Shown here: positions 1 to 64,000 of the stretch, one piece after another | Position numbering within the stretch: position 1 is the stretch's first letter | How the letters are laid out: each line of letters begins with the position of its first letter | Origin: Elusimicrobiota bacterium | GTDB taxonomy: Bacteria > Elusimicrobiota > Elusimicrobia > FEN-1173 | Direction: 5' to 3' | Assembly: GCA_016788905.1 (NCBI GenBank) | Contig: JAEURZ010000015.1 | Coordinates: forward strand, 1-64,000 | Length of the DNA: 64,000 bases | Notes under the pieces: model-generated | The model's database searches: none | The model's input: only the letters and a program-made list of their open reading frames with translations | Told to the model about the DNA's origin: nothing | Program-made: the position numbers and the translations under genes

Positions 1-7
1 GCTGACC

Positions 8-86
8 GAACCGCCGGATGCGGACCCGCATGTCCGGTGGTGTGGCAGGGGCCGGGTCAAGGAAAATCACCTTGGCCTGCCTCTAT
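8..86 (+). mobile_element. 3' end of a group II intron (domains V and VI)
   Basis: Bases 10-41 fold as a domain V hairpin: an 8-bp lower stem (10-17 with 34-41, one G-U pair), a 2-nt bulge on the 3' side (32-33), a 5-bp upper stem (18-22 with 27-31) and a 4-base loop (23-26). The lower stem carries a CGC triad at 13-15... read as CCGCC, as in many bacterial intron classes. Bases 47-82 form a second, imperfect stem-loop (pairing AGG/CCT and CAAGG/CCTTG) fitting domain VI, ending in CTAT near 83-86. Layout is seen directly; intron identity follows from known domain V architecture. The intron-encoded reverse transcriptase, if any, would lie left of the window. Confidence 0.72.
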
Positions 87-906
87 GCTGATTATAGCGG
101 GAGGGGTTTTGACCGATTACTTGCTTGGGACTTTTTTGTGGGTAGTTTTTTGGGGGGTCGTCGGGGCCAACCTCGGTAGTTTTGCTAATGTGTGTATTTA
201 TCGTGTGCCTCGGGGAAAGTCTGTGGTTTTACCTCGGTCTCGTTGTCCGCGATGTCATGGGGCCATTTTGTGGTTTCAGAATATCCCCATAGTAAGTTAT
301 GCCCTTCTGGGCGGACGTTGTTTTCATTGCCAAAAACCAATTCCCAAACGATACCCCATCATCGAATTTATAATGGCCGTAATGATCGCTCTGGTGTTTT
401 TTCGTTCGGCACCGGGTCCTTCCCTTGTCCTGGGAGTTTTTATCACTTTCGTTTTGGTTGTGATTTCGTTTGTTGATTCGGATTGGAAAATCATCCCGGA
501 TTTTTTTTCAATGGGATTAATCGGGGTCGGGCTTGTCGTTTCTCCGTTGAACAGTTTGCTCGGGGGGGATGGGACAGCGCGCGTTCTTTCCTCAATGAAG
601 GGGTGTCTGGTGGGTTTCGGAAGCGCCTGGCTCTTGGCAGTGGCCGGACGCCGTTTTTTTCGGCGTGAGGCGTTGGGGGGCGGGGACGTTAAACTCTTGG
701 CTGGGCTGGGCACCTTTCTGGGGTGGCCAGGCGTATTTACCAGTTGGTTCTTGGCGTCCATTCTGGGGACCCTCTTCTTTGTCTCCCTAAAAGTTCGCGG
801 GAAAATGAATTGGGGGGCCTATCTCCCCTTCGGTCCGTTCCTCGCGGCGGGGGCTTGGGCCCATTGGGTCTGGCCGACTTTTTTTTTAAGGTGTTGGGGG
901 TTTTGA
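85..906 (+). CDS. pilD: Prepilin peptidase / N-methyltransferase (type IV pilus, A24 family)
   Basis: This inner-membrane aspartic peptidase cleaves the leader of type IV prepilins and usually methylates the new N-terminus. From the ATG at 85 it has 273 residues. The N-terminal membrane helix ends in GSFANVCIYR, followed by the cytoplasmic zinc module with two CxxC pairs (C54/C57 and C79/C82). The catalytic aspartates are D131 (VDSDWKIIPD) and D201 in GGGDVKL, and there are about eight membrane segments. An in-frame GTG at 37 would add 16 residues, but those codons lie in the intron-like hairpins, so the later start is preferred. The ATG itself sits on the predicted intron/exon junction. The pilM-Q operon follows. 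Confidence 0.9.
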   Translation: MLIIAGGVLTDYLLGTFLWVVFWGVVGANLGSFANVCIYRVPRGKSVVLPRSRCPRCHGAILWFQNIPIVSYALLGGRCFHCQKPIPKRYPIIEFIMAVMIALVFFRSAPGPSLVLGVFITFVLVVISFVDSDWKIIPDFFSMGLIGVGLVVSPLNSLLGGDGTARVLSSMKGCLVGFGSAWLLAVAGRRFFRREALGGGDVKLLAGLGTFLGWPGVFTSWFLASILGTLFFVSLKVRGKMNWGAYLPFGPFLAAGAWAHWVWPTFFLRCWGF

Positions 907-946
907 ATTATTTTTGATAAAGTATCCTCGGTAAATGAAAAAACCC

Positions 947-976
947 TTGACAAAATTCATAGGGAACCTATATAAA
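947..976 (+). promoter_or_regulatory. Sigma70-type promoter for pilMNOPQ
   Basis: A perfect -35 TTGACA (947-952) is followed by TATATA at 969-974 (16-bp spacer) or TATAAA at 971-976 (18 bp). Transcription would start near 981, leaving a leader of about 90 nt before pilM. No terminator is obvious between the peptidase gene and this promoter. Confidence 0.75.
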
Positions 977-1073
977 TAGGGCAGGAAGAAGAGAACACCC
1001 ATCCGTCACCGATTGGGGTCCCCGGTTCAAGGGGGTATCGGAGCGGTTGCTGACAACAGAACAAAGGCGTGCA

Positions 1074-2201
1074 ATGACTCTTGCGGACACCCTGAAAGGC
1101 TTTCGGTTAGACAAGCTTCGGCTCAAAGCCAAAGACGCCATTGGCGTTGATTTGGGCTCGACCGCCATAAAGATCGTTCAGCTTAAATCGATGGGGGGGC
1201 GGTGGAAGTTACACCGATGCGCGCATCTTGCTTTAACCAACGCGGGGCCTGATGTTCCCGCGCCGGAGCGGCGCGCCCAGGCGGTGGGTTTACTCAAGGA
1301 TTACGTCCACAAACAAAAAGGGGCCCTCGCAAAGAGTGCGGTGGTGTCGGTTTCCGGGAACTCGGTCATTGTCCGTTTCGTTAAATTCCCTAAAATGTCA
1401 CGGGATGATCTTTCCAAGATGATCCTCATTGAAGCCGAGCCTTACATCCCCTTTTCCATTCCAGAAGTGAACTTGGATTTCCAGATTTTGGGTGACGTGG
1501 TTGAAGATGCCCAAAAAAAAATGGAAACGATTTTAGTGGCCGCAAAAAAAGAAATCATCAGTGCCCGCGTGGAAATTGCTCAGCAGGCCGGGTTGTCTCC
1601 TGTTCTTATCGATGTGGACGCTTTCGCCCTCCAAAACGCCTATGAAATTTCACTTGGAGCCACGCGTGAAACATGCCTAATTGTACACGTCGGCGCTTTT
1701 GTTACGACTATGGTTATTGTTGAAAACGGGGTTCCTAAAGTGGTTCGGGACGTTTTTATTGCGGGGAACGCGGTGTCCAAAGCCCTTCAACGGAATTTTC
1801 AATGTGACGGCAAGCAGGCGGAAGCCATGAAAGTGAGGGCTCAAATTCTGGTGACGCCCGAAGATCGTGAACGGGCTATGGGCGACGCCAACAAGGAAAC
1901 CCTTCAGATGTCAACGGTGATTCTTCCCGTGATGAAAGATCTTCTTGCTGAAATTCAACGATCTCTCGACTTTTATTTTTCGCAAGGATCCGATCGTCAG
2001 GTGGCGCGTGTGCTGGTCTCTGGGGGCGCTTCTCGTTTGGGGAATTTGGTGCCGTACTTGGCTCAAGAGCTTCGCCTTCCTGTGGAAATTTTTGATCCGT
2101 TTCAGCGGATTGACGGGGCTCAGTCCATCTCCCCGGAAATGCGCCCTCTGTTCTCTGTGGCGGTTGGTTTGGCGCTTCGTCGTGAGGGAGATATGGGCTA
2201 A
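1074..2201 (+). CDS. pilM: Type IV pilus assembly ATPase-like protein PilM
   Basis: PilM is the cytoplasmic actin/FtsA-like protein that binds the N-terminal tail of PilN and couples the inner-membrane alignment complex to the motor. The 375-residue product has the phosphate-1 motif GVDLGSTAIKIVQL near residues 24-37 and the C-terminal SGGASRLGNL nucleotide-pocket motif of the actin fold, and the length is normal for the family. The ATG at 1074 is preferred over a TTG at 1047 because AAAGG lies 6 bases upstream. It is first in the pilM-N-O-P-Q order known from proteobacteria and is 12 bases from pilN. Confidence 0.93.
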   Translation: MTLADTLKGFRLDKLRLKAKDAIGVDLGSTAIKIVQLKSMGGRWKLHRCAHLALTNAGPDVPAPERRAQAVGLLKDYVHKQKGALAKSAVVSVSGNSVIVRFVKFPKMSRDDLSKMILIEAEPYIPFSIPEVNLDFQILGDVVEDAQKKMETILVAAKKEIISARVEIAQQAGLSPVLIDVDAFALQNAYEISLGATRETCLIVHVGAFVTTMVIVENGVPKVVRDVFIAGNAVSKALQRNFQCDGKQAEAMKVRAQILVTPEDRERAMGDANKETLQMSTVILPVMKDLLAEIQRSLDFYFSQGSDRQVARVLVSGGASRLGNLVPYLAQELRLPVEIFDPFQRIDGAQSISPEMRPLFSVAVGLALRREGDMG

Positions 2202-2213
2202 CCGCCCTTTCCT

Positions 2214-2780
2214 ATGATTAAGGTCAACCTCCTCCCTCGGGAGATATACGCCGCTCGGGCCCAACAACAAATTAAGGTGGTGGGCATTGGTTTGGGCGTT
2301 CTCCTTCTGGGCTCGCTTTTAGCTTACTACGGCTCCCTGTTCATGCGGTCCAAGGCTTTGGCCAAAGAATTGGTGGGCGCTCAAGCAGAACTCCAGAAAT
2401 ATGAGCGGATCGATGCGGAGGTGAAAGCGTACCAGCAACAAGAAAATTCTTTGAGTTCACGCTACGGGGTTATTCAACAATTGTTGCGGGGAACCTTGAC
2501 TTACCCAAAGTTCGTTGAGGATTTCATGGCGCTCTTTCCATCCGATATATGGATCAACACGTTGACGACGGCCACCGATCCGTCTTACGCATTGGCGGTG
2601 ACGGTTGATGCAAAGTCCCTCTCCAGCTTTGCGATTGCTGATTGGCTTTCGAATCTTCAATCGTCTCCGCTCTGTTCCGCCGTTCGGTTGGGGACCATCA
2701 ATGTGGAAGAGCAGGGGGAAGGGCTGGGATTGATTTATTCTTTTACGCTAAACTTTCGATACCAGCGGACGGAAAATTAA
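2214..2780 (+). CDS. pilN: Type IV pilus inner-membrane protein PilN
   Basis: PilN spans the inner membrane once and pairs with PilO in the alignment subcomplex, while its short cytoplasmic tail docks on PilM. The 188-residue protein begins with the diagnostic MIKVNLLPREI tail, has a transmembrane helix at about residues 23-43, then a coiled-coil stretch (about 50-80) and a ferredoxin-like periplasmic domain. It lies between pilM and pilO with almost no gap. Assignment rests on the N-terminal motif, topology and operon order. Confidence 0.92.
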   Translation: MIKVNLLPREIYAARAQQQIKVVGIGLGVLLLGSLLAYYGSLFMRSKALAKELVGAQAELQKYERIDAEVKAYQQQENSLSSRYGVIQQLLRGTLTYPKFVEDFMALFPSDIWINTLTTATDPSYALAVTVDAKSLSSFAIADWLSNLQSSPLCSAVRLGTINVEEQGEGLGLIYSFTLNFRYQRTEN

Positions 2781-2781
2781 T

Positions 2782-3330
2782 ATGACATTGAGCCAAGAAC
2801 AGCAGAAGCAACTTGCCATGGTTGTCGTCGCGATGGTGATGTTTGGCTACGTTTATATGGCACGGTTTTTGAGGCCGCTTAAGGCAGAAATTCAGACGAA
2901 AGAGGCCGAATTGGCCAGCGTGAACAGCCGGATTGAGGGGTTGCGTGCCACTGCGAGTCAACGGGATCAACTTCTCAAACGCGTTGAAGAACTGAAAGTT
3001 CTCGTTTCTGCTGTGGAAAAGCGGTTGCCTCGTGACAGGAACCTTCAAGACATCATTCGCCTGGTTTCCGAGTTGGCAACACAAAACGGAGTTCATTATT
3101 CGGTTTTTGAACCTCAGGTGGAGCAAACGTCACAACTGTTTATTGAGCTCCCCATTAATTTAAAAATCAGCGGTACAGTTCTGTCTGTTTCCAAATTAAT
3201 GGCGGCACTGGGGCAGCAGGAACGTATCTTGAGCGTGCGGAATCTGACATTGAATTTCATGTTGGATTCCAAAAAAAATAGAACGGTTAGCGGTCAATTT
3301 ACGCTGGTCGCTTTTGTGTACAACGGATGA
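2782..3330 (+). CDS. pilO: Type IV pilus inner-membrane protein PilO
   Basis: A 182-residue bitopic protein with a membrane helix at about residues 10-30, a coiled coil rich in charged heptads (about 35-85) and a small periplasmic domain, as expected for PilO, the PilN partner that also contacts PilP. It starts 1 base after pilN ends, and its stop overlaps the pilP start (ATGA). Sequence motifs in PilO are weak, so topology and gene order carry most of the assignment. Confidence 0.9.
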   Translation: MTLSQEQQKQLAMVVVAMVMFGYVYMARFLRPLKAEIQTKEAELASVNSRIEGLRATASQRDQLLKRVEELKVLVSAVEKRLPRDRNLQDIIRLVSELATQNGVHYSVFEPQVEQTSQLFIELPINLKISGTVLSVSKLMAALGQQERILSVRNLTLNFMLDSKKNRTVSGQFTLVAFVYNG

Positions 3331-3833
3331 GGTCCTTCCCGATGCCATTTTTTCGAACCGTTTCTCTTGCGGCCCTGCTGGGCGGCGTCTGGGGAGGGCC
3401 CACCGGGAATTGTTTTGGTGACGATCTTGTTCCTCCCGTGGTGGCTTTTTCCTCAACGACCATCGCGGTGTCGACCCCACCGGTTGCCCCGGGGTACGTC
3501 TACCAGGGGGATCGATTTCGTGACCCTTTTATCCCGCTCGTGGGCGCCGATACGGGGCGATATGAGGCTTTGCCATCGAATGAACTCCTCCCCCCATTTA
3601 ATGCAATAGGCGCGGATCTTAAGGGAATTTTGAAGGCGACCACGGGCCGATGGGCGGTTCTCCGCACGGTCGATGGGGTCACCTATTTGGTGAAGAACGG
3701 AAAAGTTTTTGACCCCAAACGGAAGGAAGTCGAAGGCTATCAGGGGATTGTAAAAGAAAAGTCTCTGGTCATTTTGGGCCCGAAGAACGAAGAAGTGATC
3801 TTGAACCTTAAAAAAGAGGCGGAGGAGAAATAG
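3327..3833 (+). CDS. pilP: Type IV pilus periplasmic protein PilP
   Basis: PilP links the PilN/PilO complex to the outer-membrane secretin PilQ. The 168-residue product has an N-terminal signal-like hydrophobic segment (about 5-25) and the PilP hallmark RFRDPFIPL near residue 60. A beta-rich C-terminal domain with LKGILKATTGRWAVLRT and VTYLVKNGKVF follows. No clear lipobox cysteine is present, unlike many proteobacterial PilP lipoproteins. A second ATG at 3342 with GAGG nine bases upstream is an alternative start. Confidence 0.85.
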   Translation: MRSFPMPFFRTVSLAALLGGVWGGPTGNCFGDDLVPPVVAFSSTTIAVSTPPVAPGYVYQGDRFRDPFIPLVGADTGRYEALPSNELLPPFNAIGADLKGILKATTGRWAVLRTVDGVTYLVKNGKVFDPKRKEVEGYQGIVKEKSLVILGPKNEEVILNLKKEAEEK

Positions 3834-3954
3834 GGTTTCTACGGATTTCATACAGAAAGAGGTTTTTCCGCAGGGGACTGGGTGGTTTGACTGAATGACG
3901 AATATCGACGAGCGAAGTTAATTTTTTTGGGGCGAGCGAGGAGGCTTGACACCG

Positions 3955-5853
3955 ATGACTAAAACATACGAATCTGGTTTTTTTGAGGGAGCACTGGGGT
4001 CCGCCTTGGGGCGGATTCTTCGTGGGGTTCTCCTTTTAACATTGGTTGTTCCGCAACCCGCGGTTTTCGCCCTTGCCACATTCGACTCCCCTCACGGGAA
4101 GGGAAATGAGCCGATTGTCACCACAGGGGCTACAGCAACCTTGCAAAGCATTTCATTTGATAAGAATCGGCTTCACGTCGGACTTGACCGGTCCGTTGCC
4201 TATCGGGTATTTTCGCTCACGAAACCATCTCGCGTGGTGATTGAACTCACCCGTACGGTTCATGCTTCAAAACCTTATGAAGCGTCGATTGGGGACGATG
4301 TCCTTTCCCGAATTCGAAGTGCCCAGTTTAAGTCTACTCCGGAAATGATCACGCGTGTCGTGTTGGATGTGAAGAAGGTAACTCCTTTTCACACCTATCG
4401 GGAAGGGAATGGAATCGTTTTAGCGTTTGAGAAGGGGCCTTCGGCTAGTGAACAGGTTTCTGTTTTGAATGCTGAAGAGGAAGGTGTTTCCGGAGAAGAA
4501 CGGGCCGATGTAGAATCCACCGCCATTGAGCGCGTGGGCGGCCAGCGGCGCATGAAAATCAAAGATTTGCTTTCGGCTCTCCCCACCCATCCGATTACCA
4601 TTGATTTTGAAGAAGCGGAAATCCGAGATGTTCTTCGGGTGTTGTCGGAAATGAGCGGGGTCAATGTGATTTACGCCGCGGATCTTCGCGGGTTTGTGAC
4701 AATCCATTTGGATCAAGTTCCTTTTAATGAGGTTTTCAGCACTATTTTAGCGACTCAGGGTCTTGTGGCACAGCAAATTGGGAACAATATCCTTCGAATT
4801 ATGACGCCGGAGTCTTTGAACACCGATCGGGCCCGTTCTGTGGTGAACTACAAAACATTCATCTTGAATTATGGGAAAGCATCCGAAATTCAATCCCATT
4901 TGGCCGCGGTTCGGATTTCCCCCAACGCCAAAGTGACTGTGGACGAACGGAACAACGCACTGGTGGTGACGGATACCCCGGAGGGGTTGTCAGCCGCTGA
5001 GCGGTTGATTTCGGAGTTGGACAGAAAGCCACCACAAGTTTTAATTGAAACGAAGGTGGTCTCCATTGATGTAAACAAAACGCTTCAATTGGGCGTTCAA
5101 TGGGAGTACGCCAACCGAGCGAACAGTGGGTCGACCTTTCGGGTGCTTGGTCAGCGGACGGAAGTGGCGGGGACTGAATTGGCCGAAACAGGCGGGCCTG
5201 GTTTTCTTGGGGTGAGGAATAACCTTGAGGGGGAACCGGAAGAATTTGTAACGCAAGCGTCCAAGTCGGGGGCGCGGGGGACCGGTGTGAGTTTGCCGGG
5301 ACCTCAGCAGGCGGGGATTTCGTTTGGGTTCATCAACAATTCCGATATTTTAACGGCCACGCTGAACGCCCTTGAATCCGACGGTCAAACGAAGACCCTC
5401 ACCAATCCTAAGGTGATCACCACCAATAACCAAGCGGCTCGAATTCAGATCGGGTCTCAGATTCCCTACAAAACAACCACAATTTCGGGTTCGGGACTCG
5501 CCACGGAAACAGTGACGTTCCTTTCCGTTGGGTTTATTATCGATGTGACCCCCACGATTAACGTTGATAACCGCATTCGCCTAAAAGTTAGACCCGAAGT
5601 GAGCGAAGTGGCGGACGCGCGAATTTCGCCTCCAACCATTGATACGACCGTTGCAGAAACTGAAGTGATGATCAAAGACGGTGAAACGTTGGTCATTGGC
5701 GGGTTGGTCAGTGAGAAAATGGTGGAAACCGCTACCAAGGTTCCCTTGTTGGGGGATCTGCCTGTTTTAGGTGTGTTTTTTCGGAGTACCTCTAAGGACA
5801 AACGGCGTAAAGAAATTTTGATCTTCGTGACAGCACGGGTCGTTCCAGATTAA
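3955..5853 (+). CDS. pilQ: Type IV pilus secretin PilQ
   Basis: The outer-membrane secretin through which the pilus exits. The 632-residue product has a signal segment (about 10-40), an AMIN domain for peptidoglycan or envelope binding (about 55-160), a secretin STN-type domain (ITIDFEEAEIRDVLRVLSEM, about 205-260), an N1/NolW-type domain (about 285-350), and a C-terminal secretin barrel ending in VPLLGDLPVLGVFFR. The ATG at 3955 has GAGGAGG about ten bases upstream; a TTG at 3946 is too close to that site. It has one AMIN domain, whereas some family members have two or more. A 121-base spacer separates it from pilP. Confidence 0.95.
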   Translation: MTKTYESGFFEGALGSALGRILRGVLLLTLVVPQPAVFALATFDSPHGKGNEPIVTTGATATLQSISFDKNRLHVGLDRSVAYRVFSLTKPSRVVIELTRTVHASKPYEASIGDDVLSRIRSAQFKSTPEMITRVVLDVKKVTPFHTYREGNGIVLAFEKGPSASEQVSVLNAEEEGVSGEERADVESTAIERVGGQRRMKIKDLLSALPTHPITIDFEEAEIRDVLRVLSEMSGVNVIYAADLRGFVTIHLDQVPFNEVFSTILATQGLVAQQIGNNILRIMTPESLNTDRARSVVNYKTFILNYGKASEIQSHLAAVRISPNAKVTVDERNNALVVTDTPEGLSAAERLISELDRKPPQVLIETKVVSIDVNKTLQLGVQWEYANRANSGSTFRVLGQRTEVAGTELAETGGPGFLGVRNNLEGEPEEFVTQASKSGARGTGVSLPGPQQAGISFGFINNSDILTATLNALESDGQTKTLTNPKVITTNNQAARIQIGSQIPYKTTTISGSGLATETVTFLSVGFIIDVTPTINVDNRIRLKVRPEVSEVADARISPPTIDTTVAETEVMIKDGETLVIGGLVSEKMVETATKVPLLGDLPVLGVFFRSTSKDKRRKEILIFVTARVVPD

Positions 5854-5904
5854 TGATGTATAGGTCAAACCGCCGTGACAGATCCTGCTAGTAGTGAGGA
5901 AAAC

Positions 5905-6540
5905 ATGGCGGTGGTTGAGGCCTTCCTAAAACAGGCCGAAATAGCGCGTCAGAAACAAGCGTGGGACGATGTTGTAAGAATTTTTCAAATTGCCCTTAAG
6001 CAAATCCCGGACAACAGACAATTACAGCATGGGCTTGCCGCGGCTTTCGTTTCCAAAGCGGACCGAATGTCTTTCCGCCCTTTCTACCAACACGCCATTG
6101 AGGAATATTGGCGTTTGGTCAATTCCAATCCAAAAGATGGCCGGGCTCACGAGGGATTATTAACGGCTGCCGTAAAGGCGGATCAGCTCGGGGAGGTCAT
6201 GGAGGAATACCGCGCACGCCTTGCGCGCGGGACAGAAGTGGAGTGTTACCGGGCGGCTTTTAAGAAAATCCAAGCGCTTTATTTTATGCGTGTGGAAACC
6301 CAAGGAAGTGGGCCTAAGACGGCGGGCTTCTTTCCCTTTTTGTTTGGTCGAGCGGCGCCCATCGTGGCCCTCATGTGTCTCGTTGGATGGGTCGTGCTCC
6401 GAATGAAAATTGGGCCGCGGCCTGAATTGTCCTCACCCAAAATGTTAGCGGTGGCGGCCGTCCTCGTTCGAACAGGGATCTTCTCTTTTCTTGTTTCGCT
6501 AGGGTATTATATTTTCAGAATCCTTCGGACCTCCAAGTAG
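5905..6540 (+). CDS. TPR-containing membrane protein of unknown function
   Basis: A 211-residue protein not assigned to a named family. The first ~100 residues are helical with tetratricopeptide-like repeats (QKQAWDDVVRIFQIALKQIP, then a second repeat around NSNPKDGRAHEGLL). Two hydrophobic helices follow, at about 137-158 and 176-202, so the TPR part probably faces the cytoplasm beside the membrane. ATG 5905 is chosen because GAGG lies five bases upstream; a GTG at 5875 lacks a ribosome site. It sits between pilQ and the glycan cluster and could belong to either. Confidence 0.65.
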   Translation: MAVVEAFLKQAEIARQKQAWDDVVRIFQIALKQIPDNRQLQHGLAAAFVSKADRMSFRPFYQHAIEEYWRLVNSNPKDGRAHEGLLTAAVKADQLGEVMEEYRARLARGTEVECYRAAFKKIQALYFMRVETQGSGPKTAGFFPFLFGRAAPIVALMCLVGWVVLRMKIGPRPELSSPKMLAVAAVLVRTGIFSFLVSLGYYIFRILRTSK

Positions 6541-6553
6541 TATTTAAAGACAC

Positions 6554-8635
6554 GTGTCTTTTCTTAACTCTTTCCCGCTAAAAAACATTTCATTCTCTAA
6601 ACGTGACAGGGGTATCGGTGGAATCACGTCTCTTGGGGTTGTGGTCATTCTTGTTTTGGGGTTCGGGGGGAAGTGGGGTTTCGCTGATCATTTATCAAAA
6701 GCGATCCTTTTTTTTTCAGCCTTCTTCGTTTTACGCCATTTCCGATTTAAAAATATACTCCGTCATCCGGCGTCCCCTTGGGCCATGGCCCTTTGTGTTT
6801 GGTACTTCGTCGCCGCTTTTTTTTCTTCATCACTGACAGTATCTTGGACGGCTGTGGTTGGAGTGTGGAGCATCGTAATCCTATCGATGGTTGGACTTCT
6901 TACCTGGAAATCACCTCACCGATTATTCCTTGAAGGATTAGTGGCCTTCGTCGTTTTATTGCAAACAATTTTCCTCTTGTTGGGGAAGTTCTTGGTGGTT
7001 CCCCCTCTTTTGGTTTTCCCAGGGAACCCTCAATACGTATCCTTTTGGTTGTGCGCTGGGTTCTTCCTTGCCTTGGCCCGTTATTTCGAATCTCCTTTTT
7101 TTTTAAAAGGAGAGGGTGTTCAAAAAAATGTCAGACGCGGCGTTTATCTTATTGTTGTTGTGGCCGCCGTTGTTGGGGTTCTCCTTCTTCCTGTTAGGTC
7201 CTCCTATTTGGCTCTTTTTGTTGGGGCGTTGGTGTTTGGCTGGGTTCGGTTTGGCCGTCGAGGTTTGCTGGTGGTGGGATTTGTTTTTGTCTTCTTATTG
7301 ACCATTCTTCCTCAACCCGTATTTGAAAATCGGATAAAAACCCATGATTCAAGAAGTTATAAGAGAATCGATATTTGGAAGTCGGCCTTTTCCGCTTTAA
7401 TCGATCGTCCTTTTTTCGGTTGGGGACCGGGGAAGTTTGAGAACGCCTATTGGGTTCATGAAATCCCACAAAACTCTGATGCCGTTCATTTTGAGATGAG
7501 TACCGATAGGGCTCATAATGAACTGTTGCAGGTATTTGTTGAAACCGGTATCCCTGGAGGAGTCCTTGCCCTTCTGTGTCTGGTTGGGGTGTGGAATTCT
7601 TTTCCTCAGGGAAGTCTTTCTTCAGGGATCAAGGCGGCGTGGGCGGCAACAACGGCATTTTCTATGGTTAATTCACCACTCGTTCTCCCGGCCTGTGGGG
7701 CTCTCTTCGGACTCTTGGTTGCGTTGGCCCCTCCGGGGCGGTGGGTTCGTGATCGTTCTTTTTTAACGTCCCCCAAAACCGGGTTCAGGAATTTGGGCCT
7801 CATTCTTTTGTTGCTTGTCGGAATGGGAGAATTCGCCCTCGCGCTTAACGAAATCATTGGATCTCATCGTTCCCAATTTCTTGATTCAACGAACGGGCGA
7901 GAGGTGGAAGCCCGTCGGGAACGAGCGTTTCACCAGCTTCATTTGAATAGTGTGAAGGAAGAATCTCATGGTGTGGCCGAATTAAGGGGACTTCTTCGTT
8001 GGAATCCCCACCGCGCTGAGTTGTGGCGTGATTTAGCCCATAGTGAACTGGATCATCGTCGGCCCCCTGATCCAGAGAAGGCTATTGTCCATTATCATAA
8101 AGCGTTATCTCTTCGGCCTCACCACGCTCCTTGGTGGGTGGAACTTGGAGGTGTTTTGGTTCGGAAGGGGGATTTGCCGGGGGCTCTTCGGGCTGTGCGG
8201 GAGTCGTTCCGTCTTGAACCCTATTATTTTGACGCGATGGTGAGTTATGGAAATCTTCTGCGAATGGATGGACGGCCGCAAGAGGCTTTGCGGTGGCTGG
8301 ATGTCCTGCGCGAGAAGTCAGAATCTTGGCCGTCGTTTGTGTCCTCGGACTCTGGTTACCGACGGACTGTTTTGCATCGGGATGAGAACGCTCTTGAGAA
8401 GACAACAGCCCTTTGTCAAATGGATCTGAAAAAATACACGGAAGCCCTGGGAACATTGGAACGAATTGATCCAAGAGACTTTGAACGGCAATCACTGGAA
8501 GTAGGATGCCTGTTTTTTCTCGGACGCATAAAAGAAGCTGAGAGAAAAATAATTTCCGCTCAACTTAATGATCCAGAAGACTCGCGTTGGGATGAGATGC
8601 TTCAACGGGTCCGGGAACACCCCACGGCTCCATGA
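6554..8635 (+). CDS. O-antigen ligase/polymerase-like membrane protein with TPR tail
   Basis: A 693-residue polytopic protein: about ten membrane helices over residues 20-440 with a Wzy/WaaL-type motif (AHNELLQVFVETGIPGG near 317), then a soluble C-terminal half with TPR repeats (AELWRDLAHSEL, KAIVHYHKALSLRPHHAPWW, GALRAVRESFRLEPYYFDA). Wzy/WaaL proteins move lipid-linked glycans onto lipid A, other glycans or, in the PglL/PilO group, proteins. TPR tails are common in protein-glycosylating members, but the acceptor cannot be read from sequence. It starts at GTG 6554, and its stop overlaps the next start (ATGA). Confidence 0.8.
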   Translation: MSFLNSFPLKNISFSKRDRGIGGITSLGVVVILVLGFGGKWGFADHLSKAILFFSAFFVLRHFRFKNILRHPASPWAMALCVWYFVAAFFSSSLTVSWTAVVGVWSIVILSMVGLLTWKSPHRLFLEGLVAFVVLLQTIFLLLGKFLVVPPLLVFPGNPQYVSFWLCAGFFLALARYFESPFFLKGEGVQKNVRRGVYLIVVVAAVVGVLLLPVRSSYLALFVGALVFGWVRFGRRGLLVVGFVFVFLLTILPQPVFENRIKTHDSRSYKRIDIWKSAFSALIDRPFFGWGPGKFENAYWVHEIPQNSDAVHFEMSTDRAHNELLQVFVETGIPGGVLALLCLVGVWNSFPQGSLSSGIKAAWAATTAFSMVNSPLVLPACGALFGLLVALAPPGRWVRDRSFLTSPKTGFRNLGLILLLLVGMGEFALALNEIIGSHRSQFLDSTNGREVEARRERAFHQLHLNSVKEESHGVAELRGLLRWNPHRAELWRDLAHSELDHRRPPDPEKAIVHYHKALSLRPHHAPWWVELGGVLVRKGDLPGALRAVRESFRLEPYYFDAMVSYGNLLRMDGRPQEALRWLDVLREKSESWPSFVSSDSGYRRTVLHRDENALEKTTALCQMDLKKYTEALGTLERIDPRDFERQSLEVGCLFFLGRIKEAERKIISAQLNDPEDSRWDEMLQRVREHPTAP

Positions 8636-9366
8636 TCCATATCCTCTTGGCGGCTTTCAATGAAGAAAAGGCCATCGGAGCCGTTCTTAACGGAGTGGCC
8701 CGGGCTTTGGCCGATGGGCGTTACAAGGTTTGGGTTGTTGACGATGGCTCAACGGATGGGACCCTCAACATCCTTGAACGGTGGAGTCAGGCTGTCCCTC
8801 TGGTGATTGTTCGTCATAAAACCAATAGGGGGTTGGGGAGCGCGCTCCAGACAGGATTCACGGCCTTAATCCCTGTTCTTTCTCCACACGACGTTGTGGT
8901 TACTCTTGATGCGGACAATACCCACTCACCCATACAGATTCCTTCCTTGGTGCAACCCGTTGAAGATGGACGGGCCGATCTGGTGGTGGCATCCCGATTC
9001 GTTCGGGGAGCTCTCAGTCGTGGGGTTCCTTTTATTCGTCGGTGTCTAAGTGTTTGCGCTTCTTTCCTCTTTCGGATTTTTATTCCTGTTCAGGGGCTTC
9101 GGGATTTTACCTGTGGGTTTCGAGCTATTAAAGGTTCGTTGATCAAATCTGGGCATGAAAAGTGGGGATCTCTTGTTGAGGAGCAGGGTTTTGCTGCTAC
9201 GGCTGAAATTTTGGTCAAGTTGCGATTATTTAAACCCCGGATCATTGAAATACCCCTCATCCTTCGATACGATCGGAGGGTAGGGTTTAGTAAAATGCGG
9301 CTGGGGCGTACCATTTTGCGCAATTTCGGGGTCATTTTTCGATTTTGGTGCTTGGATAAGCCATGA
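8632..9366 (+). CDS. Family 2 glycosyltransferase (dolichol-phosphate-mannose-synthase-like)
   Basis: A 244-residue GT-A glycosyltransferase with AAFNEEKAIG at the nucleotide-binding start, VVDDGSTDGT (about 35-44), the metal-binding LDADNTH (about 95-101), and the acceptor-loop region SLVEEQGFAATAEIL. No strong membrane pair is present, so it resembles soluble DPM1-type enzymes making polyprenyl-phosphate sugars. It overlaps the upstream ligase gene by 4 bases and probably supplies a lipid-linked donor for this cluster. Sugar specificity cannot be deduced. Confidence 0.88.
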   Translation: MIHILLAAFNEEKAIGAVLNGVARALADGRYKVWVVDDGSTDGTLNILERWSQAVPLVIVRHKTNRGLGSALQTGFTALIPVLSPHDVVVTLDADNTHSPIQIPSLVQPVEDGRADLVVASRFVRGALSRGVPFIRRCLSVCASFLFRIFIPVQGLRDFTCGFRAIKGSLIKSGHEKWGSLVEEQGFAATAEILVKLRLFKPRIIEIPLILRYDRRVGFSKMRLGRTILRNFGVIFRFWCLDKP

Positions 9367-9487
9367 TCAATCTTTGTCCAGTAAATCTTTTTTTACATTG
9401 TCAGGCATCAATATCCGGTGCTCAGAGGCGTTCTGTGGTGTCCCAATCTTATCCATCGATTTCCATTTTTTATTTAGCCCTGCTTAG

Positions 9488-10285
9488 GTGATAAGGACGA
9501 ATTCCTTGGATCGAAAGGAGAGGGAAAATGTAATTATTGCCGTACTTCCTGCTTTTAACGCAGAAAAGACGTTGGAAAATACACTTCTAAAAATTCCATC
9601 CGGTATTGTGGATGAAATCATCCTCGTTGATGATGCCTCAACAGATGGAACCGTTCCACTAGCGCGGGGGCTTGGGTTGACCGTTTTTTGTCATGAAAAG
9701 AACCGAGGCTATGGGGCCAATCAAAAGTCCTGTTACCGGATGGCTTTAGACCGAAGGGCTGATATCATTGTTATGATTCACCCGGACAATCAGTATGATT
9801 CAAGCCTTACGCCCTTTTTGACGGGTTTTGTTGAAAAAGGGGTGTGCGATGTGATGTTGGGGTGTCGCATTCGGACGCGTGTGGAGTCCTTGGCCGGGGG
9901 GATGCCCCCTTATAAATACTTCTTCAACCGAGTCTTAACGATGATGGAGAATTTTATTCTTGGCCAAAATCTGGGTGAAACACACAGCGGTTTTCGAGCT
10001 TACGGCCGGAAAGTGCTCGAAACCATTCCTTGGGAGAAGAATTCCGACGATTTTGTCTTCGATCAGCAGTTCCTGATACAAGCGGTTCATTTCGGTTTTC
10101 GGTTGGGCGACATTCCTGTCCCGACGCGATACGAGAAGTTGTCCTCATCCATTGGTTTTCGTCGGAGCGTTATTTATGGATTGGCAACACTCTGGACACT
10201 GATCCGGTTTAAGCTTCACCAATGGAGAATGTTTCGATGCGCCCTCTTCGAACCTCGATCTTCTTTTTTGGAGATTTCCAAATGA
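9488..10285 (+). CDS. Family 2 glycosyltransferase
   Basis: A 265-residue GT2 enzyme with [21 protein letters not shown], a HPDNQYD metal-binding site, and the [14 protein letters not shown] / [14 protein letters not shown] region seen in polyprenyl-phosphate glycosyltransferases. The start is uncertain: GTG 9488 keeps a short N-terminal lead, yet a strong Shine-Dalgarno-like GAAAGGAGAGG lies inside it (about 9513-9523), followed by ATG TAA in another frame at 9528. A 121-base gap separates it from the previous gene, and its stop overlaps the next start (ATGA). Confidence 0.85.
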
Positions 10286-11307
10286 TCCTCCTCTACGTGG
10301 TGGCCTGTTTGACCAGTTTTTTGATGACGTTCCTGATGACTCCCGTTGTTCGTCTGGCGGCTCTCCGGTGGGGTATTTTGGACCACCCCCACACGGAGAT
10401 TAAAACCCATAAGGAGCCGGTCCCCTATCTGGGAGGTCTGGCGATCTTTATGGGGTTTGCGGGGGCTCTTGTTCTTCTCCGGTTTGCGACAAATTTTCCC
10501 ACAGGAACTCTTCGCTCCTTGTGGGGCCTCCTTTTGGGAGGCGCTTTTCTGGCGGGGGTGGGGTTGGTGGACGATTTGAAGAAACCACAGGGGCTCTCGT
10601 TTCAGGCCAAGTTTTTCTTTCAGTTTTTGGCCGCGGCGATTTTGGTCTATTTTGATATGCGCATTCGTTTCGTTCAACCGGATTGGTTGGCGATTATTCT
10701 CACCTTGATTTGGGTTACGGGAATTTCGAACGCCATCAATTTAATCGACATTATGGATGGACTGGCCTCCTCCCAAACCCTTGTGGCGGCCTTAGGGTTT
10801 CTTCTGATTTCCATCCCCACAGAACAGATTTATGTGAATTTTGCGGCGGCGGCCATTGTGGGAGCGACCCTCGCTTTTATTCCCCACAATATGTCGAAGA
10901 AAAGAAAAATATTTATGGGGGATATGGGGAGTCTTATGTTGGGGTTCCTCTTGGCGGGTCTATCGTTGGGGACGGACTACACCCGCGTCAGCGAGGTGGG
11001 GATCTTTGCCCCGCTCTTGATTCTTGGCCTTCCGGTGTATGACACTTTTTTCGTTAGTCTTCTTCGCCTGAAGCAAGGGAAGTCTCCTTTCCTGGGATCG
11101 AAAGACCATTTGGCCCTTAAACTTCGTGCGATTGGTTTTTCAACAGAGAAAGTGGTCTTGATCTTTGCGGCCGTGGCGGCTGTTTTTTCAGCTGGGGCAT
11201 ATCTCCTGACCATGACACCTTTCTATGTTTCACTTTTCCTGGTGGCGATCGTTCTTCTTTGTGGACTTTATGTCATGGTGAAACTCCATGACGTTGTGGT
11301 TCATTAG
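10282..11307 (+). CDS. Undecaprenyl-phosphate sugar-1-phosphate transferase (WecA/MraY superfamily)
   Basis: A polytopic enzyme of 341 residues that transfers a HexNAc-1-phosphate from UDP-sugar to undecaprenyl phosphate, the first step of a lipid-linked glycan. Motifs include [12 protein letters not shown] at the N-terminal cytoplasmic loop, GLVDDLKKP (Mg2+ aspartates), [10 protein letters not shown] and [12 protein letters not shown]. There are about 11 membrane helices. ATG 10282 overlaps the previous stop as ATGA and has GGAG eight bases upstream; an in-frame ATG at 10222 would overlap by 64 bases. WecA/TagO type is favoured over MraY because of the surrounding glycan genes. Confidence 0.9.
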
Positions 11308-12632
11308 TGGCTGGAAAGAAATCTGTTGTCGTTGCCGGTGCGGGATTGGCGGGTCTTTCCTGCGCCTATCATCTCCGGTCCCCTTACACCCTGTTTGATC
11401 GAGAACCCCGGCCCGGGGGGACCGCTCGATCCGTGGCGGTCGGGGGGTTTACCTTCGATTTTACGGGACACCTCTTACACTTGCATGATCCCTACACCAA
11501 GGCGCTGCTCCGTCGGCTTTTGCGTGGGAATTGGGTCGAGTGTGTCCGACGAGCTTGGATCCATTCGAACGGTGTTCAGACCCCTTATCCCTTCCAGGCA
11601 AACCTTCACGGGCTTCCCGCGCGGGTTATTCACGAGTGTGTGAAGGGCGTTCGGGACGCGCGGCGGATTTTTGGCGATCATCCCCTCGCCAATGCAGGTC
11701 CGCTTGATTTCAAAGAGTGGTGTCGGCGTTTGTTTGGTGAAGGGATTTCCCGTCATTTCATGATCCCCTATAACGAAAAGCTGTGGGGAATCCCGGCCGA
11801 CTCTATGACGCCGGACTGGTGTGGCCAGTTTGTCCCTGTTCCCACATTGGCGGATGTGGAAGCCGGGGCCGAGCGATTGCATCGGAAACGATTTGGGTAC
11901 AACACGACTTTCCTTTACCCAAAGCGTGGGGGAATTCAAGCTTTGGCAGAAGCCATGGCTCCTTCCCTTAAGGGGTTGCGACTGGGTGAATCCATCGAAG
12001 CGGTGGAATGGAAGTATCGGCGGGTGGTCCTCTCTTCCGGGGAGCGGGTTCCTTACAATCGTCTCGTTTCAACCCTCCCGTTGCCGGAACTGTTGAAGCG
12101 ACTGACCCCGTTCCCTAAGGAACTAACGAAACCCTTGGAACGGTTGCGCTGGACCACAGTCTTGTGTGTGAATATCGGGGTGGACCGGCCAAAGATATCA
12201 AAGGCCTCCTGGATTTATTTCCCCGAAAAAAATTATCCTTTTTACCGCGTGGGGTTTCCCATGAATTTCACTCCCCACGTGGTTCCGCGAGGGTGTTCCT
12301 CTATGTACGTGGAAGTCTCTTTCCCACCAGGAACAGAACCCACTACGAACGCGGGGCGGGCTCATCTGTTTTCAGAAATCCGGAGGGGCCTCTTAGCCGC
12401 TGGAATTTTGCAACCACGGGATTCGTTCCCTGTCCTCCATTTCGCCCCCATCCGGTACGCCTACGTGATCTACGATGAAAACCGGTCCTCAGCACTGGGA
12501 ACCATTTTCCACTGGTTGAATAAAGAGGCCAAGGCTCTTTCCATTGGTCGATACGGGGGGTGGAAATACTCTTTCATGGAAGAAGCACTTTTGGATGGGC
12601 GGGCGGCGGCCCGCGAGGTGGATCGGGGGTGA
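11307..12632 (+). CDS. FAD-dependent amine-oxidase/UDP-galactopyranose-mutase-like protein
   Basis: A 441-residue flavoprotein. The N-terminal Rossmann motif VVAGAGLAGLSCAYHL binds ADP, followed by FDREPRPGGTARS and FDFTGHLLHL. PYNEKLWGIPADSMTPDW is characteristic of UDP-galactopyranose mutase-like and protoporphyrinogen-oxidase-like proteins found in glycan loci, and the C-terminal GRYGGWKYSFMEEAL binds the flavin. Context favours nucleotide-sugar or lipid-sugar chemistry over haem synthesis. It begins at GTG 11307, sharing one base with the previous stop. True substrate unknown. Confidence 0.8.
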   Translation: MAGKKSVVVAGAGLAGLSCAYHLRSPYTLFDREPRPGGTARSVAVGGFTFDFTGHLLHLHDPYTKALLRRLLRGNWVECVRRAWIHSNGVQTPYPFQANLHGLPARVIHECVKGVRDARRIFGDHPLANAGPLDFKEWCRRLFGEGISRHFMIPYNEKLWGIPADSMTPDWCGQFVPVPTLADVEAGAERLHRKRFGYNTTFLYPKRGGIQALAEAMAPSLKGLRLGESIEAVEWKYRRVVLSSGERVPYNRLVSTLPLPELLKRLTPFPKELTKPLERLRWTTVLCVNIGVDRPKISKASWIYFPEKNYPFYRVGFPMNFTPHVVPRGCSSMYVEVSFPPGTEPTTNAGRAHLFSEIRRGLLAAGILQPRDSFPVLHFAPIRYAYVIYDENRSSALGTIFHWLNKEAKALSIGRYGGWKYSFMEEALLDGRAAAREVDRG

Positions 12633-14401
12633 TTACCCGTCCCGTTCGTCCCATGGCACGGTTTACGTCTATGGGACACGTGATCCTGTTGTTTTTGGTT
12701 TTTTCTCTCCCCCTCCTGCGGGTGGGCTGGGATCAATGGGCTCAGACTCTCGTTCATCTTGTTTGGTCTTTTCTCCTAATTTTAGGGGCCGTTCTCTTGT
12801 TGATGGGCCGGTCAGGTGAATTTTCCAGATTTTCTATTCAGGTGGGCCAATGGGGACTCCTTAGTGTTGTCCTTCTAGGGGCAAGTCTCCTCTCCGCTCT
12901 CTCCAGTCCTTTTCCCCACAGCGCCATCCCGGCGTTGCTCAATGATATTCCATTGTTGGCTTTTTTCATTTTGGCGGCGGGATCGTCGAATGTTCGTCGG
13001 TCCCAATATTCCCAGGTCCTTGCGGGAACGGGGGCCGTGGCCGTGTTGGCGACGTTTCTCGGTAGCGCAGGGGACACCCCTTGGACCGGCCCCCTGTTAA
13101 ACCCAAATATACTCGTGGCTCTTTTGGTATTGACAGGGCCGCTGGTGATTTTTAACGTCATCCGATGGGATTCGGCGCGCCTTCCCCGTTTGTTTTGGGG
13201 AGGGGCCTCCTTGCTTGTTTTAATGGGAATTCTCTTTTCTCGTTCCATGGTAGGGTACGCTGTTGTTTCATTTCAGGCAATCCTCGCGGTCTCCATCCTG
13301 TTGGCCCGAAAAAAGATCAATCGTCAGAATTCTATCGTTCTTCTCTTGGTGATCCTTCTTCTGATGGGCATCGGTTTTATCTTGGCGCGAGGGGAATGGC
13401 CCAAACTTTTTCAAGGGGATTTGGATCGGTGGACCTGGTGGGCGACAGCTTTTCAGATGTTTTCGTCCCACCCCCTACTTGGGGTGGGGCCGGGGGCTTT
13501 TGGTGAAGCGTATCCAGCTTTTCGTGCGTTGACTTGGGGGTTGAATAGTCTTTACGCTCATAATTTTATCTTAGAATTTTTGGCTGAGAGAGGCCTGGTG
13601 GGGGCGGGGGCCTTATTCCTCTTGATCGGAGCGTCACTTTTCAAGGCCTGCCGAGGCGTCCTTCGCGGTGGATCTCCCGCGTTGTTTCTTGGCATGGGAG
13701 GGTTTTGTTTATACAACCTCTTTCACATAGGATTTTCATTTCCAGGGTTATTGTGGCTTTTCTTCCTGGCGGCCGGTCTTGCCGGGGCAGGAGAGGATGG
13801 ACCGGGGACGGAATGGTCACGGGTTAAATGGCGGACGATGTCCTTGCTTACTTTGGCAGGGGGTCTTTTATTTAGCTTGGTGTCTTTCGCCCTTTTTCGC
13901 GGGAACCAATCTTTGGCCATGGCCCGGCATTCGTTTTCTGCTGAACAATGGGAAAGAGCTCAGGGGCAGGTTGACCGGGGTCTCCGATGGAACCCAAAAA
14001 ACCCAGGGCTCTACGAATTGCGAGCGGCCCTTCGAATGCGGGCTCAGGACTGGGACGGCGCGACCGCAGATATTGCCCGGGCGATCCGTTTGGCCCCCGC
14101 GGCGGCTGGGTTTCGCGTTGGGGCCGCCGCACTGGCCCTTGAAAAGGGAGAGGTGGAGCAGGCTCTCCTCGACTATGAGCGGGCAAATCAGTTCATGCCC
14201 CTTCAGGCCTCTTCCTGGGAAAGACGGGGGGACCTCTTGGTGGGGTTGCACCGTTGGGAGGAGGCGGATCGGGCGTATCAGGGCGCGCTTCGGGCTCTCT
14301 CGGACCCCCGGGTGTTGGGAGGCGACACGGATCTCCGGGCCGCCTGGACCCAGAGGGTCGAAGAAAAAGTAAAAGGATTAAGAAATGTCGGGAAAAATTA
14401 A
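12629..14401 (+). CDS. Second O-antigen ligase/polymerase-like protein with TPR tail
   Basis: A 590-residue protein with the same architecture as the one at 6554: about ten membrane helices, the loop motif YAHNFILEFLAERGLVG (residues ~307-323), then TPR repeats (NQSLAMARHSFSAEQWERAQ, VDRGLRWNPKNPGLYELRA, RWEEADRAYQGALRAL). Two ligase-like genes suggest separate polymerase and ligase roles or two acceptors. GTG 12629 overlaps the previous stop (GTGA); ATG 12653 is an alternative. The 3' end overlaps the next gene by 17 bases, implying translational coupling. Confidence 0.8.
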   Translation: MITRPVRPMARFTSMGHVILLFLVFSLPLLRVGWDQWAQTLVHLVWSFLLILGAVLLLMGRSGEFSRFSIQVGQWGLLSVVLLGASLLSALSSPFPHSAIPALLNDIPLLAFFILAAGSSNVRRSQYSQVLAGTGAVAVLATFLGSAGDTPWTGPLLNPNILVALLVLTGPLVIFNVIRWDSARLPRLFWGGASLLVLMGILFSRSMVGYAVVSFQAILAVSILLARKKINRQNSIVLLLVILLLMGIGFILARGEWPKLFQGDLDRWTWWATAFQMFSSHPLLGVGPGAFGEAYPAFRALTWGLNSLYAHNFILEFLAERGLVGAGALFLLIGASLFKACRGVLRGGSPALFLGMGGFCLYNLFHIGFSFPGLLWLFFLAAGLAGAGEDGPGTEWSRVKWRTMSLLTLAGGLLFSLVSFALFRGNQSLAMARHSFSAEQWERAQGQVDRGLRWNPKNPGLYELRAALRMRAQDWDGATADIARAIRLAPAAAGFRVGAAALALEKGEVEQALLDYERANQFMPLQASSWERRGDLLVGLHRWEEADRAYQGALRALSDPRVLGGDTDLRAAWTQRVEEKVKGLRNVGKN

Positions 14402-15545
14402 GGTTGTTCACATCATCACTCTTCTGGAGTGGGGGGGGGCTCAGCAGACTGTTCTCACTTTGGTGGGACATTTGAACCGTGATCTTTTCGCCCCCGTGCT
14501 CTACTGTGGTCGAGGGGGAATTTTGGACGGGGACGCTAAACACATTGGCATCCCGGTTCGTTTTGTGCCGGGCCTTCGTCGCCCCATACGTCCGTGGTGG
14601 GATTTCCTTGTCCTTATAAACCTCTATCGTTTTCTTCGCTCGGAACGGCCCCATCTTGTTCACACCCATTCTTCCAAAGCGGGTGTATTGGGTCGGCTGG
14701 CGGCATGGTTGGCGGGAGTCCCGATCGTCGTCCATACCGTTCATGGGTTTGGGTTTACCCCGGTTCAAAAAAAATGGGTCCGGGGTTTGTTCGTTCGAGT
14801 TGAGCGATGGCTCGCTCGGATCACGTCAGCCCTTGTTTTCGTTTCCAAATCCAATCGGGAAGAGGCTCTCCTCCGGGGGATTGGGTCTTCCGATCGGCAT
14901 CATCTTATTCGGGCCGCTGTCCATTTAGACGAATATCAAGGAATGTCTCGGGATCCGAAAGTGTTGTTGAATTCAAAAGACCGGTTGGTGACGACCATTG
15001 GTCCATTTAAACCCCAGAAAAACCTTTTGGATTTTATTCGTGCCGCGGCCATCGTGGCTGTACTTCACCCTGACGTGAAGTTCTTGGTTATTGGTGATGG
15101 TCAGGGGCGGGAAATGTTGGAAAAAGAAATTCAGTCACGAAACTTGACCCACCGGGTCCTTTTGGCAGGCTGGCGCCCAGATATCCCCGCTTTGCTGGGC
15201 CGATCGGATATCTTCTGTATGACCTCCCTCTGGGAGGGGCTTCCCATGTCTCTTGTGGAAGCCATGGCCGTGGGGCTTCCCTGCGTGGTAAACGCGGTGG
15301 ATGGCTGTCGTGACGTTATCGTTCATGGCGTCAATGGATTTTTGACCCCCCCCGGCGATCCTTCCGCGACCGCGGAGCGACTGGACCAACTGTTAAAAAA
15401 CCCTGTATTGGCCAAGGAAATAGGACAGAGGGCAAAGGCCAGTATCGGCCGAGAATTTGATAAAACCCAAATGGTTCTGGAACATGAGAAGCTCTACACC
15501 ACTCTATTCACCATGGGGGGAGAGAAACGGTTTTCCTCGAAATGA
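14385..15545 (+). CDS. Family 4 (GT-B) glycosyltransferase
   Basis: A 386-residue cytoplasmic GT-B enzyme adding a sugar to the growing lipid-linked glycan. Seen are the N-terminal glycine-rich acceptor motif EWGGAQQTVL (about residues 14-23), HTHSSKAGVLGRLAAWLAG, the donor-domain motif GPFKPQKNLLDFI, and the EX7E-type SLWEGLPMSLVEAMAVGLP nucleotide-sugar-binding motif. AAAGGA lies seven bases before ATG 14385. The stop overlaps the next start (ATGA). Donor sugar cannot be assigned. Confidence 0.9.
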   Translation: MSGKIKVVHIITLLEWGGAQQTVLTLVGHLNRDLFAPVLYCGRGGILDGDAKHIGIPVRFVPGLRRPIRPWWDFLVLINLYRFLRSERPHLVHTHSSKAGVLGRLAAWLAGVPIVVHTVHGFGFTPVQKKWVRGLFVRVERWLARITSALVFVSKSNREEALLRGIGSSDRHHLIRAAVHLDEYQGMSRDPKVLLNSKDRLVTTIGPFKPQKNLLDFIRAAAIVAVLHPDVKFLVIGDGQGREMLEKEIQSRNLTHRVLLAGWRPDIPALLGRSDIFCMTSLWEGLPMSLVEAMAVGLPCVVNAVDGCRDVIVHGVNGFLTPPGDPSATAERLDQLLKNPVLAKEIGQRAKASIGREFDKTQMVLEHEKLYTTLFTMGGEKRFSSK

Positions 15546-17236
15546 AAGCGGAAGAAAAAAAAGAGTGGCGAAATTTTGCCGTCCTCCTTCTGGGTGTTGG
15601 TTTGGTCTATATGAGGAGTCTTCACAATGGATTCCTTTGGGATGACCAAGTGGTTTTGGTGGCCAACACGTTCATCAAAGATTGGAAAAACATTGGCCAC
15701 CTTTTTGGTTCGTCCTATTTTCTTGGTTCAGGGGAACTCAGTTACCGTCCCGTCGCGACGGCTTCCTATTTGATGGGCCACTTGTTTTGGGGGCTCAGTC
15801 GGCCAGGTTTTCATGGATTGTCTCTCCTCCTCCACCTTCTTACGGGGGTGGCCGTGTTTTTGTTTTTCCGAAGAATTTTTGAAATGAAAGGGGCGGCTTT
15901 TTGGGGGGCGGCTCTCTTCCTTCTTCATCCCATCAACACGGAAGCGGTTCTCCAAGTTTCTTTTAACGAGGAACTTTTTTGTGGGTTGTTCTTGGTTTTG
16001 GCGTTTTATTTCTACGTTCGGTGTCTCCCAGGAGAGTCGCTCGGAAATGTGAAAATGCGTTTATACGGGCTTTCCTTGGCCTGCTACACCCTTTCTTTGT
16101 TTTCGAAAGAAATGGGGATCGTTTTTCCTCTTTTGCTCCTGCTCTACGAGTCAATTTTAGGAAAGGAGAAGAATCTTTCTCGCGGAATTCTTCGTTGGTG
16201 GCCCTATTTGGGGTATGGGTTGATCAGTCTCTTTTACCTCTGGGTCCGTTTTTTCGCTTTAAGAAATCCCAAGGAATTGAGTGTTCCCTATATTCAAGAT
16301 AGTTTTATCGTGAATGGGCTGACCATGGCTAAGGTTTTTTTTCTCTACCTCAAACAATTGCTATGGCCGTTTCATTTAAGTCCCGACCACCATGTGGAAG
16401 TCGTGGCTCGAGTGGGGGATCCTCTCGTTGTCCTTATATTCTTGGGATTTCTGGGGGGGGGCGGGGTGTTTTTTTGGGTACTTCGGCGTTCGCGTCTCAA
16501 GGCGTTTCTGTCCTTATGGGTGGTGGTGGGACTTCTCCCTGTGCTGAATTTCATCCCCTTCCTTAAAGAAAATTTTATGGCGGACCGGTATCTTTACCTG
16601 TCCTCCATGGGCTTTTCTGGTTGGGTGGCCTCCCTCGGGGTTCAGGAGGGGGCTTGGAAGGGAAAGGGAAAAACCCTATTGCTCCTTTTGCTTGTGGGGT
16701 TTGGCGCTTTGACGTTTCGACGAACGTTGGATTGGAAAGACGATGTGCGGTTTTGGGGTCGCTCGGTGGAAACGGACCCCTTAAGTGTGGAATCCCACAA
16801 CCGGTTGGGATCGGCCTATTCGCAACGTCGTGAATTTGATAAAGCCATGGCGGAATACAAAATAGCCCTCCGCTTAAACCCTCAATCCACAAGGGCGCTC
16901 AATAACATGGGGAATGTGTTTTTTTCCTTGGGACAATACGATTCCGCTTTGCGGGTTTACAACCAAAGTTTGGCCATCGATCCCCACGCCGCGGTGACCT
17001 ACGCCAATCGAGGATCGGCCTGGCAAGCGTTAGGTCGACCTGTTGAGGCCATTGAAGACTATTCCCGCGCACTGGAAATGAAACCCTCTTTCGCCGAAGT
17101 GTATTTGAACTTGGCGGTGGTCCATGAAGATCTCCACCAACTTGAAGCCGCAAGAAAAGCTTACCAGTCCTATCTTCTCCTGCGTCCGAATTCAATAGAA
17201 GTCCAGAATCGCCTTTTATCCTTAAAGACAAAATAG
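15542..17236 (+). CDS. TMTC-like GT-C membrane protein with C-terminal TPR repeats
   Basis: A 564-residue protein: about 10-11 membrane helices to residue ~400, then three to four canonical TPRs (AYSQRREFDKAMAEYKIALR, GNVFFSLGQYDSALRVYNQS, GSAWQALGRPVEAIEDYSRA, DLHQLEAARKAYQSYL). Near the N-terminus FLWDDQVVL places an acidic pair in the first extracytoplasmic loop, and YRPVATASYL follows, as in the TMTC/PMT-like GT-C fold that O-mannosylates proteins in eukaryotes. Bacterial homologues are mostly uncharacterised. It overlaps the upstream gene by 4 bases and closes the glycan cluster; a role in transferring sugar from polyprenyl phosphate is inferred. Confidence 0.78.
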   Translation: MKAEEKKEWRNFAVLLLGVGLVYMRSLHNGFLWDDQVVLVANTFIKDWKNIGHLFGSSYFLGSGELSYRPVATASYLMGHLFWGLSRPGFHGLSLLLHLLTGVAVFLFFRRIFEMKGAAFWGAALFLLHPINTEAVLQVSFNEELFCGLFLVLAFYFYVRCLPGESLGNVKMRLYGLSLACYTLSLFSKEMGIVFPLLLLLYESILGKEKNLSRGILRWWPYLGYGLISLFYLWVRFFALRNPKELSVPYIQDSFIVNGLTMAKVFFLYLKQLLWPFHLSPDHHVEVVARVGDPLVVLIFLGFLGGGGVFFWVLRRSRLKAFLSLWVVVGLLPVLNFIPFLKENFMADRYLYLSSMGFSGWVASLGVQEGAWKGKGKTLLLLLLVGFGALTFRRTLDWKDDVRFWGRSVETDPLSVESHNRLGSAYSQRREFDKAMAEYKIALRLNPQSTRALNNMGNVFFSLGQYDSALRVYNQSLAIDPHAAVTYANRGSAWQALGRPVEAIEDYSRALEMKPSFAEVYLNLAVVHEDLHQLEAARKAYQSYLLLRPNSIEVQNRLLSLKTK

Positions 17237-17253
17237 GGATGGGACAACCTTTG

Positions 17254-17286
17254 GTTGGCAAAAAAATGAGATAATTTCTCGCCAAC
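17254..17286 (+). promoter_or_regulatory. Candidate thrC promoter flanked by an inverted repeat
   Basis: GATAAT (17270-17275) is a good -10 element placed 19 bases before the thrC ATG, but no convincing -35 is visible. It lies between GTTGGC (17254-17259) and GCCAAC (17281-17286), a perfect 6-bp inverted repeat spaced by 21 bases that could be an operator or a weak hairpin. No ribosome site precedes the ATG. Confidence 0.35.
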
Positions 17287-17294
17287 AAACTTCT

Positions 17295-18356
17295 ATGACC
17301 CGAACTGGATTAATTCATCGTTACCGTGCCCTGTTGCCTGTCTCTGAGAGGACGCCGGTTATTTCCCTTCAGGAAGGGGATACCCCTCTTCTTCCCACCT
17401 GTCGTATGGCTGAATGGGTGGGGGCGCCCCATCTTCGTCTTTTTCTGAAATACGAGGGATTAAACCCGACCGGTTCCTTTAAAGATCGCGGGATGACCCT
17501 CGCCATTTCAAAAGCCGCGGAAGCGGGATCGCAAGCGGTCATTACTGCGTCTACGGGTAACACATCGGCTTCGGCCGCCGCCTACGCCGCCCGTGCCGGG
17601 ATGCGCTGCGTGGTCCTGATTCCGGAGGGGCAAATTGCGTTGGGGAAATTGTCGCAGGCGTTGATCCATGGGGCCGAAGTGTTTGCGGTTCAAGGGAACT
17701 TTGATGACGCTTTAACCATGGTGCGGCGGGTGGGCGAAGTGGCTCCCATCACCATCGTGAATTCGATCAATCCGTTCCGCATTGAATGCCAAAAGACAGG
17801 GGCGTTTGAGATCGTCGATGAGTTGGGGGAGGCTCCGGACTATCACTTCATCCCCGTGGGAAACGCCGGCAACATCACGGCTTATTGGAAAGGGTACAAA
17901 GAATATATAGCATTGGGAAAATGTCGGAAGGTCCCTAAAATGATGGGGTGGCAGGCGGAAGGCGCGGCTCCCATCGTTAAGGGCGAGGCCATAAAAGATC
18001 CCAAAACCATTGCGACCGCCATCAAAATTGGAAATCCCGCGTCCTGGAAAGAGGCTCTCGAGGCACGGGACGAATCGAAGGGAATGATCGGGGCCGTGTC
18101 CGATGACGAAATTGTGCAGGCTTACCTGGCCCTGGCGCGGGAGGGCGTATTTTGTGAACCAGCCAGCGCCGCTTCGGTGGCGGGGTTGAAGAAATTTGTT
18201 CGTTCGAATCCGGCGTTAGCCCTTTCTTCGGCCACCGTGGTGTGTGTGTTAACAGGGCACGGTCTTAAAGATCCAGAGCGTGCCCTGGCTCTGGTGCCGA
18301 AGCCGAAGTCTGTTTTGCCCACCGTCGAAGCTATTCGCGGAGAGTTGGGCATTTGA
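17295..18356 (+). CDS. thrC: Threonine synthase
   Basis: This PLP enzyme converts O-phosphohomoserine to threonine. The 353-residue product matches the short threonine synthase type: the PLP lysine K63 lies in SFKDRGM, the phosphate/substrate loop is ASTGNTSASAAAYAARAG, and the cofactor-phosphate site is PVGNAGNITAYWKGY. C-terminal VVCVLTGHGLKDP is typical of ThrC rather than threonine dehydratase. It heads a run of overlapping genes (small membrane protein, liv transporter, cinA), sharing 4 bases with the next gene. Confidence 0.93.
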   Translation: MTRTGLIHRYRALLPVSERTPVISLQEGDTPLLPTCRMAEWVGAPHLRLFLKYEGLNPTGSFKDRGMTLAISKAAEAGSQAVITASTGNTSASAAAYAARAGMRCVVLIPEGQIALGKLSQALIHGAEVFAVQGNFDDALTMVRRVGEVAPITIVNSINPFRIECQKTGAFEIVDELGEAPDYHFIPVGNAGNITAYWKGYKEYIALGKCRKVPKMMGWQAEGAAPIVKGEAIKDPKTIATAIKIGNPASWKEALEARDESKGMIGAVSDDEIVQAYLALAREGVFCEPASAASVAGLKKFVRSNPALALSSATVVCVLTGHGLKDPERALALVPKPKSVLPTVEAIRGELGI

Positions 18357-18724
18357 AAGGGCTTCGCGCGGAATATGGGGTGTTGGCAATGGCGGTTGTC
18401 CTCTATCTTTGGACCGTAGGAATTAGAGCCCTTCACGGATCCGTTTCGTGGGGGCGGTCTGCTGTTTATCTTCCGACAGGTCTTTTGGTGCTTGCGCTCA
18501 TTAATAACCGTCTGCGGGCAAAGGGGTTAGCGTGGGGACTTTTTACTGGGGCCCTCTTTCTGTTTCTCGTTATTTTGGGAACCTGGGTGGTCGTGGATCG
18601 AGCGTTGGTGGGCCTTCCCGCGGTCGATTTTTTTAGAAGTATGGGGTTCTATGTGGTTCTGGCGGTGGGGGCGTTAATGCAACTGCGGTCTCGGAACAAG
18701 GAGAAATCGGGAAAGCCTGCATGA
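18353..18724 (+). CDS. Small four-helix membrane protein, unknown function
   Basis: A 123-residue hydrophobic protein beginning at TTG 18353, overlapping thrC by 4 bases and livK by 4. Four membrane helices are visible at roughly 9-25, 34-50, 57-79 and 91-109, with a basic C-terminal tail (RSRNKEKSGK). No recognisable motif. The overlaps on both sides and good codon continuity support a real gene, perhaps a membrane accessory to the transporter, but no function is claimed. Confidence 0.6.
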   Translation: MKGLRAEYGVLAMAVVLYLWTVGIRALHGSVSWGRSAVYLPTGLLVLALINNRLRAKGLAWGLFTGALFLFLVILGTWVVVDRALVGLPAVDFFRSMGFYVVLAVGALMQLRSRNKEKSGKPA

Positions 18725-19848
18725 AAAAAATATTTCCTATTGTTTTGTTTTTAGGTTTCTTCTGGGGATGCCAGGGCGGTCCCCGTGAGGTGAAAATCGC
18801 CATTGCCGTTCCGTTGACGGGCGATATTGCGGCCCTGGGTGCCGGATTGAAAAGAGGGGCCGCGCTGGCGGTGGACGAGGCGAACGCGTCTGGCCGGTTT
18901 CCGAAATTCAAGTTGCGACTTGTGGCGTTTGATGACCGCTCCGACCCGAAAGAAGCGGTGAACGTGGCCAATCGCGTGGTTTCGGATCCGGACATCGTGG
19001 CGGTGGTGGGCCATTTCAATTCGGGGTGTTCCATCCCGGCTTCCGCGGTTTACGCGCGGGCGGGGCTTCCCATGATGAACGCGGGGTCTTCGAACCCGTT
19101 CCTGACACGACAGCAACGGTCTCCCGGTTGGATGGGGCCACGGAATATATTTCGCGTGACAACCACGGACGATGTTCAAGGGGCTTTCGCCGCGGATTTT
19201 GCCGTCCGTTCATTGAAATGTAAAGCTGTCGCGATCGTTCACGATAAGACGGCCTATGGGCAAGGCCTCGCCGAAGTGTTTGAAAATCGATTTAAAGAAT
19301 TGGGAGGGGAAGTCCTCTCGTTTGACGGGATACAACCGGGGGACAAGGATTTTAAAGCGTTGGTGACCCGCTTGAAACCTTTTCGGCCGGACTTGTTGTA
19401 TTTCGGGGGGACGTACACCGAAGGCGGGCTCATCCTCCGTCAGGCGCGAGAGGCCGGGGTGTCTGTCCCTTTTTTGACGGGTGAGATCAGTTACGATCCG
19501 GATTTTCTTCGTATTGCTGGGGACGCGGCAGAAGGGGCCTTTGTCACTTATCTTGGCCGACCGCCGGAATTGTTGGATACCGCAAAATCCTTTATTGAAA
19601 AGTATCGACTTCATTACCCGGATCACGAGGTGAAGGCCTACGATCACTACGCTTACGAAGTGACCAATATTCTTTTAGCCGCCATGGAGAAAACAGGACC
19701 CCATAAAAAAAAGATCATCGAGATCTTGCGGGGTTTGACTTACACGGGGATATTAGGAACGACAACTTTTGATGATATCGGTGATACGCTCAATAAGACC
19801 ATGACCCTCTTCGTTGTGAAAGGGGGACGGTTTGTGCCCCACGAATAA
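18721..19848 (+). CDS. livK: Branched-chain amino acid ABC transporter substrate-binding lipoprotein
   Basis: Type I periplasmic binding protein (Leu/Ile/Val-binding family), 375 residues. The N-terminus MKKIFPIVLFLGFFWGC ends in a lipobox-like FWGC, so it is probably lipid-anchored. The mature part starts VKIAIAVPLTGDIAALG, with VVGHFNSGCSIPASAVYARAG and VHDKTAYGQGLAEVFENRF as family landmarks. It binds the solute and delivers it to LivH/LivM. The actual ligand could be another amino acid, since this family is broad. It is separated from livH by the M23 gene. Confidence 0.9.
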   Translation: MKKIFPIVLFLGFFWGCQGGPREVKIAIAVPLTGDIAALGAGLKRGAALAVDEANASGRFPKFKLRLVAFDDRSDPKEAVNVANRVVSDPDIVAVVGHFNSGCSIPASAVYARAGLPMMNAGSSNPFLTRQQRSPGWMGPRNIFRVTTTDDVQGAFAADFAVRSLKCKAVAIVHDKTAYGQGLAEVFENRFKELGGEVLSFDGIQPGDKDFKALVTRLKPFRPDLLYFGGTYTEGGLILRQAREAGVSVPFLTGEISYDPDFLRIAGDAAEGAFVTYLGRPPELLDTAKSFIEKYRLHYPDHEVKAYDHYAYEVTNILLAAMEKTGPHKKKIIEILRGLTYTGILGTTTFDDIGDTLNKTMTLFVVKGGRFVPHE

Positions 19849-20497
19849 GGGTTTCCTTTTTATTAGTCTTGGGTTTATGTTGGTTGGCTGTCTTGGCCCC
19901 ATGGCACGGGGGCCCCGCCCCTCCTTTGCCCCGAATCAGGAGCCTCTTCGTCCCTCCGCGGTTCAAAAAAAGAAATCCGTTCCTTCTCTCTCTCTTTCCA
20001 GGGGGGATGACACTTCGGGTCAGGTCTTTTCTCTCCCATTGAATCGTCCACGGGTGATTTCTTCCTTCGGTTCCCGGGGTCGCAAATTTCATGGAGGCAT
20101 CGATTTGGTGGAATCGGCGAGAGGGGGGGATCCTGTTCGGGCTTCCCGGGACGGGGTGGTTGAAATCATTTCCCATCGGGGGGGCTACGGACGCATGGTT
20201 CTCCTTCGACATAAAGACCGATGGTTGACCCGCTACGCCCATCTCCGGAAAATTTCTGTTCGATCGGGTCAATCGATTCAACGGGGAGAAACCTTGGGTT
20301 TCGTTGGTGAGAGCGGTCGAGCCTCAGGTCCCCACCTCCATTTTGAAATATTAACACCTTCCAAAAAGAAGGTGGACCCCACTCCTTTTCTCTTCCCCTT
20401 AAGATCGGCGAATGTCGTTTCCCCATGTCCGGCGGCCACTCCTTCTCCCGTATCGGGCCTTCCCCAGACCTTGGAGCCTCGTGTGGGGCGTCCATGA
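19832..20497 (+). CDS. M23 (LytM-type) peptidoglycan endopeptidase lipoprotein
   Basis: A 221-residue protein with a lipoprotein signal (FISLGFMLVGC) followed by a proline/serine-rich linker and an M23 domain (about 70-185). Zinc and catalytic residues are present: HGGIDL, YAHLR and GPHLHFEI, so it should be active against peptide cross-links in the wall, unlike EnvC/NlpD activators. TTG 19832 with AGGGGG upstream is chosen; ATG 19877 would truncate the signal. It overlaps livK by 17 bases and livH by 4, so it is embedded in the transporter operon. Confidence 0.85.
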   Translation: MCPTNKGFLFISLGFMLVGCLGPMARGPRPSFAPNQEPLRPSAVQKKKSVPSLSLSRGDDTSGQVFSLPLNRPRVISSFGSRGRKFHGGIDLVESARGGDPVRASRDGVVEIISHRGGYGRMVLLRHKDRWLTRYAHLRKISVRSGQSIQRGETLGFVGESGRASGPHLHFEILTPSKKKVDPTPFLFPLRSANVVSPCPAATPSPVSGLPQTLEPRVGRP

Positions 20498-21399
20498 CGG
20501 GAGGGGTGGGGGTCGTCTTAGAACAAATAGTGAACGGCGTAACATTGGGTGGAATTTACGCGCTCATTGCCATTGGATACACCATGGTTTATGGGGTACT
20601 CCGAATGATAAACTTTGCCCATTCCGAACTCTTCATGGTTGGGGCCATGGGGGGGTGGGGTCTCTTGTCTCTGTGGCCCGGGGGCGGCGGTGCGGGCATC
20701 CTGATCTTTGTATTCCTGTTGGCGATGGTGGGGACCGGGTTGTTGGGGGTTCTGTTGGATCGGGTCGCGTACGCGCCCTTGCGGACTTCATCCCGTCTCA
20801 CGCCGCTTCTGTCCGCTATTGGGGCTTCCCTCTTTCTCCAAAACCTCGTTTTTTTGTGGCGTGACAGCCAGCTGGCTTTTCCCGCTGTTTTTTCAACGGG
20901 CCGGTTTTACTTTGGAGGACTTCGTGTGAGCTTTTTGCAGGGGTTTATTGTTTCCGTTTCCGTGGTGTTAATGATTCTCCTTACCCTCTTCATTAAAAAG
21001 ACGAAAATGGGGAAAGCCATGCGGGCCGTTTCCCAAGATCCGGAAACGGCGGTTTTAATGGGTATCCCCGTGAACCGGGTTATAGCGCTAACTTTCTTTA
21101 TTGGAGGAGCGTTGGGGGGGGCGGCGGGAATCTTGAGCGGGCTCTCTTATGGCTCCGTCAAATACAATATGGGTTTTACGCCCGGGATCAAAGCGTTTAC
21201 CGCGGCGGTTTTGGGGGGGATTGGGAGTGTCCCGGGGGCCATGTTGGGCGGGTTCTTGTTGGGCCTCCTGGAATCTTTGGGGGCAGGGTTTTTGCCGGAA
21301 CCCGAATGGAAGGATGTTTTTGCCTTCGTGGTTTTAATCGGAATCCTCCTTTTTCGCCCGTCCGGTCTTTTGGGGAAATCCGTTGCCGAAAAAGTATAG
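20494..21399 (+). CDS. livH: Branched-chain amino acid ABC transporter permease LivH
   Basis: Inner-membrane permease of 301 residues with the LivH signature start LEQIVNGVTLGGIYALIAIGY, MVYGVLRMINFAHSELFMVGA, and the cytoplasmic coupling-loop region MRAVSQDPETAVLMGIPVNRV. About eight membrane helices. ATG 20494 overlaps the M23 stop (ATGA); an in-frame ATG at 20425 would read 69 bases into the peptidase gene. It partners with LivM and the ATPases LivG/LivF. Confidence 0.92.
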   Translation: MTGGVGVVLEQIVNGVTLGGIYALIAIGYTMVYGVLRMINFAHSELFMVGAMGGWGLLSLWPGGGGAGILIFVFLLAMVGTGLLGVLLDRVAYAPLRTSSRLTPLLSAIGASLFLQNLVFLWRDSQLAFPAVFSTGRFYFGGLRVSFLQGFIVSVSVVLMILLTLFIKKTKMGKAMRAVSQDPETAVLMGIPVNRVIALTFFIGGALGGAAGILSGLSYGSVKYNMGFTPGIKAFTAAVLGGIGSVPGAMLGGFLLGLLESLGAGFLPEPEWKDVFAFVVLIGILLFRPSGLLGKSVAEKV

Positions 21400-22360
21400 G
21401 CAAGTCCTCCTTCTGTTTCTGGCCGGGTTCGCTTTCTTGTCTCTCCCGTGGGTTTTGGAGGGAGGCCGTTGGGGGTTCCTCATTCGGATTCTGGGGATGA
21501 TGGGACTTTACGGGATTTTGGCCTTGGGTCTCAATCTGGTGTTGGGTTATGTGGGACTCTTGGATTTAGGATTCATGGCGTTCTACGCCTTGGGCGCTTA
21601 CACCACGGCTCTCCTATCCCTGCGGGGATGGAGTTTTTGGTTTTGTCTTCCCGTGAGCGCGGTGGTGGCCATGGGGGTGCGCGCCCTGTTGGGAGCTCCG
21701 GTATTGCGGTTGCGCGGGGATTATTTGGCCATCGTGACTTTGGGGTTTGGGGAAATCACCCGTATCACTTTAAACAACTGGGACTCTTTGACCCATGGCC
21801 CCAAAGGCCTTTCTCTCCTATCGGAAAACACGATTGTCCCTTCTTTCTTTGGCGTTCCTCTGTATTCGAACACCCATTATTTCTATTTGATCTATGGGTT
21901 TGTACTTCTCGGTTGGGTTCTCTGTCGACGGTTGGATCGATCCCGGATAGGGCGCGCGTGGATTGCGATTCGGGAGGATGAGTCAGCGGCCCAAGCCATG
22001 GGAATAAACGTCCCTCGGTTAAAGAATGTGGCGTTCACTCTCTCAGCGGCGTTTGCGGGGGTGGCGGGGGGCCTCTTCGCCCGTTGGGAAAATTTTGTAA
22101 CGCCGGAATCCTTTACTTTTTGGGAGTCCGCTCTGTTGGTGGCCATGGTTGTTTTAGGCGGGGCTGGATCACTTCCCGGTGTGTTGTTGGGGGTGGTGAT
22201 CATCGTGGGTTTGCCTGAATTCCTTCGGTCGGACCTTTTCTTTCGCTGGGGCGGCGAGTCAATGGCGAACGCGCGCTACCTTCTTTTTGGCGCTTTGCTT
22301 GTGGCCGCCGCGATTTTCCGTCCCGAAGGGATCATCCCCCGATCACGGAAAAGAGAATAG
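21383..22360 (+). CDS. livM: Branched-chain amino acid ABC transporter permease LivM
   Basis: Second permease, 325 residues, with YGILALGLNLVLGYVGLLDLG, LRGDYLAIVTLGFGEITRI and the coupling motif WIAIREDESAAQAMGIN typical of LivM. It starts at TTG 21383, 17 bases inside livH, with a GGGG ribosome site upstream. About nine membrane helices; C-terminal IFRPEGIIPR is conserved in the family. Confidence 0.92.
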   Translation: MPKKYRQVLLLFLAGFAFLSLPWVLEGGRWGFLIRILGMMGLYGILALGLNLVLGYVGLLDLGFMAFYALGAYTTALLSLRGWSFWFCLPVSAVVAMGVRALLGAPVLRLRGDYLAIVTLGFGEITRITLNNWDSLTHGPKGLSLLSENTIVPSFFGVPLYSNTHYFYLIYGFVLLGWVLCRRLDRSRIGRAWIAIREDESAAQAMGINVPRLKNVAFTLSAAFAGVAGGLFARWENFVTPESFTFWESALLVAMVVLGGAGSLPGVLLGVVIIVGLPEFLRSDLFFRWGGESMANARYLLFGALLVAAAIFRPEGIIPRSRKRE

Positions 22361-22361
22361 G

Positions 22362-23126
22362 ATGAAACTTCTCTCCATGAAGGGTGTGACCAAACGGTTC
22401 GGTGGTCTGACGGCCCTGGATTCCGTTGATCTGGTTCTCCACGCGGGGGAAATCGTGAGCGTGATTGGTCCCAACGGTGCTGGAAAAACGACCCTTTTTA
22501 ATGTGCTCACCGGGTTTTATCGATTGGACGAAGGGACGATCGAGTTTTCGGGGGAGAGGATTGACGATCTTTCGGTTCACCGGATCACGCAACGGGGCCT
22601 GGCCCGCACGTTTCAGAACATCCGTCTCTTCGCGTCCATGACCGCTTTGGAAAATGTGATGGTGGGCCGCCACTGCCGAACGCGATCGGAATTGGGCGCG
22701 GCTCTTTTTCGTACCCGGGCCTTTTATCGCGAGGAAAAAGAAATTCGTCAGTCGTCACTTGAACGGTTGCAAGCGGTGGGTTTGGAGACCAAGGCCCACA
22801 CCCCCGCTCGTCACCTTTCTTATGGGGATCAACGGCGTTTGGAAATCGCACGGGCCTTGGCCACGGAACCACGGCTGTTGCTCCTCGATGAACCGAACGC
22901 GGGGATGAACACGGGGGAAAGTCAGATGTTGATGGAGACGCTCCAACGGATTCGACAGGAAGGGGTCGCTCTCTTACTTATTGAACACGCCATGCGCGTG
23001 GTCATGGGTGTTTCGGATCGCGTGGTGGTGTTGGACTATGGTCGTAAGATTGCCGATGGGACCCCCAAGCAAATCCAAACCAATCCCCAGGTGATCGAAG
23101 CCTATTTGGGAGTTCCGGGTGCTTAG
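22362..23126 (+). CDS. livG: Branched-chain amino acid ABC transporter ATPase LivG
   Basis: ABC ATPase of 254 residues: Walker A GPNGAGKTT, signature LSYGDQRRLEIARAL (LivG proteins use SYG rather than SGG), Walker B LLLLDEPNAGM, H-loop LLIEHAMRVV, and the C-terminal IEAYLG motif of the Liv family. ATG 22362 lies one base after livM; upstream in-frame codons would overlap livM. It forms a heterodimer with LivF. Confidence 0.94.
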   Translation: MKLLSMKGVTKRFGGLTALDSVDLVLHAGEIVSVIGPNGAGKTTLFNVLTGFYRLDEGTIEFSGERIDDLSVHRITQRGLARTFQNIRLFASMTALENVMVGRHCRTRSELGAALFRTRAFYREEKEIRQSSLERLQAVGLETKAHTPARHLSYGDQRRLEIARALATEPRLLLLDEPNAGMNTGESQMLMETLQRIRQEGVALLLIEHAMRVVMGVSDRVVVLDYGRKIADGTPKQIQTNPQVIEAYLGVPGA

Positions 23127-23829
23127 CGTTCGAGGGATTCACTCATCCTACGGTCGGAAAATAAAGGCTCTCCATGGCGTTTCCTTAGAGGTGGGGCCGG
23201 GGGAGATTGTTTGTTTGATTGGGGCCAACGGGGCGGGGAAAACCACCCTTTTGAAAACGATTTCAGGACTTCTCAAACCGGACGCCGGGGAAATCTATTT
23301 TGATGGCTCACGTGTGGATTCGTTTCCGGCCCATCGCACGGCGGGGTTGGGACTTGTTCATGTGCCAGAGGGACGGCGAATATTTCCGCAACTCAGTGTA
23401 CGAGAGAATTTAGAGGTGGGGGCGTTTTCTCGGGGAAATTGGAAAAATCGGGAACGGGACGTGGAGCGGGTCTGTGCTCTTTTTCCCGTTTTGGGGCATC
23501 GGATGGGTCAAGAGGGGGGCACGTTGTCCGGGGGGGAACAACAGATGCTGGCGATGGCCCGGGCCCTCATGGCCTATCCTCGATTGTTGATGATGGACGA
23601 GCCTTCCATGGGGTTGGCTCCCCTGGTCGTCCAAAAAATATTTTCCATCATTCAAGAGATCCATCGGGAGGGAACGCCCATTCTTTTGGTCGAACAAAAC
23701 GCCCAGGAGGCCCTTCGCGTGGCGCACCGGGGGTATGTGATGGAAACCGGGCATGTGGTGCGGGAAGGATCGGCGAAGGATTTGATCACAGATCGGGCGG
23801 TAAGAGCCGCTTATTTGGGGATGACATAA
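23119..23829 (+). CDS. livF: Branched-chain amino acid ABC transporter ATPase LivF
   Basis: Second ATPase, 236 residues: Walker A GANGAGKTT, signature LSGGEQQMLAMARAL, Walker B LLMMDEPSMGLAP, and VPEGRRIFPQLSVRENL, diagnostic of LivF. It starts with GTG 23119, overlapping livG by 8 bases, and ends directly against the cinA start. Confidence 0.94.
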   Translation: MLSVRGIHSSYGRKIKALHGVSLEVGPGEIVCLIGANGAGKTTLLKTISGLLKPDAGEIYFDGSRVDSFPAHRTAGLGLVHVPEGRRIFPQLSVRENLEVGAFSRGNWKNRERDVERVCALFPVLGHRMGQEGGTLSGGEQQMLAMARALMAYPRLLMMDEPSMGLAPLVVQKIFSIIQEIHREGTPILLVEQNAQEALRVAHRGYVMETGHVVREGSAKDLITDRAVRAAYLGMT

Positions 23830-25092
23830 ATGAAAACACCGAGAGTGGAGCTGGTGTGTGTGGGAACAGAGCTCTTGATGGGGAAATTGAACACCCATGG
23901 GGCCTATTTTTCTTCCCTGTTGGAGGATCTGGGGTTTCCCTTAGCGCGAGAGACAACCGTGAGCGATGATCCGATAGAAATGAAACGTGTTTTCCGGGAG
24001 GTCTGGAATCGTGCCTCTCTCGTGGTTGTGACCGGCGGCCTCGGCCCTACCTTTGACGACCTAACTCGGGATGTTTGGGCCCCCGTTTGTGGGCGGAAAC
24101 TAATTTTTCATCCAGAACTCAGCGCCGTTATTCGGGAGCGGTTTCGAAGGCGCGGGTTGTCGATGCCCCCCGCCAACCGCCGGCAGGCTTTTGTTCTCCG
24201 GGGGGCGCGGATTCTGGAGAATCTTCGGGGGACGGCTCCTGGGCAAGTGCTGGATCTCGGAGATAAAATTCTGGTTTTGCTTCCTGGTCCCGGAAAAGAA
24301 TTGAAGCCCATGGTTGAGCGTGATTTGGTCCCCTTTCTTCGCGCCCGTTTTTCGAAGGGACATCGAAAAACCCGTTTGTGGCGTTTGTTTGGTTTGCCGG
24401 AAAGTGTGATCGACCAACGAATTCGAAAAAGAGTTTCCTTTCATCAAGGGGTCACCTGGGGCATTCTGGCACAGGGGGGTGTTGTGGATCTGAAATTGAC
24501 TCTGCAGGGGCCGACCGAGCGTGGGGTGGAGACTGTTTTAACTCAGTGGGATTGTTGGATGGGCCGCGTGTTTGGCCCCGTCCTCTTTGGGAAGGGAATG
24601 GAGACGCTCGAATCCGTGGTGGGGGATCTTCTCCGAAAAAAGGGCTTAACACTGGCCATTGCTGAATCGTGTACAGGGGGGAGGCTCGCTCAGTTAATGA
24701 CTTCTCTCCCCGGATCTTCTGACGTATTCTGGGGAGGGGTTGTCAGTTACTCTAACGTGGCCAAAAGGCTTTTTTGTGGTGTCAAAAATGAAACGTTGGG
24801 GACGCACGGTGCTGTTTCCGCGCAGGTCGCGAGGGAAATGGCCGAAGGATTGCGTGCCAAAGCCCGGAGCGAATATGTTTTGTCGGTGACAGGCATTGCC
24901 GGTCCGCTGGGGGGAACGCCCACGAAACCAGTGGGGCGGGTTTATATCGGGTTGGCAGGTTCGGGGGGAACACGGGTGTGGGAAAAGAATTTTATAGGTG
25001 ACCGAACTTTTGTTCAACAGCAGTCGGCCCTTTGGGCGTTGGACTTCCTTCGGCGGGAGCTATTGAGAAAGAAAACCGCCTCTTCCCGTTAG
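23830..25092 (+). CDS. cinA: CinA family nicotinamide-nucleotide amidohydrolase / ADP-ribose pyrophosphatase
   Basis: A full-length 420-residue CinA. The N-terminal MocoBD-like domain (VELVCVGTELLMGKLNTHG, VVTGGLGPTFDDLT, LPGPGKELKPM) has the COG1058 fold with ADP-ribose pyrophosphatase activity in homologues. The C-terminal CinA domain (about 260-415; IAESCTGGRLAQLMTSLPGSSDVF, VTGIAGP) deamidates NMN in pyridine nucleotide recycling. It follows livF without a gap. Its last bases form half of the terminator for the converging XRE gene. Confidence 0.93.
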   Translation: MKTPRVELVCVGTELLMGKLNTHGAYFSSLLEDLGFPLARETTVSDDPIEMKRVFREVWNRASLVVVTGGLGPTFDDLTRDVWAPVCGRKLIFHPELSAVIRERFRRRGLSMPPANRRQAFVLRGARILENLRGTAPGQVLDLGDKILVLLPGPGKELKPMVERDLVPFLRARFSKGHRKTRLWRLFGLPESVIDQRIRKRVSFHQGVTWGILAQGGVVDLKLTLQGPTERGVETVLTQWDCWMGRVFGPVLFGKGMETLESVVGDLLRKKGLTLAIAESCTGGRLAQLMTSLPGSSDVFWGGVVSYSNVAKRLFCGVKNETLGTHGAVSAQVAREMAEGLRAKARSEYVLSVTGIAGPLGGTPTKPVGRVYIGLAGSGGTRVWEKNFIGDRTFVQQQSALWALDFLRRELLRKKTASSR

Positions 25093-25105
25093 AGAAAAGG
25101 CGGTT
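25074..25105 (-). terminator. Rho-independent terminator of the XRE gene
   Basis: AACCGCCT (25074-25081) and AGGCGGTT (25098-25105) form an 8-bp stem. Read on the minus strand the stem is followed by a pyrimidine-rich run (TTTTCTTTCTC), fitting termination of the reverse-strand regulator. It overlaps the 3' end of cinA. Confidence 0.6.
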
Positions 25106-25127
25106 CATAAAAGAGGATGTCCGAATC

Positions 25128-25499
25128 TTAACTTTTTCGAGTTGAATACCGATCACGCCAGCGAACCACTTCACGAATGACTTTCGTGGCAAGCTCAACG
25201 CTGTCCCCTCCTTTCTTCCGAATCAGGCGGAGAAGTCGGGCTTCTTTGCTTTCTTCATCCGACTGGGGACGCGGGAAGGAGCGGGCGTCAATCAGTTGGT
25301 TGAGCCCAACGCTCAGCCCCGCCGCAACCCGTTGCATCGTGGTCAACGTGGGGTTTCGTTCCCCGCGTTCAAGGCCTCCGATGTAGGTCCAGTGAAGGTC
25401 ACATTTCTCCGCCATTTCTTCCTGCGTGAGACCGTGGCGTTTCCGTAAAGCGCGAATGCGCGCACCGAGTTCTTTTTTAATATTGGATTCGTTTTTCAT
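25128..25499 (-). CDS. XRE-family transcriptional regulator
   Basis: A 123-residue protein with a Cro/C1-type helix-turn-helix at about residues 10-65: LGARIRALRKRHGLTQEEMA, then WTYIGGLERGERNPTL and MQRVAAGLSVGLNQLI. A charged C-terminal helix (about 85-120) may mediate dimerisation. The ATG at 25499 is preferred; a TTG ten codons upstream is possible. It lies between cinA (converging) and rsmA (diverging), so the 115-base gap to rsmA probably holds both promoters. Target genes are unknown; autoregulation is plausible only. Confidence 0.85.
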   Translation of the reverse strand: MKNESNIKKELGARIRALRKRHGLTQEEMAEKCDLHWTYIGGLERGERNPTLTTMQRVAAGLSVGLNQLIDARSFPRPQSDEESKEARLLRLIRKKGGDSVELATKVIREVVRWRDRYSTRKS

Positions 25500-25614
25500 G
25501 GTAACAGGATTGTAACTTAAACCCGACAAATTCGCCCATAGATTATGATTATTACCTAAAAAATCTTAAAAAGACTAAACGTATTTTTATTCATTTTTAT
25601 GTTTTAATCGTTTT

Positions 25615-26388
25615 ATGCGCGCGCCTTGGGGACAAAACTTTTTGACAAGTTCGGCTGTTGCTCGCCGTATTGCGGAATCTTTGCTGTGTGGAAGGGAAGA
25701 TCACGTTATTGAAATCGGTCCGGGCCGGGGGGCGTTGACGTCCCCTGTGCTGTCTCTCTGTGGATCTTTGACGGCCGTTGAGTTGGATCAGGAGTTGGTT
25801 TCCGTCCTTGCCCAACAATGGGGGCATGATCCTCGCCTGACCATCGTGAGCGCTGATTTTATGGATTGGCCCCTTCCTCCCGTGCGAGATCGACCCGTTA
25901 AAGTTGTGGGAAACCTCCCCTATTCTGCCGCCGCGGCGATTGTCCAAAAAGTTCTGGCTTGGCGGGGCTGGGACCGTGCGGTTTTTATGGTTCAAAAGGA
26001 AGTGGCGGATCGTATGCGGGCTGTTCCGGGAGGGAAGTCCTGGGGACTCTTGGGGTTATCGGTCCAATCCCGAGCAACGGTTCGGCGCCTGTTTGAAGTT
26101 CCCCCAGGAGCGTTTCGCCCCGCGCCGAAAATAACTTCGACGGTTCTGGAGTTGAATCGCCTTCCCAGCCCTCGGGTTAAAAACATCGATGCGTTTTTTA
26201 AGGTGGCCCATGCCGCTTTTGGTCAACGTCGAAAAACCCTCTCCAATAGTCTTTGCCACGGTCTCAACAAAACCAGAACCGAAGTGGATTCTGTCTTGAC
26301 CGAACTGAGTGTGAATCCCCAACGTCGAGCGGAAACTGTCACGATTGAGGAGTTTGATCGGATTTCGGAAAAATGGGGTGGGAAATAA
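25615..26388 (+). CDS. rsmA: 16S rRNA dimethyladenosine transferase
   Basis: RsmA/KsgA dimethylates two adjacent adenosines in the 3' hairpin of 16S rRNA. The 257-residue product begins WGQNFLTSSAVARRI (family QNFL), with SAM motif I EIGPGRGALT, the acidic ELDQELV, and the catalytic motif IV GNLPYSAAA. The C-terminal helical domain includes AFGQRRKTLSNSL. There is no ribosome site before ATG 25615, and a -10-like TTTAAT ends six bases before it, so the mRNA may be leaderless. Erm methyltransferase is unlikely given NLPY and the C-terminal motif. Confidence 0.94.
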   Translation: MRAPWGQNFLTSSAVARRIAESLLCGREDHVIEIGPGRGALTSPVLSLCGSLTAVELDQELVSVLAQQWGHDPRLTIVSADFMDWPLPPVRDRPVKVVGNLPYSAAAAIVQKVLAWRGWDRAVFMVQKEVADRMRAVPGGKSWGLLGLSVQSRATVRRLFEVPPGAFRPAPKITSTVLELNRLPSPRVKNIDAFFKVAHAAFGQRRKTLSNSLCHGLNKTRTEVDSVLTELSVNPQRRAETVTIEEFDRISEKWGGK

Positions 26389-26403
26389 AAAAAGGATTCG
26401 CCA

Positions 26404-27564
26404 TCACCCCCAGGGGATGTCGAGGCAGAGGATATGGTTTTTGTTGGTGTCGTCCCGGAAGAGGGAAGAGAGCGTCACGCAGAGATTCCCGGAGGCTTGG
26501 GAAACATAGGGTTCTGTTCGGTATCGGTTCACGAAGGACTCGGCCAGAAGGTAGGCGTATTCTTTCATGGAGTGATCCGCCCCAGGGCGAGCGGGATGAA
26601 AGAGCGCGTTGCGCTTAAAAGGGACCTCGGGTCGCGTGTGGGTTTCAGACTCTTGTGTCCCTGATTCGCTGAGGACGAACAGGCACTCAATCGAACGATT
26701 TTCTTTAATGAGATCGGCAAGTTTTGTTTCAATCTTGGCAAAAGGGATCCCCGTAAGAGCCCGGACAACTACGGAAAGGAGTTTTTCAGTTTCCCGGACA
26801 CGATTTTTGTCGGATTTCGATTTTTCAACAGCAAAAGATTTGTACCGCAAGGCCAATATGTTGATTGTCTGGGTGCAGGTCTCGGGATTAAAAAAAGACC
26901 CCTCCAGCATATCCACCCCGTTGTCTAAAGCCGCCAGCGCTTGGCCTTCCGTGGCCACCCCTTCCGCGATCAGCAGGGCGCCGATCTTTTTTGAAAGGGC
27001 CGCCAGTGCTTTTATAATTTCCTGAGCGAGAAAATCCTTTTCCTGATCCTCGACCAAAGGGTTCCCCATTATCAGGATGTCCGGTTTCAGCAGAGTGACC
27101 CGCTCGAAATTTGAATGCCCAATTCCTAAATCTTTGAGAGCAATTAAAAAGCCTTGGGACCGATGGCGGGTCACAAATTCTTTGAGAGCGGCCAGGTCTT
27201 CAACGCGGGATTCCCGGATGGATATGACGATGTCGGAAGGGTTGAGCCTCAACTCGTCCACCTGTCTGGCCAGGTGACCCGATCCCCCAACGCCCAAATC
27301 AAGGACAGCGGTCTCAAACCCTAAGAAAAGAAGACCTGTGGCTCCCGCCGTTTTATAAGCGGCCAAGGCCTCTTTGCGGTACCAGCGATCAAATTCAATG
27401 GCCAACCCCTCTTTCCCTGCCAGGGAGCGAGACGCCGGTCCTCTGGGCCCTGAATGGCCTTCCGTTCGTGCCACCCACCCCACAGAAGCCTTTTTCCGAA
27501 TAGAGACCACGGGTTTTAAGTTTACCCGTAAGTTCCCTTCCTGAATGAATTTTTCCAATGTCAT
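26404..27564 (-). CDS. Degenerate EAL-domain protein with C-terminal cache-like region
   Basis: A 386-residue protein with an EAL-domain scaffold (about 1-240) lacking key catalytic residues. The ExLxR site reads GWVAR (29-33), DDFG reads KDLG (144-147), and the usual KxD strand is IMG (165-167). Glutamates E118 and E201 (EGVAT) remain. Cyclic-di-GMP hydrolysis is therefore unlikely; ligand binding or a protein-docking role is inferred. The C-terminal 120 residues include YVSQASGNLCVTLSSLFRDD and LCLDI, resembling a PDC/cache sensor strand set. ATG 27564 has AAGGA seven bases upstream. It converges on rsmA with a 15-base gap. Confidence 0.75.
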   Translation of the reverse strand: MTLEKFIQEGNLRVNLKPVVSIRKKASVGWVARTEGHSGPRGPASRSLAGKEGLAIEFDRWYRKEALAAYKTAGATGLLFLGFETAVLDLGVGGSGHLARQVDELRLNPSDIVISIRESRVEDLAALKEFVTRHRSQGFLIALKDLGIGHSNFERVTLLKPDILIMGNPLVEDQEKDFLAQEIIKALAALSKKIGALLIAEGVATEGQALAALDNGVDMLEGSFFNPETCTQTINILALRYKSFAVEKSKSDKNRVRETEKLLSVVVRALTGIPFAKIETKLADLIKENRSIECLFVLSESGTQESETHTRPEVPFKRNALFHPARPGADHSMKEYAYLLAESFVNRYRTEPYVSQASGNLCVTLSSLFRDDTNKNHILCLDIPWG

Positions 27565-27625
27565 CGGACTGTCCTTATAAAAAAATCCCCGGGGGGGGGT
27601 AGTCCCAACCAAAAGGAGGCCCGGG

Positions 27626-27685
27626 GAAAAACCCGCCAAAGGGACACCGCCTCGATGAAGAGGATCTGAGGCGGTGTCCCTTTGG
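27626..27685 (-). terminator. Strong rho-independent terminator after the porin gene
   Basis: A perfect 18-bp inverted repeat pairs 27636-27653 with 27668-27685 around a 14-base loop. On the minus strand it lies about 34 bases past the porin stop and is followed by CGGGTTTTT (T-run at 27631-27627). It separates the porin transcript from the EAL-domain gene. Confidence 0.85.
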
Positions 27686-27718
27686 GCAGGGTGTGAATCG
27701 ATTACGCCTTGGAACCCG

Positions 27719-28864
27719 TTAGAACGAGAGGATCACCTGGGCGCCGATGGTGGCTTGACTCTTCCTGTTCATGTTCCCCAGATCATCAGAGAACGCCATC
27801 GTTCCCCCGTTGTTATAGGTTGAATGGTCCGCGCGGTACTCCAATCGGTAGATGACGTCATCCTTTTTGGCCTGGAGTGTGACGGTTTCCGAGCGGAGAA
27901 CCTGTTCCATCCCTTCGAGCCGAGTTCCGTCGTCATCCAGTGTTTCCCATCGGCCGGCAATGGAGAACATGTCGTTGATTTTGAAGTTGGCGTGAACGCC
28001 CACCCCTTGCCAGTTCCCTGTTTTTCTCTCAGAGGAAGCCGTGATCTCGTCTGGATGGTTGGTTTTTTCTTCGCCGATGTCGTAGTTCCCAATGATTGTG
28101 AGGCTGTCGATGGGGGTCACCTTGACAATGGCATCCACCAAACTTCGTCCATTCCCGGCAACGCTTCGTTCGTTGTCTCCGTTGGGGTTTTGTTCCGAGC
28201 CGTAGGCGCCGCCCAGTGTGATGGATGTTTTGGGCAGGAGCGTGGTTCCCACCTGAGCGATGGCGGTCTTCCCTTTGTTGTTGTCGTTCATGTTGTCCCA
28301 ACCGTTCACAATCCCAACGGTGGTAGTGACCTCTCCATTCATCAGGCTCTTGTCGGCCTTGAGCCCGGTGTGGGCGGTGGGAATAGCGAAGCCGAAGAGG
28401 AGACCTCGGCTGATGTTGAAGTTGTCTTTCGCCTCAATCACTTCAACCCCGAAAGGAGTCACAAACTTTCCTAGAGTAAATTTGGCCCCCGTGATCGGGC
28501 AAGGGAAAGTGAGGTAGGCTTGGGCGATGTCGGCCTCAAGGTTGGTCTCCGTTGAACTGGAATCGGGCGTATAAAAACCTCCGGCATTTGTTACCGAGGC
28601 ATCGTGGCCATACATGAGTTCTATCTTGTAGCCCACATTCTCCTTCACCATTCCATCCACCCCGATTTTGGCGTTGTGTAAGGTGATGGTATTGGACTGG
28701 TCATCGAAAGACCGCATTTCGTTTGTCGATTGGCCATTCAGGTTGTAGTTGTACCCGACATCCACCATCCCGGTGACGTTGGGCCCTTCCGCTCGGACGC
28801 CCGCACCCAGGGAGGCCAGTATGTAAACGGCCATGAGGGTTACTCCTGTTGATTTTACGCGCAT
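27719..28864 (-). CDS. OmpL-like outer-membrane beta-barrel porin (BBP2 family)
   Basis: A 381-residue porin. Signal peptide residues 1-25 end GAGVRAEG. The family signature is clear: LGKFVTPFGVEVIEAKDN, then NISRGLLFGFAIPTAHTGL, as in putative beta-barrel porin-2 proteins. Amphipathic beta-strands run through to the C-terminal phenylalanine (VILSF), a BamA recognition feature. The solute is unknown. AAGGAGAG lies a few bases before the ATG. It is divergent from glnN and preceded by an attenuator-like leader, so nitrogen-linked or stress-linked regulation is possible but unproven. Confidence 0.88.
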   Translation of the reverse strand: MRVKSTGVTLMAVYILASLGAGVRAEGPNVTGMVDVGYNYNLNGQSTNEMRSFDDQSNTITLHNAKIGVDGMVKENVGYKIELMYGHDASVTNAGGFYTPDSSSTETNLEADIAQAYLTFPCPITGAKFTLGKFVTPFGVEVIEAKDNFNISRGLLFGFAIPTAHTGLKADKSLMNGEVTTTVGIVNGWDNMNDNNKGKTAIAQVGTTLLPKTSITLGGAYGSEQNPNGDNERSVAGNGRSLVDAIVKVTPIDSLTIIGNYDIGEEKTNHPDEITASSERKTGNWQGVGVHANFKINDMFSIAGRWETLDDDGTRLEGMEQVLRSETVTLQAKKDDVIYRLEYRADHSTYNNGGTMAFSDDLGNMNRKSQATIGAQVILSF

Positions 28865-28935
28865 TTTTGACTCTCCTTTTTATTATGATTTCGCTGGGCG
28901 GTTACTTCTTAGATCCCACCCCGTTCGCCTTCTAC

Positions 28936-28969
28936 AAAAAAAATCCTCCCAAGCTTGTGCTCGGGAGGA
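28936..28969 (-). terminator. Attenuator-like terminator in the porin leader
   Basis: On the minus strand a 7-bp stem (28969-28963 with 28950-28944, extended by an inner AGC/GCT pair) is followed by eight consecutive T (28943-28936), all upstream of the porin start at 28864. A competing GGACG/CGTCC hairpin (28967-28971 with 28976-28980) shares three bases with the terminator stem. A 17-codon ORF (28985-28932, reverse) overlaps the terminator. Confidence 0.65.
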
Positions 28970-29023
28970 CGCCATCGTCCAACATGATGCTCTTGACCGC
29001 ACAGCCTCGTGCGATGGGTTGCA

Positions 29024-29052
29024 CTCTAACAGAATCCAGTGGGAAGTGTCAA
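29024..29052 (-). promoter_or_regulatory. Porin promoter
   Basis: Reverse strand TTGACA (29052-29047), 17-bp spacer, TTAGAG (29029-29024). The transcript would start near 29018 and run about 80 nt to the attenuator-like terminator. Confidence 0.6.
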
Positions 29053-29067
29053 GAAAAAAAAGAGTCC

Positions 29068-29098
29068 TTGATTTCGGCTTTGGGCAGTGTGGTATAAT
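29068..29098 (+). promoter_or_regulatory. glnN promoter
   Basis: A perfect -10 TATAAT (29093-29098) with a modest -35 TTGATT (29068-29073) at a 19-bp spacing. The start would be near 29105, giving a ~120-nt leader with a 7-bp hairpin at 29119-29138. Confidence 0.55.
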
Positions 29099-29223
29099 GA
29101 TCAGGCTGTTCGAATAATCATGGACAACGACGTCCATGGAACACAAGAATCAATTCAACGGGGATGACACACTCCACCAGGGATCCCCTGGGGGGATACT
29201 TCTTTTCAAGCGAGGTTAATGAT

Positions 29224-31389
29224 ATGCCAACGAAACGAGCCAGTGCGAGTGCTGCGATCCATTCTTCAAACGGCCGCTCCCTTTCAGCCGAACCCACTTT
29301 GTCGGAAATTTTTGGTTCCAACGTTTTTTCTGAGAGAGAAATGAAAAAGCGTCTTCCCAAAAACATCCACGCGGCGCTCCGTAAAGTGATGCTTGGAGAG
29401 GCTGAGTTGACCCTGGATGTGGCCAACGTTGTGGCCGAAGCGATGAAGGTGTGGGCCATGGAAAAAGGCGCCACTCATTACACCCATTGGTTCCAGCCCC
29501 TCACAGGAAAAACAGCGGAAAAGCACGACAGTTTTTTGGAGCCCAAAGGGGATGGCTCCGCTATGGCCATTTTTTCCGGCAAAGCTCTTATAAAAGGAGA
29601 ACCGGACGCTTCCAGTTTCCCGTCGGGTGGGATTCGGGCCACTTTTGAGGCCCGGGGTTATACGGCGTGGGACACCACGTCCCCAGCCTTCTTGAAGGAA
29701 GACGCCGCCGGTAACGCGACGTTGACCATTCCTACCGCCTTCGTGAGTTATACCGGCGAAGCGTTGGATAAAAAGACCCCTCTCCTTCGTTCCATGGAGG
29801 CTTTGTCCCGCCAGGCGGTTCGCGTGCTCAATGCCATCGGAAATAAAAAAAGCAAGAGGGTCATCTCCACCGTTGGGCCGGAACAGGAATACTTTTTAAT
29901 TGACAAGGATTACTTCGATCAACGAACGGACCTGATCCTTGCGGGTCGGACGCTCTTTGGCGCTCCTCCACCGAAAGGGCAGGAACTGGAAGACCAATAT
30001 TTTGGCGCCATCAAAGATCGTATCGCGAAATTTATGCGAGAGCTCGACGTCGAGCTTTGGAAAATGGGCATTTCTTCCAAAACGAAGCACAACGAGGTGG
30101 CCCCCGCTCAATACGAAATGGCTCCGATCTTTTCAATCTCCAGCATTGCCGCGGACCAAAACCAGCTGGTGATGGAAACCATGCAAAAGGTGGCGCTCCG
30201 GAACGGGTTGGTGTGCCTCCTCTACGAAAAACCTTTTGCGGGGGTGAACGGGTCTGGGAAACACAACAACTGGTCCATGGCCACGGATGACGGGTTGAAC
30301 CTTCTTGAGCCGGGCCACACACCCCATGACAACGAACAATTCTTGGTTTTCCTCGCCGCGACACTCACGGCGGTCGATCGTCATGCCGATAAACTTCGGG
30401 CCAGCGCGTCCAACCCGGGCAACGACCTTCGCCTGGGAGCCAACGAAGCACCGCCCGCCATTATTTCCGTCTTCATGGGCGAGCAATTGACCACGGTGCT
30501 GAGCAACATTGCTCAGGGTAAAAAAACGGAGTCGAAGGGACAACAGTTCATGACGATCGGTGTGGACACCTTGCCGAAACTGCCTCTGGACAATTCCGAC
30601 AGGAACCGTACGTCACCTTTCGCGTTTACCGGAAATAAGTTCGAGTTTCGCATGGTGCCGTCTTCCATGTCCATTGCCGACGCCAACACGGTATTAAACA
30701 CCATCGTGGCGGAGGCCTTGGATGGGATCGCCAGCCGACTGGAAAAGGCCAAAAACCTTGAAAAGGAAGTGACCGCAATCGTTCAGGAAGTGATGAAGGA
30801 ACATGGGCGGATCATTTTTAATGGAAACAATTACACCGAGGATTGGGTGAAAGAAGCGGCGAACCGCGGTCTGCCGAACATTTCGTCCTCTGTCGAGGCC
30901 TATGGTGCTTTAGCCAACGAAAACGCTGTGGCTCTTTTCGAAAAGTACAAGGTTCTCTCGGGGCGTGAACTTCATTCTCGTTATGAGATTGTCTTGGAGC
31001 AGTACGCCAAGCATATTCATATTGAAGCCCGATGCGCGGTGGCCATGACAAAAAATCAATATCTCCCGTCCATCCTTTTGTTTGCGCGCGAATTGGCAGA
31101 AACGGTGACGGCTCTCAAATCTGTTGGGGCGGATGCTTCTGTTCCCGAGGCTCTGCTCGCTCAGGTGAATCAGCGGCTTTCATCGGCGGTAAAAAAGTTA
31201 GCCGTTTTGGAGCGCGCGGTGAGCCTGGCGAATGGGGAGGAAAACCCAGAGAAAAAGGCGAAACTGTTTCGTGACAATGTTTTTACGGCGCAGGTTGAGC
31301 TTCGCCAAGATATTGACGCGTTGGAGATCGTTCTTCCCAATGATCTTTGGCCCGTTCCTACCTATCAGGAGATGCTGTTTAACCTCTAA
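29224..31389 (+). CDS. glnN: Type III glutamine synthetase
   Basis: GlnN condenses ammonia and glutamate using ATP and is a ~720-residue enzyme forming double hexamers, distinct from the 450-residue GlnA. The 721-residue product shows the family features: [16 protein letters not shown] near the N-terminus, [50 protein letters not shown], and the nucleotide/metal site [14 protein letters not shown] 29224 (GAGG upstream) is chosen over ATG 29164. It is monocistronic, ending at a strong terminator. Confidence 0.95.
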
Positions 31390-31413
31390 ACGACATATCC
31401 TTTCAGTCGTTTC

Positions 31414-31453
31414 AACAAAAAAACCCTGCGAATCTTGGCAGGGTTTTTTTGTT
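31414..31453 (+). terminator. Rho-independent terminator after glnN
   Basis: A 16-bp perfect inverted repeat (31414-31429 with 31438-31453, 8-base loop) contains CCCTGC/GCAGGG flanked by A7 on the left and T7 on the right, so it can work in both directions. It lies 25 bases past the glnN stop. Confidence 0.9.
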
Positions 31454-31569
31454 GTACGAAGGAGGGGTTTAGGTTTGTCGGGGTTGGTCGATAATGAGAG
31501 GGCAGGCAATGACCTCGTTATGATCAACGATGGGAATTCAACTTTTGCCCCCGGGGCGAAGAGAGGCCA

Positions 31570-31959
31570 ATGACCCACTCCATGAATACACCAAACGATC
31601 CACTTCCCCTTGATCCCGAACGGTTACTTGAACTTCAGGATTCTCTCGGTGTGGAAGCGGGAGAATTGAAAACCCTTGTTTTGGACCGTTTTATAAAAAC
31701 GGTTACCGAGGGGTTTCCTCTTCTGGACAGTCTTTTGGTCGCCCAGGACGCTCCCGGTTTTCGCCTTAAATCTCACCAATTAAAGGGGTCCAGTCTTAAC
31801 GCGGGAGCCATGCCTTTGGCCCAGGTGTTTATGTCCTTGGAAGAAATGGGAAAAACGGGTGATTTAACCCAGGCCCCATCCGGGGTCGCCTTGGCATTAA
31901 CGGAGTTTAGGCGTCTCAAAAACTATCTTTCTTCGGGGGAGTTTCCTCCCCAGCCCTGA
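31570..31959 (+). CDS. HPt-domain phosphotransfer protein
   Basis: A 129-residue, single-domain histidine phosphotransfer protein. The phospho-accepting histidine is H69 in RLKSHQLKGSSLNAGA, followed by the conserved LEEMGKTGDL helix. It would pass phosphate between a hybrid kinase and a response regulator; the likely recipient is encoded 20 bases downstream. GAGAGG precedes ATG 31570; ATG 31582 is a possible alternative. No kinase is encoded nearby. Confidence 0.85.
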   Translation: MTHSMNTPNDPLPLDPERLLELQDSLGVEAGELKTLVLDRFIKTVTEGFPLLDSLLVAQDAPGFRLKSHQLKGSSLNAGAMPLAQVFMSLEEMGKTGDLTQAPSGVALALTEFRRLKNYLSSGEFPPQP

Positions 31960-31979
31960 CATCCTGAAGGAGTTTTAGA

Positions 31980-32606
31980 ATGAAAATCCTTATTGCGGAA
32001 GATGACCCGACCACTCTTGAAACATTGACGCGGGCCTTGGAACGGTGGAACCTGGAAGTCATCCCAGCGGTTAACGGGCGTGAAGCTTGGGAAATCCTCC
32101 AGCGACCGGACCCCCCGCAGATGGCCCTGTTGGACTGGATGATGCCGGATATGGAAGGACTTGAGGTTTGTCGTTTGTTTCGGGAGAAACCGGGCCTTCA
32201 GATGTGTTACATGATCCTCCTGACGTCCCGGAACAGTAAGGATGATTTGATGATGGGCCTTCTCTCTGGGGCGGATGATTATGTGACGAAACCTTTTCAC
32301 GCGGGGGAGTTGTGGGCTCGAATTGAAGTGGGGCGTCGGGTGTTGAACATACAACAAACATTGGCCGATCGGATTCGGGATTTAACCGAAGCCATGACTC
32401 AAATTAAAAATCTCCGCGGCTTGTTGCCCATCTGTGCCTATTGCAAAAAGATCCGGGATAGTAAAGATTACTGGCGCCAAGTGGAAAGTTACCTGGCCGA
32501 ACATACGGACGCTACGTTCACCCACGGGATTTGTCCGGACTGTTTTTCCCGGGTCATGGCTGAAAACTCTAAAAACCTTCCCCCGCCCATCGACTCTATC
32601 GGTTGA
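31980..32606 (+). CDS. Response regulator with cysteine-rich C-terminal module
   Basis: A 208-residue protein. The receiver domain (1-120) has the acidic pair D8/D9, phospho-acceptor D52 (LLDWMMPD) and K104 (YVTKPF). A helical linker (125-145) leads to a compact tail with C152/C155 (CAYCKKIRD), H182 and C185/C188 (HGICPDC), plus W165 in DYWRQVESYL. This tail is recurrent in environmental regulators and kinases and looks like a small metal-binding or redox module, but its role is not established. GGAG precedes the ATG. It probably pairs with the HPt protein upstream. Confidence 0.85.
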   Translation: MKILIAEDDPTTLETLTRALERWNLEVIPAVNGREAWEILQRPDPPQMALLDWMMPDMEGLEVCRLFREKPGLQMCYMILLTSRNSKDDLMMGLLSGADDYVTKPFHAGELWARIEVGRRVLNIQQTLADRIRDLTEAMTQIKNLRGLLPICAYCKKIRDSKDYWRQVESYLAEHTDATFTHGICPDCFSRVMAENSKNLPPPIDSIG

Positions 32607-32622
32607 TAGGGACGGGAGCGAG

Positions 32623-32651
32623 TTGACAGGGCTCCTCGGTCCAGTTATGAT
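32623..32651 (+). promoter_or_regulatory. prfB: prfB promoter, nearly leaderless
   Basis: TTGACA (32623-32628), 17-bp spacer, TATGAT (32646-32651). The expected transcription start, about seven bases past the -10, coincides with the prfB ATG at 32658, so the mRNA would have little or no 5' leader. Confidence 0.7.
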
Positions 32652-32657
32652 GGACCC

Positions 32658-33801
32658 ATGACGGAAATCCTCCCCGCCGAATTTGCCGATAAGCTGGCCC
32701 AAATGCAGAGTTCTTTGGGGCAGTTGGGGAGGTTTCTTTGACGTCGGTGCTAAACGCGATCGTTTAAAAATCCTCGAAACAGAAGCCTTGAAACCGGAAC
32801 TCTGGAACGATCCCACCGGGGCTCAAAAAACTCTCCGTGAATCAACCGCTCTCAAGAACACGCTCCTCCGTTTTGATAAACTGGAAAAATCCCTTGGGGA
32901 CTTGGTTGCCTTGGAAGAGCTCTGTCGTGAGATGGGGGGCGATTCCGAATGGAAAGAATTAAGTGAAGGGGTGACCGCTCTCCAAATGGCCATTGGGGAT
33001 ATGACCTTTCGAGCGAAACTCTCGGGGCCCATGGACGCGAAGAACGCGATCGTCTCTCTACACGCTGGAGCGGGTGGCACGGAATCCTGTGATTGGACCG
33101 AAATGCTGTATCGAATGTACACCCGTTGGGCCGAACGAAATGGTTGCACGGTGGAGGTCACGAACCTGATGCCCGGTGACGGGGCGGGGTACAAGCGTGC
33201 GGAGTTTCTTGTGTCCGGTGAGTTTGCTTACGGGAACCTGAAGTCGGAGATCGGGGTTCATCGGTTGGTTCGGATCTCCCCCTTTGATTCCAATGCCCGT
33301 CGCCATACCTCGTTTGCCGCCTGCGACGTGATCCCCGAGATTGACGACGATATTCCGATCGATATTAAAGAAGCGGACCTGAAAGTCGATACCTTTAAAT
33401 CCGGTGGCGCTGGCGGTCAGCACGTGAACAAAACGGAGTCGGCGGTTCGGTTTACCCACATCCCTACGGGAATTATTGTCTCCTCACAGGTCGAACGGAG
33501 TCAACACAAAAATCGCGCCATGTGCTTAAAATTATTGAAAGCCAAACTATACGATCAGCAGCTTGAAAAACAGCGGGCTGTGACTGAAAAACATTACGAT
33601 GACAAAGGCGACATTGCTTGGGGACACCAAATTCGCTCTTATGTTTTTATGCCTTACCAGTTGGTGAAAGACACCCGGAGCGGGTATGAGAGCAGCCAAA
33701 TTCAAGCCATCATGGACGGAGATTTAAATCCTTTTATTCACGCCTATTTGGAGTGGAAATTGTCGGGCGCCCTCCCGCGACGAACAGCCCTTGAAAGTTA
33801 A
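32658..33801 (+). CDS. prfB: Peptide chain release factor 2 with programmed +1 frameshift
   Basis: RF2 reads UGA and UAA stops and hydrolyses peptidyl-tRNA. Translation from ATG 32658 meets an in-frame TGA at 32739-32741 after 27 codons. The site is the classic CTT TGA C preceded by a Shine-Dalgarno-like GGGGAGG (32726-32732), so ribosomes shift +1 and continue at GAC 32740. The shifted frame encodes the rest: the GGQ motif in SGGAGGQHVNKTESAVR, and the codon-recognition region with SPFDSNARRHTSFA. Autoregulation by RF2 level is well established for this arrangement. An isolated ORF call would miss the first 25-27 codons. Confidence 0.96.
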
Positions 33802-33872
33802 CCGTTTCCCTACTACACTGGTTAGGAGCCCTTGGGGGATCGGTTAATCTGTTGTCTTTTTCGGAGGGAACC

Positions 33873-34313
33873 ATGTCCACACCAGCACCGAACTACAAAG
33901 CCATGAGGCGAAACTATTTGGTAAATCGCCGACTTCAATTTAAATACGCTCTTTTAATTGGCGGTGTTTTAGCCACCATTGTTGCCCTCCTCGAGGCTCA
34001 CGTCTTCTTGGTTATCCGGATGGTGGAGCCGGAGTTTATGAACCCCGTCCTCCTGGAACCATTGAAATCGTTACAGCTTTGGATGCTGGCCAGTGGTTTG
34101 ATTTTCATGGTGGTTATTCCCATCCTCTCTATCTTTGTGTCCCACAAGATCGCGGGGCCCTTGTTTCGTTTTGAAAAAACGTTGCGGGACGCTATTCATT
34201 CGGAGGGGCCTATTCCGCCCATTCACCTCCGTCAAGGAGATGAACTGCAAAGTCTTGCGGACTTGATCAATCAATTGTTGGAACGACTGGCGAAAAGCCA
34301 AAAAAATCCTTGA
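33873..34313 (+). CDS. Membrane protein with HAMP-like domain and no output domain
   Basis: A 146-residue protein with two membrane helices (about 25-49 and 69-90), a short extracytoplasmic loop, and a HAMP-like cytoplasmic region (90-143: SHKIAGPLFRFEKTLRD, then RQGDELQSLADLINQLL). It has no kinase, methyl-accepting or cyclase domain, so it might relay signals to a separate partner; the next gene encodes a CheY-like regulator. GGAGGG sits six bases before ATG 33873. Similar short HAMP proteins are often annotated only as methyl-accepting-like. Confidence 0.7.
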   Translation: MSTPAPNYKAMRRNYLVNRRLQFKYALLIGGVLATIVALLEAHVFLVIRMVEPEFMNPVLLEPLKSLQLWMLASGLIFMVVIPILSIFVSHKIAGPLFRFEKTLRDAIHSEGPIPPIHLRQGDELQSLADLINQLLERLAKSQKNP

Positions 34314-34319
34314 TTCTTT

Positions 34320-34348
34320 TTGACAGAGGGGTGTGCGGGTGATATCAT
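34320..34348 (+). promoter_or_regulatory. Promoter of the CheY-like regulator and lysS
   Basis: TTGACA (34320-34325), 17-bp spacer, TATCAT (34343-34348), nine bases before ATG 34358. The predicted leader is only about 2-3 nt. The -35 begins just after the stop of the HAMP-like gene. Confidence 0.65.
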
Positions 34349-34357
34349 CTAACGGCC

Positions 34358-34723
34358 ATGTCTAAAATTTTGATAGTGGATGATGAAAAAGAGACGGTGG
34401 AACTCCTTCGTCTTGTCTTGGAAAAAGAGCAGCACCAGATCTTTCCGGCTTTCAGTGGCGAGACGGCTCTCCAGGAATTAAAGCACCAAACCCCGGATCT
34501 CATCCTCTTGGACGTGACGATGCCCGGGATGGACGGTTATACTTTAATGAGCCATCTCCAGTCCGAAGAGGCGACCCGAGATATCCCTGTCATGATTCTG
34601 ACTGGCCGGGAAAATATGCGGGACACCTTTGAGGTGTTTCGCACCGTGGTGGATTTCGTTTCCAAGCCGTTTGATATTAAAGAACTCCGCGCCCGCGTTC
34701 AGGCCGCTCTCCAAAAGGGATAA
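34358..34723 (+). CDS. Single-domain (CheY-like) response regulator
   Basis: A 121-residue receiver with no output domain: acidic pocket D8/D9, phospho-acceptor D52 (LLDVTMPGMDG), T82 in LTGRENMRD, and K103 in FVSKPFD. It would act by binding partners when phosphorylated. No cognate histidine kinase is in the window; the HAMP-like membrane protein upstream is a possible partner. It lies 15 bases before lysS and is likely co-transcribed with it. Confidence 0.88.
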   Translation: MSKILIVDDEKETVELLRLVLEKEQHQIFPAFSGETALQELKHQTPDLILLDVTMPGMDGYTLMSHLQSEEATRDIPVMILTGRENMRDTFEVFRTVVDFVSKPFDIKELRARVQAALQKG

Positions 34724-34738
34724 GCGGGGTCCCCTCCC

Positions 34739-36316
34739 ATGACGGACGGTGTGAATCCCTCCTCCTTTGATGATTTGGTCTCCCAGCGACGGTCCAAGCT
34801 GGACGCTTTTCGTGTGGCGGGGACGAACCCGTTCCCCGCGCGGTTTGACGTGAGGGACTGTGCTTCCGATGTTCACGTTCGTCACGCGGCCCTTCTCCAC
34901 GGGGGCCACGCGGAAGAGTCCGTTACCGTGGCCGGGCGGGTGATGACCCGCCGAGACATGGGGAAAACAATTTTTGCCCATGTGCAGGACCTTTCTGGGA
35001 AAATTCAAATCTATTTAAAGAAAGACGAACTGGGCGACGTTTTCTCAGCGTTTCAAAATGGCGTGGATCTTGGGGATATCGTGGGGGTCACCGGATTCCC
35101 CTTTCGAACACGGACCGGAGAAGTGACGGTCCACGCCAAGAGTTGGATTCTGCTGTCCAAGGCGTTGCGGCCCCCACCGGAAAAATTTCATGGGATGACG
35201 GATGTGGACATACGCTACCGTCGGCGGGAAGTGGATTTATTTTCGAATGAAGACGTGCGCGCTCGCTTTTTAGCTCGGCAACGAATTGTTTCATCTCTGC
35301 GTCACACCCTCTTGAAGCACCATTTTATTGAAGTGGAAACCCCCATGCTTCAAACTGTCGCAGGGGGGGCGGCGGCCAAGCCCTTTACCACGCACCACAA
35401 CGCGCTGGATATGTCCCTTTCCCTGCGAATTGCCCCCGAACTTTTCTTGAAAAGACTGTTAGTGGGGGGGTTGGATCGTGTGTTCGAAATCGGCCGTGCG
35501 TTCCGGAACGAAGGAATCGACACGCGGCACAATCCCGAGTTCACTATTTTGGAAGCGTACCAAGCCTACACCGATGTGCATGGAATGATGGATCTGACCG
35601 AAACCCTCATTCAGGACGCGGCGCGGGCTGTGGGTCCCCTGGGTCGTGCCCCATCCTTAGAATCCTCGGAGGGGACGGTCCGGGCCAGCACCCCTGAGGG
35701 CTCCGTTCCATCGGCAGAGTCAACTTCGGGACGGCTTTTTTCCTATCGAAAAAAGACGGTCGATCTTTCCCTTCCTTTTGCAAGGGTTTCTCTTCCGCAG
35801 GTCTTTCAGGAAAAATTGGGTCTTGATTACGAGGCCCTGTGTCGGGACAACGGTTGGCGAGCGGCCGCACAGAATATGGGGTTTGAGGTCGAGGGGATGC
35901 CCGACGCCAAGTGTTTTGACCTCCTTCTGGACGAAAAAATCATCCCGGGATTACCTCCGGCCGCGTTTCTCTATGGGTATCCCGCGGCTTTTTCTCCTCT
36001 GGCGAAGGCGCGTCCGGAAACGCCGGACATCGCCGATCGTTTCGAACTGTTTATTTGTGGGGAAGAGGTGGCGAACGCCTACTCGGAACAAAACGATCCT
36101 GACGTCCAACGAAAACATTTTGAGGCGCAGGCTCGACAACGCCAGGCGGGCGACGATGAGGCCATGCCCGCGGACGAGGAATTTTTGGTTGCCTTGGAGC
36201 ACGGCATGCCACCGGCCGGAGGGCTCGGGATCGGGGTGGATCGATTGACCATGATTTTGACGGGGACCGATTCCATTCGGGAAGTGATTTTGTTTCCACT
36301 CTTGCGTCCGGAATAA
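34739..36316 (+). CDS. lysS: Lysyl-tRNA synthetase, class II
   Basis: A 525-residue class II enzyme charging tRNA-Lys. It has an N-terminal OB-fold anticodon domain (about 62-150: VTVAGRVMTRRDMGKTIFAHV), class II motif 2 FEIGRAFRNEGIDTRHNPEF (249-268), and motif 3 GLGIGVDRLTMILTGTD near the C-terminus. Residues ~303-333 form a low-complexity insert rich in Ser, Glu, Pro and Thr between catalytic-domain elements, absent from typical LysS. Otherwise the length is close to usual. Confidence 0.95.
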   Translation: MTDGVNPSSFDDLVSQRRSKLDAFRVAGTNPFPARFDVRDCASDVHVRHAALLHGGHAEESVTVAGRVMTRRDMGKTIFAHVQDLSGKIQIYLKKDELGDVFSAFQNGVDLGDIVGVTGFPFRTRTGEVTVHAKSWILLSKALRPPPEKFHGMTDVDIRYRRREVDLFSNEDVRARFLARQRIVSSLRHTLLKHHFIEVETPMLQTVAGGAAAKPFTTHHNALDMSLSLRIAPELFLKRLLVGGLDRVFEIGRAFRNEGIDTRHNPEFTILEAYQAYTDVHGMMDLTETLIQDAARAVGPLGRAPSLESSEGTVRASTPEGSVPSAESTSGRLFSYRKKTVDLSLPFARVSLPQVFQEKLGLDYEALCRDNGWRAAAQNMGFEVEGMPDAKCFDLLLDEKIIPGLPPAAFLYGYPAAFSPLAKARPETPDIADRFELFICGEEVANAYSEQNDPDVQRKHFEAQARQRQAGDDEAMPADEEFLVALEHGMPPAGGLGIGVDRLTMILTGTDSIREVILFPLLRPE

Positions 36317-36355
36317 TCAAACCGCTCTTGTCCCTCCCCCTGGATTCCTTTTCCC

Positions 36356-37594
36356 ATGAAATTCTTTGAACTTTTTTTGGCCCTGCGTTATTTGAAAGGC
36401 TCTCGTCGGAATATGGGGGGGTCTCTCACGTCGGTAATCGCGGTGGCGGGTGTGGCGGTGGGGGTGGCGGCGCTGATTGCCACGTTGGCGGTGATGACCG
36501 GTTTTAGGGAAGATATCCGGGCGAAAATTTTAGGGGCCCAACCCCACCTCTTGATTCAGTCCAGTTCCGGAACGGGCTTGCCGGAACAGGATTATTCAGA
36601 CCGATTTGCGGGGATATCGGAGGCGGAGGACTGGGCGCCCTTTGTGATGGGGCAAGCCCTTGCGAAAAGCGAGGGAGGAACCCAAGGAGTGGTGGTCAAG
36701 GGAGTCGATCCCGCTCAAGAACAGCGGGTCACGGGTTTGGGAAACAAAATGATTGAGGGAGAATGGGAGATTCTTTCCGATCCGGCGCTGGCCATGGGCA
36801 AGGCCCCCCCGCTTTTCTTGGGGAAAGAGCTCGCTCGGGAACTTCGGGTGGGGGTGGGCGATCGGCTATTGCTGGCGGTCCCTTCCGGAGATGCTTCGGG
36901 GATGAGTTCCCTGCCGTTTTTCTTTTCCTTTACGGTGGCCGGAATCCTTCAGACCGGACTCTATGACTATGATTCCTCCTTGGCGGTTGTGGGGCTTTCA
37001 ACCGCACAGAAAATTTTCAATTTAAAAAATCGTTATTCGGGGATCGGTGTGCGATTAAAAAACGCCGACGCCTTCGCCGGTCCGGCGATAAAAATTCAAC
37101 AGCGCTTTTCTTCCCAGGCGATGGTTCGATCGTGGCTCGGGATGAACCGCCCTCTTTTTGCCGCGCTCAAGCTTGAAAAAATTGTGATGTTCCTCATCCT
37201 CGCGTTGATCACGCTGGTGGCGGCATTTACCATTCTCTCCAATTTGCTGTTGGTGACGGCCCAACGGGTTCGTGAAATCGGAATCCTGCGTGCCATGGGC
37301 GCGACTCGAGGGGCGATCCAAAGAATTTTTCTTTTAAAGGGATTTCTTATGGGGTTGTTGGGCACAGGGGGTGGGATGCTCTTGGGGCTCGGGATTTCCT
37401 TGCTTTTGAAGCGCTACGAATTCGTTAAGTTGCCGGCTGACGTCTATTATGTTGAGCGTCTCCCCGTGACCATTGTTCCGGGAGATGTGGCGCTGGTGGC
37501 CGTGGCGGCGGTTCTCATCGTTTTGTTGGCCACCCTCTATCCCGCCCGGGCGGCCTCTCGGCTCGACGCCTTGGACGCCATTCGGAGAATCTAA
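36356..37594 (+). CDS. Lipoprotein-releasing system permease (LolC/LolE family)
   Basis: Inner-membrane permease of 412 residues that extracts outer-membrane lipoproteins and hands them to LolA. It has the four-helix MacB/LolE layout: helix 1 near residues 24-47 (SVIAVAGVAVGVAALI), a large periplasmic domain (about 50-265), and three C-terminal helices with EIGILRAMGATRGAIQRIF, the coupling segment. Only one permease gene is present, so a LolF-type homodimer with LolD is likely. The last base of its stop is the first of lolD. Confidence 0.9.
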   Translation: MKFFELFLALRYLKGSRRNMGGSLTSVIAVAGVAVGVAALIATLAVMTGFREDIRAKILGAQPHLLIQSSSGTGLPEQDYSDRFAGISEAEDWAPFVMGQALAKSEGGTQGVVVKGVDPAQEQRVTGLGNKMIEGEWEILSDPALAMGKAPPLFLGKELARELRVGVGDRLLLAVPSGDASGMSSLPFFFSFTVAGILQTGLYDYDSSLAVVGLSTAQKIFNLKNRYSGIGVRLKNADAFAGPAIKIQQRFSSQAMVRSWLGMNRPLFAALKLEKIVMFLILALITLVAAFTILSNLLLVTAQRVREIGILRAMGATRGAIQRIFLLKGFLMGLLGTGGGMLLGLGISLLLKRYEFVKLPADVYYVERLPVTIVPGDVALVAVAAVLIVLLATLYPARAASRLDALDAIRRI

Positions 37595-38277
37595 TGGATT
37601 CAGCCTCTCCTCCCGTTCTCGTTTCGGCCCAAGAACTTCGAAAAACCTTTGGTTCGGTCGATGTCCTTCGTGGTGTCTCGGTGGATATCGTTTCGGGCGA
37701 ACGTGTCGGTATTGTGGGGCCATCGGGGGCGGGAAAATCCACCCTGTTGCATCTGATGGGGCTCCTCACTTCACCTTCCGGGGGCCGATTGGAGATTGGG
37801 GGTCGGGAAGTGGGGTCTCTGACGGATGAGGAAGGCACCCGTCTTCGAAGCGAAACGATCGGTTTTCTCTTTCAATCCCACCACCTGTTGCCGGATCTCT
37901 CACTTCTGGAAAATGTTATGATTCCTTTGCTCATCCGTCGGATGAAATCCCGTGAGGCGTCCACGCGGGCTCAGGCGCTTTTAACCCGGTTGGGGTTGGG
38001 GCACCGGTTTCACCACCGCCCAGGGGAAGCTTCCGGGGGGGAGCAGCAACGGGCCGCGCTGGCGCGGGCTCTTGTTCACGGACCGCGACTTCTCTTGGCG
38101 GACGAACCCACGGGAAATCTGGATCGAGGAATTGGGCGGGAAGTGGAATCTCTGTTGCGTGAGGAGACACGCGCCCATGGGACCACGTTGGTGCTTGTGA
38201 CTCACGATGAACATTTGGCCTCACAAATGGATCGGCGGCTGACCCTGGTGGACGGCCGGTTGGAACGAATTGACTAA
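37594..38277 (+). CDS. lolD: Lipoprotein-releasing system ATPase LolD
   Basis: ABC ATPase of 227 residues in the MacB/LolD group: Walker A GPSGAGKST, Q-loop FLFQSHHLLPDLSLLENV, signature ASGGEQQRAALARAL, Walker B LLLADEPTGNLD, H-loop VTHDEHLA. FQSHHLLPD is close to the LolD FQFHHLLPEF motif. It powers the permease encoded immediately upstream. Confidence 0.92.
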   Translation: MDSASPPVLVSAQELRKTFGSVDVLRGVSVDIVSGERVGIVGPSGAGKSTLLHLMGLLTSPSGGRLEIGGREVGSLTDEEGTRLRSETIGFLFQSHHLLPDLSLLENVMIPLLIRRMKSREASTRAQALLTRLGLGHRFHHRPGEASGGEQQRAALARALVHGPRLLLADEPTGNLDRGIGREVESLLREETRAHGTTLVLVTHDEHLASQMDRRLTLVDGRLERID

Positions 38278-38296
38278 TCGACTTCAGGGAGGTTCT

Positions 38297-39217
38297 GTGA
38301 GTATCGACAGTAAGGCAACCTTTGTTTCACCCTTACCCGGAGGCACGGCCCTTCAAATTTATCTTAACGGTTCTCTCGTTCCCAAGGAAAAGGCGGTGGT
38401 TTCTGTTTTCGACCATGGGCTTCTCTACGGCGATGGGGTGTTCGAAGGCATCCGTGCCTACAATGGCCGAGTGTTCCGTCTCAAGGAACATTTAGACCGT
38501 CTGTATCGATCGGCTCAGGCCATTGTCCTCGATATCGGGATGTCGGTGGAGAAGATGCAGGAGGCGGTGCTCCAGACCCTGCGCGCCAATGGGTTGCGGG
38601 ATGCCTATATTCGCCTCGTGGTCACGCGCGGGGTTGGCGATCTCGGTCTTGACCCAAAAAAGTGTCCGCGTGCAACCGTTTTTATCATTGCCGATAAAAT
38701 TGCCCTTTACCCTGAAGAATGTTACACCCAAGGTCTCGAGGTCAATACAGTTTCGACGAGGCGGAACTCCAGTCAAGCCCTAAACCCCAATATCAAGTCG
38801 CTTAATTATTTAAACAATATCCTTGCGAAAATCGAGGCGGGCGTCTCGGGGGCTCGGGAAGCCATTATGCTCTCCCTGGAAGGCTATGTGGCGGAATGCA
38901 CTGGCGACAACATCTTTTATGTTTTGGGAAACCGGCTTGTGACTCCGCCGTCCGCGGCTGGGGCATTGGAGGGGATTACCCGGGGAGCGGTTATTGAATT
39001 GGCCTCTTCGGTGGAATTGGTTCCCGAAGAAAAACTGTTCACTCCCTTTAATCTTTACACGGCGGAAGAAGTGTTCCTGACCGGGACCGCCGCCGAGGTG
39101 ATTCCGGTTGTTCGGATTGATGCACGCCCCATAGGACAGGGAAAACCCGGTCCTAAAACCCAACGGCTCATGAAAGCTTTTCACGAGCTGACCCAGCGGG
39201 ACGGCGTCGCGATCTGA
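38297..39217 (+). CDS. ilvE: Branched-chain amino acid aminotransferase
   Basis: Class IV PLP aminotransferase of 306 residues transferring amino groups to and from Leu, Ile and Val. Seen: FDHGLLYGDGVFEGIRAYNG, RLVVTRGVGDLGLDP, the PLP lysine in NPNIKSLNYLNNILA, EGYVAECTGDNIF, and LTGTAAEVIPVVRIDARPIG. These fit IlvE rather than D-amino acid transaminase or 4-amino-4-deoxychorismate lyase. GTG 38297 follows GGAGG by five bases; TTG 38270 would overlap lolD. Confidence 0.92.
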   Translation: MSIDSKATFVSPLPGGTALQIYLNGSLVPKEKAVVSVFDHGLLYGDGVFEGIRAYNGRVFRLKEHLDRLYRSAQAIVLDIGMSVEKMQEAVLQTLRANGLRDAYIRLVVTRGVGDLGLDPKKCPRATVFIIADKIALYPEECYTQGLEVNTVSTRRNSSQALNPNIKSLNYLNNILAKIEAGVSGAREAIMLSLEGYVAECTGDNIFYVLGNRLVTPPSAAGALEGITRGAVIELASSVELVPEEKLFTPFNLYTAEEVFLTGTAAEVIPVVRIDARPIGQGKPGPKTQRLMKAFHELTQRDGVAI

Positions 39218-39258
39218 AGGAACTTTTTTGGGGAGGGGACGTTCCAATAAATGAGCCC

Positions 39259-39287
39259 TTTACAGGATGGCTAAAAGGGATTAGAAT
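39259..39287 (+). promoter_or_regulatory. clpC promoter
   Basis: TTTACA (39259-39264), 17-bp spacer, TAGAAT (39282-39287). The clpC ATG follows 29 bases later with GGAGG at its usual position. No CtsR heptad operator or CIRCE-type inverted repeat is seen here. Confidence 0.6.
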
Positions 39288-39316
39288 TCAAAAAAGCCAC
39301 GTGTTCCGGAGGATCG

Positions 39317-41821
39317 ATGTCCAACCGATTTACTGAACGTGCCCAACGGGTTATTCTCATCGCACAGGAAGAAGCCAAACGGTTAAACCATGATTATGTG
39401 GGCACCGAACATCTTCTTCTGGGTTTGATCGCTCTCGGAGAGGGGGTGGCGGCCCAGGTTCTGGCTAATTTAGGGGTGGACCTCCGGCGGGTTCGGGCGG
39501 AAATTGAAAAAATTGTTGGTACCGGGGATAACGTGATGCTTTTGGGGGAGATCCCCTTTACCCCTCGGGCCAAAAAAGTTTTGGAATTGGCTGTGGAAGA
39601 AGCGCAGAATATGGGCCACAACTATGTGGGGACCGAACACCTCCTTCTGGGTTTGATTCGCGAGGAAGAAGGGGTCGCGGCGCGTGTTCTGGAAAACATT
39701 GGAGTGCGTTTGGATGTGGTTCGTGAGGAAGTGATCTCTCTCTTGGGGGAAGGCCAAGCCGGCCCAAGTTCGAGCCCGGGGGCCACCGGGCCAGGTCCCG
39801 CGGGGCATCATCCCCCTGGTCAAAAATCAAAATCGAAAACGCCCACACTGGACGAATTTGGCCGGGATTTAACCTTAATGGCCAAAGACGGAAAGCTTGA
39901 CCCCGTGATCGGTCGGGAGAATGAAATTGAGCGCGTGATTCAAATTCTCCTCCGGCGGACCAAAAACAATCCCGTTCTTATTGGTGATCCGGGCGTCGGA
40001 AAAACGGCGATTGTGGAAGGATTAGCTCAGCGGTTGGCCTCCGATGAAGCTCCCGATCTTCTTCAGGGCAAACGGGTGATGACATTGGATTTGGCCGCGG
40101 TGGTGGCGGGGACAAAATACCGCGGGGAATTCGAGCAACGCCTCAAGAACATTATGGACGAAATTCGTCGCGCCAAAAATCAAATTATTTTATTTATTGA
40201 TGAGTTGCACACGGTGATTGGGGCGGGGGCGGCGGAAGGGGCTATCGACGCGTCCAATATGCTGAAACCTTCTCTGGCGCGCGGTGAGCTTCAGTGCATC
40301 GGCGCAACCACCATGGACGAGTATCGGAAATACATTGAACACGATGCCGCTTTAGAACGCCGGTTCCAGCCGATCATCGTTGACCCTCCGTCCGTTGATG
40401 ATACGGTGAAGATCCTGACGGGGTTGCGGGACCGCTACGAAGCCCACCATAAGGTGAAATTCGAAGACGAGGCGGTCAAAGCCGCGGCGGAGCTTTCCGA
40501 GCGCTACATTACCGATCGCTTTCTCCCGGACAAGGCCATTGATTTAATTGATGAGGCGGGGAGTCGGGCTCGTCTTCAAACCACGCAGCGTCCCAAGGAA
40601 TTGAAAGATCGCGAAGGGGAGATTGATAAAATCACTCACGAGAAGGAATCGTCGATTTCCGCCCAGGAGTATGAAAAAGCGGCGAAACTTCGTGACAAGG
40701 AAAAAGAGATGCGCCGATTGTTGGAGGAGGAGAGGAAAGCGTGGCGTGAAAAAAGGGACGCCACCATTCCTCTTGTCACCGCGGAGGACATCGCGGCGGT
40801 GGTGTCCAAATGGACCGGAATACCAGCCATGAAATTAACCGAAACAGAGCAGGCCAAATTGGTTCACATGGATGAGGAACTTCACAAGCGTGTGATCGGG
40901 CAAGAGGAAGCCATTAAGGCGATCTCCCAATCCATTCGCCGAAGCAGGACCGGCCTGAAAGATCCCAAGAAGCCTGTGGGGAGTTTTATTTTTCTGGGGC
41001 CGACAGGTGTTGGTAAAACCGAGTTGGCGCGCGCCTTGGCGGAGTTCCTTTTTGGTAATGAGGATTCTCTGGTGCGGATTGATATGTCGGAATATATGGA
41101 AAAATTTTCTGTCTCCCGCCTGATCGGGGCCCCCCCGGGATATGTGGGGTATGAGGAGGGCGGCCAACTGACCGAAGCTGTTCGGCGGAAGCCCTATTCG
41201 GTTGTTCTTTTAGACGAAATTGAAAAAGCGCATCCGGACACCTTTAACATTCTTCTCCAAATGATGGACGATGGGTCTCTCTCTGATAATTTGGGTCACA
41301 AGGTCAGTTTTAAAAATACCGTGATTATCATGACATCCAATGTGGGGGCCCGCTTGATTTCGAAGGGGAAATCCTTGGGATTTCTCATTCAAGAAGACGC
41401 GGCCAAGGACTACGCCTCCATGAAAGACACGGTCATGGAGGAAGTAAAGAAGGCGTTCAACCCTGAATTTTTAAACCGGTTGGACGATATTATCGTTTTC
41501 CATCCGCTCACGCGGGAGGAAAGCCGGCAGATTTTGGACCTGATGTTGACTCGGGTATCCAAGAAAATTTCCAGTCAAGGGTTAACGGTCGAGTTGACGG
41601 ACGAAGCTAAAAATTTCTTGGTGGAAAAAGGTTTTGACCCCCATTACGGGGCGCGTCCGTTGCAACGGTCAATTCAACGGCTTTTGGAGGACCCCTTGGC
41701 GGAGGACATCCTTTCCAAAAAGGTGTCTCCCGGGACTTCTGTCTTTGTCGGTGTGGACCCCACCGCTGGCAAGCTCGTTTTTTCAACGACCCCGCCACAG
41801 GAAACAGTCAAAAGCAATTAA
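39317..41821 (+). CDS. clpC: ATP-dependent Clp protease ATPase subunit ClpC
   Basis: AAA+ unfoldase of 834 residues that feeds proteins to ClpP or refolds them. Two Clp-N repeats (about 1-75 and 78-150, each with [12 protein letters not shown]) are followed by a linker rich in Gly and Pro, the first AAA domain (Walker A GDPGVGKT near 222), a UVR segment (about 443-472, [20 protein letters not shown]) marking ClpC rather than ClpB, and the second AAA domain (GPTGVGKT near 560). A ClpP-binding loop is expected in the second AAA domain. No ctsR or mcsAB lies nearby. Confidence 0.94.
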
Positions 41822-41892
41822 GTGGTGATTCCGATCGCCTCTTCCCTACGGGGGCGGTGTTCCTCTTGATTGCGATGGGAGAGTTTTAATCG

Positions 41893-44800
41893 ATGCGCTG
41901 GCGACTGCTGGGTTTGTTTTTTTTTGGCATCGCGGCTTCTGTGGCATGGTCTTTTTGGTGGCGCCCCCAGGCGGAAGTGTGGTTAAAGGGGAAAATCGAA
42001 TCGACCCTTTCCCAAGAATTAAACCAAGACGTTCACCTTGACGCGCTTTCTTTGCATCCTCTCTTTTTACGAATTCAGGCCAAGGGGCTCCGCGTGGGGG
42101 CAGCCGATGCCCCGATTTTTACCTGCAAAAAATGGACTTTCCACACGGCCTACGCGGGGGATTCTTCTCCCGTCTCGCTCTTCTTCCTGACGTTTGTTCG
42201 ATCCGAATTGGACAATCCGACTTTATATTTTTTCTCCCCGCCTTCCGGGAAGAGATTTCAGTCTCCCCGTGGCTGGTGGCGAAAACTCCCGCTTCACCGT
42301 TTAACTTGGACCCGCGGATCGTTTGTGGTTCCCCAGCCCCAGCCCTCAAATTTTTTGAAATTCACAGACACGGAGGGGACGCTCCAGTTATCTCCCGGAG
42401 GCTTTCTTTTCACTGCCAAAGGGGGCTCCTCTGTCGGGCCCTTTCTCCTCTCTCTTTCGGGTATCGAGTCTTTCCGGAGGGGAACCCAACTTGATGTTCG
42501 CGGCACTATTCGATTAACGCAGGCTCCTCTCGCTTATTTCACGCCATGGCTCCCCGCTCGGTTCGGGCGGTTTCTGGGATGGGGTGATCTTTCACTCGCA
42601 GGGGTTGTAAAGGATTTTTCGGTGGATCGATTTGATGCAAAAGGGGGACTCCTGCTCGATGCTCAGTGGGAGGGGGACGTCCACTTAAAGGATACCCTTT
42701 GGTTTCCTCCAACAGCGCGACCAAAAGATTTAGGTGTCCCTTTGGAAGGAAAGGTCTTTTTGCGGAAAAGTGAAGTGGAGATGAAAGATCTGACCCTCTT
42801 TCGATCCCTCCATCTTTCGGGGTTAATCTCTCTTGACCGACAGGATGTGCGGTGGCGGGGGGAAGAAATGGATCTTGCCGCTTTGTCTGAAAGCGGGGTT
42901 GATTTTCTACGGTGGGTTCCCAGCCGGGGAACGATGAAGACGGAGGGGACTTTTAAGGGAAGCCTGAAACGTCCAGACGTCGTTTGGTCCGCTGTTTTTC
43001 GTGAGGTGGGGTTCCCCGGGGTTCTTTTTCCAGAGTTGAAAATGGAAGGGAAATGGAAAGAGAATTGGATTACTATAAGGACGGACGGAATGGGTGGTCA
43101 ACTTTCCGTAGGGGGCCCCCTGTCCACTGGTTCTTCGGGAGTCCGCCCGCCCACGGGTCGATGGACCGTTGGCCTGGCTTCATTGGATATGGCGTCCCTC
43201 GCTAAGCAAAACGGGTGGCCCCATGTGGGTGGAAAAGTTAACGGATCCTTTTCGCTTGAAAATATTTTGGAAGGAAATCGAAACGGGGGGACGGAGGCCT
43301 CTGGGAAATTAAAAATTGACGGATTTAATTGGGGCATTCATAAAGAAACCGCTCCTGTGGGAGGCCGACTCCTTTTCAATCGAGAGGGACTTCGCGTGCA
43401 GGGAGACCAAGGGGCCTTTGATTTGGATGTACGGCGGTCGTCCGGAGTCTGGCGATTGGATCGTCTCGATTACACGGCTGGTCGACTGAGGGTGTGGGGA
43501 GGAGGTTATTTACGCGATCACGATGGCGAGGTCCGTCTGGAAGGGGGCCTTGAAGGGTTGGAATTAACCGACATCCCCCCGTTTGTGAAACAGTTTCCCG
43601 CGGGAGAAGGCACCCTCTCGGGGGAAGGACGATTGCATGGCTCGTGGAAGGATCCTGTTTTTTCAGGAGCGGTCCGTTCCCAGGGCATTCGGTGGAGACC
43701 GGGTGGGTATGTCCACAAGGGGGAGGTGGATTTTCGGGGGGGGAAGGGGGGGGTGACTCTGACCAAATTTCGCTGGGATAACGCGGTTTCCGCCGAAGGG
43801 GCGTGGCTTTTTGGTAAAGGGTGGCGGTTTTCAGCCGAGGTCGAAAAAACGTCGGCCGAACAGCTCTTCGATTTTGGAGAGTCATCGGGGACTGTGCAGG
43901 GGTTCTTCTCTGGGAACGTCTCCCTTTCGGCGGGTGACCAACCTGGGCTGGAAGGGTGGGCCCGTTTGACCGGAGAATCCGGTCGTTGGGGACCCCTTTC
44001 TTTCGATGGGGTATACGGGGTTGTTTTTTTTAGAGGAAGCCGGGTTCACGTGGAATCTCTGGAGGTCACCCAAAAAGGAGGGGGGCTCCGCGCGAGGGGG
44101 GAATTTGTTCGGCGGGCGTTGACCCCAGCGATTCCAGGAACCGTCTGGGATTGGCGGATGGATGGAGAAGGAAATCGTTTCTCCGTTGGGCCCACGGTGT
44201 TTTCTTCTTCGTGGACGACGCGGGGGACACGTTACACGCGGAGGGGAACGGGGACGGGGGACTTTTCCTCGCCAGACTTTACGCTCTTCGGTTCGTTGGG
44301 GGAGGAAGGCTCTTTTTTAAAGGACGGTGTCTCTTTCGGTAAAGTGATGGCGTCTTTTTCATGGACGCCAATCCTTTACCAGGTGGAGGAACTTGTCATT
44401 GAACGTGGGCTTCGGGGGAAAGGGCATGTGGGAAGTGATGGCCAATCGTTAACGGGGGAATTGAAGTTTGAGAGTTTGTCGCTTGCTGATCTTTTCCCGG
44501 CCCTTCCGGTTTCAAAAGATAATAGCGCGCTCGGTCGGTTGGATGGTCACCTGACCCTCTCGGGGGACTGGCCCAACCCTCGAGGTGAAATGAATGTCGC
44601 TCTCTCCGGGGCTGACTGGAAAGGACTTCCTCTCAAAGGAAACCTTCGGGCCTTATGGAACAAGACGTTGGAAATCCCTCATCTCTCTTTTACGTTCCCC
44701 GGTGGGGATGGGCTTTTTCGTGGTTCTCTGTCACCGGACTTACTCGGGAAAAGGGGGGCCACCGTCACGGAATGGGAGGGGAAGGTCCACTGTCGATCCT

Positions 44801-47280
44801 TGGATCCGGTCCTGCGGTCGATGGGGATCCCCGTGCCCTGGACGGGGTCTTTTGATTCAACGTTGGTCTTGTCGGGAGAGGTTCCAAACCTTCAAGGAAG
44901 GCTTGTTGTTGAGGGCCAGGTGGGGCAATCGGGTGCCCCGCTTTCCAAATGGACGAGTCGATTCTTTGTTTCGGGCTCCACTGTCTCAGTGGAAGAGGCC
45001 GTCCTCAGCACGGCGGAAGGGTCCTGGCGCGTTGAAGCAGGCAGTCGTTTGTTCCGCGAGAAAAAAGGTCAATGGGGTTTTCAATTAAAAAACCAGTTAA
45101 GAAATATTCATGTGGGGCCACTTCAACTCTTTGGGGGACTGGCGCTCCGGGGAAAGGGGGACGTTTTAAGAAAAACGATTTCCGGCCGATTGGGGGCTTC
45201 TTCCCTGTGGATCAACCAACAGGTTTTTGATCAGGACCTCGCTGAAGTTCGATGGTCCCGGGGGCGATTGGATTTCTTTCCCATTCCACAGGCCCCCGCT
45301 TTTGTCCAAGGGGCTGTGCGACTTGATCGCTGGCCCCAAACATTTTTTGAGGAGTTGACTCTCTGGGAAACCGGTCGTCCGCTTCTGGTTTTAGAAGGAG
45401 AAATGGGACCCGATCGATGGGATTTTACTTTGGGAGGAAAAGGCTTGCCGGCGGAGGCACTTCTTTCCTTGGCGGATTTCGATTGGCCCATCAGTGGTCC
45501 TTGGAATGTGCGGGTGCGGGGGGTGGGGTCACTCTCTGCGCCCAATGTTCGCGCCGAGGTGGTGGGAGGGCCTGGAAAGATCGGTCCTCTCCCCTACGAT
45601 CGTCTTGAAGCCAATACCCACTGGGTGGGGGACCAGATCGACGTTCAGGAAATCCGACTGTCTCGGCGAAAAGGGTATCTCTTGACGGGGTCGGGTCGAT
45701 TTCCCTTGCGAGCCGGAGAGGGGCGAACGGAGGGCCTTCAGATGAACCTTCGTTTGACGGATGGGAAATTGGCTCTCCTCAAAGAAGTTTGGCCCATTTG
45801 TCGATCGGCCCGAGGCGGTTTTTACGGGGACGTTCGTGTGGAGCCGGGGACTCCCATTCCGCAAGTCACCGGGTCCTTTCACGTGAAAGACGGCCGCCTT
45901 AATTTGAAGACTTATGCACCGAAAGTGAGGGACCTCCATGGGGAAATTTCTTTCCAGAATGATCGGGCTCGGGTCGAAAATGCCCGGGCTCGCGTGGGGC
46001 GCGGATGGATCGAAATGGCGGGGGATATCGGGATTCAGGGGTTGTCTCCTGTCGAATATGATCTGTTCATTCGATCGGAAGGTAAACGTGGGTTGGCGGT
46101 GGAAGTCCCCCAGCTCAGTGTTCCTCCCGGCCCCCTGTTGGGACGTTTATCCTTTCTGTCAGACAAATTGAAAGACGTCTCCTATGGAGAACCTCACCTG
46201 TCGTTGCGTATCCAGGGGCTCCACGGGAAACACCTTATTGCGGGTGAGGTCGATATGGAGGGGGTCCACTTTACTTATCCCCCGTCCGCGGATCAGGGCG
46301 GCGGAATTCCGGGGCCGCGTTGGTGGCAAAATTTTTGGAGGATGGCCTCTTGGGACCTGATTTTGAAAACGGGAAAAGAGACTTGGTACCGGAACGAATT
46401 TCTCAATGCTCGCCTGGACGGGGAGCTTCACCTGGAAGGACAACCCGGGTCGTGGCGAGCGAATGGTCGTTTGGATAGCGAGGAAGGAGTCGTTAACTAC
46501 TTGGGGCAACTCTTTCAAATTAAACGAGGTCTTTTTGAATTAGTCACCGACACGCGGACCGCGCTGGGGAGCGTGGGTGTTCAGCCCTATGTGGCGGGAG
46601 AGGCGGATCGAACGGTTTCTCTCCTGGATTCGAGTGGAATCGCTTCAGAGGACACGATATCCATGGTGGTGGACCGGTCCTTGTTGAGCGAGATCCAACC
46701 ACGTTTTGTATCTCGGAACGATCCCTCGATGAGTTCCGACCGTGTGGCGATGCGCGCGTTGGGCATCGCTACAGAACAACCGGTCAACCAAACCGAGCGG
46801 GACCAACTTTTTCGCGCTGGTCTCGTCCAATTGGTGGGTTCCAGCGCCGCGCCTTTGGCCAATCGGTTGGCTCAGAAATTTGGAATTGGTATGATCTCTG
46901 CAATCTATGAACCTTCGGAAGCCAATGGGGGGGGGTCGCCGGCGGTCTCCGCAACGGAAGGAAACGCCTCCGCAAAATCCAGCCCTTTGTCCGAATATCT
47001 TCGGGGAGCGGGTGCGGCTGCCCGTATTCAATTAACGGATTCTTTGTCCGGTGTGTATAAAGTTAAACTTGATGAGGCGAAAGGCCAATCGTATTTTCAT
47101 GACCAAATCGAACTTATTCTGCGACTTAAAGGGAGCCTCTATTTGCGCGCCAGCACGGAGTTGGACACACAAAGTGTTCTCGGTCAACCTCCCGAACGTC
47201 GGATTGGCCTGGAAAACCAGTGGCGGTTCGGATTGCCCCGCCGTCGTCAAATGACGCTTGAACAGGGGGCGGTGAAATGA
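41893..47280 (+). CDS. TamB-like translocation/assembly or lipid-transport protein
   Basis: A 1795-residue protein anchored by one N-terminal helix (about 8-28, LLGLFFFGIAASVAW) with a very long repetitive beta-rich periplasmic region, as in the TamB/AsmA-like bridge proteins that span the periplasm. These carry phospholipids to the outer membrane and assist barrel assembly. The C-terminal ~350 residues (GKETWYRNEFLNARLDGELH, VNYLGQLFQIKRGLFELV, LGIATEQPVNQTERDQLF) match the DUF490/TamB domain. It overlaps the bamA start by 4 bases. Proteobacterial TamB usually pairs with TamA, but here the partner has five POTRA domains. Confidence 0.85.
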   Translation: MRWRLLGLFFFGIAASVAWSFWWRPQAEVWLKGKIESTLSQELNQDVHLDALSLHPLFLRIQAKGLRVGAADAPIFTCKKWTFHTAYAGDSSPVSLFFLTFVRSELDNPTLYFFSPPSGKRFQSPRGWWRKLPLHRLTWTRGSFVVPQPQPSNFLKFTDTEGTLQLSPGGFLFTAKGGSSVGPFLLSLSGIESFRRGTQLDVRGTIRLTQAPLAYFTPWLPARFGRFLGWGDLSLAGVVKDFSVDRFDAKGGLLLDAQWEGDVHLKDTLWFPPTARPKDLGVPLEGKVFLRKSEVEMKDLTLFRSLHLSGLISLDRQDVRWRGEEMDLAALSESGVDFLRWVPSRGTMKTEGTFKGSLKRPDVVWSAVFREVGFPGVLFPELKMEGKWKENWITIRTDGMGGQLSVGGPLSTGSSGVRPPTGRWTVGLASLDMASLAKQNGWPHVGGKVNGSFSLENILEGNRNGGTEASGKLKIDGFNWGIHKETAPVGGRLLFNREGLRVQGDQGAFDLDVRRSSGVWRLDRLDYTAGRLRVWGGGYLRDHDGEVRLEGGLEGLELTDIPPFVKQFPAGEGTLSGEGRLHGSWKDPVFSGAVRSQGIRWRPGGYVHKGEVDFRGGKGGVTLTKFRWDNAVSAEGAWLFGKGWRFSAEVEKTSAEQLFDFGESSGTVQGFFSGNVSLSAGDQPGLEGWARLTGESGRWGPLSFDGVYGVVFFRGSRVHVESLEVTQKGGGLRARGEFVRRALTPAIPGTVWDWRMDGEGNRFSVGPTVFSSSWTTRGTRYTRRGTGTGDFSSPDFTLFGSLGEEGSFLKDGVSFGKVMASFSWTPILYQVEELVIERGLRGKGHVGSDGQSLTGELKFESLSLADLFPALPVSKDNSALGRLDGHLTLSGDWPNPRGEMNVALSGADWKGLPLKGNLRALWNKTLEIPHLSFTFPGGDGLFRGSLSPDLLGKRGATVTEWEGKVHCRSLDPVLRSMGIPVPWTGSFDSTLVLSGEVPNLQGRLVVEGQVGQSGAPLSKWTSRFFVSGSTVSVEEAVLSTAEGSWRVEAGSRLFREKKGQWGFQLKNQLRNIHVGPLQLFGGLALRGKGDVLRKTISGRLGASSLWINQQVFDQDLAEVRWSRGRLDFFPIPQAPAFVQGAVRLDRWPQTFFEELTLWETGRPLLVLEGEMGPDRWDFTLGGKGLPAEALLSLADFDWPISGPWNVRVRGVGSLSAPNVRAEVVGGPGKIGPLPYDRLEANTHWVGDQIDVQEIRLSRRKGYLLTGSGRFPLRAGEGRTEGLQMNLRLTDGKLALLKEVWPICRSARGGFYGDVRVEPGTPIPQVTGSFHVKDGRLNLKTYAPKVRDLHGEISFQNDRARVENARARVGRGWIEMAGDIGIQGLSPVEYDLFIRSEGKRGLAVEVPQLSVPPGPLLGRLSFLSDKLKDVSYGEPHLSLRIQGLHGKHLIAGEVDMEGVHFTYPPSADQGGGIPGPRWWQNFWRMASWDLILKTGKETWYRNEFLNARLDGELHLEGQPGSWRANGRLDSEEGVVNYLGQLFQIKRGLFELVTDTRTALGSVGVQPYVAGEADRTVSLLDSSGIASEDTISMVVDRSLLSEIQPRFVSRNDPSMSSDRVAMRALGIATEQPVNQTERDQLFRAGLVQLVGSSAAPLANRLAQKFGIGMISAIYEPSEANGGGSPAVSATEGNASAKSSPLSEYLRGAGAAARIQLTDSLSGVYKVKLDEAKGQSYFHDQIELILRLKGSLYLRASTELDTQSVLGQPPERRIGLENQWRFGLPRRRQMTLEQGAVK

Positions 47281-49616
47281 TTCGGCGAAAAATTCTGTAT
47301 ACGTATGCCTGGATGGGGACAGTGGCCGCGTTGTGTCTGATGTCCACTTCCCGTCTTCAGGCCTCCGACCTTCCTCCGACCATTACGGACATTGTGGTGG
47401 AGGGAAATCTGTTTTCAAAATCCCGTTCCGTCTTATCCAAAGTGAAAGCGCGAAAAGGAGATGTGGTCACGGACCTGGCGTTTCGGGGGGATGTGGACCG
47501 GTTATTGGAAACGGGATTGTATGAGGACGTTCAGGTATCCGTCGAGGACGCTCCCGGAGGGGTGGACGCGCGCGGGGCCGGGAAGGTGCGTGTGGTCTTT
47601 TCCGTTAAGGAAAGGCCGATCGTTCGTCGTGTGGATTTCAAGGGAAACAGGAAATTAAGCGATTCCAAGTTTCGCGAAGGGCTTCTCTCTAAAGTGGATG
47701 AGCCTTACGATCGATTTAAGGCTTCTCAAGATATTTCCAAAATTCTTTCCATCTACAGAGATGAAGGGTATTTAGACGCCCAGGCGGAATACTACACGTC
47801 CCTCAATCCCCGCACCAACAAGGTCATCCTTACTTTCTTTCTGACAGATGGAAGCCGGGTGACGGTGAAGGAAGTTCGTGTGGAGGGGGCCAGCGCTCTC
47901 TCGGCTCGGAAAGTCCGAAAAACTCTTAAGAATACCCGGCGAAAAAAAGTGTTTAAAGAGGATAGCTACAGGGAAGATCGCGAGGCGCTCGTGGATCTTT
48001 ACCGCAATAAGGGCTTTTTGGAAGTTTCTGTGGAAGACCGCCAACGTGAGTTTACTCCCGATCGAGACCAGGTGACGTTGGATTTGGCCATCACCGAGGG
48101 GCGCCGTTACACGGTGGGAGACTTTTCCTTTAGTGGGGTGACGTTATACACCGATTCGGAACTCAAAAAAGCGGTGGTGTTGAAACCGGGAAAGCTTTAC
48201 GAACAGTCCAAGATGAACGAGTCCCTTCAGAATCTTCAAGACCTCTACGGGAACAAGGGCTATTTGCGGGCGGAAATTACCCCGGAAACACAAACCCATC
48301 CACTGGACGGAGATCGAGGGACCGTGGATCTCTTGTTCTCGGTGGTTGAGAGTTCCGTTGTTTTTGTGGACAGGATTTATGTGGACGGGAATACGTTTAC
48401 CAAAGAGAAGGTTATCCGCCGGGAAGTTTTATTGAAAAGTGGGGATGTGTTTTCTTCCCTCAAGATGCGACGGACTGTGGAGAAACTTTACAATTTGGGG
48501 TTTCTGGATGATGTTCAGGTGGACGTCCAACAACCGAAATCTCCGGATCGCGCCGATGTGGTATTAACGGTTAAAGAGGGAAAACCGGGGGTTTTGTCCG
48601 CCGGGGCAGGGTTTTCGAGTTTGGATGGGTTAGTGGGAACGCTTCAAGTTCAACACACCAACATTTTTGGGTGGGGTCAACGGGTTAACCTCATGTGGGA
48701 GTTCGGAAAAAAACGCCAAAATTATGAACTGGGCTGGACGAACCCGTGGTTCATGGATAAACCCATGAGTTTCGGTGTGGACCTTTTTGACACGGTGAGA
48801 ACGCTTCCTTTTCAGGGGGACAGTTTCGCGTATAAAAAAGGGAATCGAGGGTTTGGGCTTCGGTTGGGACCCCGTCTCTCGGATCAGCTGTCCCTTATTG
48901 AGAACTACAGCTACGAACGGGTTCGGGTTTTTAATGTTCAACCAGAGTTTAAGGTTGGTGGTTCTCCTCCCGCCGAATCCACCATTGCTGAAACGGACGA
49001 CATTAAGTCCGCCTTTACGACAGGTGTGGTGTGGGACACTCGGGACTATGTTTTCGACGCTTCTCGGGGCGGGCGGCACAGCGCGACGGTGGAATACGCC
49101 GGTGGGCCGTTTGGGGGGGACCTGAATTTTTACAAACCAGAAATTTCCGCCGCACGCTATTTCCCCACGTTTTGGAAGTTTGTTTTTTCTGTTTCAGGGC
49201 GATCGGCTTACATCAAAACGCTCCAAAAACGAGAAACACCGGTTTCCTTTTCCGAATTGTTTCGGATCGGGGGGGTCGATACCGTCCGTGGTTATGAATC
49301 CGGGGAAGTCGGGGTGGACGGCGGAAAGGCCTACACGGTTTTTAACGCCGAATATAAGTTTCCCATCGTCCAGGAAAACAGGAAGACGATCCTTCAGGGG
49401 GCACTCTTTGCTGATGTGGGGGGCGCTTGGGCCGGCTTGAGCGAAACCAATCTGACTATTGGTTCTAAAACGAGGCAAATGAAGGCTGGAGTGGGGTTTG
49501 GCATTCGTTTTAAAACGCCCGTTTTTCCGATCCGCCTGGATTGGGGCTGGGGATTAAACCACCAGCCTGATCAGCCCCGAAGTCGCTTTTACTTTACGAT
49601 TGGGAATATTTTTTAG
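47277..49616 (+). CDS. bamA: Outer-membrane protein assembly factor BamA
   Basis: Omp85-family insertase of 779 residues. Signal peptide 1-30; five POTRA domains at about 36-110, 112-190, 192-273, 275-356 and 358-433; then a 16-strand barrel (about 437-779) with the lid-loop motif FRIGGVDTVRGYESGEVG and C-terminal phenylalanine. Five POTRAs favour BamA over TamA (three). Co-translation with the TamB-like gene (ATGA overlap) suggests they work together. The stop codon overlaps that of the converging glycosyltransferase gene by 4 bases. Confidence 0.93.
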   Translation: MIRRKILYTYAWMGTVAALCLMSTSRLQASDLPPTITDIVVEGNLFSKSRSVLSKVKARKGDVVTDLAFRGDVDRLLETGLYEDVQVSVEDAPGGVDARGAGKVRVVFSVKERPIVRRVDFKGNRKLSDSKFREGLLSKVDEPYDRFKASQDISKILSIYRDEGYLDAQAEYYTSLNPRTNKVILTFFLTDGSRVTVKEVRVEGASALSARKVRKTLKNTRRKKVFKEDSYREDREALVDLYRNKGFLEVSVEDRQREFTPDRDQVTLDLAITEGRRYTVGDFSFSGVTLYTDSELKKAVVLKPGKLYEQSKMNESLQNLQDLYGNKGYLRAEITPETQTHPLDGDRGTVDLLFSVVESSVVFVDRIYVDGNTFTKEKVIRREVLLKSGDVFSSLKMRRTVEKLYNLGFLDDVQVDVQQPKSPDRADVVLTVKEGKPGVLSAGAGFSSLDGLVGTLQVQHTNIFGWGQRVNLMWEFGKKRQNYELGWTNPWFMDKPMSFGVDLFDTVRTLPFQGDSFAYKKGNRGFGLRLGPRLSDQLSLIENYSYERVRVFNVQPEFKVGGSPPAESTIAETDDIKSAFTTGVVWDTRDYVFDASRGGRHSATVEYAGGPFGGDLNFYKPEISAARYFPTFWKFVFSVSGRSAYIKTLQKRETPVSFSELFRIGGVDTVRGYESGEVGVDGGKAYTVFNAEYKFPIVQENRKTILQGALFADVGGAWAGLSETNLTIGSKTRQMKAGVGFGIRFKTPVFPIRLDWGWGLNHQPDQPRSRFYFTIGNIF

Positions 49617-50377
49617 GAAAGGGGGGGCTGCTTCCCGTAGGCAAATCGACGGGCGGCCAGGGCGCCACGAAAAAAATCTTTCCAAGTAATCTTTTTCCCT
49701 TCTTCAATCCGCCGTGGAGCATACGAGATCGGCCACTCGCTGAACGGGTATCCACCGCGGGCGACCTTGGCGGCGATCTCGGCTTCAATTTCAAATCCTG
49801 AAGAAACAAGATGGAGCGCTTTCCATGTGGATGTGGACATGAGTTTTGCTCCGGTGTAGGCGTCGGTGTAGGTGGAGGAACAGAGAAAGTTGATCCACGC
49901 GGTGAGAACTTTGTTTCCCCAAAGAAAGCGGCGGTAGATCCGGGGAGTGGGTTGAAGGAACCGGGAACCGAAGACCACTTTAAGGTTGTTTTGGCGGGCT
50001 TGTTTAAGAAGGGTCACGTAATCGTTCGGATCGTATTCAAGATCGGCGTCGTGAATGGCGGCGTAGGCCCCCTTGGCTTTTTCTAACGCCGTTTGGATGG
50101 CTTGGCCTTTCCCTTTATTTTGAGTGTGAAAGAGAAGAGCGACTCCGTCCTGCGGGGTCTCCCGTAACAATTTTCGCGTCCCGTCGGTTGACCCGTCATC
50201 CACTACGATGATTTCTTTGGAAAGTGGAACCCGCGAGAGTTTTTCCAACACTTCTCCAATAAAGGGGCGCTCGTTCAACACGGGGACAAAAAAGGACAGA
50301 AGCGGACGAGGCTCCGTTCTTCGATCGTAAATGACGAGGGGTTCGGTGTTGGCGTTCGCTGTGGGTTGTGGTCCCAT
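49613..50377 (-). CDS. Family 2 glycosyltransferase (polyprenyl-phosphate type)
   Basis: A 254-residue GT-A enzyme with FFVPVLNERPFIGEVLEKL, VVDDGSTDGTRKLL, the DADLEYDPNDY metal site and GSRFLQPTPRIYRRFLWGNK, a pattern of soluble DPM1-like glycosyltransferases. C-terminal WPISYAPRRIEEGKKITWKD is also typical. AAGGAA lies seven bases before the reverse-strand ATG. It is isolated from the main glycan cluster and transcribed toward bamA. Sugar unknown. Confidence 0.88.
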   Translation of the reverse strand: MGPQPTANANTEPLVIYDRRTEPRPLLSFFVPVLNERPFIGEVLEKLSRVPLSKEIIVVDDGSTDGTRKLLRETPQDGVALLFHTQNKGKGQAIQTALEKAKGAYAAIHDADLEYDPNDYVTLLKQARQNNLKVVFGSRFLQPTPRIYRRFLWGNKVLTAWINFLCSSTYTDAYTGAKLMSTSTWKALHLVSSGFEIEAEIAAKVARGGYPFSEWPISYAPRRIEEGKKITWKDFFRGALAARRFAYGKQPPLS

Positions 50378-50469
50378 AGTCGGTTTCCTTGGGGGGTAGA
50401 TCGTTTTGCCCTATTCTAGCTTCTTTTCCATCCGAATGGGAAACCCTGGCTGGAAACCCATTGGCATCG

Positions 50470-50475
50470 TATAAT
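50470..50475 (+). promoter_or_regulatory. -10 element upstream of rimI
   Basis: A perfect TATAAT 15 bases before ATG 50491 with no good -35; the leader would be about 8 nt and includes GGTGG as a weak ribosome site. Confidence 0.45.
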
Positions 50476-50490
50476 GTCCCGGTGGCCCTG

Positions 50491-50955
50491 ATGACGGAAA
50501 ACAAATTTCTTTGGCGGTTGGCGGAACCCCGGGATGTCTCGAACCTTCTTGACATCGAACGAGGGGCTTTTGCCACTCCCTGGACTCGGGAAGAAATTGA
50601 AGAGGAACTGGATAAGCCCATGGCGCGGGTTTGGGTGGCGGAGCATGAGGATCGCCTCGTGGCCTTTGGGATTCAATGGTTCGTTGTGGGAGAATCTCAA
50701 TTGGCGAACATTGCGGTTCATTCTGATTTTCGACGTCTCGGGTTGGGAAAACAAATGATGAGGCATCTGCTGGCTGATGCCCAGACGGCGGGAATGGAAA
50801 AAATGACCCTGGAAGTCAGAACCGGAAACACCGCCGCCATTGAGCTGTATCGGCAATTGGGTTTTATTGAAACAAGTCGTCGACCGAAATTTTATGAAGA
50901 TAAGGATGAAGCTATCCTCATGGAGATCTCCCTTGGAAAAACCGGGAAAGAGTAG
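50491..50955 (+). CDS. rimI: Ribosomal protein bS18-alanine N-acetyltransferase family (RimI-like GNAT)
   Basis: GNAT acetyltransferase of 154 residues. The acetyl-CoA pyrophosphate loop is RRLGLGKQMMRHLL, and RimI-like landmarks are FATPWTREEIEEEL, SQLANIAVHSDFRRLG, and LEVRTGNTAAIELYRQLGF. RimI acetylates the N-terminal alanine of ribosomal protein S18; substrate here is inferred from these motifs. ATG 50491 is chosen because RimI proteins begin just before the RLAEPRDV strand. Its 3' end overlaps the next gene. Confidence 0.88.
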   Translation: MTENKFLWRLAEPRDVSNLLDIERGAFATPWTREEIEEELDKPMARVWVAEHEDRLVAFGIQWFVVGESQLANIAVHSDFRRLGLGKQMMRHLLADAQTAGMEKMTLEVRTGNTAAIELYRQLGFIETSRRPKFYEDKDEAILMEISLGKTGKE

Positions 50956-53128
50956 GATCGGGTGGCCGTTTCGGATCGGGCGTGCGCTGGGTCTTGTTGC
51001 TTTAGGGATCCTCTGTGTTTCAGGGGTTCATGGAACAGCGAACCCCTGGGAATCGTATCGGCTGTATCTGCAAGGGCTCTTGGCGGAGCGTGCGGGTCGG
51101 CTGGTCCAGGCCATGGAGGTTTATCAGAAAGTTATTGACCGTGACCCGGGGGAGGGGTTTCTTCAGGAGTCCCTGGCGGGGGTCGCCTTGGCCGCGGGTC
51201 GCGGGGACCTGGCTCTCGTTGCGGCGCGCCAAGCTGTTCTTCTTTCAACTGGCAGTGCTGGCGCTTATCTTTTGTTGGGACGGGTTTATTTGGCTCGGGG
51301 GGAGCATTCCTCGGCAGAAGAAGCTTTTGATCAGGCCTTGAAATTAGATCCTTCCAATGTGGAAGCGTTGGGGTGGGCGGCCAGCCGTCGCCCTTTGTCA
51401 GATCCTCAGGGAGCGCGGCGCCTTTTTGATCGGTTTCTCTCTTCCAACCCAGAGGCGGATCACGTTCGCTATGGTCTCGCGGAAATTCAAGAACGACAAG
51501 GAGATCTCTCCGCCGCTGAAGCTTCGTATAAAAAGATAATCCAATCGGACCCCTCTCACCGGGAAGCCCGGTTGGGCCTGGCGGCTCTTTTCGATGTTCA
51601 GGGCGACACGCGGGCGGCGATTAACGCGTATGAGGAAATTCTTGAAACCGAAACAGATAACGTGGAGGTTTTAACCCGGTTAGGCCAACTCTACCTGTTG
51701 ACAAGTCAATTGGCCGAAGCCCGAGACCTGTTCGACCGGGCCATTGTCTTGGTTCCAGAAAACAGTGGGATTCATTTTTGGCGGGCCCTTGTGGCCCAGG
51801 AAGAATCCCAATGGAGAGACGCTGTTCGGCACATGGAACAGGCGGCTAAGGAAAATCCTGAGCCGGGGGTCTTGCTTCGCCTCGCTTCTTACCACGGTCG
51901 TCTCGATCATCCCAAAGAGGCCATTCGGGTTCTGCATCGTTTGCGTCGGACTCAACCGGAAAACCCCGACTTTATGTATTACCTTGCACTGGCGTATGAG
52001 GAGGGGGGGAATCCCCGGGCGGCCATTCGATGGCTCAACCGAGCTGTTGCTAAAAACCCAGGGAATCCGGATTTCCATTTTCATTTGGGTCTCAATTGGG
52101 ATAAGAGAAAACGGTTCGATCGGGCGGAAACCCATTTGCTTCGCACCATCGATCTGGAGCCGACGCATCATTTAGCCCTGAATTATCTGGGATACAGTTG
52201 GGCCGACCGGAACGAGCATGTGCCGGAGGCTTTGGACCTCATTCAAAGGGCGGTTTCCCTTGACCCAGACAACACGGCTTATCGCGATTCATTGGGTTGG
52301 GCCTTTTTTCGATTGGGTCGCTTCGGCGAAGCGGAAACCGCGTTGGGGCCCGTTGTTTACCAGGCGAATGATCCGGTGGTCTGGTCCCATTACGGGGATG
52401 TCTTGAAAGCGTTGGGGCGTGAGCGGGAGGCGGTGCGGGCTTGGCAGGAAGGGTTGTTGGTGGGTCCGGACGATGCTCATTTGTTAAAGCGACTGGGTGT
52501 CCAGGGGCGAATGTCTCATGTGACCCCCCTTTCCGCGCCACGAACACTGTTAAAGCGTGTCGAAGGCAATTTTCGGCAGGTCACCTCCCTTTCTGGAGTG
52601 GCCGCGGTTCGCGTGCGATCGGCGGGGCAAACCCTTAACGGGCAAGGGCTTTTTTACTATGCCCGCCCGGGTTTGTTTCGGGTGGAAATTTTGGGACCCT
52701 TTTTTACGCCCCAAGCGGTTCTGGTTTATGATGGGGAAGTTCATTGGTCTCCCGAGGTGGGCACCCCCGCTGATGAAACGGCTTGGTTGGCCCTTTGGGC
52801 CGAGGTTTTGTCGGGAGATTTCTTTAAGCGGTTTGACGATCCTTCGGTCGAGGTCCATCAAGAGGGGTCGACCCTCCTCTATGTCGCCCCTGGAGGTGAG
52901 CTCCGGTTAGACGCCCAACATAAAAATATTTTGGAGGCCCAGCGTCATGTGCCGGGGAATGCCCCCGTTCGCCTCTCCTTTCAAGGGTCGAAAGAAATCG
53001 AGGGAATCCGTTTCCCCAGAGTCGTGGAAGGCCAATCCCTAACAAACGATTTTCATTTCGCCCTTGAATTTTCTCGATTGACCGTTAATCCGTCTTTGAA
53101 ATCATCCCTTTTTAAGCCCGTTCCGTGA
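50933..53128 (+). CDS. TPR protein fused to a LolB-like C-terminal domain
   Basis: About 731 residues. An N-terminal hydrophobic signal (GRALGLVALGILCVSGVHG) lacks a good lipobox. More than ten TPR units span roughly 25-500 (e.g. EEAFDQALKLDPSNVEALG, DRAETHLLRTIDLEPTHHLA, LNYLGYSWADRNEHVPEAL). A beta-rich domain (about 535-730) with GQGLFYYARPGLFRVEILGP and FTPQAVLVYDGEV resembles the LolA/LolB lipoprotein-carrier fold. It directly precedes ispE, where lolB stands in E. coli, which supports LolB. Start is uncertain: TTG 50933 (GGAGAT upstream) or ATG 50894/50906. Confidence 0.75.
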   Translation: MEKPGKSRIGWPFRIGRALGLVALGILCVSGVHGTANPWESYRLYLQGLLAERAGRLVQAMEVYQKVIDRDPGEGFLQESLAGVALAAGRGDLALVAARQAVLLSTGSAGAYLLLGRVYLARGEHSSAEEAFDQALKLDPSNVEALGWAASRRPLSDPQGARRLFDRFLSSNPEADHVRYGLAEIQERQGDLSAAEASYKKIIQSDPSHREARLGLAALFDVQGDTRAAINAYEEILETETDNVEVLTRLGQLYLLTSQLAEARDLFDRAIVLVPENSGIHFWRALVAQEESQWRDAVRHMEQAAKENPEPGVLLRLASYHGRLDHPKEAIRVLHRLRRTQPENPDFMYYLALAYEEGGNPRAAIRWLNRAVAKNPGNPDFHFHLGLNWDKRKRFDRAETHLLRTIDLEPTHHLALNYLGYSWADRNEHVPEALDLIQRAVSLDPDNTAYRDSLGWAFFRLGRFGEAETALGPVVYQANDPVVWSHYGDVLKALGREREAVRAWQEGLLVGPDDAHLLKRLGVQGRMSHVTPLSAPRTLLKRVEGNFRQVTSLSGVAAVRVRSAGQTLNGQGLFYYARPGLFRVEILGPFFTPQAVLVYDGEVHWSPEVGTPADETAWLALWAEVLSGDFFKRFDDPSVEVHQEGSTLLYVAPGGELRLDAQHKNILEAQRHVPGNAPVRLSFQGSKEIEGIRFPRVVEGQSLTNDFHFALEFSRLTVNPSLKSSLFKPVP

Positions 53129-54102
53129 AAGCCGCGACTCAGGTGATCCGTTGGGTTTCTCCCGCCAAGATCAATCTGTTTCTTGAAATTCTAAAGAAAA
53201 GACCCAATGGATATCACGAAATTGACACCTTGTTCCAAGAAATTTCGCTTGCCGATTCGTTAACGGTTCGGGTTCGTCGGGACAAGGAAATCTTGCTTTC
53301 TACGACATGTCCGGGATTGGTTGTCGATCAGGGGAACCTCGTTTCCCGGGCGGCCCATTCGTTCAAAGCGAAATACCCCTTGATCCCGGGCCTCTCATTC
53401 AATTTAATCAAACGAATTCCTCTCGGGGCGGGACTGGGGGGCGGATCCGGAAACGCCGCGACAACCCTCCTGGCTTGTCGATCCCTATCTCCCGCCATTT
53501 CCCAAGGAAAGAAAGAGGATAGGATTCTATTGTCTCTCGCCAAAAAACTTGGAGCCGACGTCCCTTTTTTTCTGCGGGGGGGATTCGCGTCAGCGCGGGG
53601 GGTGGGAGACCGGTTGACGTTCTACGCGCCCATTAAGCGGCGGGCGTATTTTTTTGTGTTGGTGTTTCCACGTGTTTTTTCGTCCACTCCGGACGCCTAC
53701 CGGGCGTTGCATTTCCCCTTGACGAAGCGCCGTTCCCGCCTTAAACTGACCCAGGCGCTTCGGGACGGAGCGCCCGCGAGTCAATGGGCACCGTGGCTCT
53801 TTAATCGATTGGAAGAGGTTGTGCTTCCTCGAATCGGAGCGGTGGCCCTAGCCAAAAGAGCGTTGATTCAGGCGGGGTGTTTGAACGCGTTGATGTCCGG
53901 GTCAGGATCGTCCGTGTTTGGCCTTGTGGAAAATCCGGCCCATGGGCGTCGTGTCCTGGCGCGTCTGCATCGAGAACCCTGGGATTCGTGGTTGGTTTCG
54001 TCCGCGTCGTGTCGAACGAAGGGGCCGACGAACTTTGATGAGGTGGGCCATCATGGATATTACGGAAATCCGGGTTTCGTTGAGGGAAGAAGACAAACTT
54101 AA
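53125..54102 (+). CDS. ispE: 4-diphosphocytidyl-2-C-methyl-D-erythritol kinase
   Basis: GHMP kinase of the MEP isoprenoid pathway, 325 residues, supplying IPP for undecaprenyl phosphate. Motifs: PAKINLFLEILKKRPNGYHE, the P-loop IPLGAGLGGGSGNAATTL, and the C-terminal LMSGSGSSVFGL. GTG 53125 overlaps the previous stop (GTGA). The last ~17 residues overlap spoVG and look like an extension beyond the usual family length. Confidence 0.94.
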   Translation: MKAATQVIRWVSPAKINLFLEILKKRPNGYHEIDTLFQEISLADSLTVRVRRDKEILLSTTCPGLVVDQGNLVSRAAHSFKAKYPLIPGLSFNLIKRIPLGAGLGGGSGNAATTLLACRSLSPAISQGKKEDRILLSLAKKLGADVPFFLRGGFASARGVGDRLTFYAPIKRRAYFFVLVFPRVFSSTPDAYRALHFPLTKRRSRLKLTQALRDGAPASQWAPWLFNRLEEVVLPRIGAVALAKRALIQAGCLNALMSGSGSSVFGLVENPAHGRRVLARLHREPWDSWLVSSASCRTKGPTNFDEVGHHGYYGNPGFVEGRRQT

Positions 54103-54337
54103 GGCTTTTGTTACGGTAACATTCGACCACTGTTTTGCGGTTCGGAACATGAAAATTGTTGAGGGGGAAAAGGGGCCGATGCTCTGCATGCCCTCCCGAA
54201 AACTTTCAGATGGAACGTTCAAAGATGTGGCTCACCCCATTAACGCGGAGTTTCGATCCTATTTGGAAAAAGAAATATTTGTGGCCTACGCGAATGAGAT
54301 CAAACGGGCGGCGGGGTCCAACGGTTCGGTCCTTTAA
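54053..54337 (+). CDS. spoVG: SpoVG family regulator
   Basis: A 94-residue SpoVG, a small site-specific nucleic-acid-binding regulator first known from Bacillus sporulation but common in non-sporulating bacteria. It begins MDITEIRVSLREEDKLKAFV, then FDHCFAVRNMKIVEGEKG, MPSRKLSDGTFKDVAHPIN and a C-terminal helix LEKEIFVAYANEIK. GAGGTGG precedes ATG 54053, which overlaps ispE by 50 bases in a different frame. Targets in this organism are unknown; the ispE-spoVG pairing also occurs in Firmicutes. Confidence 0.92.
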   Translation: MDITEIRVSLREEDKLKAFVTVTFDHCFAVRNMKIVEGEKGPMLCMPSRKLSDGTFKDVAHPINAEFRSYLEKEIFVAYANEIKRAAGSNGSVL

Positions 54338-54422
54338 GTTATTTCCTCACGCGCTACTCTTCTCACCCAAGAAACCCACCATTTTTAGTAAAATGCCGGA
54401 GCAGAATTTGCGTGGTTGTCCC

Positions 54423-54494
54423 TGGGGCGTCGCCAAGCGGTAAGGCAACGGCCTTTGGAGCCGTTATCCCTAGGTTCGAATCCTAGCGCCCCAG
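54423..54494 (+). tRNA. tRNA-Gln (anticodon TTG)
   Basis: A complete 72-base cloverleaf: 7-bp acceptor stem (TGGGGCG 54423-54429 with CGCCCCA 54487-54493), D-arm, a 5-bp anticodon stem ACGGC/GCCGT around loop CTTTGGA giving anticodon TTG, and T-loop GTTCGAATC. The discriminator base is G and CCA is not encoded, so it must be added after transcription. It sits between spoVG and the converging subtilase gene. Confidence 0.96.
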
Positions 54495-54533
54495 GGCTGA
54501 CCATGCTGTTTTCTTAAATTCTATATCGGTTTT

Positions 54534-57500
54534 CTACCGCACCACGGAAATCTTTCGTACGAAGCTCGCCTTCTTTTCCTCCTTCTCCGCTTCAACGGTG
54601 ACGTAATAGGTTCCTGTCGCCACCTCTCCCGTGTCCCATTGGAATTGGAACCCGGATTTTCCTTCCGGGGATGTCCCCGCTTGGGAGGGGGGGCTATCAA
54701 GGACCAATTGGCCGTTCAATGAATAAATTCTGAGTTGGACTTGGTCCGCGTTGTCGACTTCTACCCAGAGGGTGCCGACCCCGCTCGTGATGGGATGGGG
54801 TTGGGAATAAAAATTATTGAGTTTCATCGCCACGGAGGCAGGGGGGGGGGCGACGTCAGCCGCTTCAACGGCAAAGGCAAGATCGTCGTGATCATCGTAA
54901 TCCCCATCGGTACACGCTCCCGCACTTCCTTGGTATCGGAAATTGGCGCGCACCGCATGGACGTCCCCTCCGATCGGGAGAGTGAAGGTGCTGGAAAGGA
55001 CGACGGTTCGCGTGGTCGTCGGTTGGAGGGTGGCGACAAGTTTCCACGCTGGATGTGCCGTGTTGGACGTCACGTAAAGGTCCAAATAGTTGTTCTTGGT
55101 TGAATACGCCCACACTTTCGCGTCCACCCGGACGAGATTCCCAGCTTTCATGCGCTGCCCGTTTAACGATGTGACCTGAATCCAATCGCTTGATTCGTCG
55201 TTATGGTATTGCCCGGAGGGGCCATCGTTACAGGCCCCCAAAACGGTGTTGGGATGATTGGGCTCCGGAAATTGGGCGAGGACGCTGCGGGCTTCCAAGA
55301 GGCCGCCGGAGGAGCAGGACTCTCCGATTTGAGAGCAGAGAGGGACTCCCAGAACGGGATCGAAGAGAGCTGTTCCCAGTCCGTTCTGGACCGTGATGGT
55401 TCGCGTGTCATCGTGGTTGTGATCGTATTCGTCAAAGGATCGAGCCGTGAGGACGTGCGTTCCGTCGTTCAATTGAGACGTGTTCAGCGCGTGGGACCAG
55501 GTGGTGGTTTGAAGGAGGGGGAGAACAAAGGGAACAGGTTCAGGCGGTTCGGCCCGCGTGGAACCTATGTAGGATTGCGGGGCTGGAGCCCCGAAAACAG
55601 TGGCCCAATAATGGCCATCCACCAAAAGATCAATCCTCGAAAGAGTGTTTTCGTCCGAAGCTTGGCCCGAGACAAGGATTGTACCTGAGACCAGAGCCCC
55701 TTCCTCTGGTTCTGTGATTCCGCTCACAGGGGGGGCGTCATCCGAGGACTGAAAGGTGGCCAGCGGCGAGGGACTTAAATTCCCCAGGGTGTCTCGGGAC
55801 AAGACACGGAAGTGGTAGAGCGTTTGGGGTGGTAAGGAAGGTAAGGTGACTTGATGGATCAAAACTTTTTCCGTTTGGAGAGAGGAGAAGGATCCCAGTG
55901 CCGTGGAAGTCCCGTATTCAACCTGACTGTCCGCGGGTTCGTCCGTGGACCAGGTGAGGCGAACGTTGTTTCCCGTCACGAGAACGTCCACGGGGCCCAC
56001 GACGGGGGGGGTCACATCCGTGACCACTGAAACGGTGATGCTGTGAGACGCTTGAAGTTGCGCCCCGTCCTGTGCGGTGGCCGTCAAGGTGTGTGTGCCC
56101 AGGGCCATCCCCAAAGTCGAGAGGGTCGCTCGGTAGGGCGGGGTCGTGGCAACGGCAAAGGGAGATCCCCCATCCCAACGGAAGGAGACGTTTTGAATCG
56201 TCACATTATCACTGGCAGAGGCATCGATCGTTACGGTTCCCGATACATGGCTTTGGGGGGCCGGCGACGTTATCTCAACAGTGGGGGGAACATTATCCAA
56301 TACAACAGTGACGTTTCTATCGCGAGAGGCTTTGTTTCCCGCGGCATCAAAGGCGGTCAGGGTCAACGTATGGGCGCCGCCCCCGGCTTCGCCAGCGTTC
56401 CAGATAAAAGTGGCATTGTGGGTATTGGTGGGAACGGTGGGGGAACTCACCGCCACAAGCGATCCGTTAACGTAAAAAGCGATGTGAGAAAGGCCGTGGG
56501 CGTCTGTGGCGGAGGCGCTGATGTTGGTTGGTGTGGCGGGCAGGGCGATCCCGTCCGTGGGGGTCACCGACAGAAACGTCGGCGGGGTATGATCAACGCG
56601 GATGGGGGAGACGGTGTAAGAGGACAGCAGACCCGCCAGATCCGTCACCCCTAGGCGCAATGTGTACAGTCCTTCCGAAAGCGAAGAAACGTCCCACGTT
56701 CCGAGGGGGCCATCGGTGACAAGGTCAGTGAAAGGAATTCCCACGGGAAGAAAGAGAGAAGGCGTCTGTCCGACTCCGTAAAAAAGTTGACGTGATGCAA
56801 TGGCCGTCCCATACACCGAACCTTTAACGATGACGGACCCCCCCACGGTTTCAAATTGTTGAGGGGAAGTGACCAGGAGGTTTGGGGGGAACGCCGCTTG
56901 AACCCCTTTCAGTGCGTTTATCCGTCCATGCCCGGATTGGGTATCGAACCCGGAGGGGCCCACGTCGTCGGCTGTGCGTCTCAAGGCCTGTCGCACCTGT
57001 TCGTTGGTAAGTGTGGGAAACCGGGAGAGGATCAGGGCCGCTAATCCCGCCACATGGGGACTGGCCATGCTGGTCCCATTAAAAGAACTGTAAAATCCCC
57101 CGGGCACGGTGGAAAGAATTCCGACTCCCGGCGCGGCCACATCAATCTTTTGACCGAAGTTGGAAAAGGAAGCCAGGGCATCGACTGAGTTGAAGGCGGA
57201 AACCGTCACGACAGAGGTGTATTTTGCGGGGAGGAACAGGCTGGCGTCGATGCCGGAATTTCCGGCCGCGGCAATGAGGACCACACCAAGGGAGTGAGCG
57301 TATTGCACTGCTTCTTCAATGACAGGGGAATCACCGGTTCCTCCCCAGCTCATGTTGATCACATCCGCACCGTTGTCCGCGGCGTACACGATCCCCTGGG
57401 CCAAGTCCGCATCGTAACCGCTCCCATCATCGCCCAATCCTTTGATGGCCATTATTTGGGATCCGGGGGCTACCCCGATAACCCCCACGTTGTTGTTTCC

Positions 57501-58400
57501 CACAGCCGCAATGGTACCGGACACGTGAGTCCCGTGGCTGTGTCCGTCGTTCGGCGCGTTGTTGTTCGAAACAAAATTCCATCCCCGGGTGTCGTCCACG
57601 TAACCGTTCCCATCATCATCTATCCCGTTGTTGGGGATTTCTCCCGGGTTTGCCCAGATGTTCGCGGTCAGGTCCGGATGGGTGTGATTTACACCAGTGT
57701 CCACCACCGCCACCACCACACCCACGCCGGTGGTCAGGTCCCAGGCCGATGGGGTTTGAATTTTTGTCATTCCCCATAAGGAAGGGAAAGAGGGGTCGTT
57801 GGGAATTCCTTGGATATGGAAGAGTCGAACGGGTTCGGCCCATTCCACGGAGGGATCTGCCCGGTAATCCTTTAACGCTTGGGTCAGATCCGCTTCGGCA
57901 TCCAATTCGACCACCGCCGTTCGACGGAAATGGGCGCGAAGGGTCTGGACTTCTATGCTCCCGGAAAGGGCGCTTCGTCTGGCGCGCCGGTTTTGCCCTA
58001 GGGATGAAATAGATTTTTCTTTTTCATCTGCTTCGTGACGAACGCGGGTTAGTCTTTTGACTCCCCACCGGGTGTGGATTTTTTTAAGGTTCGGGGGAAC
58101 GCCTTTCAGCCCCCGTCTGGGTACCATGTTTTCTGCGGGGGACATCCCCGTAGCGGATTCGGACCGAAGCCGAAGAACAAGTCGCTTGGCATGGGTTGGA
58201 TCCCGTCGTGTGTCTTCATTCCCAATGGGGGAATTCACCATGGCGTGGGTGAAAATGGGGGTGAGTCCCAGAGTGAACAACAACGCGAAAACAATTACAT
58301 AAGGGCGGATTTTCCTGGTTCTGGGTCTCAGCCCTTGGCTCCGCCTGAATCCCTGAACAAACACAGGCCCCCCTTCCGGCTTCAATTGATTCCGACTCAT
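54534..58400 (-). CDS. Large secreted subtilisin-like protease with Ig/FN3 repeats and C-terminal sorting-type domain
   Basis: A 1288-residue protein. Hydrophobic signal at about 32-53 after an unusually long basic N-terminus, a propeptide (~60-200), then an S8 domain with D234 (VVDTGVNH), H289 (SHGTHVSG), oxyanion N381 (AAAGNSG) and S444 (NGTSMASPHV), plus a Ca-type loop DDDGNGYVDD. After residue ~510 come several Ig/FN3-like modules and a DOMON-like stretch. The last ~95 residues (LNNFYSQPHPI, LRIYSLNGQLV, TGTYYVTVEA) resemble FlgD-Ig/Por secretion tails. It abuts a PorV-like gene upstream, so it probably reaches the surface by that route. Confidence 0.88.
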   Translation of the reverse strand: MSRNQLKPEGGPVFVQGFRRSQGLRPRTRKIRPYVIVFALLFTLGLTPIFTHAMVNSPIGNEDTRRDPTHAKRLVLRLRSESATGMSPAENMVPRRGLKGVPPNLKKIHTRWGVKRLTRVRHEADEKEKSISSLGQNRRARRSALSGSIEVQTLRAHFRRTAVVELDAEADLTQALKDYRADPSVEWAEPVRLFHIQGIPNDPSFPSLWGMTKIQTPSAWDLTTGVGVVVAVVDTGVNHTHPDLTANIWANPGEIPNNGIDDDGNGYVDDTRGWNFVSNNNAPNDGHSHGTHVSGTIAAVGNNNVGVIGVAPGSQIMAIKGLGDDGSGYDADLAQGIVYAADNGADVINMSWGGTGDSPVIEEAVQYAHSLGVVLIAAAGNSGIDASLFLPAKYTSVVTVSAFNSVDALASFSNFGQKIDVAAPGVGILSTVPGGFYSSFNGTSMASPHVAGLAALILSRFPTLTNEQVRQALRRTADDVGPSGFDTQSGHGRINALKGVQAAFPPNLLVTSPQQFETVGGSVIVKGSVYGTAIASRQLFYGVGQTPSLFLPVGIPFTDLVTDGPLGTWDVSSLSEGLYTLRLGVTDLAGLLSSYTVSPIRVDHTPPTFLSVTPTDGIALPATPTNISASATDAHGLSHIAFYVNGSLVAVSSPTVPTNTHNATFIWNAGEAGGGAHTLTLTAFDAAGNKASRDRNVTVVLDNVPPTVEITSPAPQSHVSGTVTIDASASDNVTIQNVSFRWDGGSPFAVATTPPYRATLSTLGMALGTHTLTATAQDGAQLQASHSITVSVVTDVTPPVVGPVDVLVTGNNVRLTWSTDEPADSQVEYGTSTALGSFSSLQTEKVLIHQVTLPSLPPQTLYHFRVLSRDTLGNLSPSPLATFQSSDDAPPVSGITEPEEGALVSGTILVSGQASDENTLSRIDLLVDGHYWATVFGAPAPQSYIGSTRAEPPEPVPFVLPLLQTTTWSHALNTSQLNDGTHVLTARSFDEYDHNHDDTRTITVQNGLGTALFDPVLGVPLCSQIGESCSSGGLLEARSVLAQFPEPNHPNTVLGACNDGPSGQYHNDESSDWIQVTSLNGQRMKAGNLVRVDAKVWAYSTKNNYLDLYVTSNTAHPAWKLVATLQPTTTRTVVLSSTFTLPIGGDVHAVRANFRYQGSAGACTDGDYDDHDDLAFAVEAADVAPPPASVAMKLNNFYSQPHPITSGVGTLWVEVDNADQVQLRIYSLNGQLVLDSPPSQAGTSPEGKSGFQFQWDTGEVATGTYYVTVEAEKEEKKASFVRKISVVR

Positions 58401-59324
58401 TTAAAACGCGAACGCGAGCGTGGCGTGTTGCGTACCCGACACTCCGGCTTCCGAAAATTCATCTCCCGCGGGTTGAAACGCGTAATCCAATTTGAGATTC
58501 CCGAGTTTCAATCCGAACCCACCCACCATTTTCCCCCATCCCGTTCGCCCGTCAGATTTTGTTCCCAAAGCGTAATGCCCCCGAACGGTAAAAAAACTTC
58601 TGAGGGTGTACTCCACTCCAAACGTGGCGCTGGACATGTCTTGTTTCGGGAAATGGGCCGCCCCACCCAAAACCGTGAGATCATCCAGGGCCTGGTACGC
58701 CAAGGACACGCCACAGGAGGTTGGCAGTTCCGATTTTTGCGAGAGGAGTTTCGGCCCTTCCCCAAAATTTAAAATGGAGGCGGAATACGTTAAGGGGAGC
58801 GCTTTCCATCGGGCGCGGACCCCGACGTCCATGGCCAGGCCTGTTCCGCTGTAAGAGGCGATTCGGGATTGAATGCTTTTGATTGCGGCCCCGACTTCGA
58901 TGGTCTTGTCGCTTCTGTGGAAAGGCCGGGCCACGTGCAGACCCATCATTTGTTCTTCGTGTCGAAATGTTCCGGCCCGTTGTCCATCGACCCCTCGTCG
59001 TTCCATGTTGACCGACCTCAGGGTGGTGTACGACACCGCCACGGTGGTCCTCAATGAACGAATCTGTTGGGCGAAGGCCATCCCATTTAAGCTGATTTCA
59101 AGGGGCATTTGTCGATAGGTGGCGTTCCATTCTCTTGCCGTTCCCGCCAATCCGGCTGGGTTAACCTCCAAAGCGTCAAGGCCGGATAAATGGGCTCCAC
59201 CTTCCCCCAGGGCGGCCGCCGTCGCTGAGCGATCCAAAAGAGGGAGGGCGATAGGGCTTTCCCCCGCGGCCAGAGGCGCCCCCACGCAGAACCAAAGCAG
59301 AAACGACCGAACGGCCATTCGCAT
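58401..59324 (-). CDS. PorV/PorQ-family outer-membrane barrel protein
   Basis: A 307-residue FadL-like barrel of the PorV/PorQ (UPF0164) group. Signal peptide MAVRSFLLWFCVGAPLAAG; then SATAAALGEGGAHLSGLDAL and NPAGLAG, the characteristic N-terminal plug motif of this family, and beta-strands to the terminal phenylalanine (LAFAF). In Bacteroidota type IX secretion, PorV carries substrates with C-terminal sorting domains. Here the next gene, one base away, encodes such a substrate-like protease. ATG 59324 has GAGG about nine bases upstream; longer in-frame extension upstream is AT-rich and unlike the signal. Confidence 0.82.
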   Translation of the reverse strand: MRMAVRSFLLWFCVGAPLAAGESPIALPLLDRSATAAALGEGGAHLSGLDALEVNPAGLAGTAREWNATYRQMPLEISLNGMAFAQQIRSLRTTVAVSYTTLRSVNMERRGVDGQRAGTFRHEEQMMGLHVARPFHRSDKTIEVGAAIKSIQSRIASYSGTGLAMDVGVRARWKALPLTYSASILNFGEGPKLLSQKSELPTSCGVSLAYQALDDLTVLGGAAHFPKQDMSSATFGVEYTLRSFFTVRGHYALGTKSDGRTGWGKMVGGFGLKLGNLKLDYAFQPAGDEFSEAGVSGTQHATLAFAF

Positions 59325-59592
59325 TTTTGCACGCCTCGTCATTAATGCAAGAATGGCCGAAGTTATCCTGTTGTCGATCCCACGTTGGCGCCACCCGTTG
59401 CTGATAGACCATGCTCGTTCACTTAGGTTATCGTCATTCCTAGGAAAACTGTAATGGGTTGAACTCGGCCATTGCCTGAGGAGCACCGAGGAGGGGGTCA
59501 TGGATCGGGCGCTCTCCGGTGTGCCCAGGAACCGGTAAACCCTTTGTTTCTGATAAAATAACCTCGTGTATTTTTGAAAGAAGGGGGCGTGT
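59325..59592. other. Divergent intergenic region porV-like / proA (268 bp)
   Basis: No gene, tRNA or riboswitch class is recognised. A GC-rich hairpin-forming stretch occurs near 59505-59540. Two short imperfect inverted repeats are visible, but no consensus promoter. It must hold promoters for both directions. Confidence 0.4.
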
Positions 59593-60918
59593 ATGGGAAA
59601 TTCAAAGGGAAAAAAGATCACAAACAAAACACCGAAAGGAAGGGTTGGTCAGCCCCCCTCCGATTACACGCCGGATCTGGTTCGCCTGTGCCTCCAAGCC
59701 AAAGAAGCGAGCCGATTTTTGGCCGCCTCTTCTTCTGAACAACGGAATCAAGCTCTTCGAGCTATGGGTGAGGCCTTGGAAAAAAACAAGGTCGACATCC
59801 TTTTTCGAAATGAAATTGATGTGGAAGCGGGGCGGCGGGCGGGGTTAACTCCAGCGTTGTTGGACCGCCTTGCATTAACCGAACGTCGCGTAATGGACAT
59901 GGCGCAGGGGTTGCGGGACGTGGCCGATTTGCCGGATCCTTTGGCGGAAGTGACGGACCGTTGGGACCGGCCTAATGGCCTGAAAATAGAGAAAATTCGG
60001 GTTCCTTTAGGGGTGATCGCCATGATTTATGAGGCCCGTCCCAATGTGACGGTGGATGCCGCGGGATTGTGCCTTAAGTCTGGAAACGCCGTGGTCCTCC
60101 GTGGGGGGAAAGAGGCGGTGGATTCCAACGCCATTTTGGTGAACGTTTTGAAAGACGCCCTCGGAAAGGTGGGGTTACCTCAGGCTGCCATTCAATTGGT
60201 GGGAACAACGGATCGCTCCGTTATTCGTGATTTGGTCCGAATGGATCGATTTGTGGACTTGGTGATCCCCCGCGGGGGCGAGGAAATGGTCACGGCGATA
60301 CGGGACATGGCCACGGTTCCGGTTCTTTCCCATGGGAAAGGACTTTGTTCGGTTTATGTGGATCGGGAAGCGGATCTGGGTATGGCGGAGCGGGTGGCCT
60401 TAAACTCGAAAATCCAACGACCAGGCGTGTGCAACGCCATGGAGACGTTGTTGGTTCACCGGGAGATCGCTCCCACTTTTATCCCTGTCATGGTACGCCG
60501 TTTGGCGGAAAACCACGTGACGGTCCGTGGGGACATCGAAACACAAAAATGGGGTGGGGGCGTCGTCATCCCCGCGCGGCCAGAGGATTTTGATACGGAA
60601 TTCTTAGGTTTGGAACTGGCCATGAAAGTGGTGAATTCTGTCGAGGAAGCAATCGCTCACGTGAACGCCCATGGGAGTCACCACTCCGATGCCATTGTGA
60701 CATCCCAGGATCTCTCCGCGCGAAAGTTCCTCCTCGGCGTGGATTCCGCGGCGGTGTTTTTGAATGCGTCCACCCGCCTTCACGATGGAGGCGCCTTGGG
60801 GTTGGGGTCTGAAATGGGCATTTCAACACAAAAGTTGCATGCCCGTGGAACCATGGGGGTAAGGGAACTCACCACAACCAAGTACGTCATTCGCGGAACC
60901 GGACAAGTTCGGGACTAG
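59593..60918 (+). CDS. proA: Gamma-glutamyl phosphate reductase
   Basis: NADPH-dependent enzyme of proline synthesis (aldehyde dehydrogenase fold), 441 residues. Motifs: IEKIRVPLGVIAMIYEARPN, LKSGNAVVLRGGKEA, catalytic C280 in QRPGVCNAMETLL, and HGSHHSDAIVT; all fit ProA. An N-terminal extension rich in Lys (~25 residues) precedes the conserved part. GGGGG lies before ATG 59593. The partner proB is not in the window; nadD follows after 21 bases. Confidence 0.95.
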   Translation: MGNSKGKKITNKTPKGRVGQPPSDYTPDLVRLCLQAKEASRFLAASSSEQRNQALRAMGEALEKNKVDILFRNEIDVEAGRRAGLTPALLDRLALTERRVMDMAQGLRDVADLPDPLAEVTDRWDRPNGLKIEKIRVPLGVIAMIYEARPNVTVDAAGLCLKSGNAVVLRGGKEAVDSNAILVNVLKDALGKVGLPQAAIQLVGTTDRSVIRDLVRMDRFVDLVIPRGGEEMVTAIRDMATVPVLSHGKGLCSVYVDREADLGMAERVALNSKIQRPGVCNAMETLLVHREIAPTFIPVMVRRLAENHVTVRGDIETQKWGGGVVIPARPEDFDTEFLGLELAMKVVNSVEEAIAHVNAHGSHHSDAIVTSQDLSARKFLLGVDSAAVFLNASTRLHDGGALGLGSEMGISTQKLHARGTMGVRELTTTKYVIRGTGQVRD

Positions 60919-60939
60919 GACCGAACCTTCTTAATCCCC

Positions 60940-61527
60940 TTGTCCTCGTCCCGCTCTTACGGTATTTTGGGAGGATCTTTTGATCCTCCCCAGAAAGGCC
61001 ATGTGGCCCTGGCGCTCGCCGCTCTGCGGGAGCGGTCTTTGGCGCGTGTGTATCTTGTTCCCGCGGCCCAGTCCCCTTTTAAAAAGCGTGGGGCAATTGC
61101 TTCTGTTCGGGAACGAGCCGCCCTCGTTCGGGCGGCGATCCGGGGACGACCTGGTCTTTCTTTAGGGGCCTGGGAAATCGGGCGCGCGGGTCCCTCGTAT
61201 ACGTATCAAACCCTCCGTTTTCTTCGAAAGAAGTTCCCCAAACGACGCTGGGAATTGATTTTAGGGGAAGACGTTTGGCGCACTTTTTCCCGGTGGCGTC
61301 GTGGGGACGAAATTGGGAAGCATTGTACGGTGGTGGTGGGCCGACGCGCCCACGCGGGAAGGCCCCCTGTTTCCACAGGCGCGGTCTTTCTTCGAACCCG
61401 AATCCCCGCTGTTTCTTCAACGGAAATTCGATGTGCCTTACGGGACGGGCGTTCCGTTCGTCGGTGGGTGGGGGATCCCGTTGCTGAGAAAATCGAGAAA
61501 ATGAAACTTTACAGGAACCTGGAATGA
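60940..61527 (+). CDS. nadD: Nicotinate-mononucleotide adenylyltransferase
   Basis: Makes nicotinate adenine dinucleotide from NaMN and ATP in NAD synthesis. The 195-residue protein has GILGGSFDPPQKGHVALA (the HxGH-type site with GxFDPPHxGH, here KGH), and C-terminal VSSTEIRCALRDGRSVRRWV (ISSTxIR motif). It starts at TTG 60940. It overlaps yqeK by 4 bases; the nadD-yqeK pair is common in Firmicutes and Cyanobacteria, and CinA elsewhere in the window also serves pyridine nucleotides. Confidence 0.93.
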   Translation: MSSSRSYGILGGSFDPPQKGHVALALAALRERSLARVYLVPAAQSPFKKRGAIASVRERAALVRAAIRGRPGLSLGAWEIGRAGPSYTYQTLRFLRKKFPKRRWELILGEDVWRTFSRWRRGDEIGKHCTVVVGRRAHAGRPPVSTGAVFLRTRIPAVSSTEIRCALRDGRSVRRWVGDPVAEKIEKMKLYRNLE

Positions 61528-62099
61528 CACCCCACTATTCCAACGTCGTGTCCCGTCTGCTGTCTACCTCCCGCGCCCACCATTCGCGCGAAGTGGCCCG
61601 TTGGTCCGTCACGCTGGCGTGTCTCCATGGAGCGGATCCCGATCAAGCGGAACGGGCGGGGTTTTTCCACGACGTGGCCAAGGAGTGGAGCCCGAAACGT
61701 TTGTTGGCGTATGTTCGTCGGCATCGGATGCGTGTTCCCGGTCTTAAAGAGATCCTCACTCATCAACGTTTAGGGCTCCTTCACGGCCCTGTATCTGCCC
61801 ACTGGGCGGCGCGGGAAGGTTACGTACGGGATGCCGTTACCTGCAGGGCTATGGCGCGTCACACCCTAGGCCATGGGCGGATGGGCTTGTTGGATAAGAT
61901 TCTTTATGTGGCGGATTTTTCGTCAAAGGATCGCCGTTACGTTGCGGCGGGGCGCGTTCGTCGTTTGGCGTATAGAGACTTGGAGGCGGCTCTCCGGTTG
62001 GCCGTGGCGTTTAAATTGCAATTCCTCTTACAACGGGGAGGGTTCGTTCATCCCCTCACGGTGTCCATGTGGAACGGTTTATTGAAGGGGACGTTATGA
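61524..62099 (+). CDS. yqeK: HD-domain symmetrical Ap4A hydrolase (YqeK family)
   Basis: A 191-residue HD-family metal hydrolase. YqeK splits diadenosine tetraphosphate to two ADP. The metal ligands appear as HHSREVARW, FFHDVAKEW (the HD pair), HGPVSAHWA and the C-terminal ILYVADFSS aspartate. Overlaps nadD (ATGA) and the following LCP gene (ATGA). The context and motifs agree; in older annotations it is only called an HD-domain protein near nadD. Confidence 0.9.
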   Translation: MTPHYSNVVSRLLSTSRAHHSREVARWSVTLACLHGADPDQAERAGFFHDVAKEWSPKRLLAYVRRHRMRVPGLKEILTHQRLGLLHGPVSAHWAAREGYVRDAVTCRAMARHTLGHGRMGLLDKILYVADFSSKDRRYVAAGRVRRLAYRDLEAALRLAVAFKLQFLLQRGGFVHPLTVSMWNGLLKGTL

Positions 62100-63385
62100 C
62101 AAAGGGATCAGGAGGAAGCCGTTTCTTTCGGGGGGTGGCGTCCTTGGGGGCGCTGGTCGTTCTGGTTTTGGCTGTTTTCGCGTCGCTGTCTCCGGTGGCC
62201 CGCGCTCTGCGACGCGGAGATCCCCTCACCGGGGCGGTCCTTGGAACGGATTTGGCAGAGCACGCCCCCCATTCGGATACGCTTTTGGTGTGGATTTACC
62301 GTCCGTCGAGGAACCAGGTGGATATCGTTTCCATTCCCCGGGACACAAAAATAAACTTGCCGGGATACCGTTTTCGGCGTATAAACGAAGTGTTCGCCTA
62401 CCACTTCGCCCAGAAAAGGGGGGCCCATGTGGCGGCGGAGAAAGTGTGCGAAGCCGTTGGCCATCTCTTTCATAAAGCCGGGGCCGTGCTGACCCCCACC
62501 TACTACGTTCAGGTGGATTTTGAAGGGTTTCGCCGTCTGGTGGATCGTTTGGGTGGGGTCACTCTTTCCGTTGACGAACCGATGGATTACGATGATAAAG
62601 CGGGGAATTTTCACGTTCATCTGGCCACGGGACTGCAACACCTGCAAGGCGAGGACTCTCTCGGGTTTGTTCGTTATCGAGGCCGAAGCGGGGACCGTGG
62701 GCGAATTCTTCGGCAGATGGAATTTGTTCGTGCTCTTTCTAAACGGTTGGTGTCGCCTGAGATCGTTTGGCGGGGGCCCCGCGCCATTTGGGAGGTCTCT
62801 AAAGCGGTACACACTAACCTTTCTTTTTGGGACCTTCTTTTTCTGGCGGCGGAGGCTCGGCGCCTGACGTCGAGCGGGGTCAATACGGTTTTGCTTCCGG
62901 GCCGACCGAACGGAGCGGCTTGGGAGATGGATGTGGAACGGACCACTTTTGTCTTGGAGCGTCTGAGCGTGGGGGGAGGTGAAGAAGGCCTTTCTGTTTT
63001 GGACTCTTTTTCTTCTGAAGAGCCAACGGGGGGCGCGGGGGCGCCGCAAGAGGATCTTCCCCGTTCCCATTCCGGAAAATCAGAAGCGGGGCCCCGGGTG
63101 ACGGTCAAGGTGTGGAACGCTTCAGGACGGTCGGGGTTGGCTTTTTCCGTTGTGCGCCGACTTCGGGTGGCGGGATTTGACGTGGTGGATTGGGGCAATT
63201 ATAATGGGCGCCAGAATAAAAGTCGCGTCATTGATCGCTCCGGCCGGTTTGATCGAGCACGCCGGGTGGCCGATGTCTTGGGTGTTGGATCCCTCTACTC
63301 GGACGTGAATCCTGGTTTGCGGACCGATGTGGACGTGGTGTTGGGCGACGATTTCGATTCAACCGATTCGCGCGGAGGAAAATAA
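62096..63385 (+). CDS. LytR-CpsA-Psr family glycopolymer transferase
   Basis: A 429-residue membrane-anchored enzyme: signal-anchor helix (about 12-35), LCP domain (about 55-215) with VSIPRDTKINLPGYRFRRIN (two conserved arginines, polyprenyl-pyrophosphate site) and the RYRGRSGDRGRILRQM motif, and a C-terminal LytR_C domain (about 340-420; KVWNASGRSGLAFSVVRRL). LCP enzymes attach lipid-carried glycopolymers to peptidoglycan or, in other lineages, other acceptors. ATG 62096 has AAGGGG six bases upstream. It could use products of the glycan cluster, but that is inference. Confidence 0.9.
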   Translation: MTKGSGGSRFFRGVASLGALVVLVLAVFASLSPVARALRRGDPLTGAVLGTDLAEHAPHSDTLLVWIYRPSRNQVDIVSIPRDTKINLPGYRFRRINEVFAYHFAQKRGAHVAAEKVCEAVGHLFHKAGAVLTPTYYVQVDFEGFRRLVDRLGGVTLSVDEPMDYDDKAGNFHVHLATGLQHLQGEDSLGFVRYRGRSGDRGRILRQMEFVRALSKRLVSPEIVWRGPRAIWEVSKAVHTNLSFWDLLFLAAEARRLTSSGVNTVLLPGRPNGAAWEMDVERTTFVLERLSVGGGEEGLSVLDSFSSEEPTGGAGAPQEDLPRSHSGKSEAGPRVTVKVWNASGRSGLAFSVVRRLRVAGFDVVDWGNYNGRQNKSRVIDRSGRFDRARRVADVLGVGSLYSDVNPGLRTDVDVVLGDDFDSTDSRGGK

Positions 63386-63387
63386 AT

Positions 63388-64000
63388 ATGGAAATGATTG
63401 AAATTTTACGTGCCGCGGTGAAACAAGGGGCTTCCGACGTCCACCTCTTGGTGGGGCGTGCTCCCATGACCCGTGTGAATGGTGAGATGGTGGAATTGGT
63501 TGGGTTTGACGTTGTCACCGCTGAAGAATCCAAACGCATGATTTATTCCATTCTTTACGATGAACAAAAACAAGTGTTTGAGGACAAATTGGAGCTGGAC
63601 TGTTCCTTTGCGATTCCTGGCCTGGCTCGTTTTCGGGTGAACGTTCTCCTTCAAATGAACGGGATTGATTGCGTCATTCGGGTGATTTCCTCGAAAATAC
63701 CCACGCCCGATGAGATTAAACTTTCTCCGGCGGCGTTGGAATTCGCTAACCTTCCTCGCGGTTTAGTGTTGGTGACCGGCGCGACCGGCGCGGGAAAATC
63801 CACAACTTTGGCTTGTCTGATCGAATTGATCAACCAAGCCCGGCGCCAACATATCTTGACGATTGAAGACCCGATCGAATTCGTTTATGAACCGAAGCGG
63901 TGTGTCATCCGTCAACGGGAGGTGGGGGCCTCCACCCACAGTTTTCAAGACGCCCTGAAACACGCTCTTCGGCAAGATCCCGATGTCATCTTGATCGGCG
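63388..64000 (+). CDS. pilT: Type IV pilus retraction ATPase PilT (partial, runs off the window)
   Basis: The first 204 codons of a secretion-superfamily ATPase: N-terminal PAS-like domain with KQGASDVHLLVGRAP, Walker A GATGAGKSTT at about 131-140, the Asp box LTIEDPIEFVYEP, and the start of the Walker B/His box (ALRQDPDVILIG). These match PilT/PilU, which drive pilus retraction, rather than PilB, which carries a long N-terminal extension. GGAGG lies about nine bases before ATG 63388. It follows the LCP gene by 2 bases. Confidence 0.93.
   Translation, partial: MEMIEILRAAVKQGASDVHLLVGRAPMTRVNGEMVELVGFDVVTAEESKRMIYSILYDEQKQVFEDKLELDCSFAIPGLARFRVNVLLQMNGIDCVIRVISSKIPTPDEIKLSPAALEFANLPRGLVLVTGATGAGKSTTLACLIELINQARRQHILTIEDPIEFVYEPKRCVIRQREVGASTHSFQDALKHALRQDPDVILIG

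Follow-up and report, generated by a model that had tools for sequence, protein, structure and literature searches.

The gene for an outer-membrane porin in an Elusimicrobiota bacterium is very probably preceded by a transcription attenuator that is read by an ANTAR protein. The leader lies on the minus strand of the window, by which we mean the whole 64,000-nt stretch of DNA that was analysed, and occupies the gap between the porin gene, whose start ATG is at 28864, and a divergent glutamine synthetase III gene. In the direction of transcription, the minus strand carries a promoter, two small hairpins (P1 and P2) and an intrinsic terminator, and the porin start follows after about 70 nt. The features are as follows.

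29164..31389, plus strand: divergent glutamine synthetase type III gene, the start of which may be at 29223 (Pfam GSIII_N, 7.5e-77)
29047..29052, minus strand: -35 hexamer TTGACA, with the same promoter-P1 spacing as in the elements of relatives
29023..29028, minus strand: -10 hexamer TAGAGT with TG just before it, placed by the promoter match and the spacing in relatives
28998..29013, minus strand: P1 hairpin CGCAC-GAGGCU-GUGCG, a hexaloop with G at positions 1 and 4 (G1/G4), to which a model built without this genome aligns with 25.2 bits
28981..28995, minus strand: linker between P1 and P2, 15 nt, or 17 nt with P1 taken as 5 bp
28967..28980, minus strand: P2 hairpin GGAC-GAUGGC-GUCC, 4 bp, hexaloop G1/G4
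28943..28970, minus strand: intrinsic terminator stem-loop GUCCUCCCGAGC-ACAA-GCUUGGGAGGAU, 12 pairs, loop ACAA
28936..28943, minus strand: run of eight U, the first of which is paired within the terminator stem
28932..28985, minus strand: 17-codon ORF MLDDGVLPSTSLGGFFL (ATG TTG GAC ... TTG TAG), judged incidental
27719..28864, minus strand: BBP2-family (OmpL-like) outer-membrane porin gene, the target (Pfam PF07642, 2e-60)

An attenuator-like leader had been proposed here in the initial annotation, and every part that it named was found in its place. P1 has 5 bp, or 7 bp when two further pairs are counted (28996-29015). The 3' arm of P2, GUCC (28970-28967), also forms the first four nucleotides of the terminator stem, and through these shared nucleotides P2 and the terminator are mutually exclusive. 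The leader folds more stably than all of 200 dinucleotide shuffles (z = -4.46), and when only the 60 nt upstream of an unaltered terminator were shuffled, 0 of 20,000 shuffles produced two comparable hexaloop hairpins of which one overlaps the terminator. The promoter hexamers are separated by an 18-nt spacer that contains the TG and would place the transcription start near 29017, just before P1. Taken alone, the promoter match in the window is weak evidence, as it scores 10/12 and such matches were observed 2 times with 1.7 expected. Across elements, a sigma-70 match of 10-12/12 with the -10 hexamer ending 6-9 nt before P1 was present in 6 of the 15 tested, the window included, and such scores appeared in about 1.3% of shuffles.

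By computed energy the terminator state with P1, at -31.6 kcal/mol, is far more stable than P1 together with P2, at -14.4 kcal/mol. Before the 3' arm of the terminator is made, the nascent RNA is computed to fold into P1 and P2; a protein keeping P2 closed would therefore allow readthrough. Mutually exclusive hairpins with a terminator would also suit a metabolite-binding riboswitch with an aptamer of its own, one of the options raised initially, and the minimum free energy fold of the bare leader does contain an extra long-range helix, CCAUCG/CGAUGG, that replaces P1 and P2. We found no reason to regard this helix as functional. Rfam gave no match over the window at the curated threshold or on the element at a relaxed threshold, and what is conserved spans no more than some 45 nt, consists of two hexaloop hairpins and tracks ANTAR genes, leaving a riboswitch with next to no chance of being correct.

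The ANTAR-target motif consists of dual hexaloops with A at position 1 (A1) and G at position 4 (G4), the second hairpin being exclusive with a terminator (PMC3369931, PMC8934654). In the window we found two tandem hairpins with six-base loops and at least three pairs each, G at position 4 of both loops (GAGGCU and GAUGGC), a P2 that overlaps the intrinsic terminator by the four nucleotides named above, and a linker of 15 nt, within the range of 2-25 nt used in a published search for ANTAR RNAs (PMC8164766). The genome encodes exactly one ANTAR protein. A is missing from position 1 of both loops, where the window has G. The linker is also longer than the 5-12 nt of the Enterococcus faecalis eut leaders, in which a 14-nt linker is harmful (PMC3369931), and this counts against the ANTAR reading. 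By analogy, the leader would work like an ANTAR antitermination leader, and we file it as a loop variant rather than a canonical member. The layout, which had initially been matched to no known class, thus corresponds to the ANTAR dual-hexaloop antiterminator; conditional readthrough, suggested at that stage, is the favoured reading, and among the options then listed it is protein-binding attenuation that is supported.

Homologous leaders were compared by structure because a BLAST search with the leader DNA against 60 relatives returned no homologue beyond chance. The porins nearest to that of the window come from Elusimicrobia metagenome-assembled genomes, and in relatives a PII gene frequently precedes the porin gene, or amtB, glnA or an ANTAR gene is found nearby (PII, glnA and most amtB neighbours were named from translations). 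Dual-hexaloop leaders with a terminator stand before porin orthologues, or before the operons that contain them, in five related Elusimicrobia genomes (G001, G003, G025, G004 and G042), and leaders of the same type precede porins in Omnitrophota and Methylomirabilota. The hairpin pairs are GCAAAAC-AAUGAU-GUUUUGC and GGAC-AAAGUU-GUCC in G001, GCUGC-AAAGAA-GCAGC and GGC-AAAGAA-GCC in G025, and CCGCAC-GGGGCC-GUGCGG and CGAAC-GAAGAC-GUUCG in G003. In many relatives the porin gene is internal to an operon or lacks an element of this type. An absence of the hairpins from orthologous porin leaders had been named as grounds for abandoning the attenuator; several of these leaders have them, though not all, and the proposal stands.

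A scan of 80 porin loci from public genomes for dual hexaloops with a terminator gave 11 matches with G at position 4, 3 with A, 2 with C and 1 with T, and the same scan on two shuffles gave none. A covariance model found 24 matches in these loci at E <= 0.05, all on the strand of the porin and 11 of them not seeds. Covariation counts across the elements are strong, but the seeds were chosen for forming stems, so these counts are not independent and carry less weight. Within Elusimicrobia the elements precede genes for porin, amtB, glnA, gltB, gdhA, a nifA-like protein, an amino-acid permease and ANTAR proteins, where the names glnA, gltB, gdhA, nifA-like and permease outside this genome were read from translations. 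In Elusimicrobia RIFCSPLOWO2_01_FULL_60_11, two dual-hexaloop attenuators stand in tandem before a porin-family gene (L072, 2106-2151 and 2220-2263). Dual hexaloops without a clear overlapping terminator were seen before glutamate dehydrogenase genes (L189 and L197), where they perhaps control translation.

The homologous leaders also bear on the 17-codon ORF, which spans P2 and the terminator and had raised the option that ribosomes translating a leader peptide choose between the hairpins. The G004 element has a similar ORF, of 19 codons, at the corresponding position. It is missing, however, from the other homologous leaders examined, in which the hairpins are conserved instead, and the ORF of the window has neither a Shine-Dalgarno sequence nor a run of regulatory codons. 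Leader-peptide attenuation is thus exceedingly improbable.

To the ANTAR reading, the genome itself adds two further leaders. A covariance model (R2) made with 24 elements, all of them from other genomes, was used to search the 2.5-Mb genome, and in this ranking, which rests on covariance search, the window element came first with 25.2 bits, an amtB leader second with 23.8 bits, and the next match had 16.9 bits. This amtB leader reads AACAC-ACUGGU-GUGUU, then GGAC-AAUGAC(C)-GUCC with one extra base in the P2 loop, and then a terminator. The only other amtB leader of the genome (L206, about 1225-1345) has GGCAC-ACCGUU-GUGCC and GAGAC-AACGAC-GUCUC, both hexaloops being A1/G4, followed by a terminator. 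Its P1 stem has 13 perfect pairs, and its linker of about 35 nt sets P2 at a longer spacing than described for ANTAR RNAs; it was identified by visual inspection, and the model reports only the P1 region, with a weak score.

Two further observations were made in the window. The match that the held-out model ranks second there, with 13.7 bits, is a single canonical hexaloop hairpin, AUGGAC-AACGAC-GUCCAU (A1, G4), in the leader of the glutamine synthetase III gene (29083-29138, plus strand) near the inferred transcript start; that leader has neither a clear partner hairpin nor a terminator overlapping it. At 31980-32606 (plus strand), a response regulator receiver domain is joined to a C-terminal region that could not be assigned and contains several cysteines.

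The single ANTAR protein of the genome (G000:C25:4879-5034, 1.8e-23) is encoded on a contig other than that of the porin, directly upstream of a gene named NAD synthetase from its translation. It has 410 aa and the architecture GAF-GAF-ANTAR. The RNA is touched in EutV by Arg142, Lys149, Glu160, Tyr164 and Met172 (PMC8934654), and in an alignment with PDB 6wsh the corresponding positions of our protein hold Arg, Lys, Glu, Phe and Met, a residue mapping that is our own, the chain numbering of 6wsh being offset by 2 from that paper. At the Tyr164 position, Phe is also present in a Mycobacterium ANTAR protein (1s8n), and Trp in NasR (4akk). In the PDB, the N-terminal GAF domain comes closest to that of PtsP-type phosphotransferases. 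These enzymes are nitrogen sensors, and the likeness hints at nitrogen sensing, as a lead rather than a result.

The elements and ANTAR genes occur together. Among the 60 relatives, every model match with E <= 0.02 lies in a genome that has an ANTAR gene. Across 295 genomes of the phylum, matches with E <= 0.05 were found in 18 of the 68 genomes with an ANTAR gene and 8 of the 227 others, the 18 including two genomes (G061 and G210) whose matches lie in or beside coding sequence and look like chance. With the seed genomes left out, the counts were 12/60 and 8/227 (p = 8e-5), and when a terminator judged by eye was required after the match, they were 7/60 and none, since the matches in genomes lacking ANTAR genes have no terminator. 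The genes can also be neighbours: in G001 the ANTAR gene is directly beside the porin gene, in the order porin then ANTAR, and a Methylomirabilota contig (L077) carries amtB, ANTAR, the element and porin in this order. The ANTAR reading is thus based on the anatomy of the leader, the homologous leaders, the linkage and co-occurrence with ANTAR genes, and the conserved RNA-contact residues.

We then considered what the G at loop position 1 means. Among 86 loops with G4 in a set of 44 elements, 70 begin with A, 15 with G and 1 with C, and G begins both loops in three elements, namely the window, the G003 porin leader and G004. An A-to-U change at this position weakens EutV action, and the position is needed in eutP (PMC3369931). 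In the window, both loops could become smaller through pairing of G1 with C6 or U6. It is conceivable on these grounds that the window holds a degenerate element, in which A-to-G changes in both loops abolished ANTAR binding and the terminator merely lowers porin expression. We consider this very unlikely. The element retains G4, the closing C-G pair of each hairpin and the overlap with the terminator; G1/G1 elements with intact stems and terminators are shared with two other genera of the same family (G003 and G004); G1 is present in 15 of the 86 G4-bearing loops; and the EutV-RNA structure shows contact to G4 only and none to A1 (PMC8934654). In the operon of G003 (L069, 5058-6834), glnA is preceded by an A1/A1 element, and a G1/G1 element separates it from the porin gene. 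This genome has one ANTAR gene, and one protein would therefore have to read both kinds. C or U occupies position 6 in 14 of 15 G1 loops and 44 of 70 A1 loops (p = 0.017). A rather unlikely extension of the ANTAR reading is that the G1/G1 elements of this Elusimicrobia family form a distinct recognition subclass, in which G1 pairs with C6 or U6 to give a tetraloop-like surface with a different affinity for the GAF-GAF-ANTAR protein. If so, the porin leader and the glnA or amtB leaders would respond to one regulator at different thresholds.

For the attenuator under ANTAR control, we propose the following mechanism, in which we infer the binding of the ANTAR protein to the G1/G1 version of the element, its binding as a dimer, the antitermination step and the nitrogen signal. 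Transcription would begin just upstream of P1. By default (OFF), P1 would form, the polymerase would make the terminator, and the RNA would stop after about 80 nt. When nitrogen status, presumably sensed by the GAF domains, activates the GAF-GAF-ANTAR protein, a dimer would bind both hexaloops as they emerge and hold P2 closed, withholding GUCC from the terminator, and the polymerase would then continue into the porin gene. Both ammonium transporters of the genome are most likely under the control of this ANTAR protein as well; the porin would then be switched on with nitrogen uptake and looks like part of a nitrogen-uptake programme.

The terminated RNA might itself act in trans, for instance by serving the ANTAR protein as a decoy, like the trans-acting RNAs EutX and Rli55. 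Because the terminator is strong, much of the short RNA is to be expected in the OFF state. The terminator dismantles P2, however, leaving one hexaloop on show, and no second small-RNA signal was found, which makes this function highly improbable. Of the small RNA initially suggested to arise from the same promoter, an OFF product of about 80 nt is thus expected, whereas nothing supports its function in trans.

The nearest known systems to this ANTAR-type leader are those of E. faecalis eut/EutV, Klebsiella nasF/NasR and Pseudomonas aeruginosa amiE/AmiR (PMC3369931, PMC8934654), with which it shares two short hexaloop hairpins with G4, a short linker, a P2 overlapping the 5' arm of the terminator, an ANTAR protein in the genome and nitrogen-related targets. 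It differs from them in having G1 rather than A1 in both loops, a 15-nt linker, a BBP2 porin as target, an Elusimicrobia host and an ANTAR protein with two GAF domains instead of REC or NIT. A single ANTAR protein likewise reads several nitrogen-gene leaders in the NasT regulon of Bradyrhizobium diazoefficiens (PMC6759348) and, as cited in PMC8164766, in Geobacter, whose nif genes are under ANTAR control; the targets deduced here are one porin and two ammonium transporters. The actinobacterial ANTAR RNAs (PMC8164766) belong to another phylum but likewise have a looser loop consensus, with only >50% A1 and G4, and a linker of 2-25 nt. This kind of RNA switch is therefore already known, but we found no description of it in this phylum, with a porin as target or with G1/G1 loops in the open-access papers searched; none of these papers was found to mention a porin target with ANTAR or to join ANTAR and Elusimicrobia.

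With this leader, a porin family set in amtB-glnK-glnA surroundings across several uncultured phyla gains a proposed mechanism of control and a likely regulator. It would extend ANTAR antitermination to Elusimicrobia and tie outer-membrane uptake to nitrogen status. Loops with A1 and with G1 that would share one regulator also offer a natural set for probing the role of loop position 1, which the EutV-RNA structure leaves open (PMC8934654).
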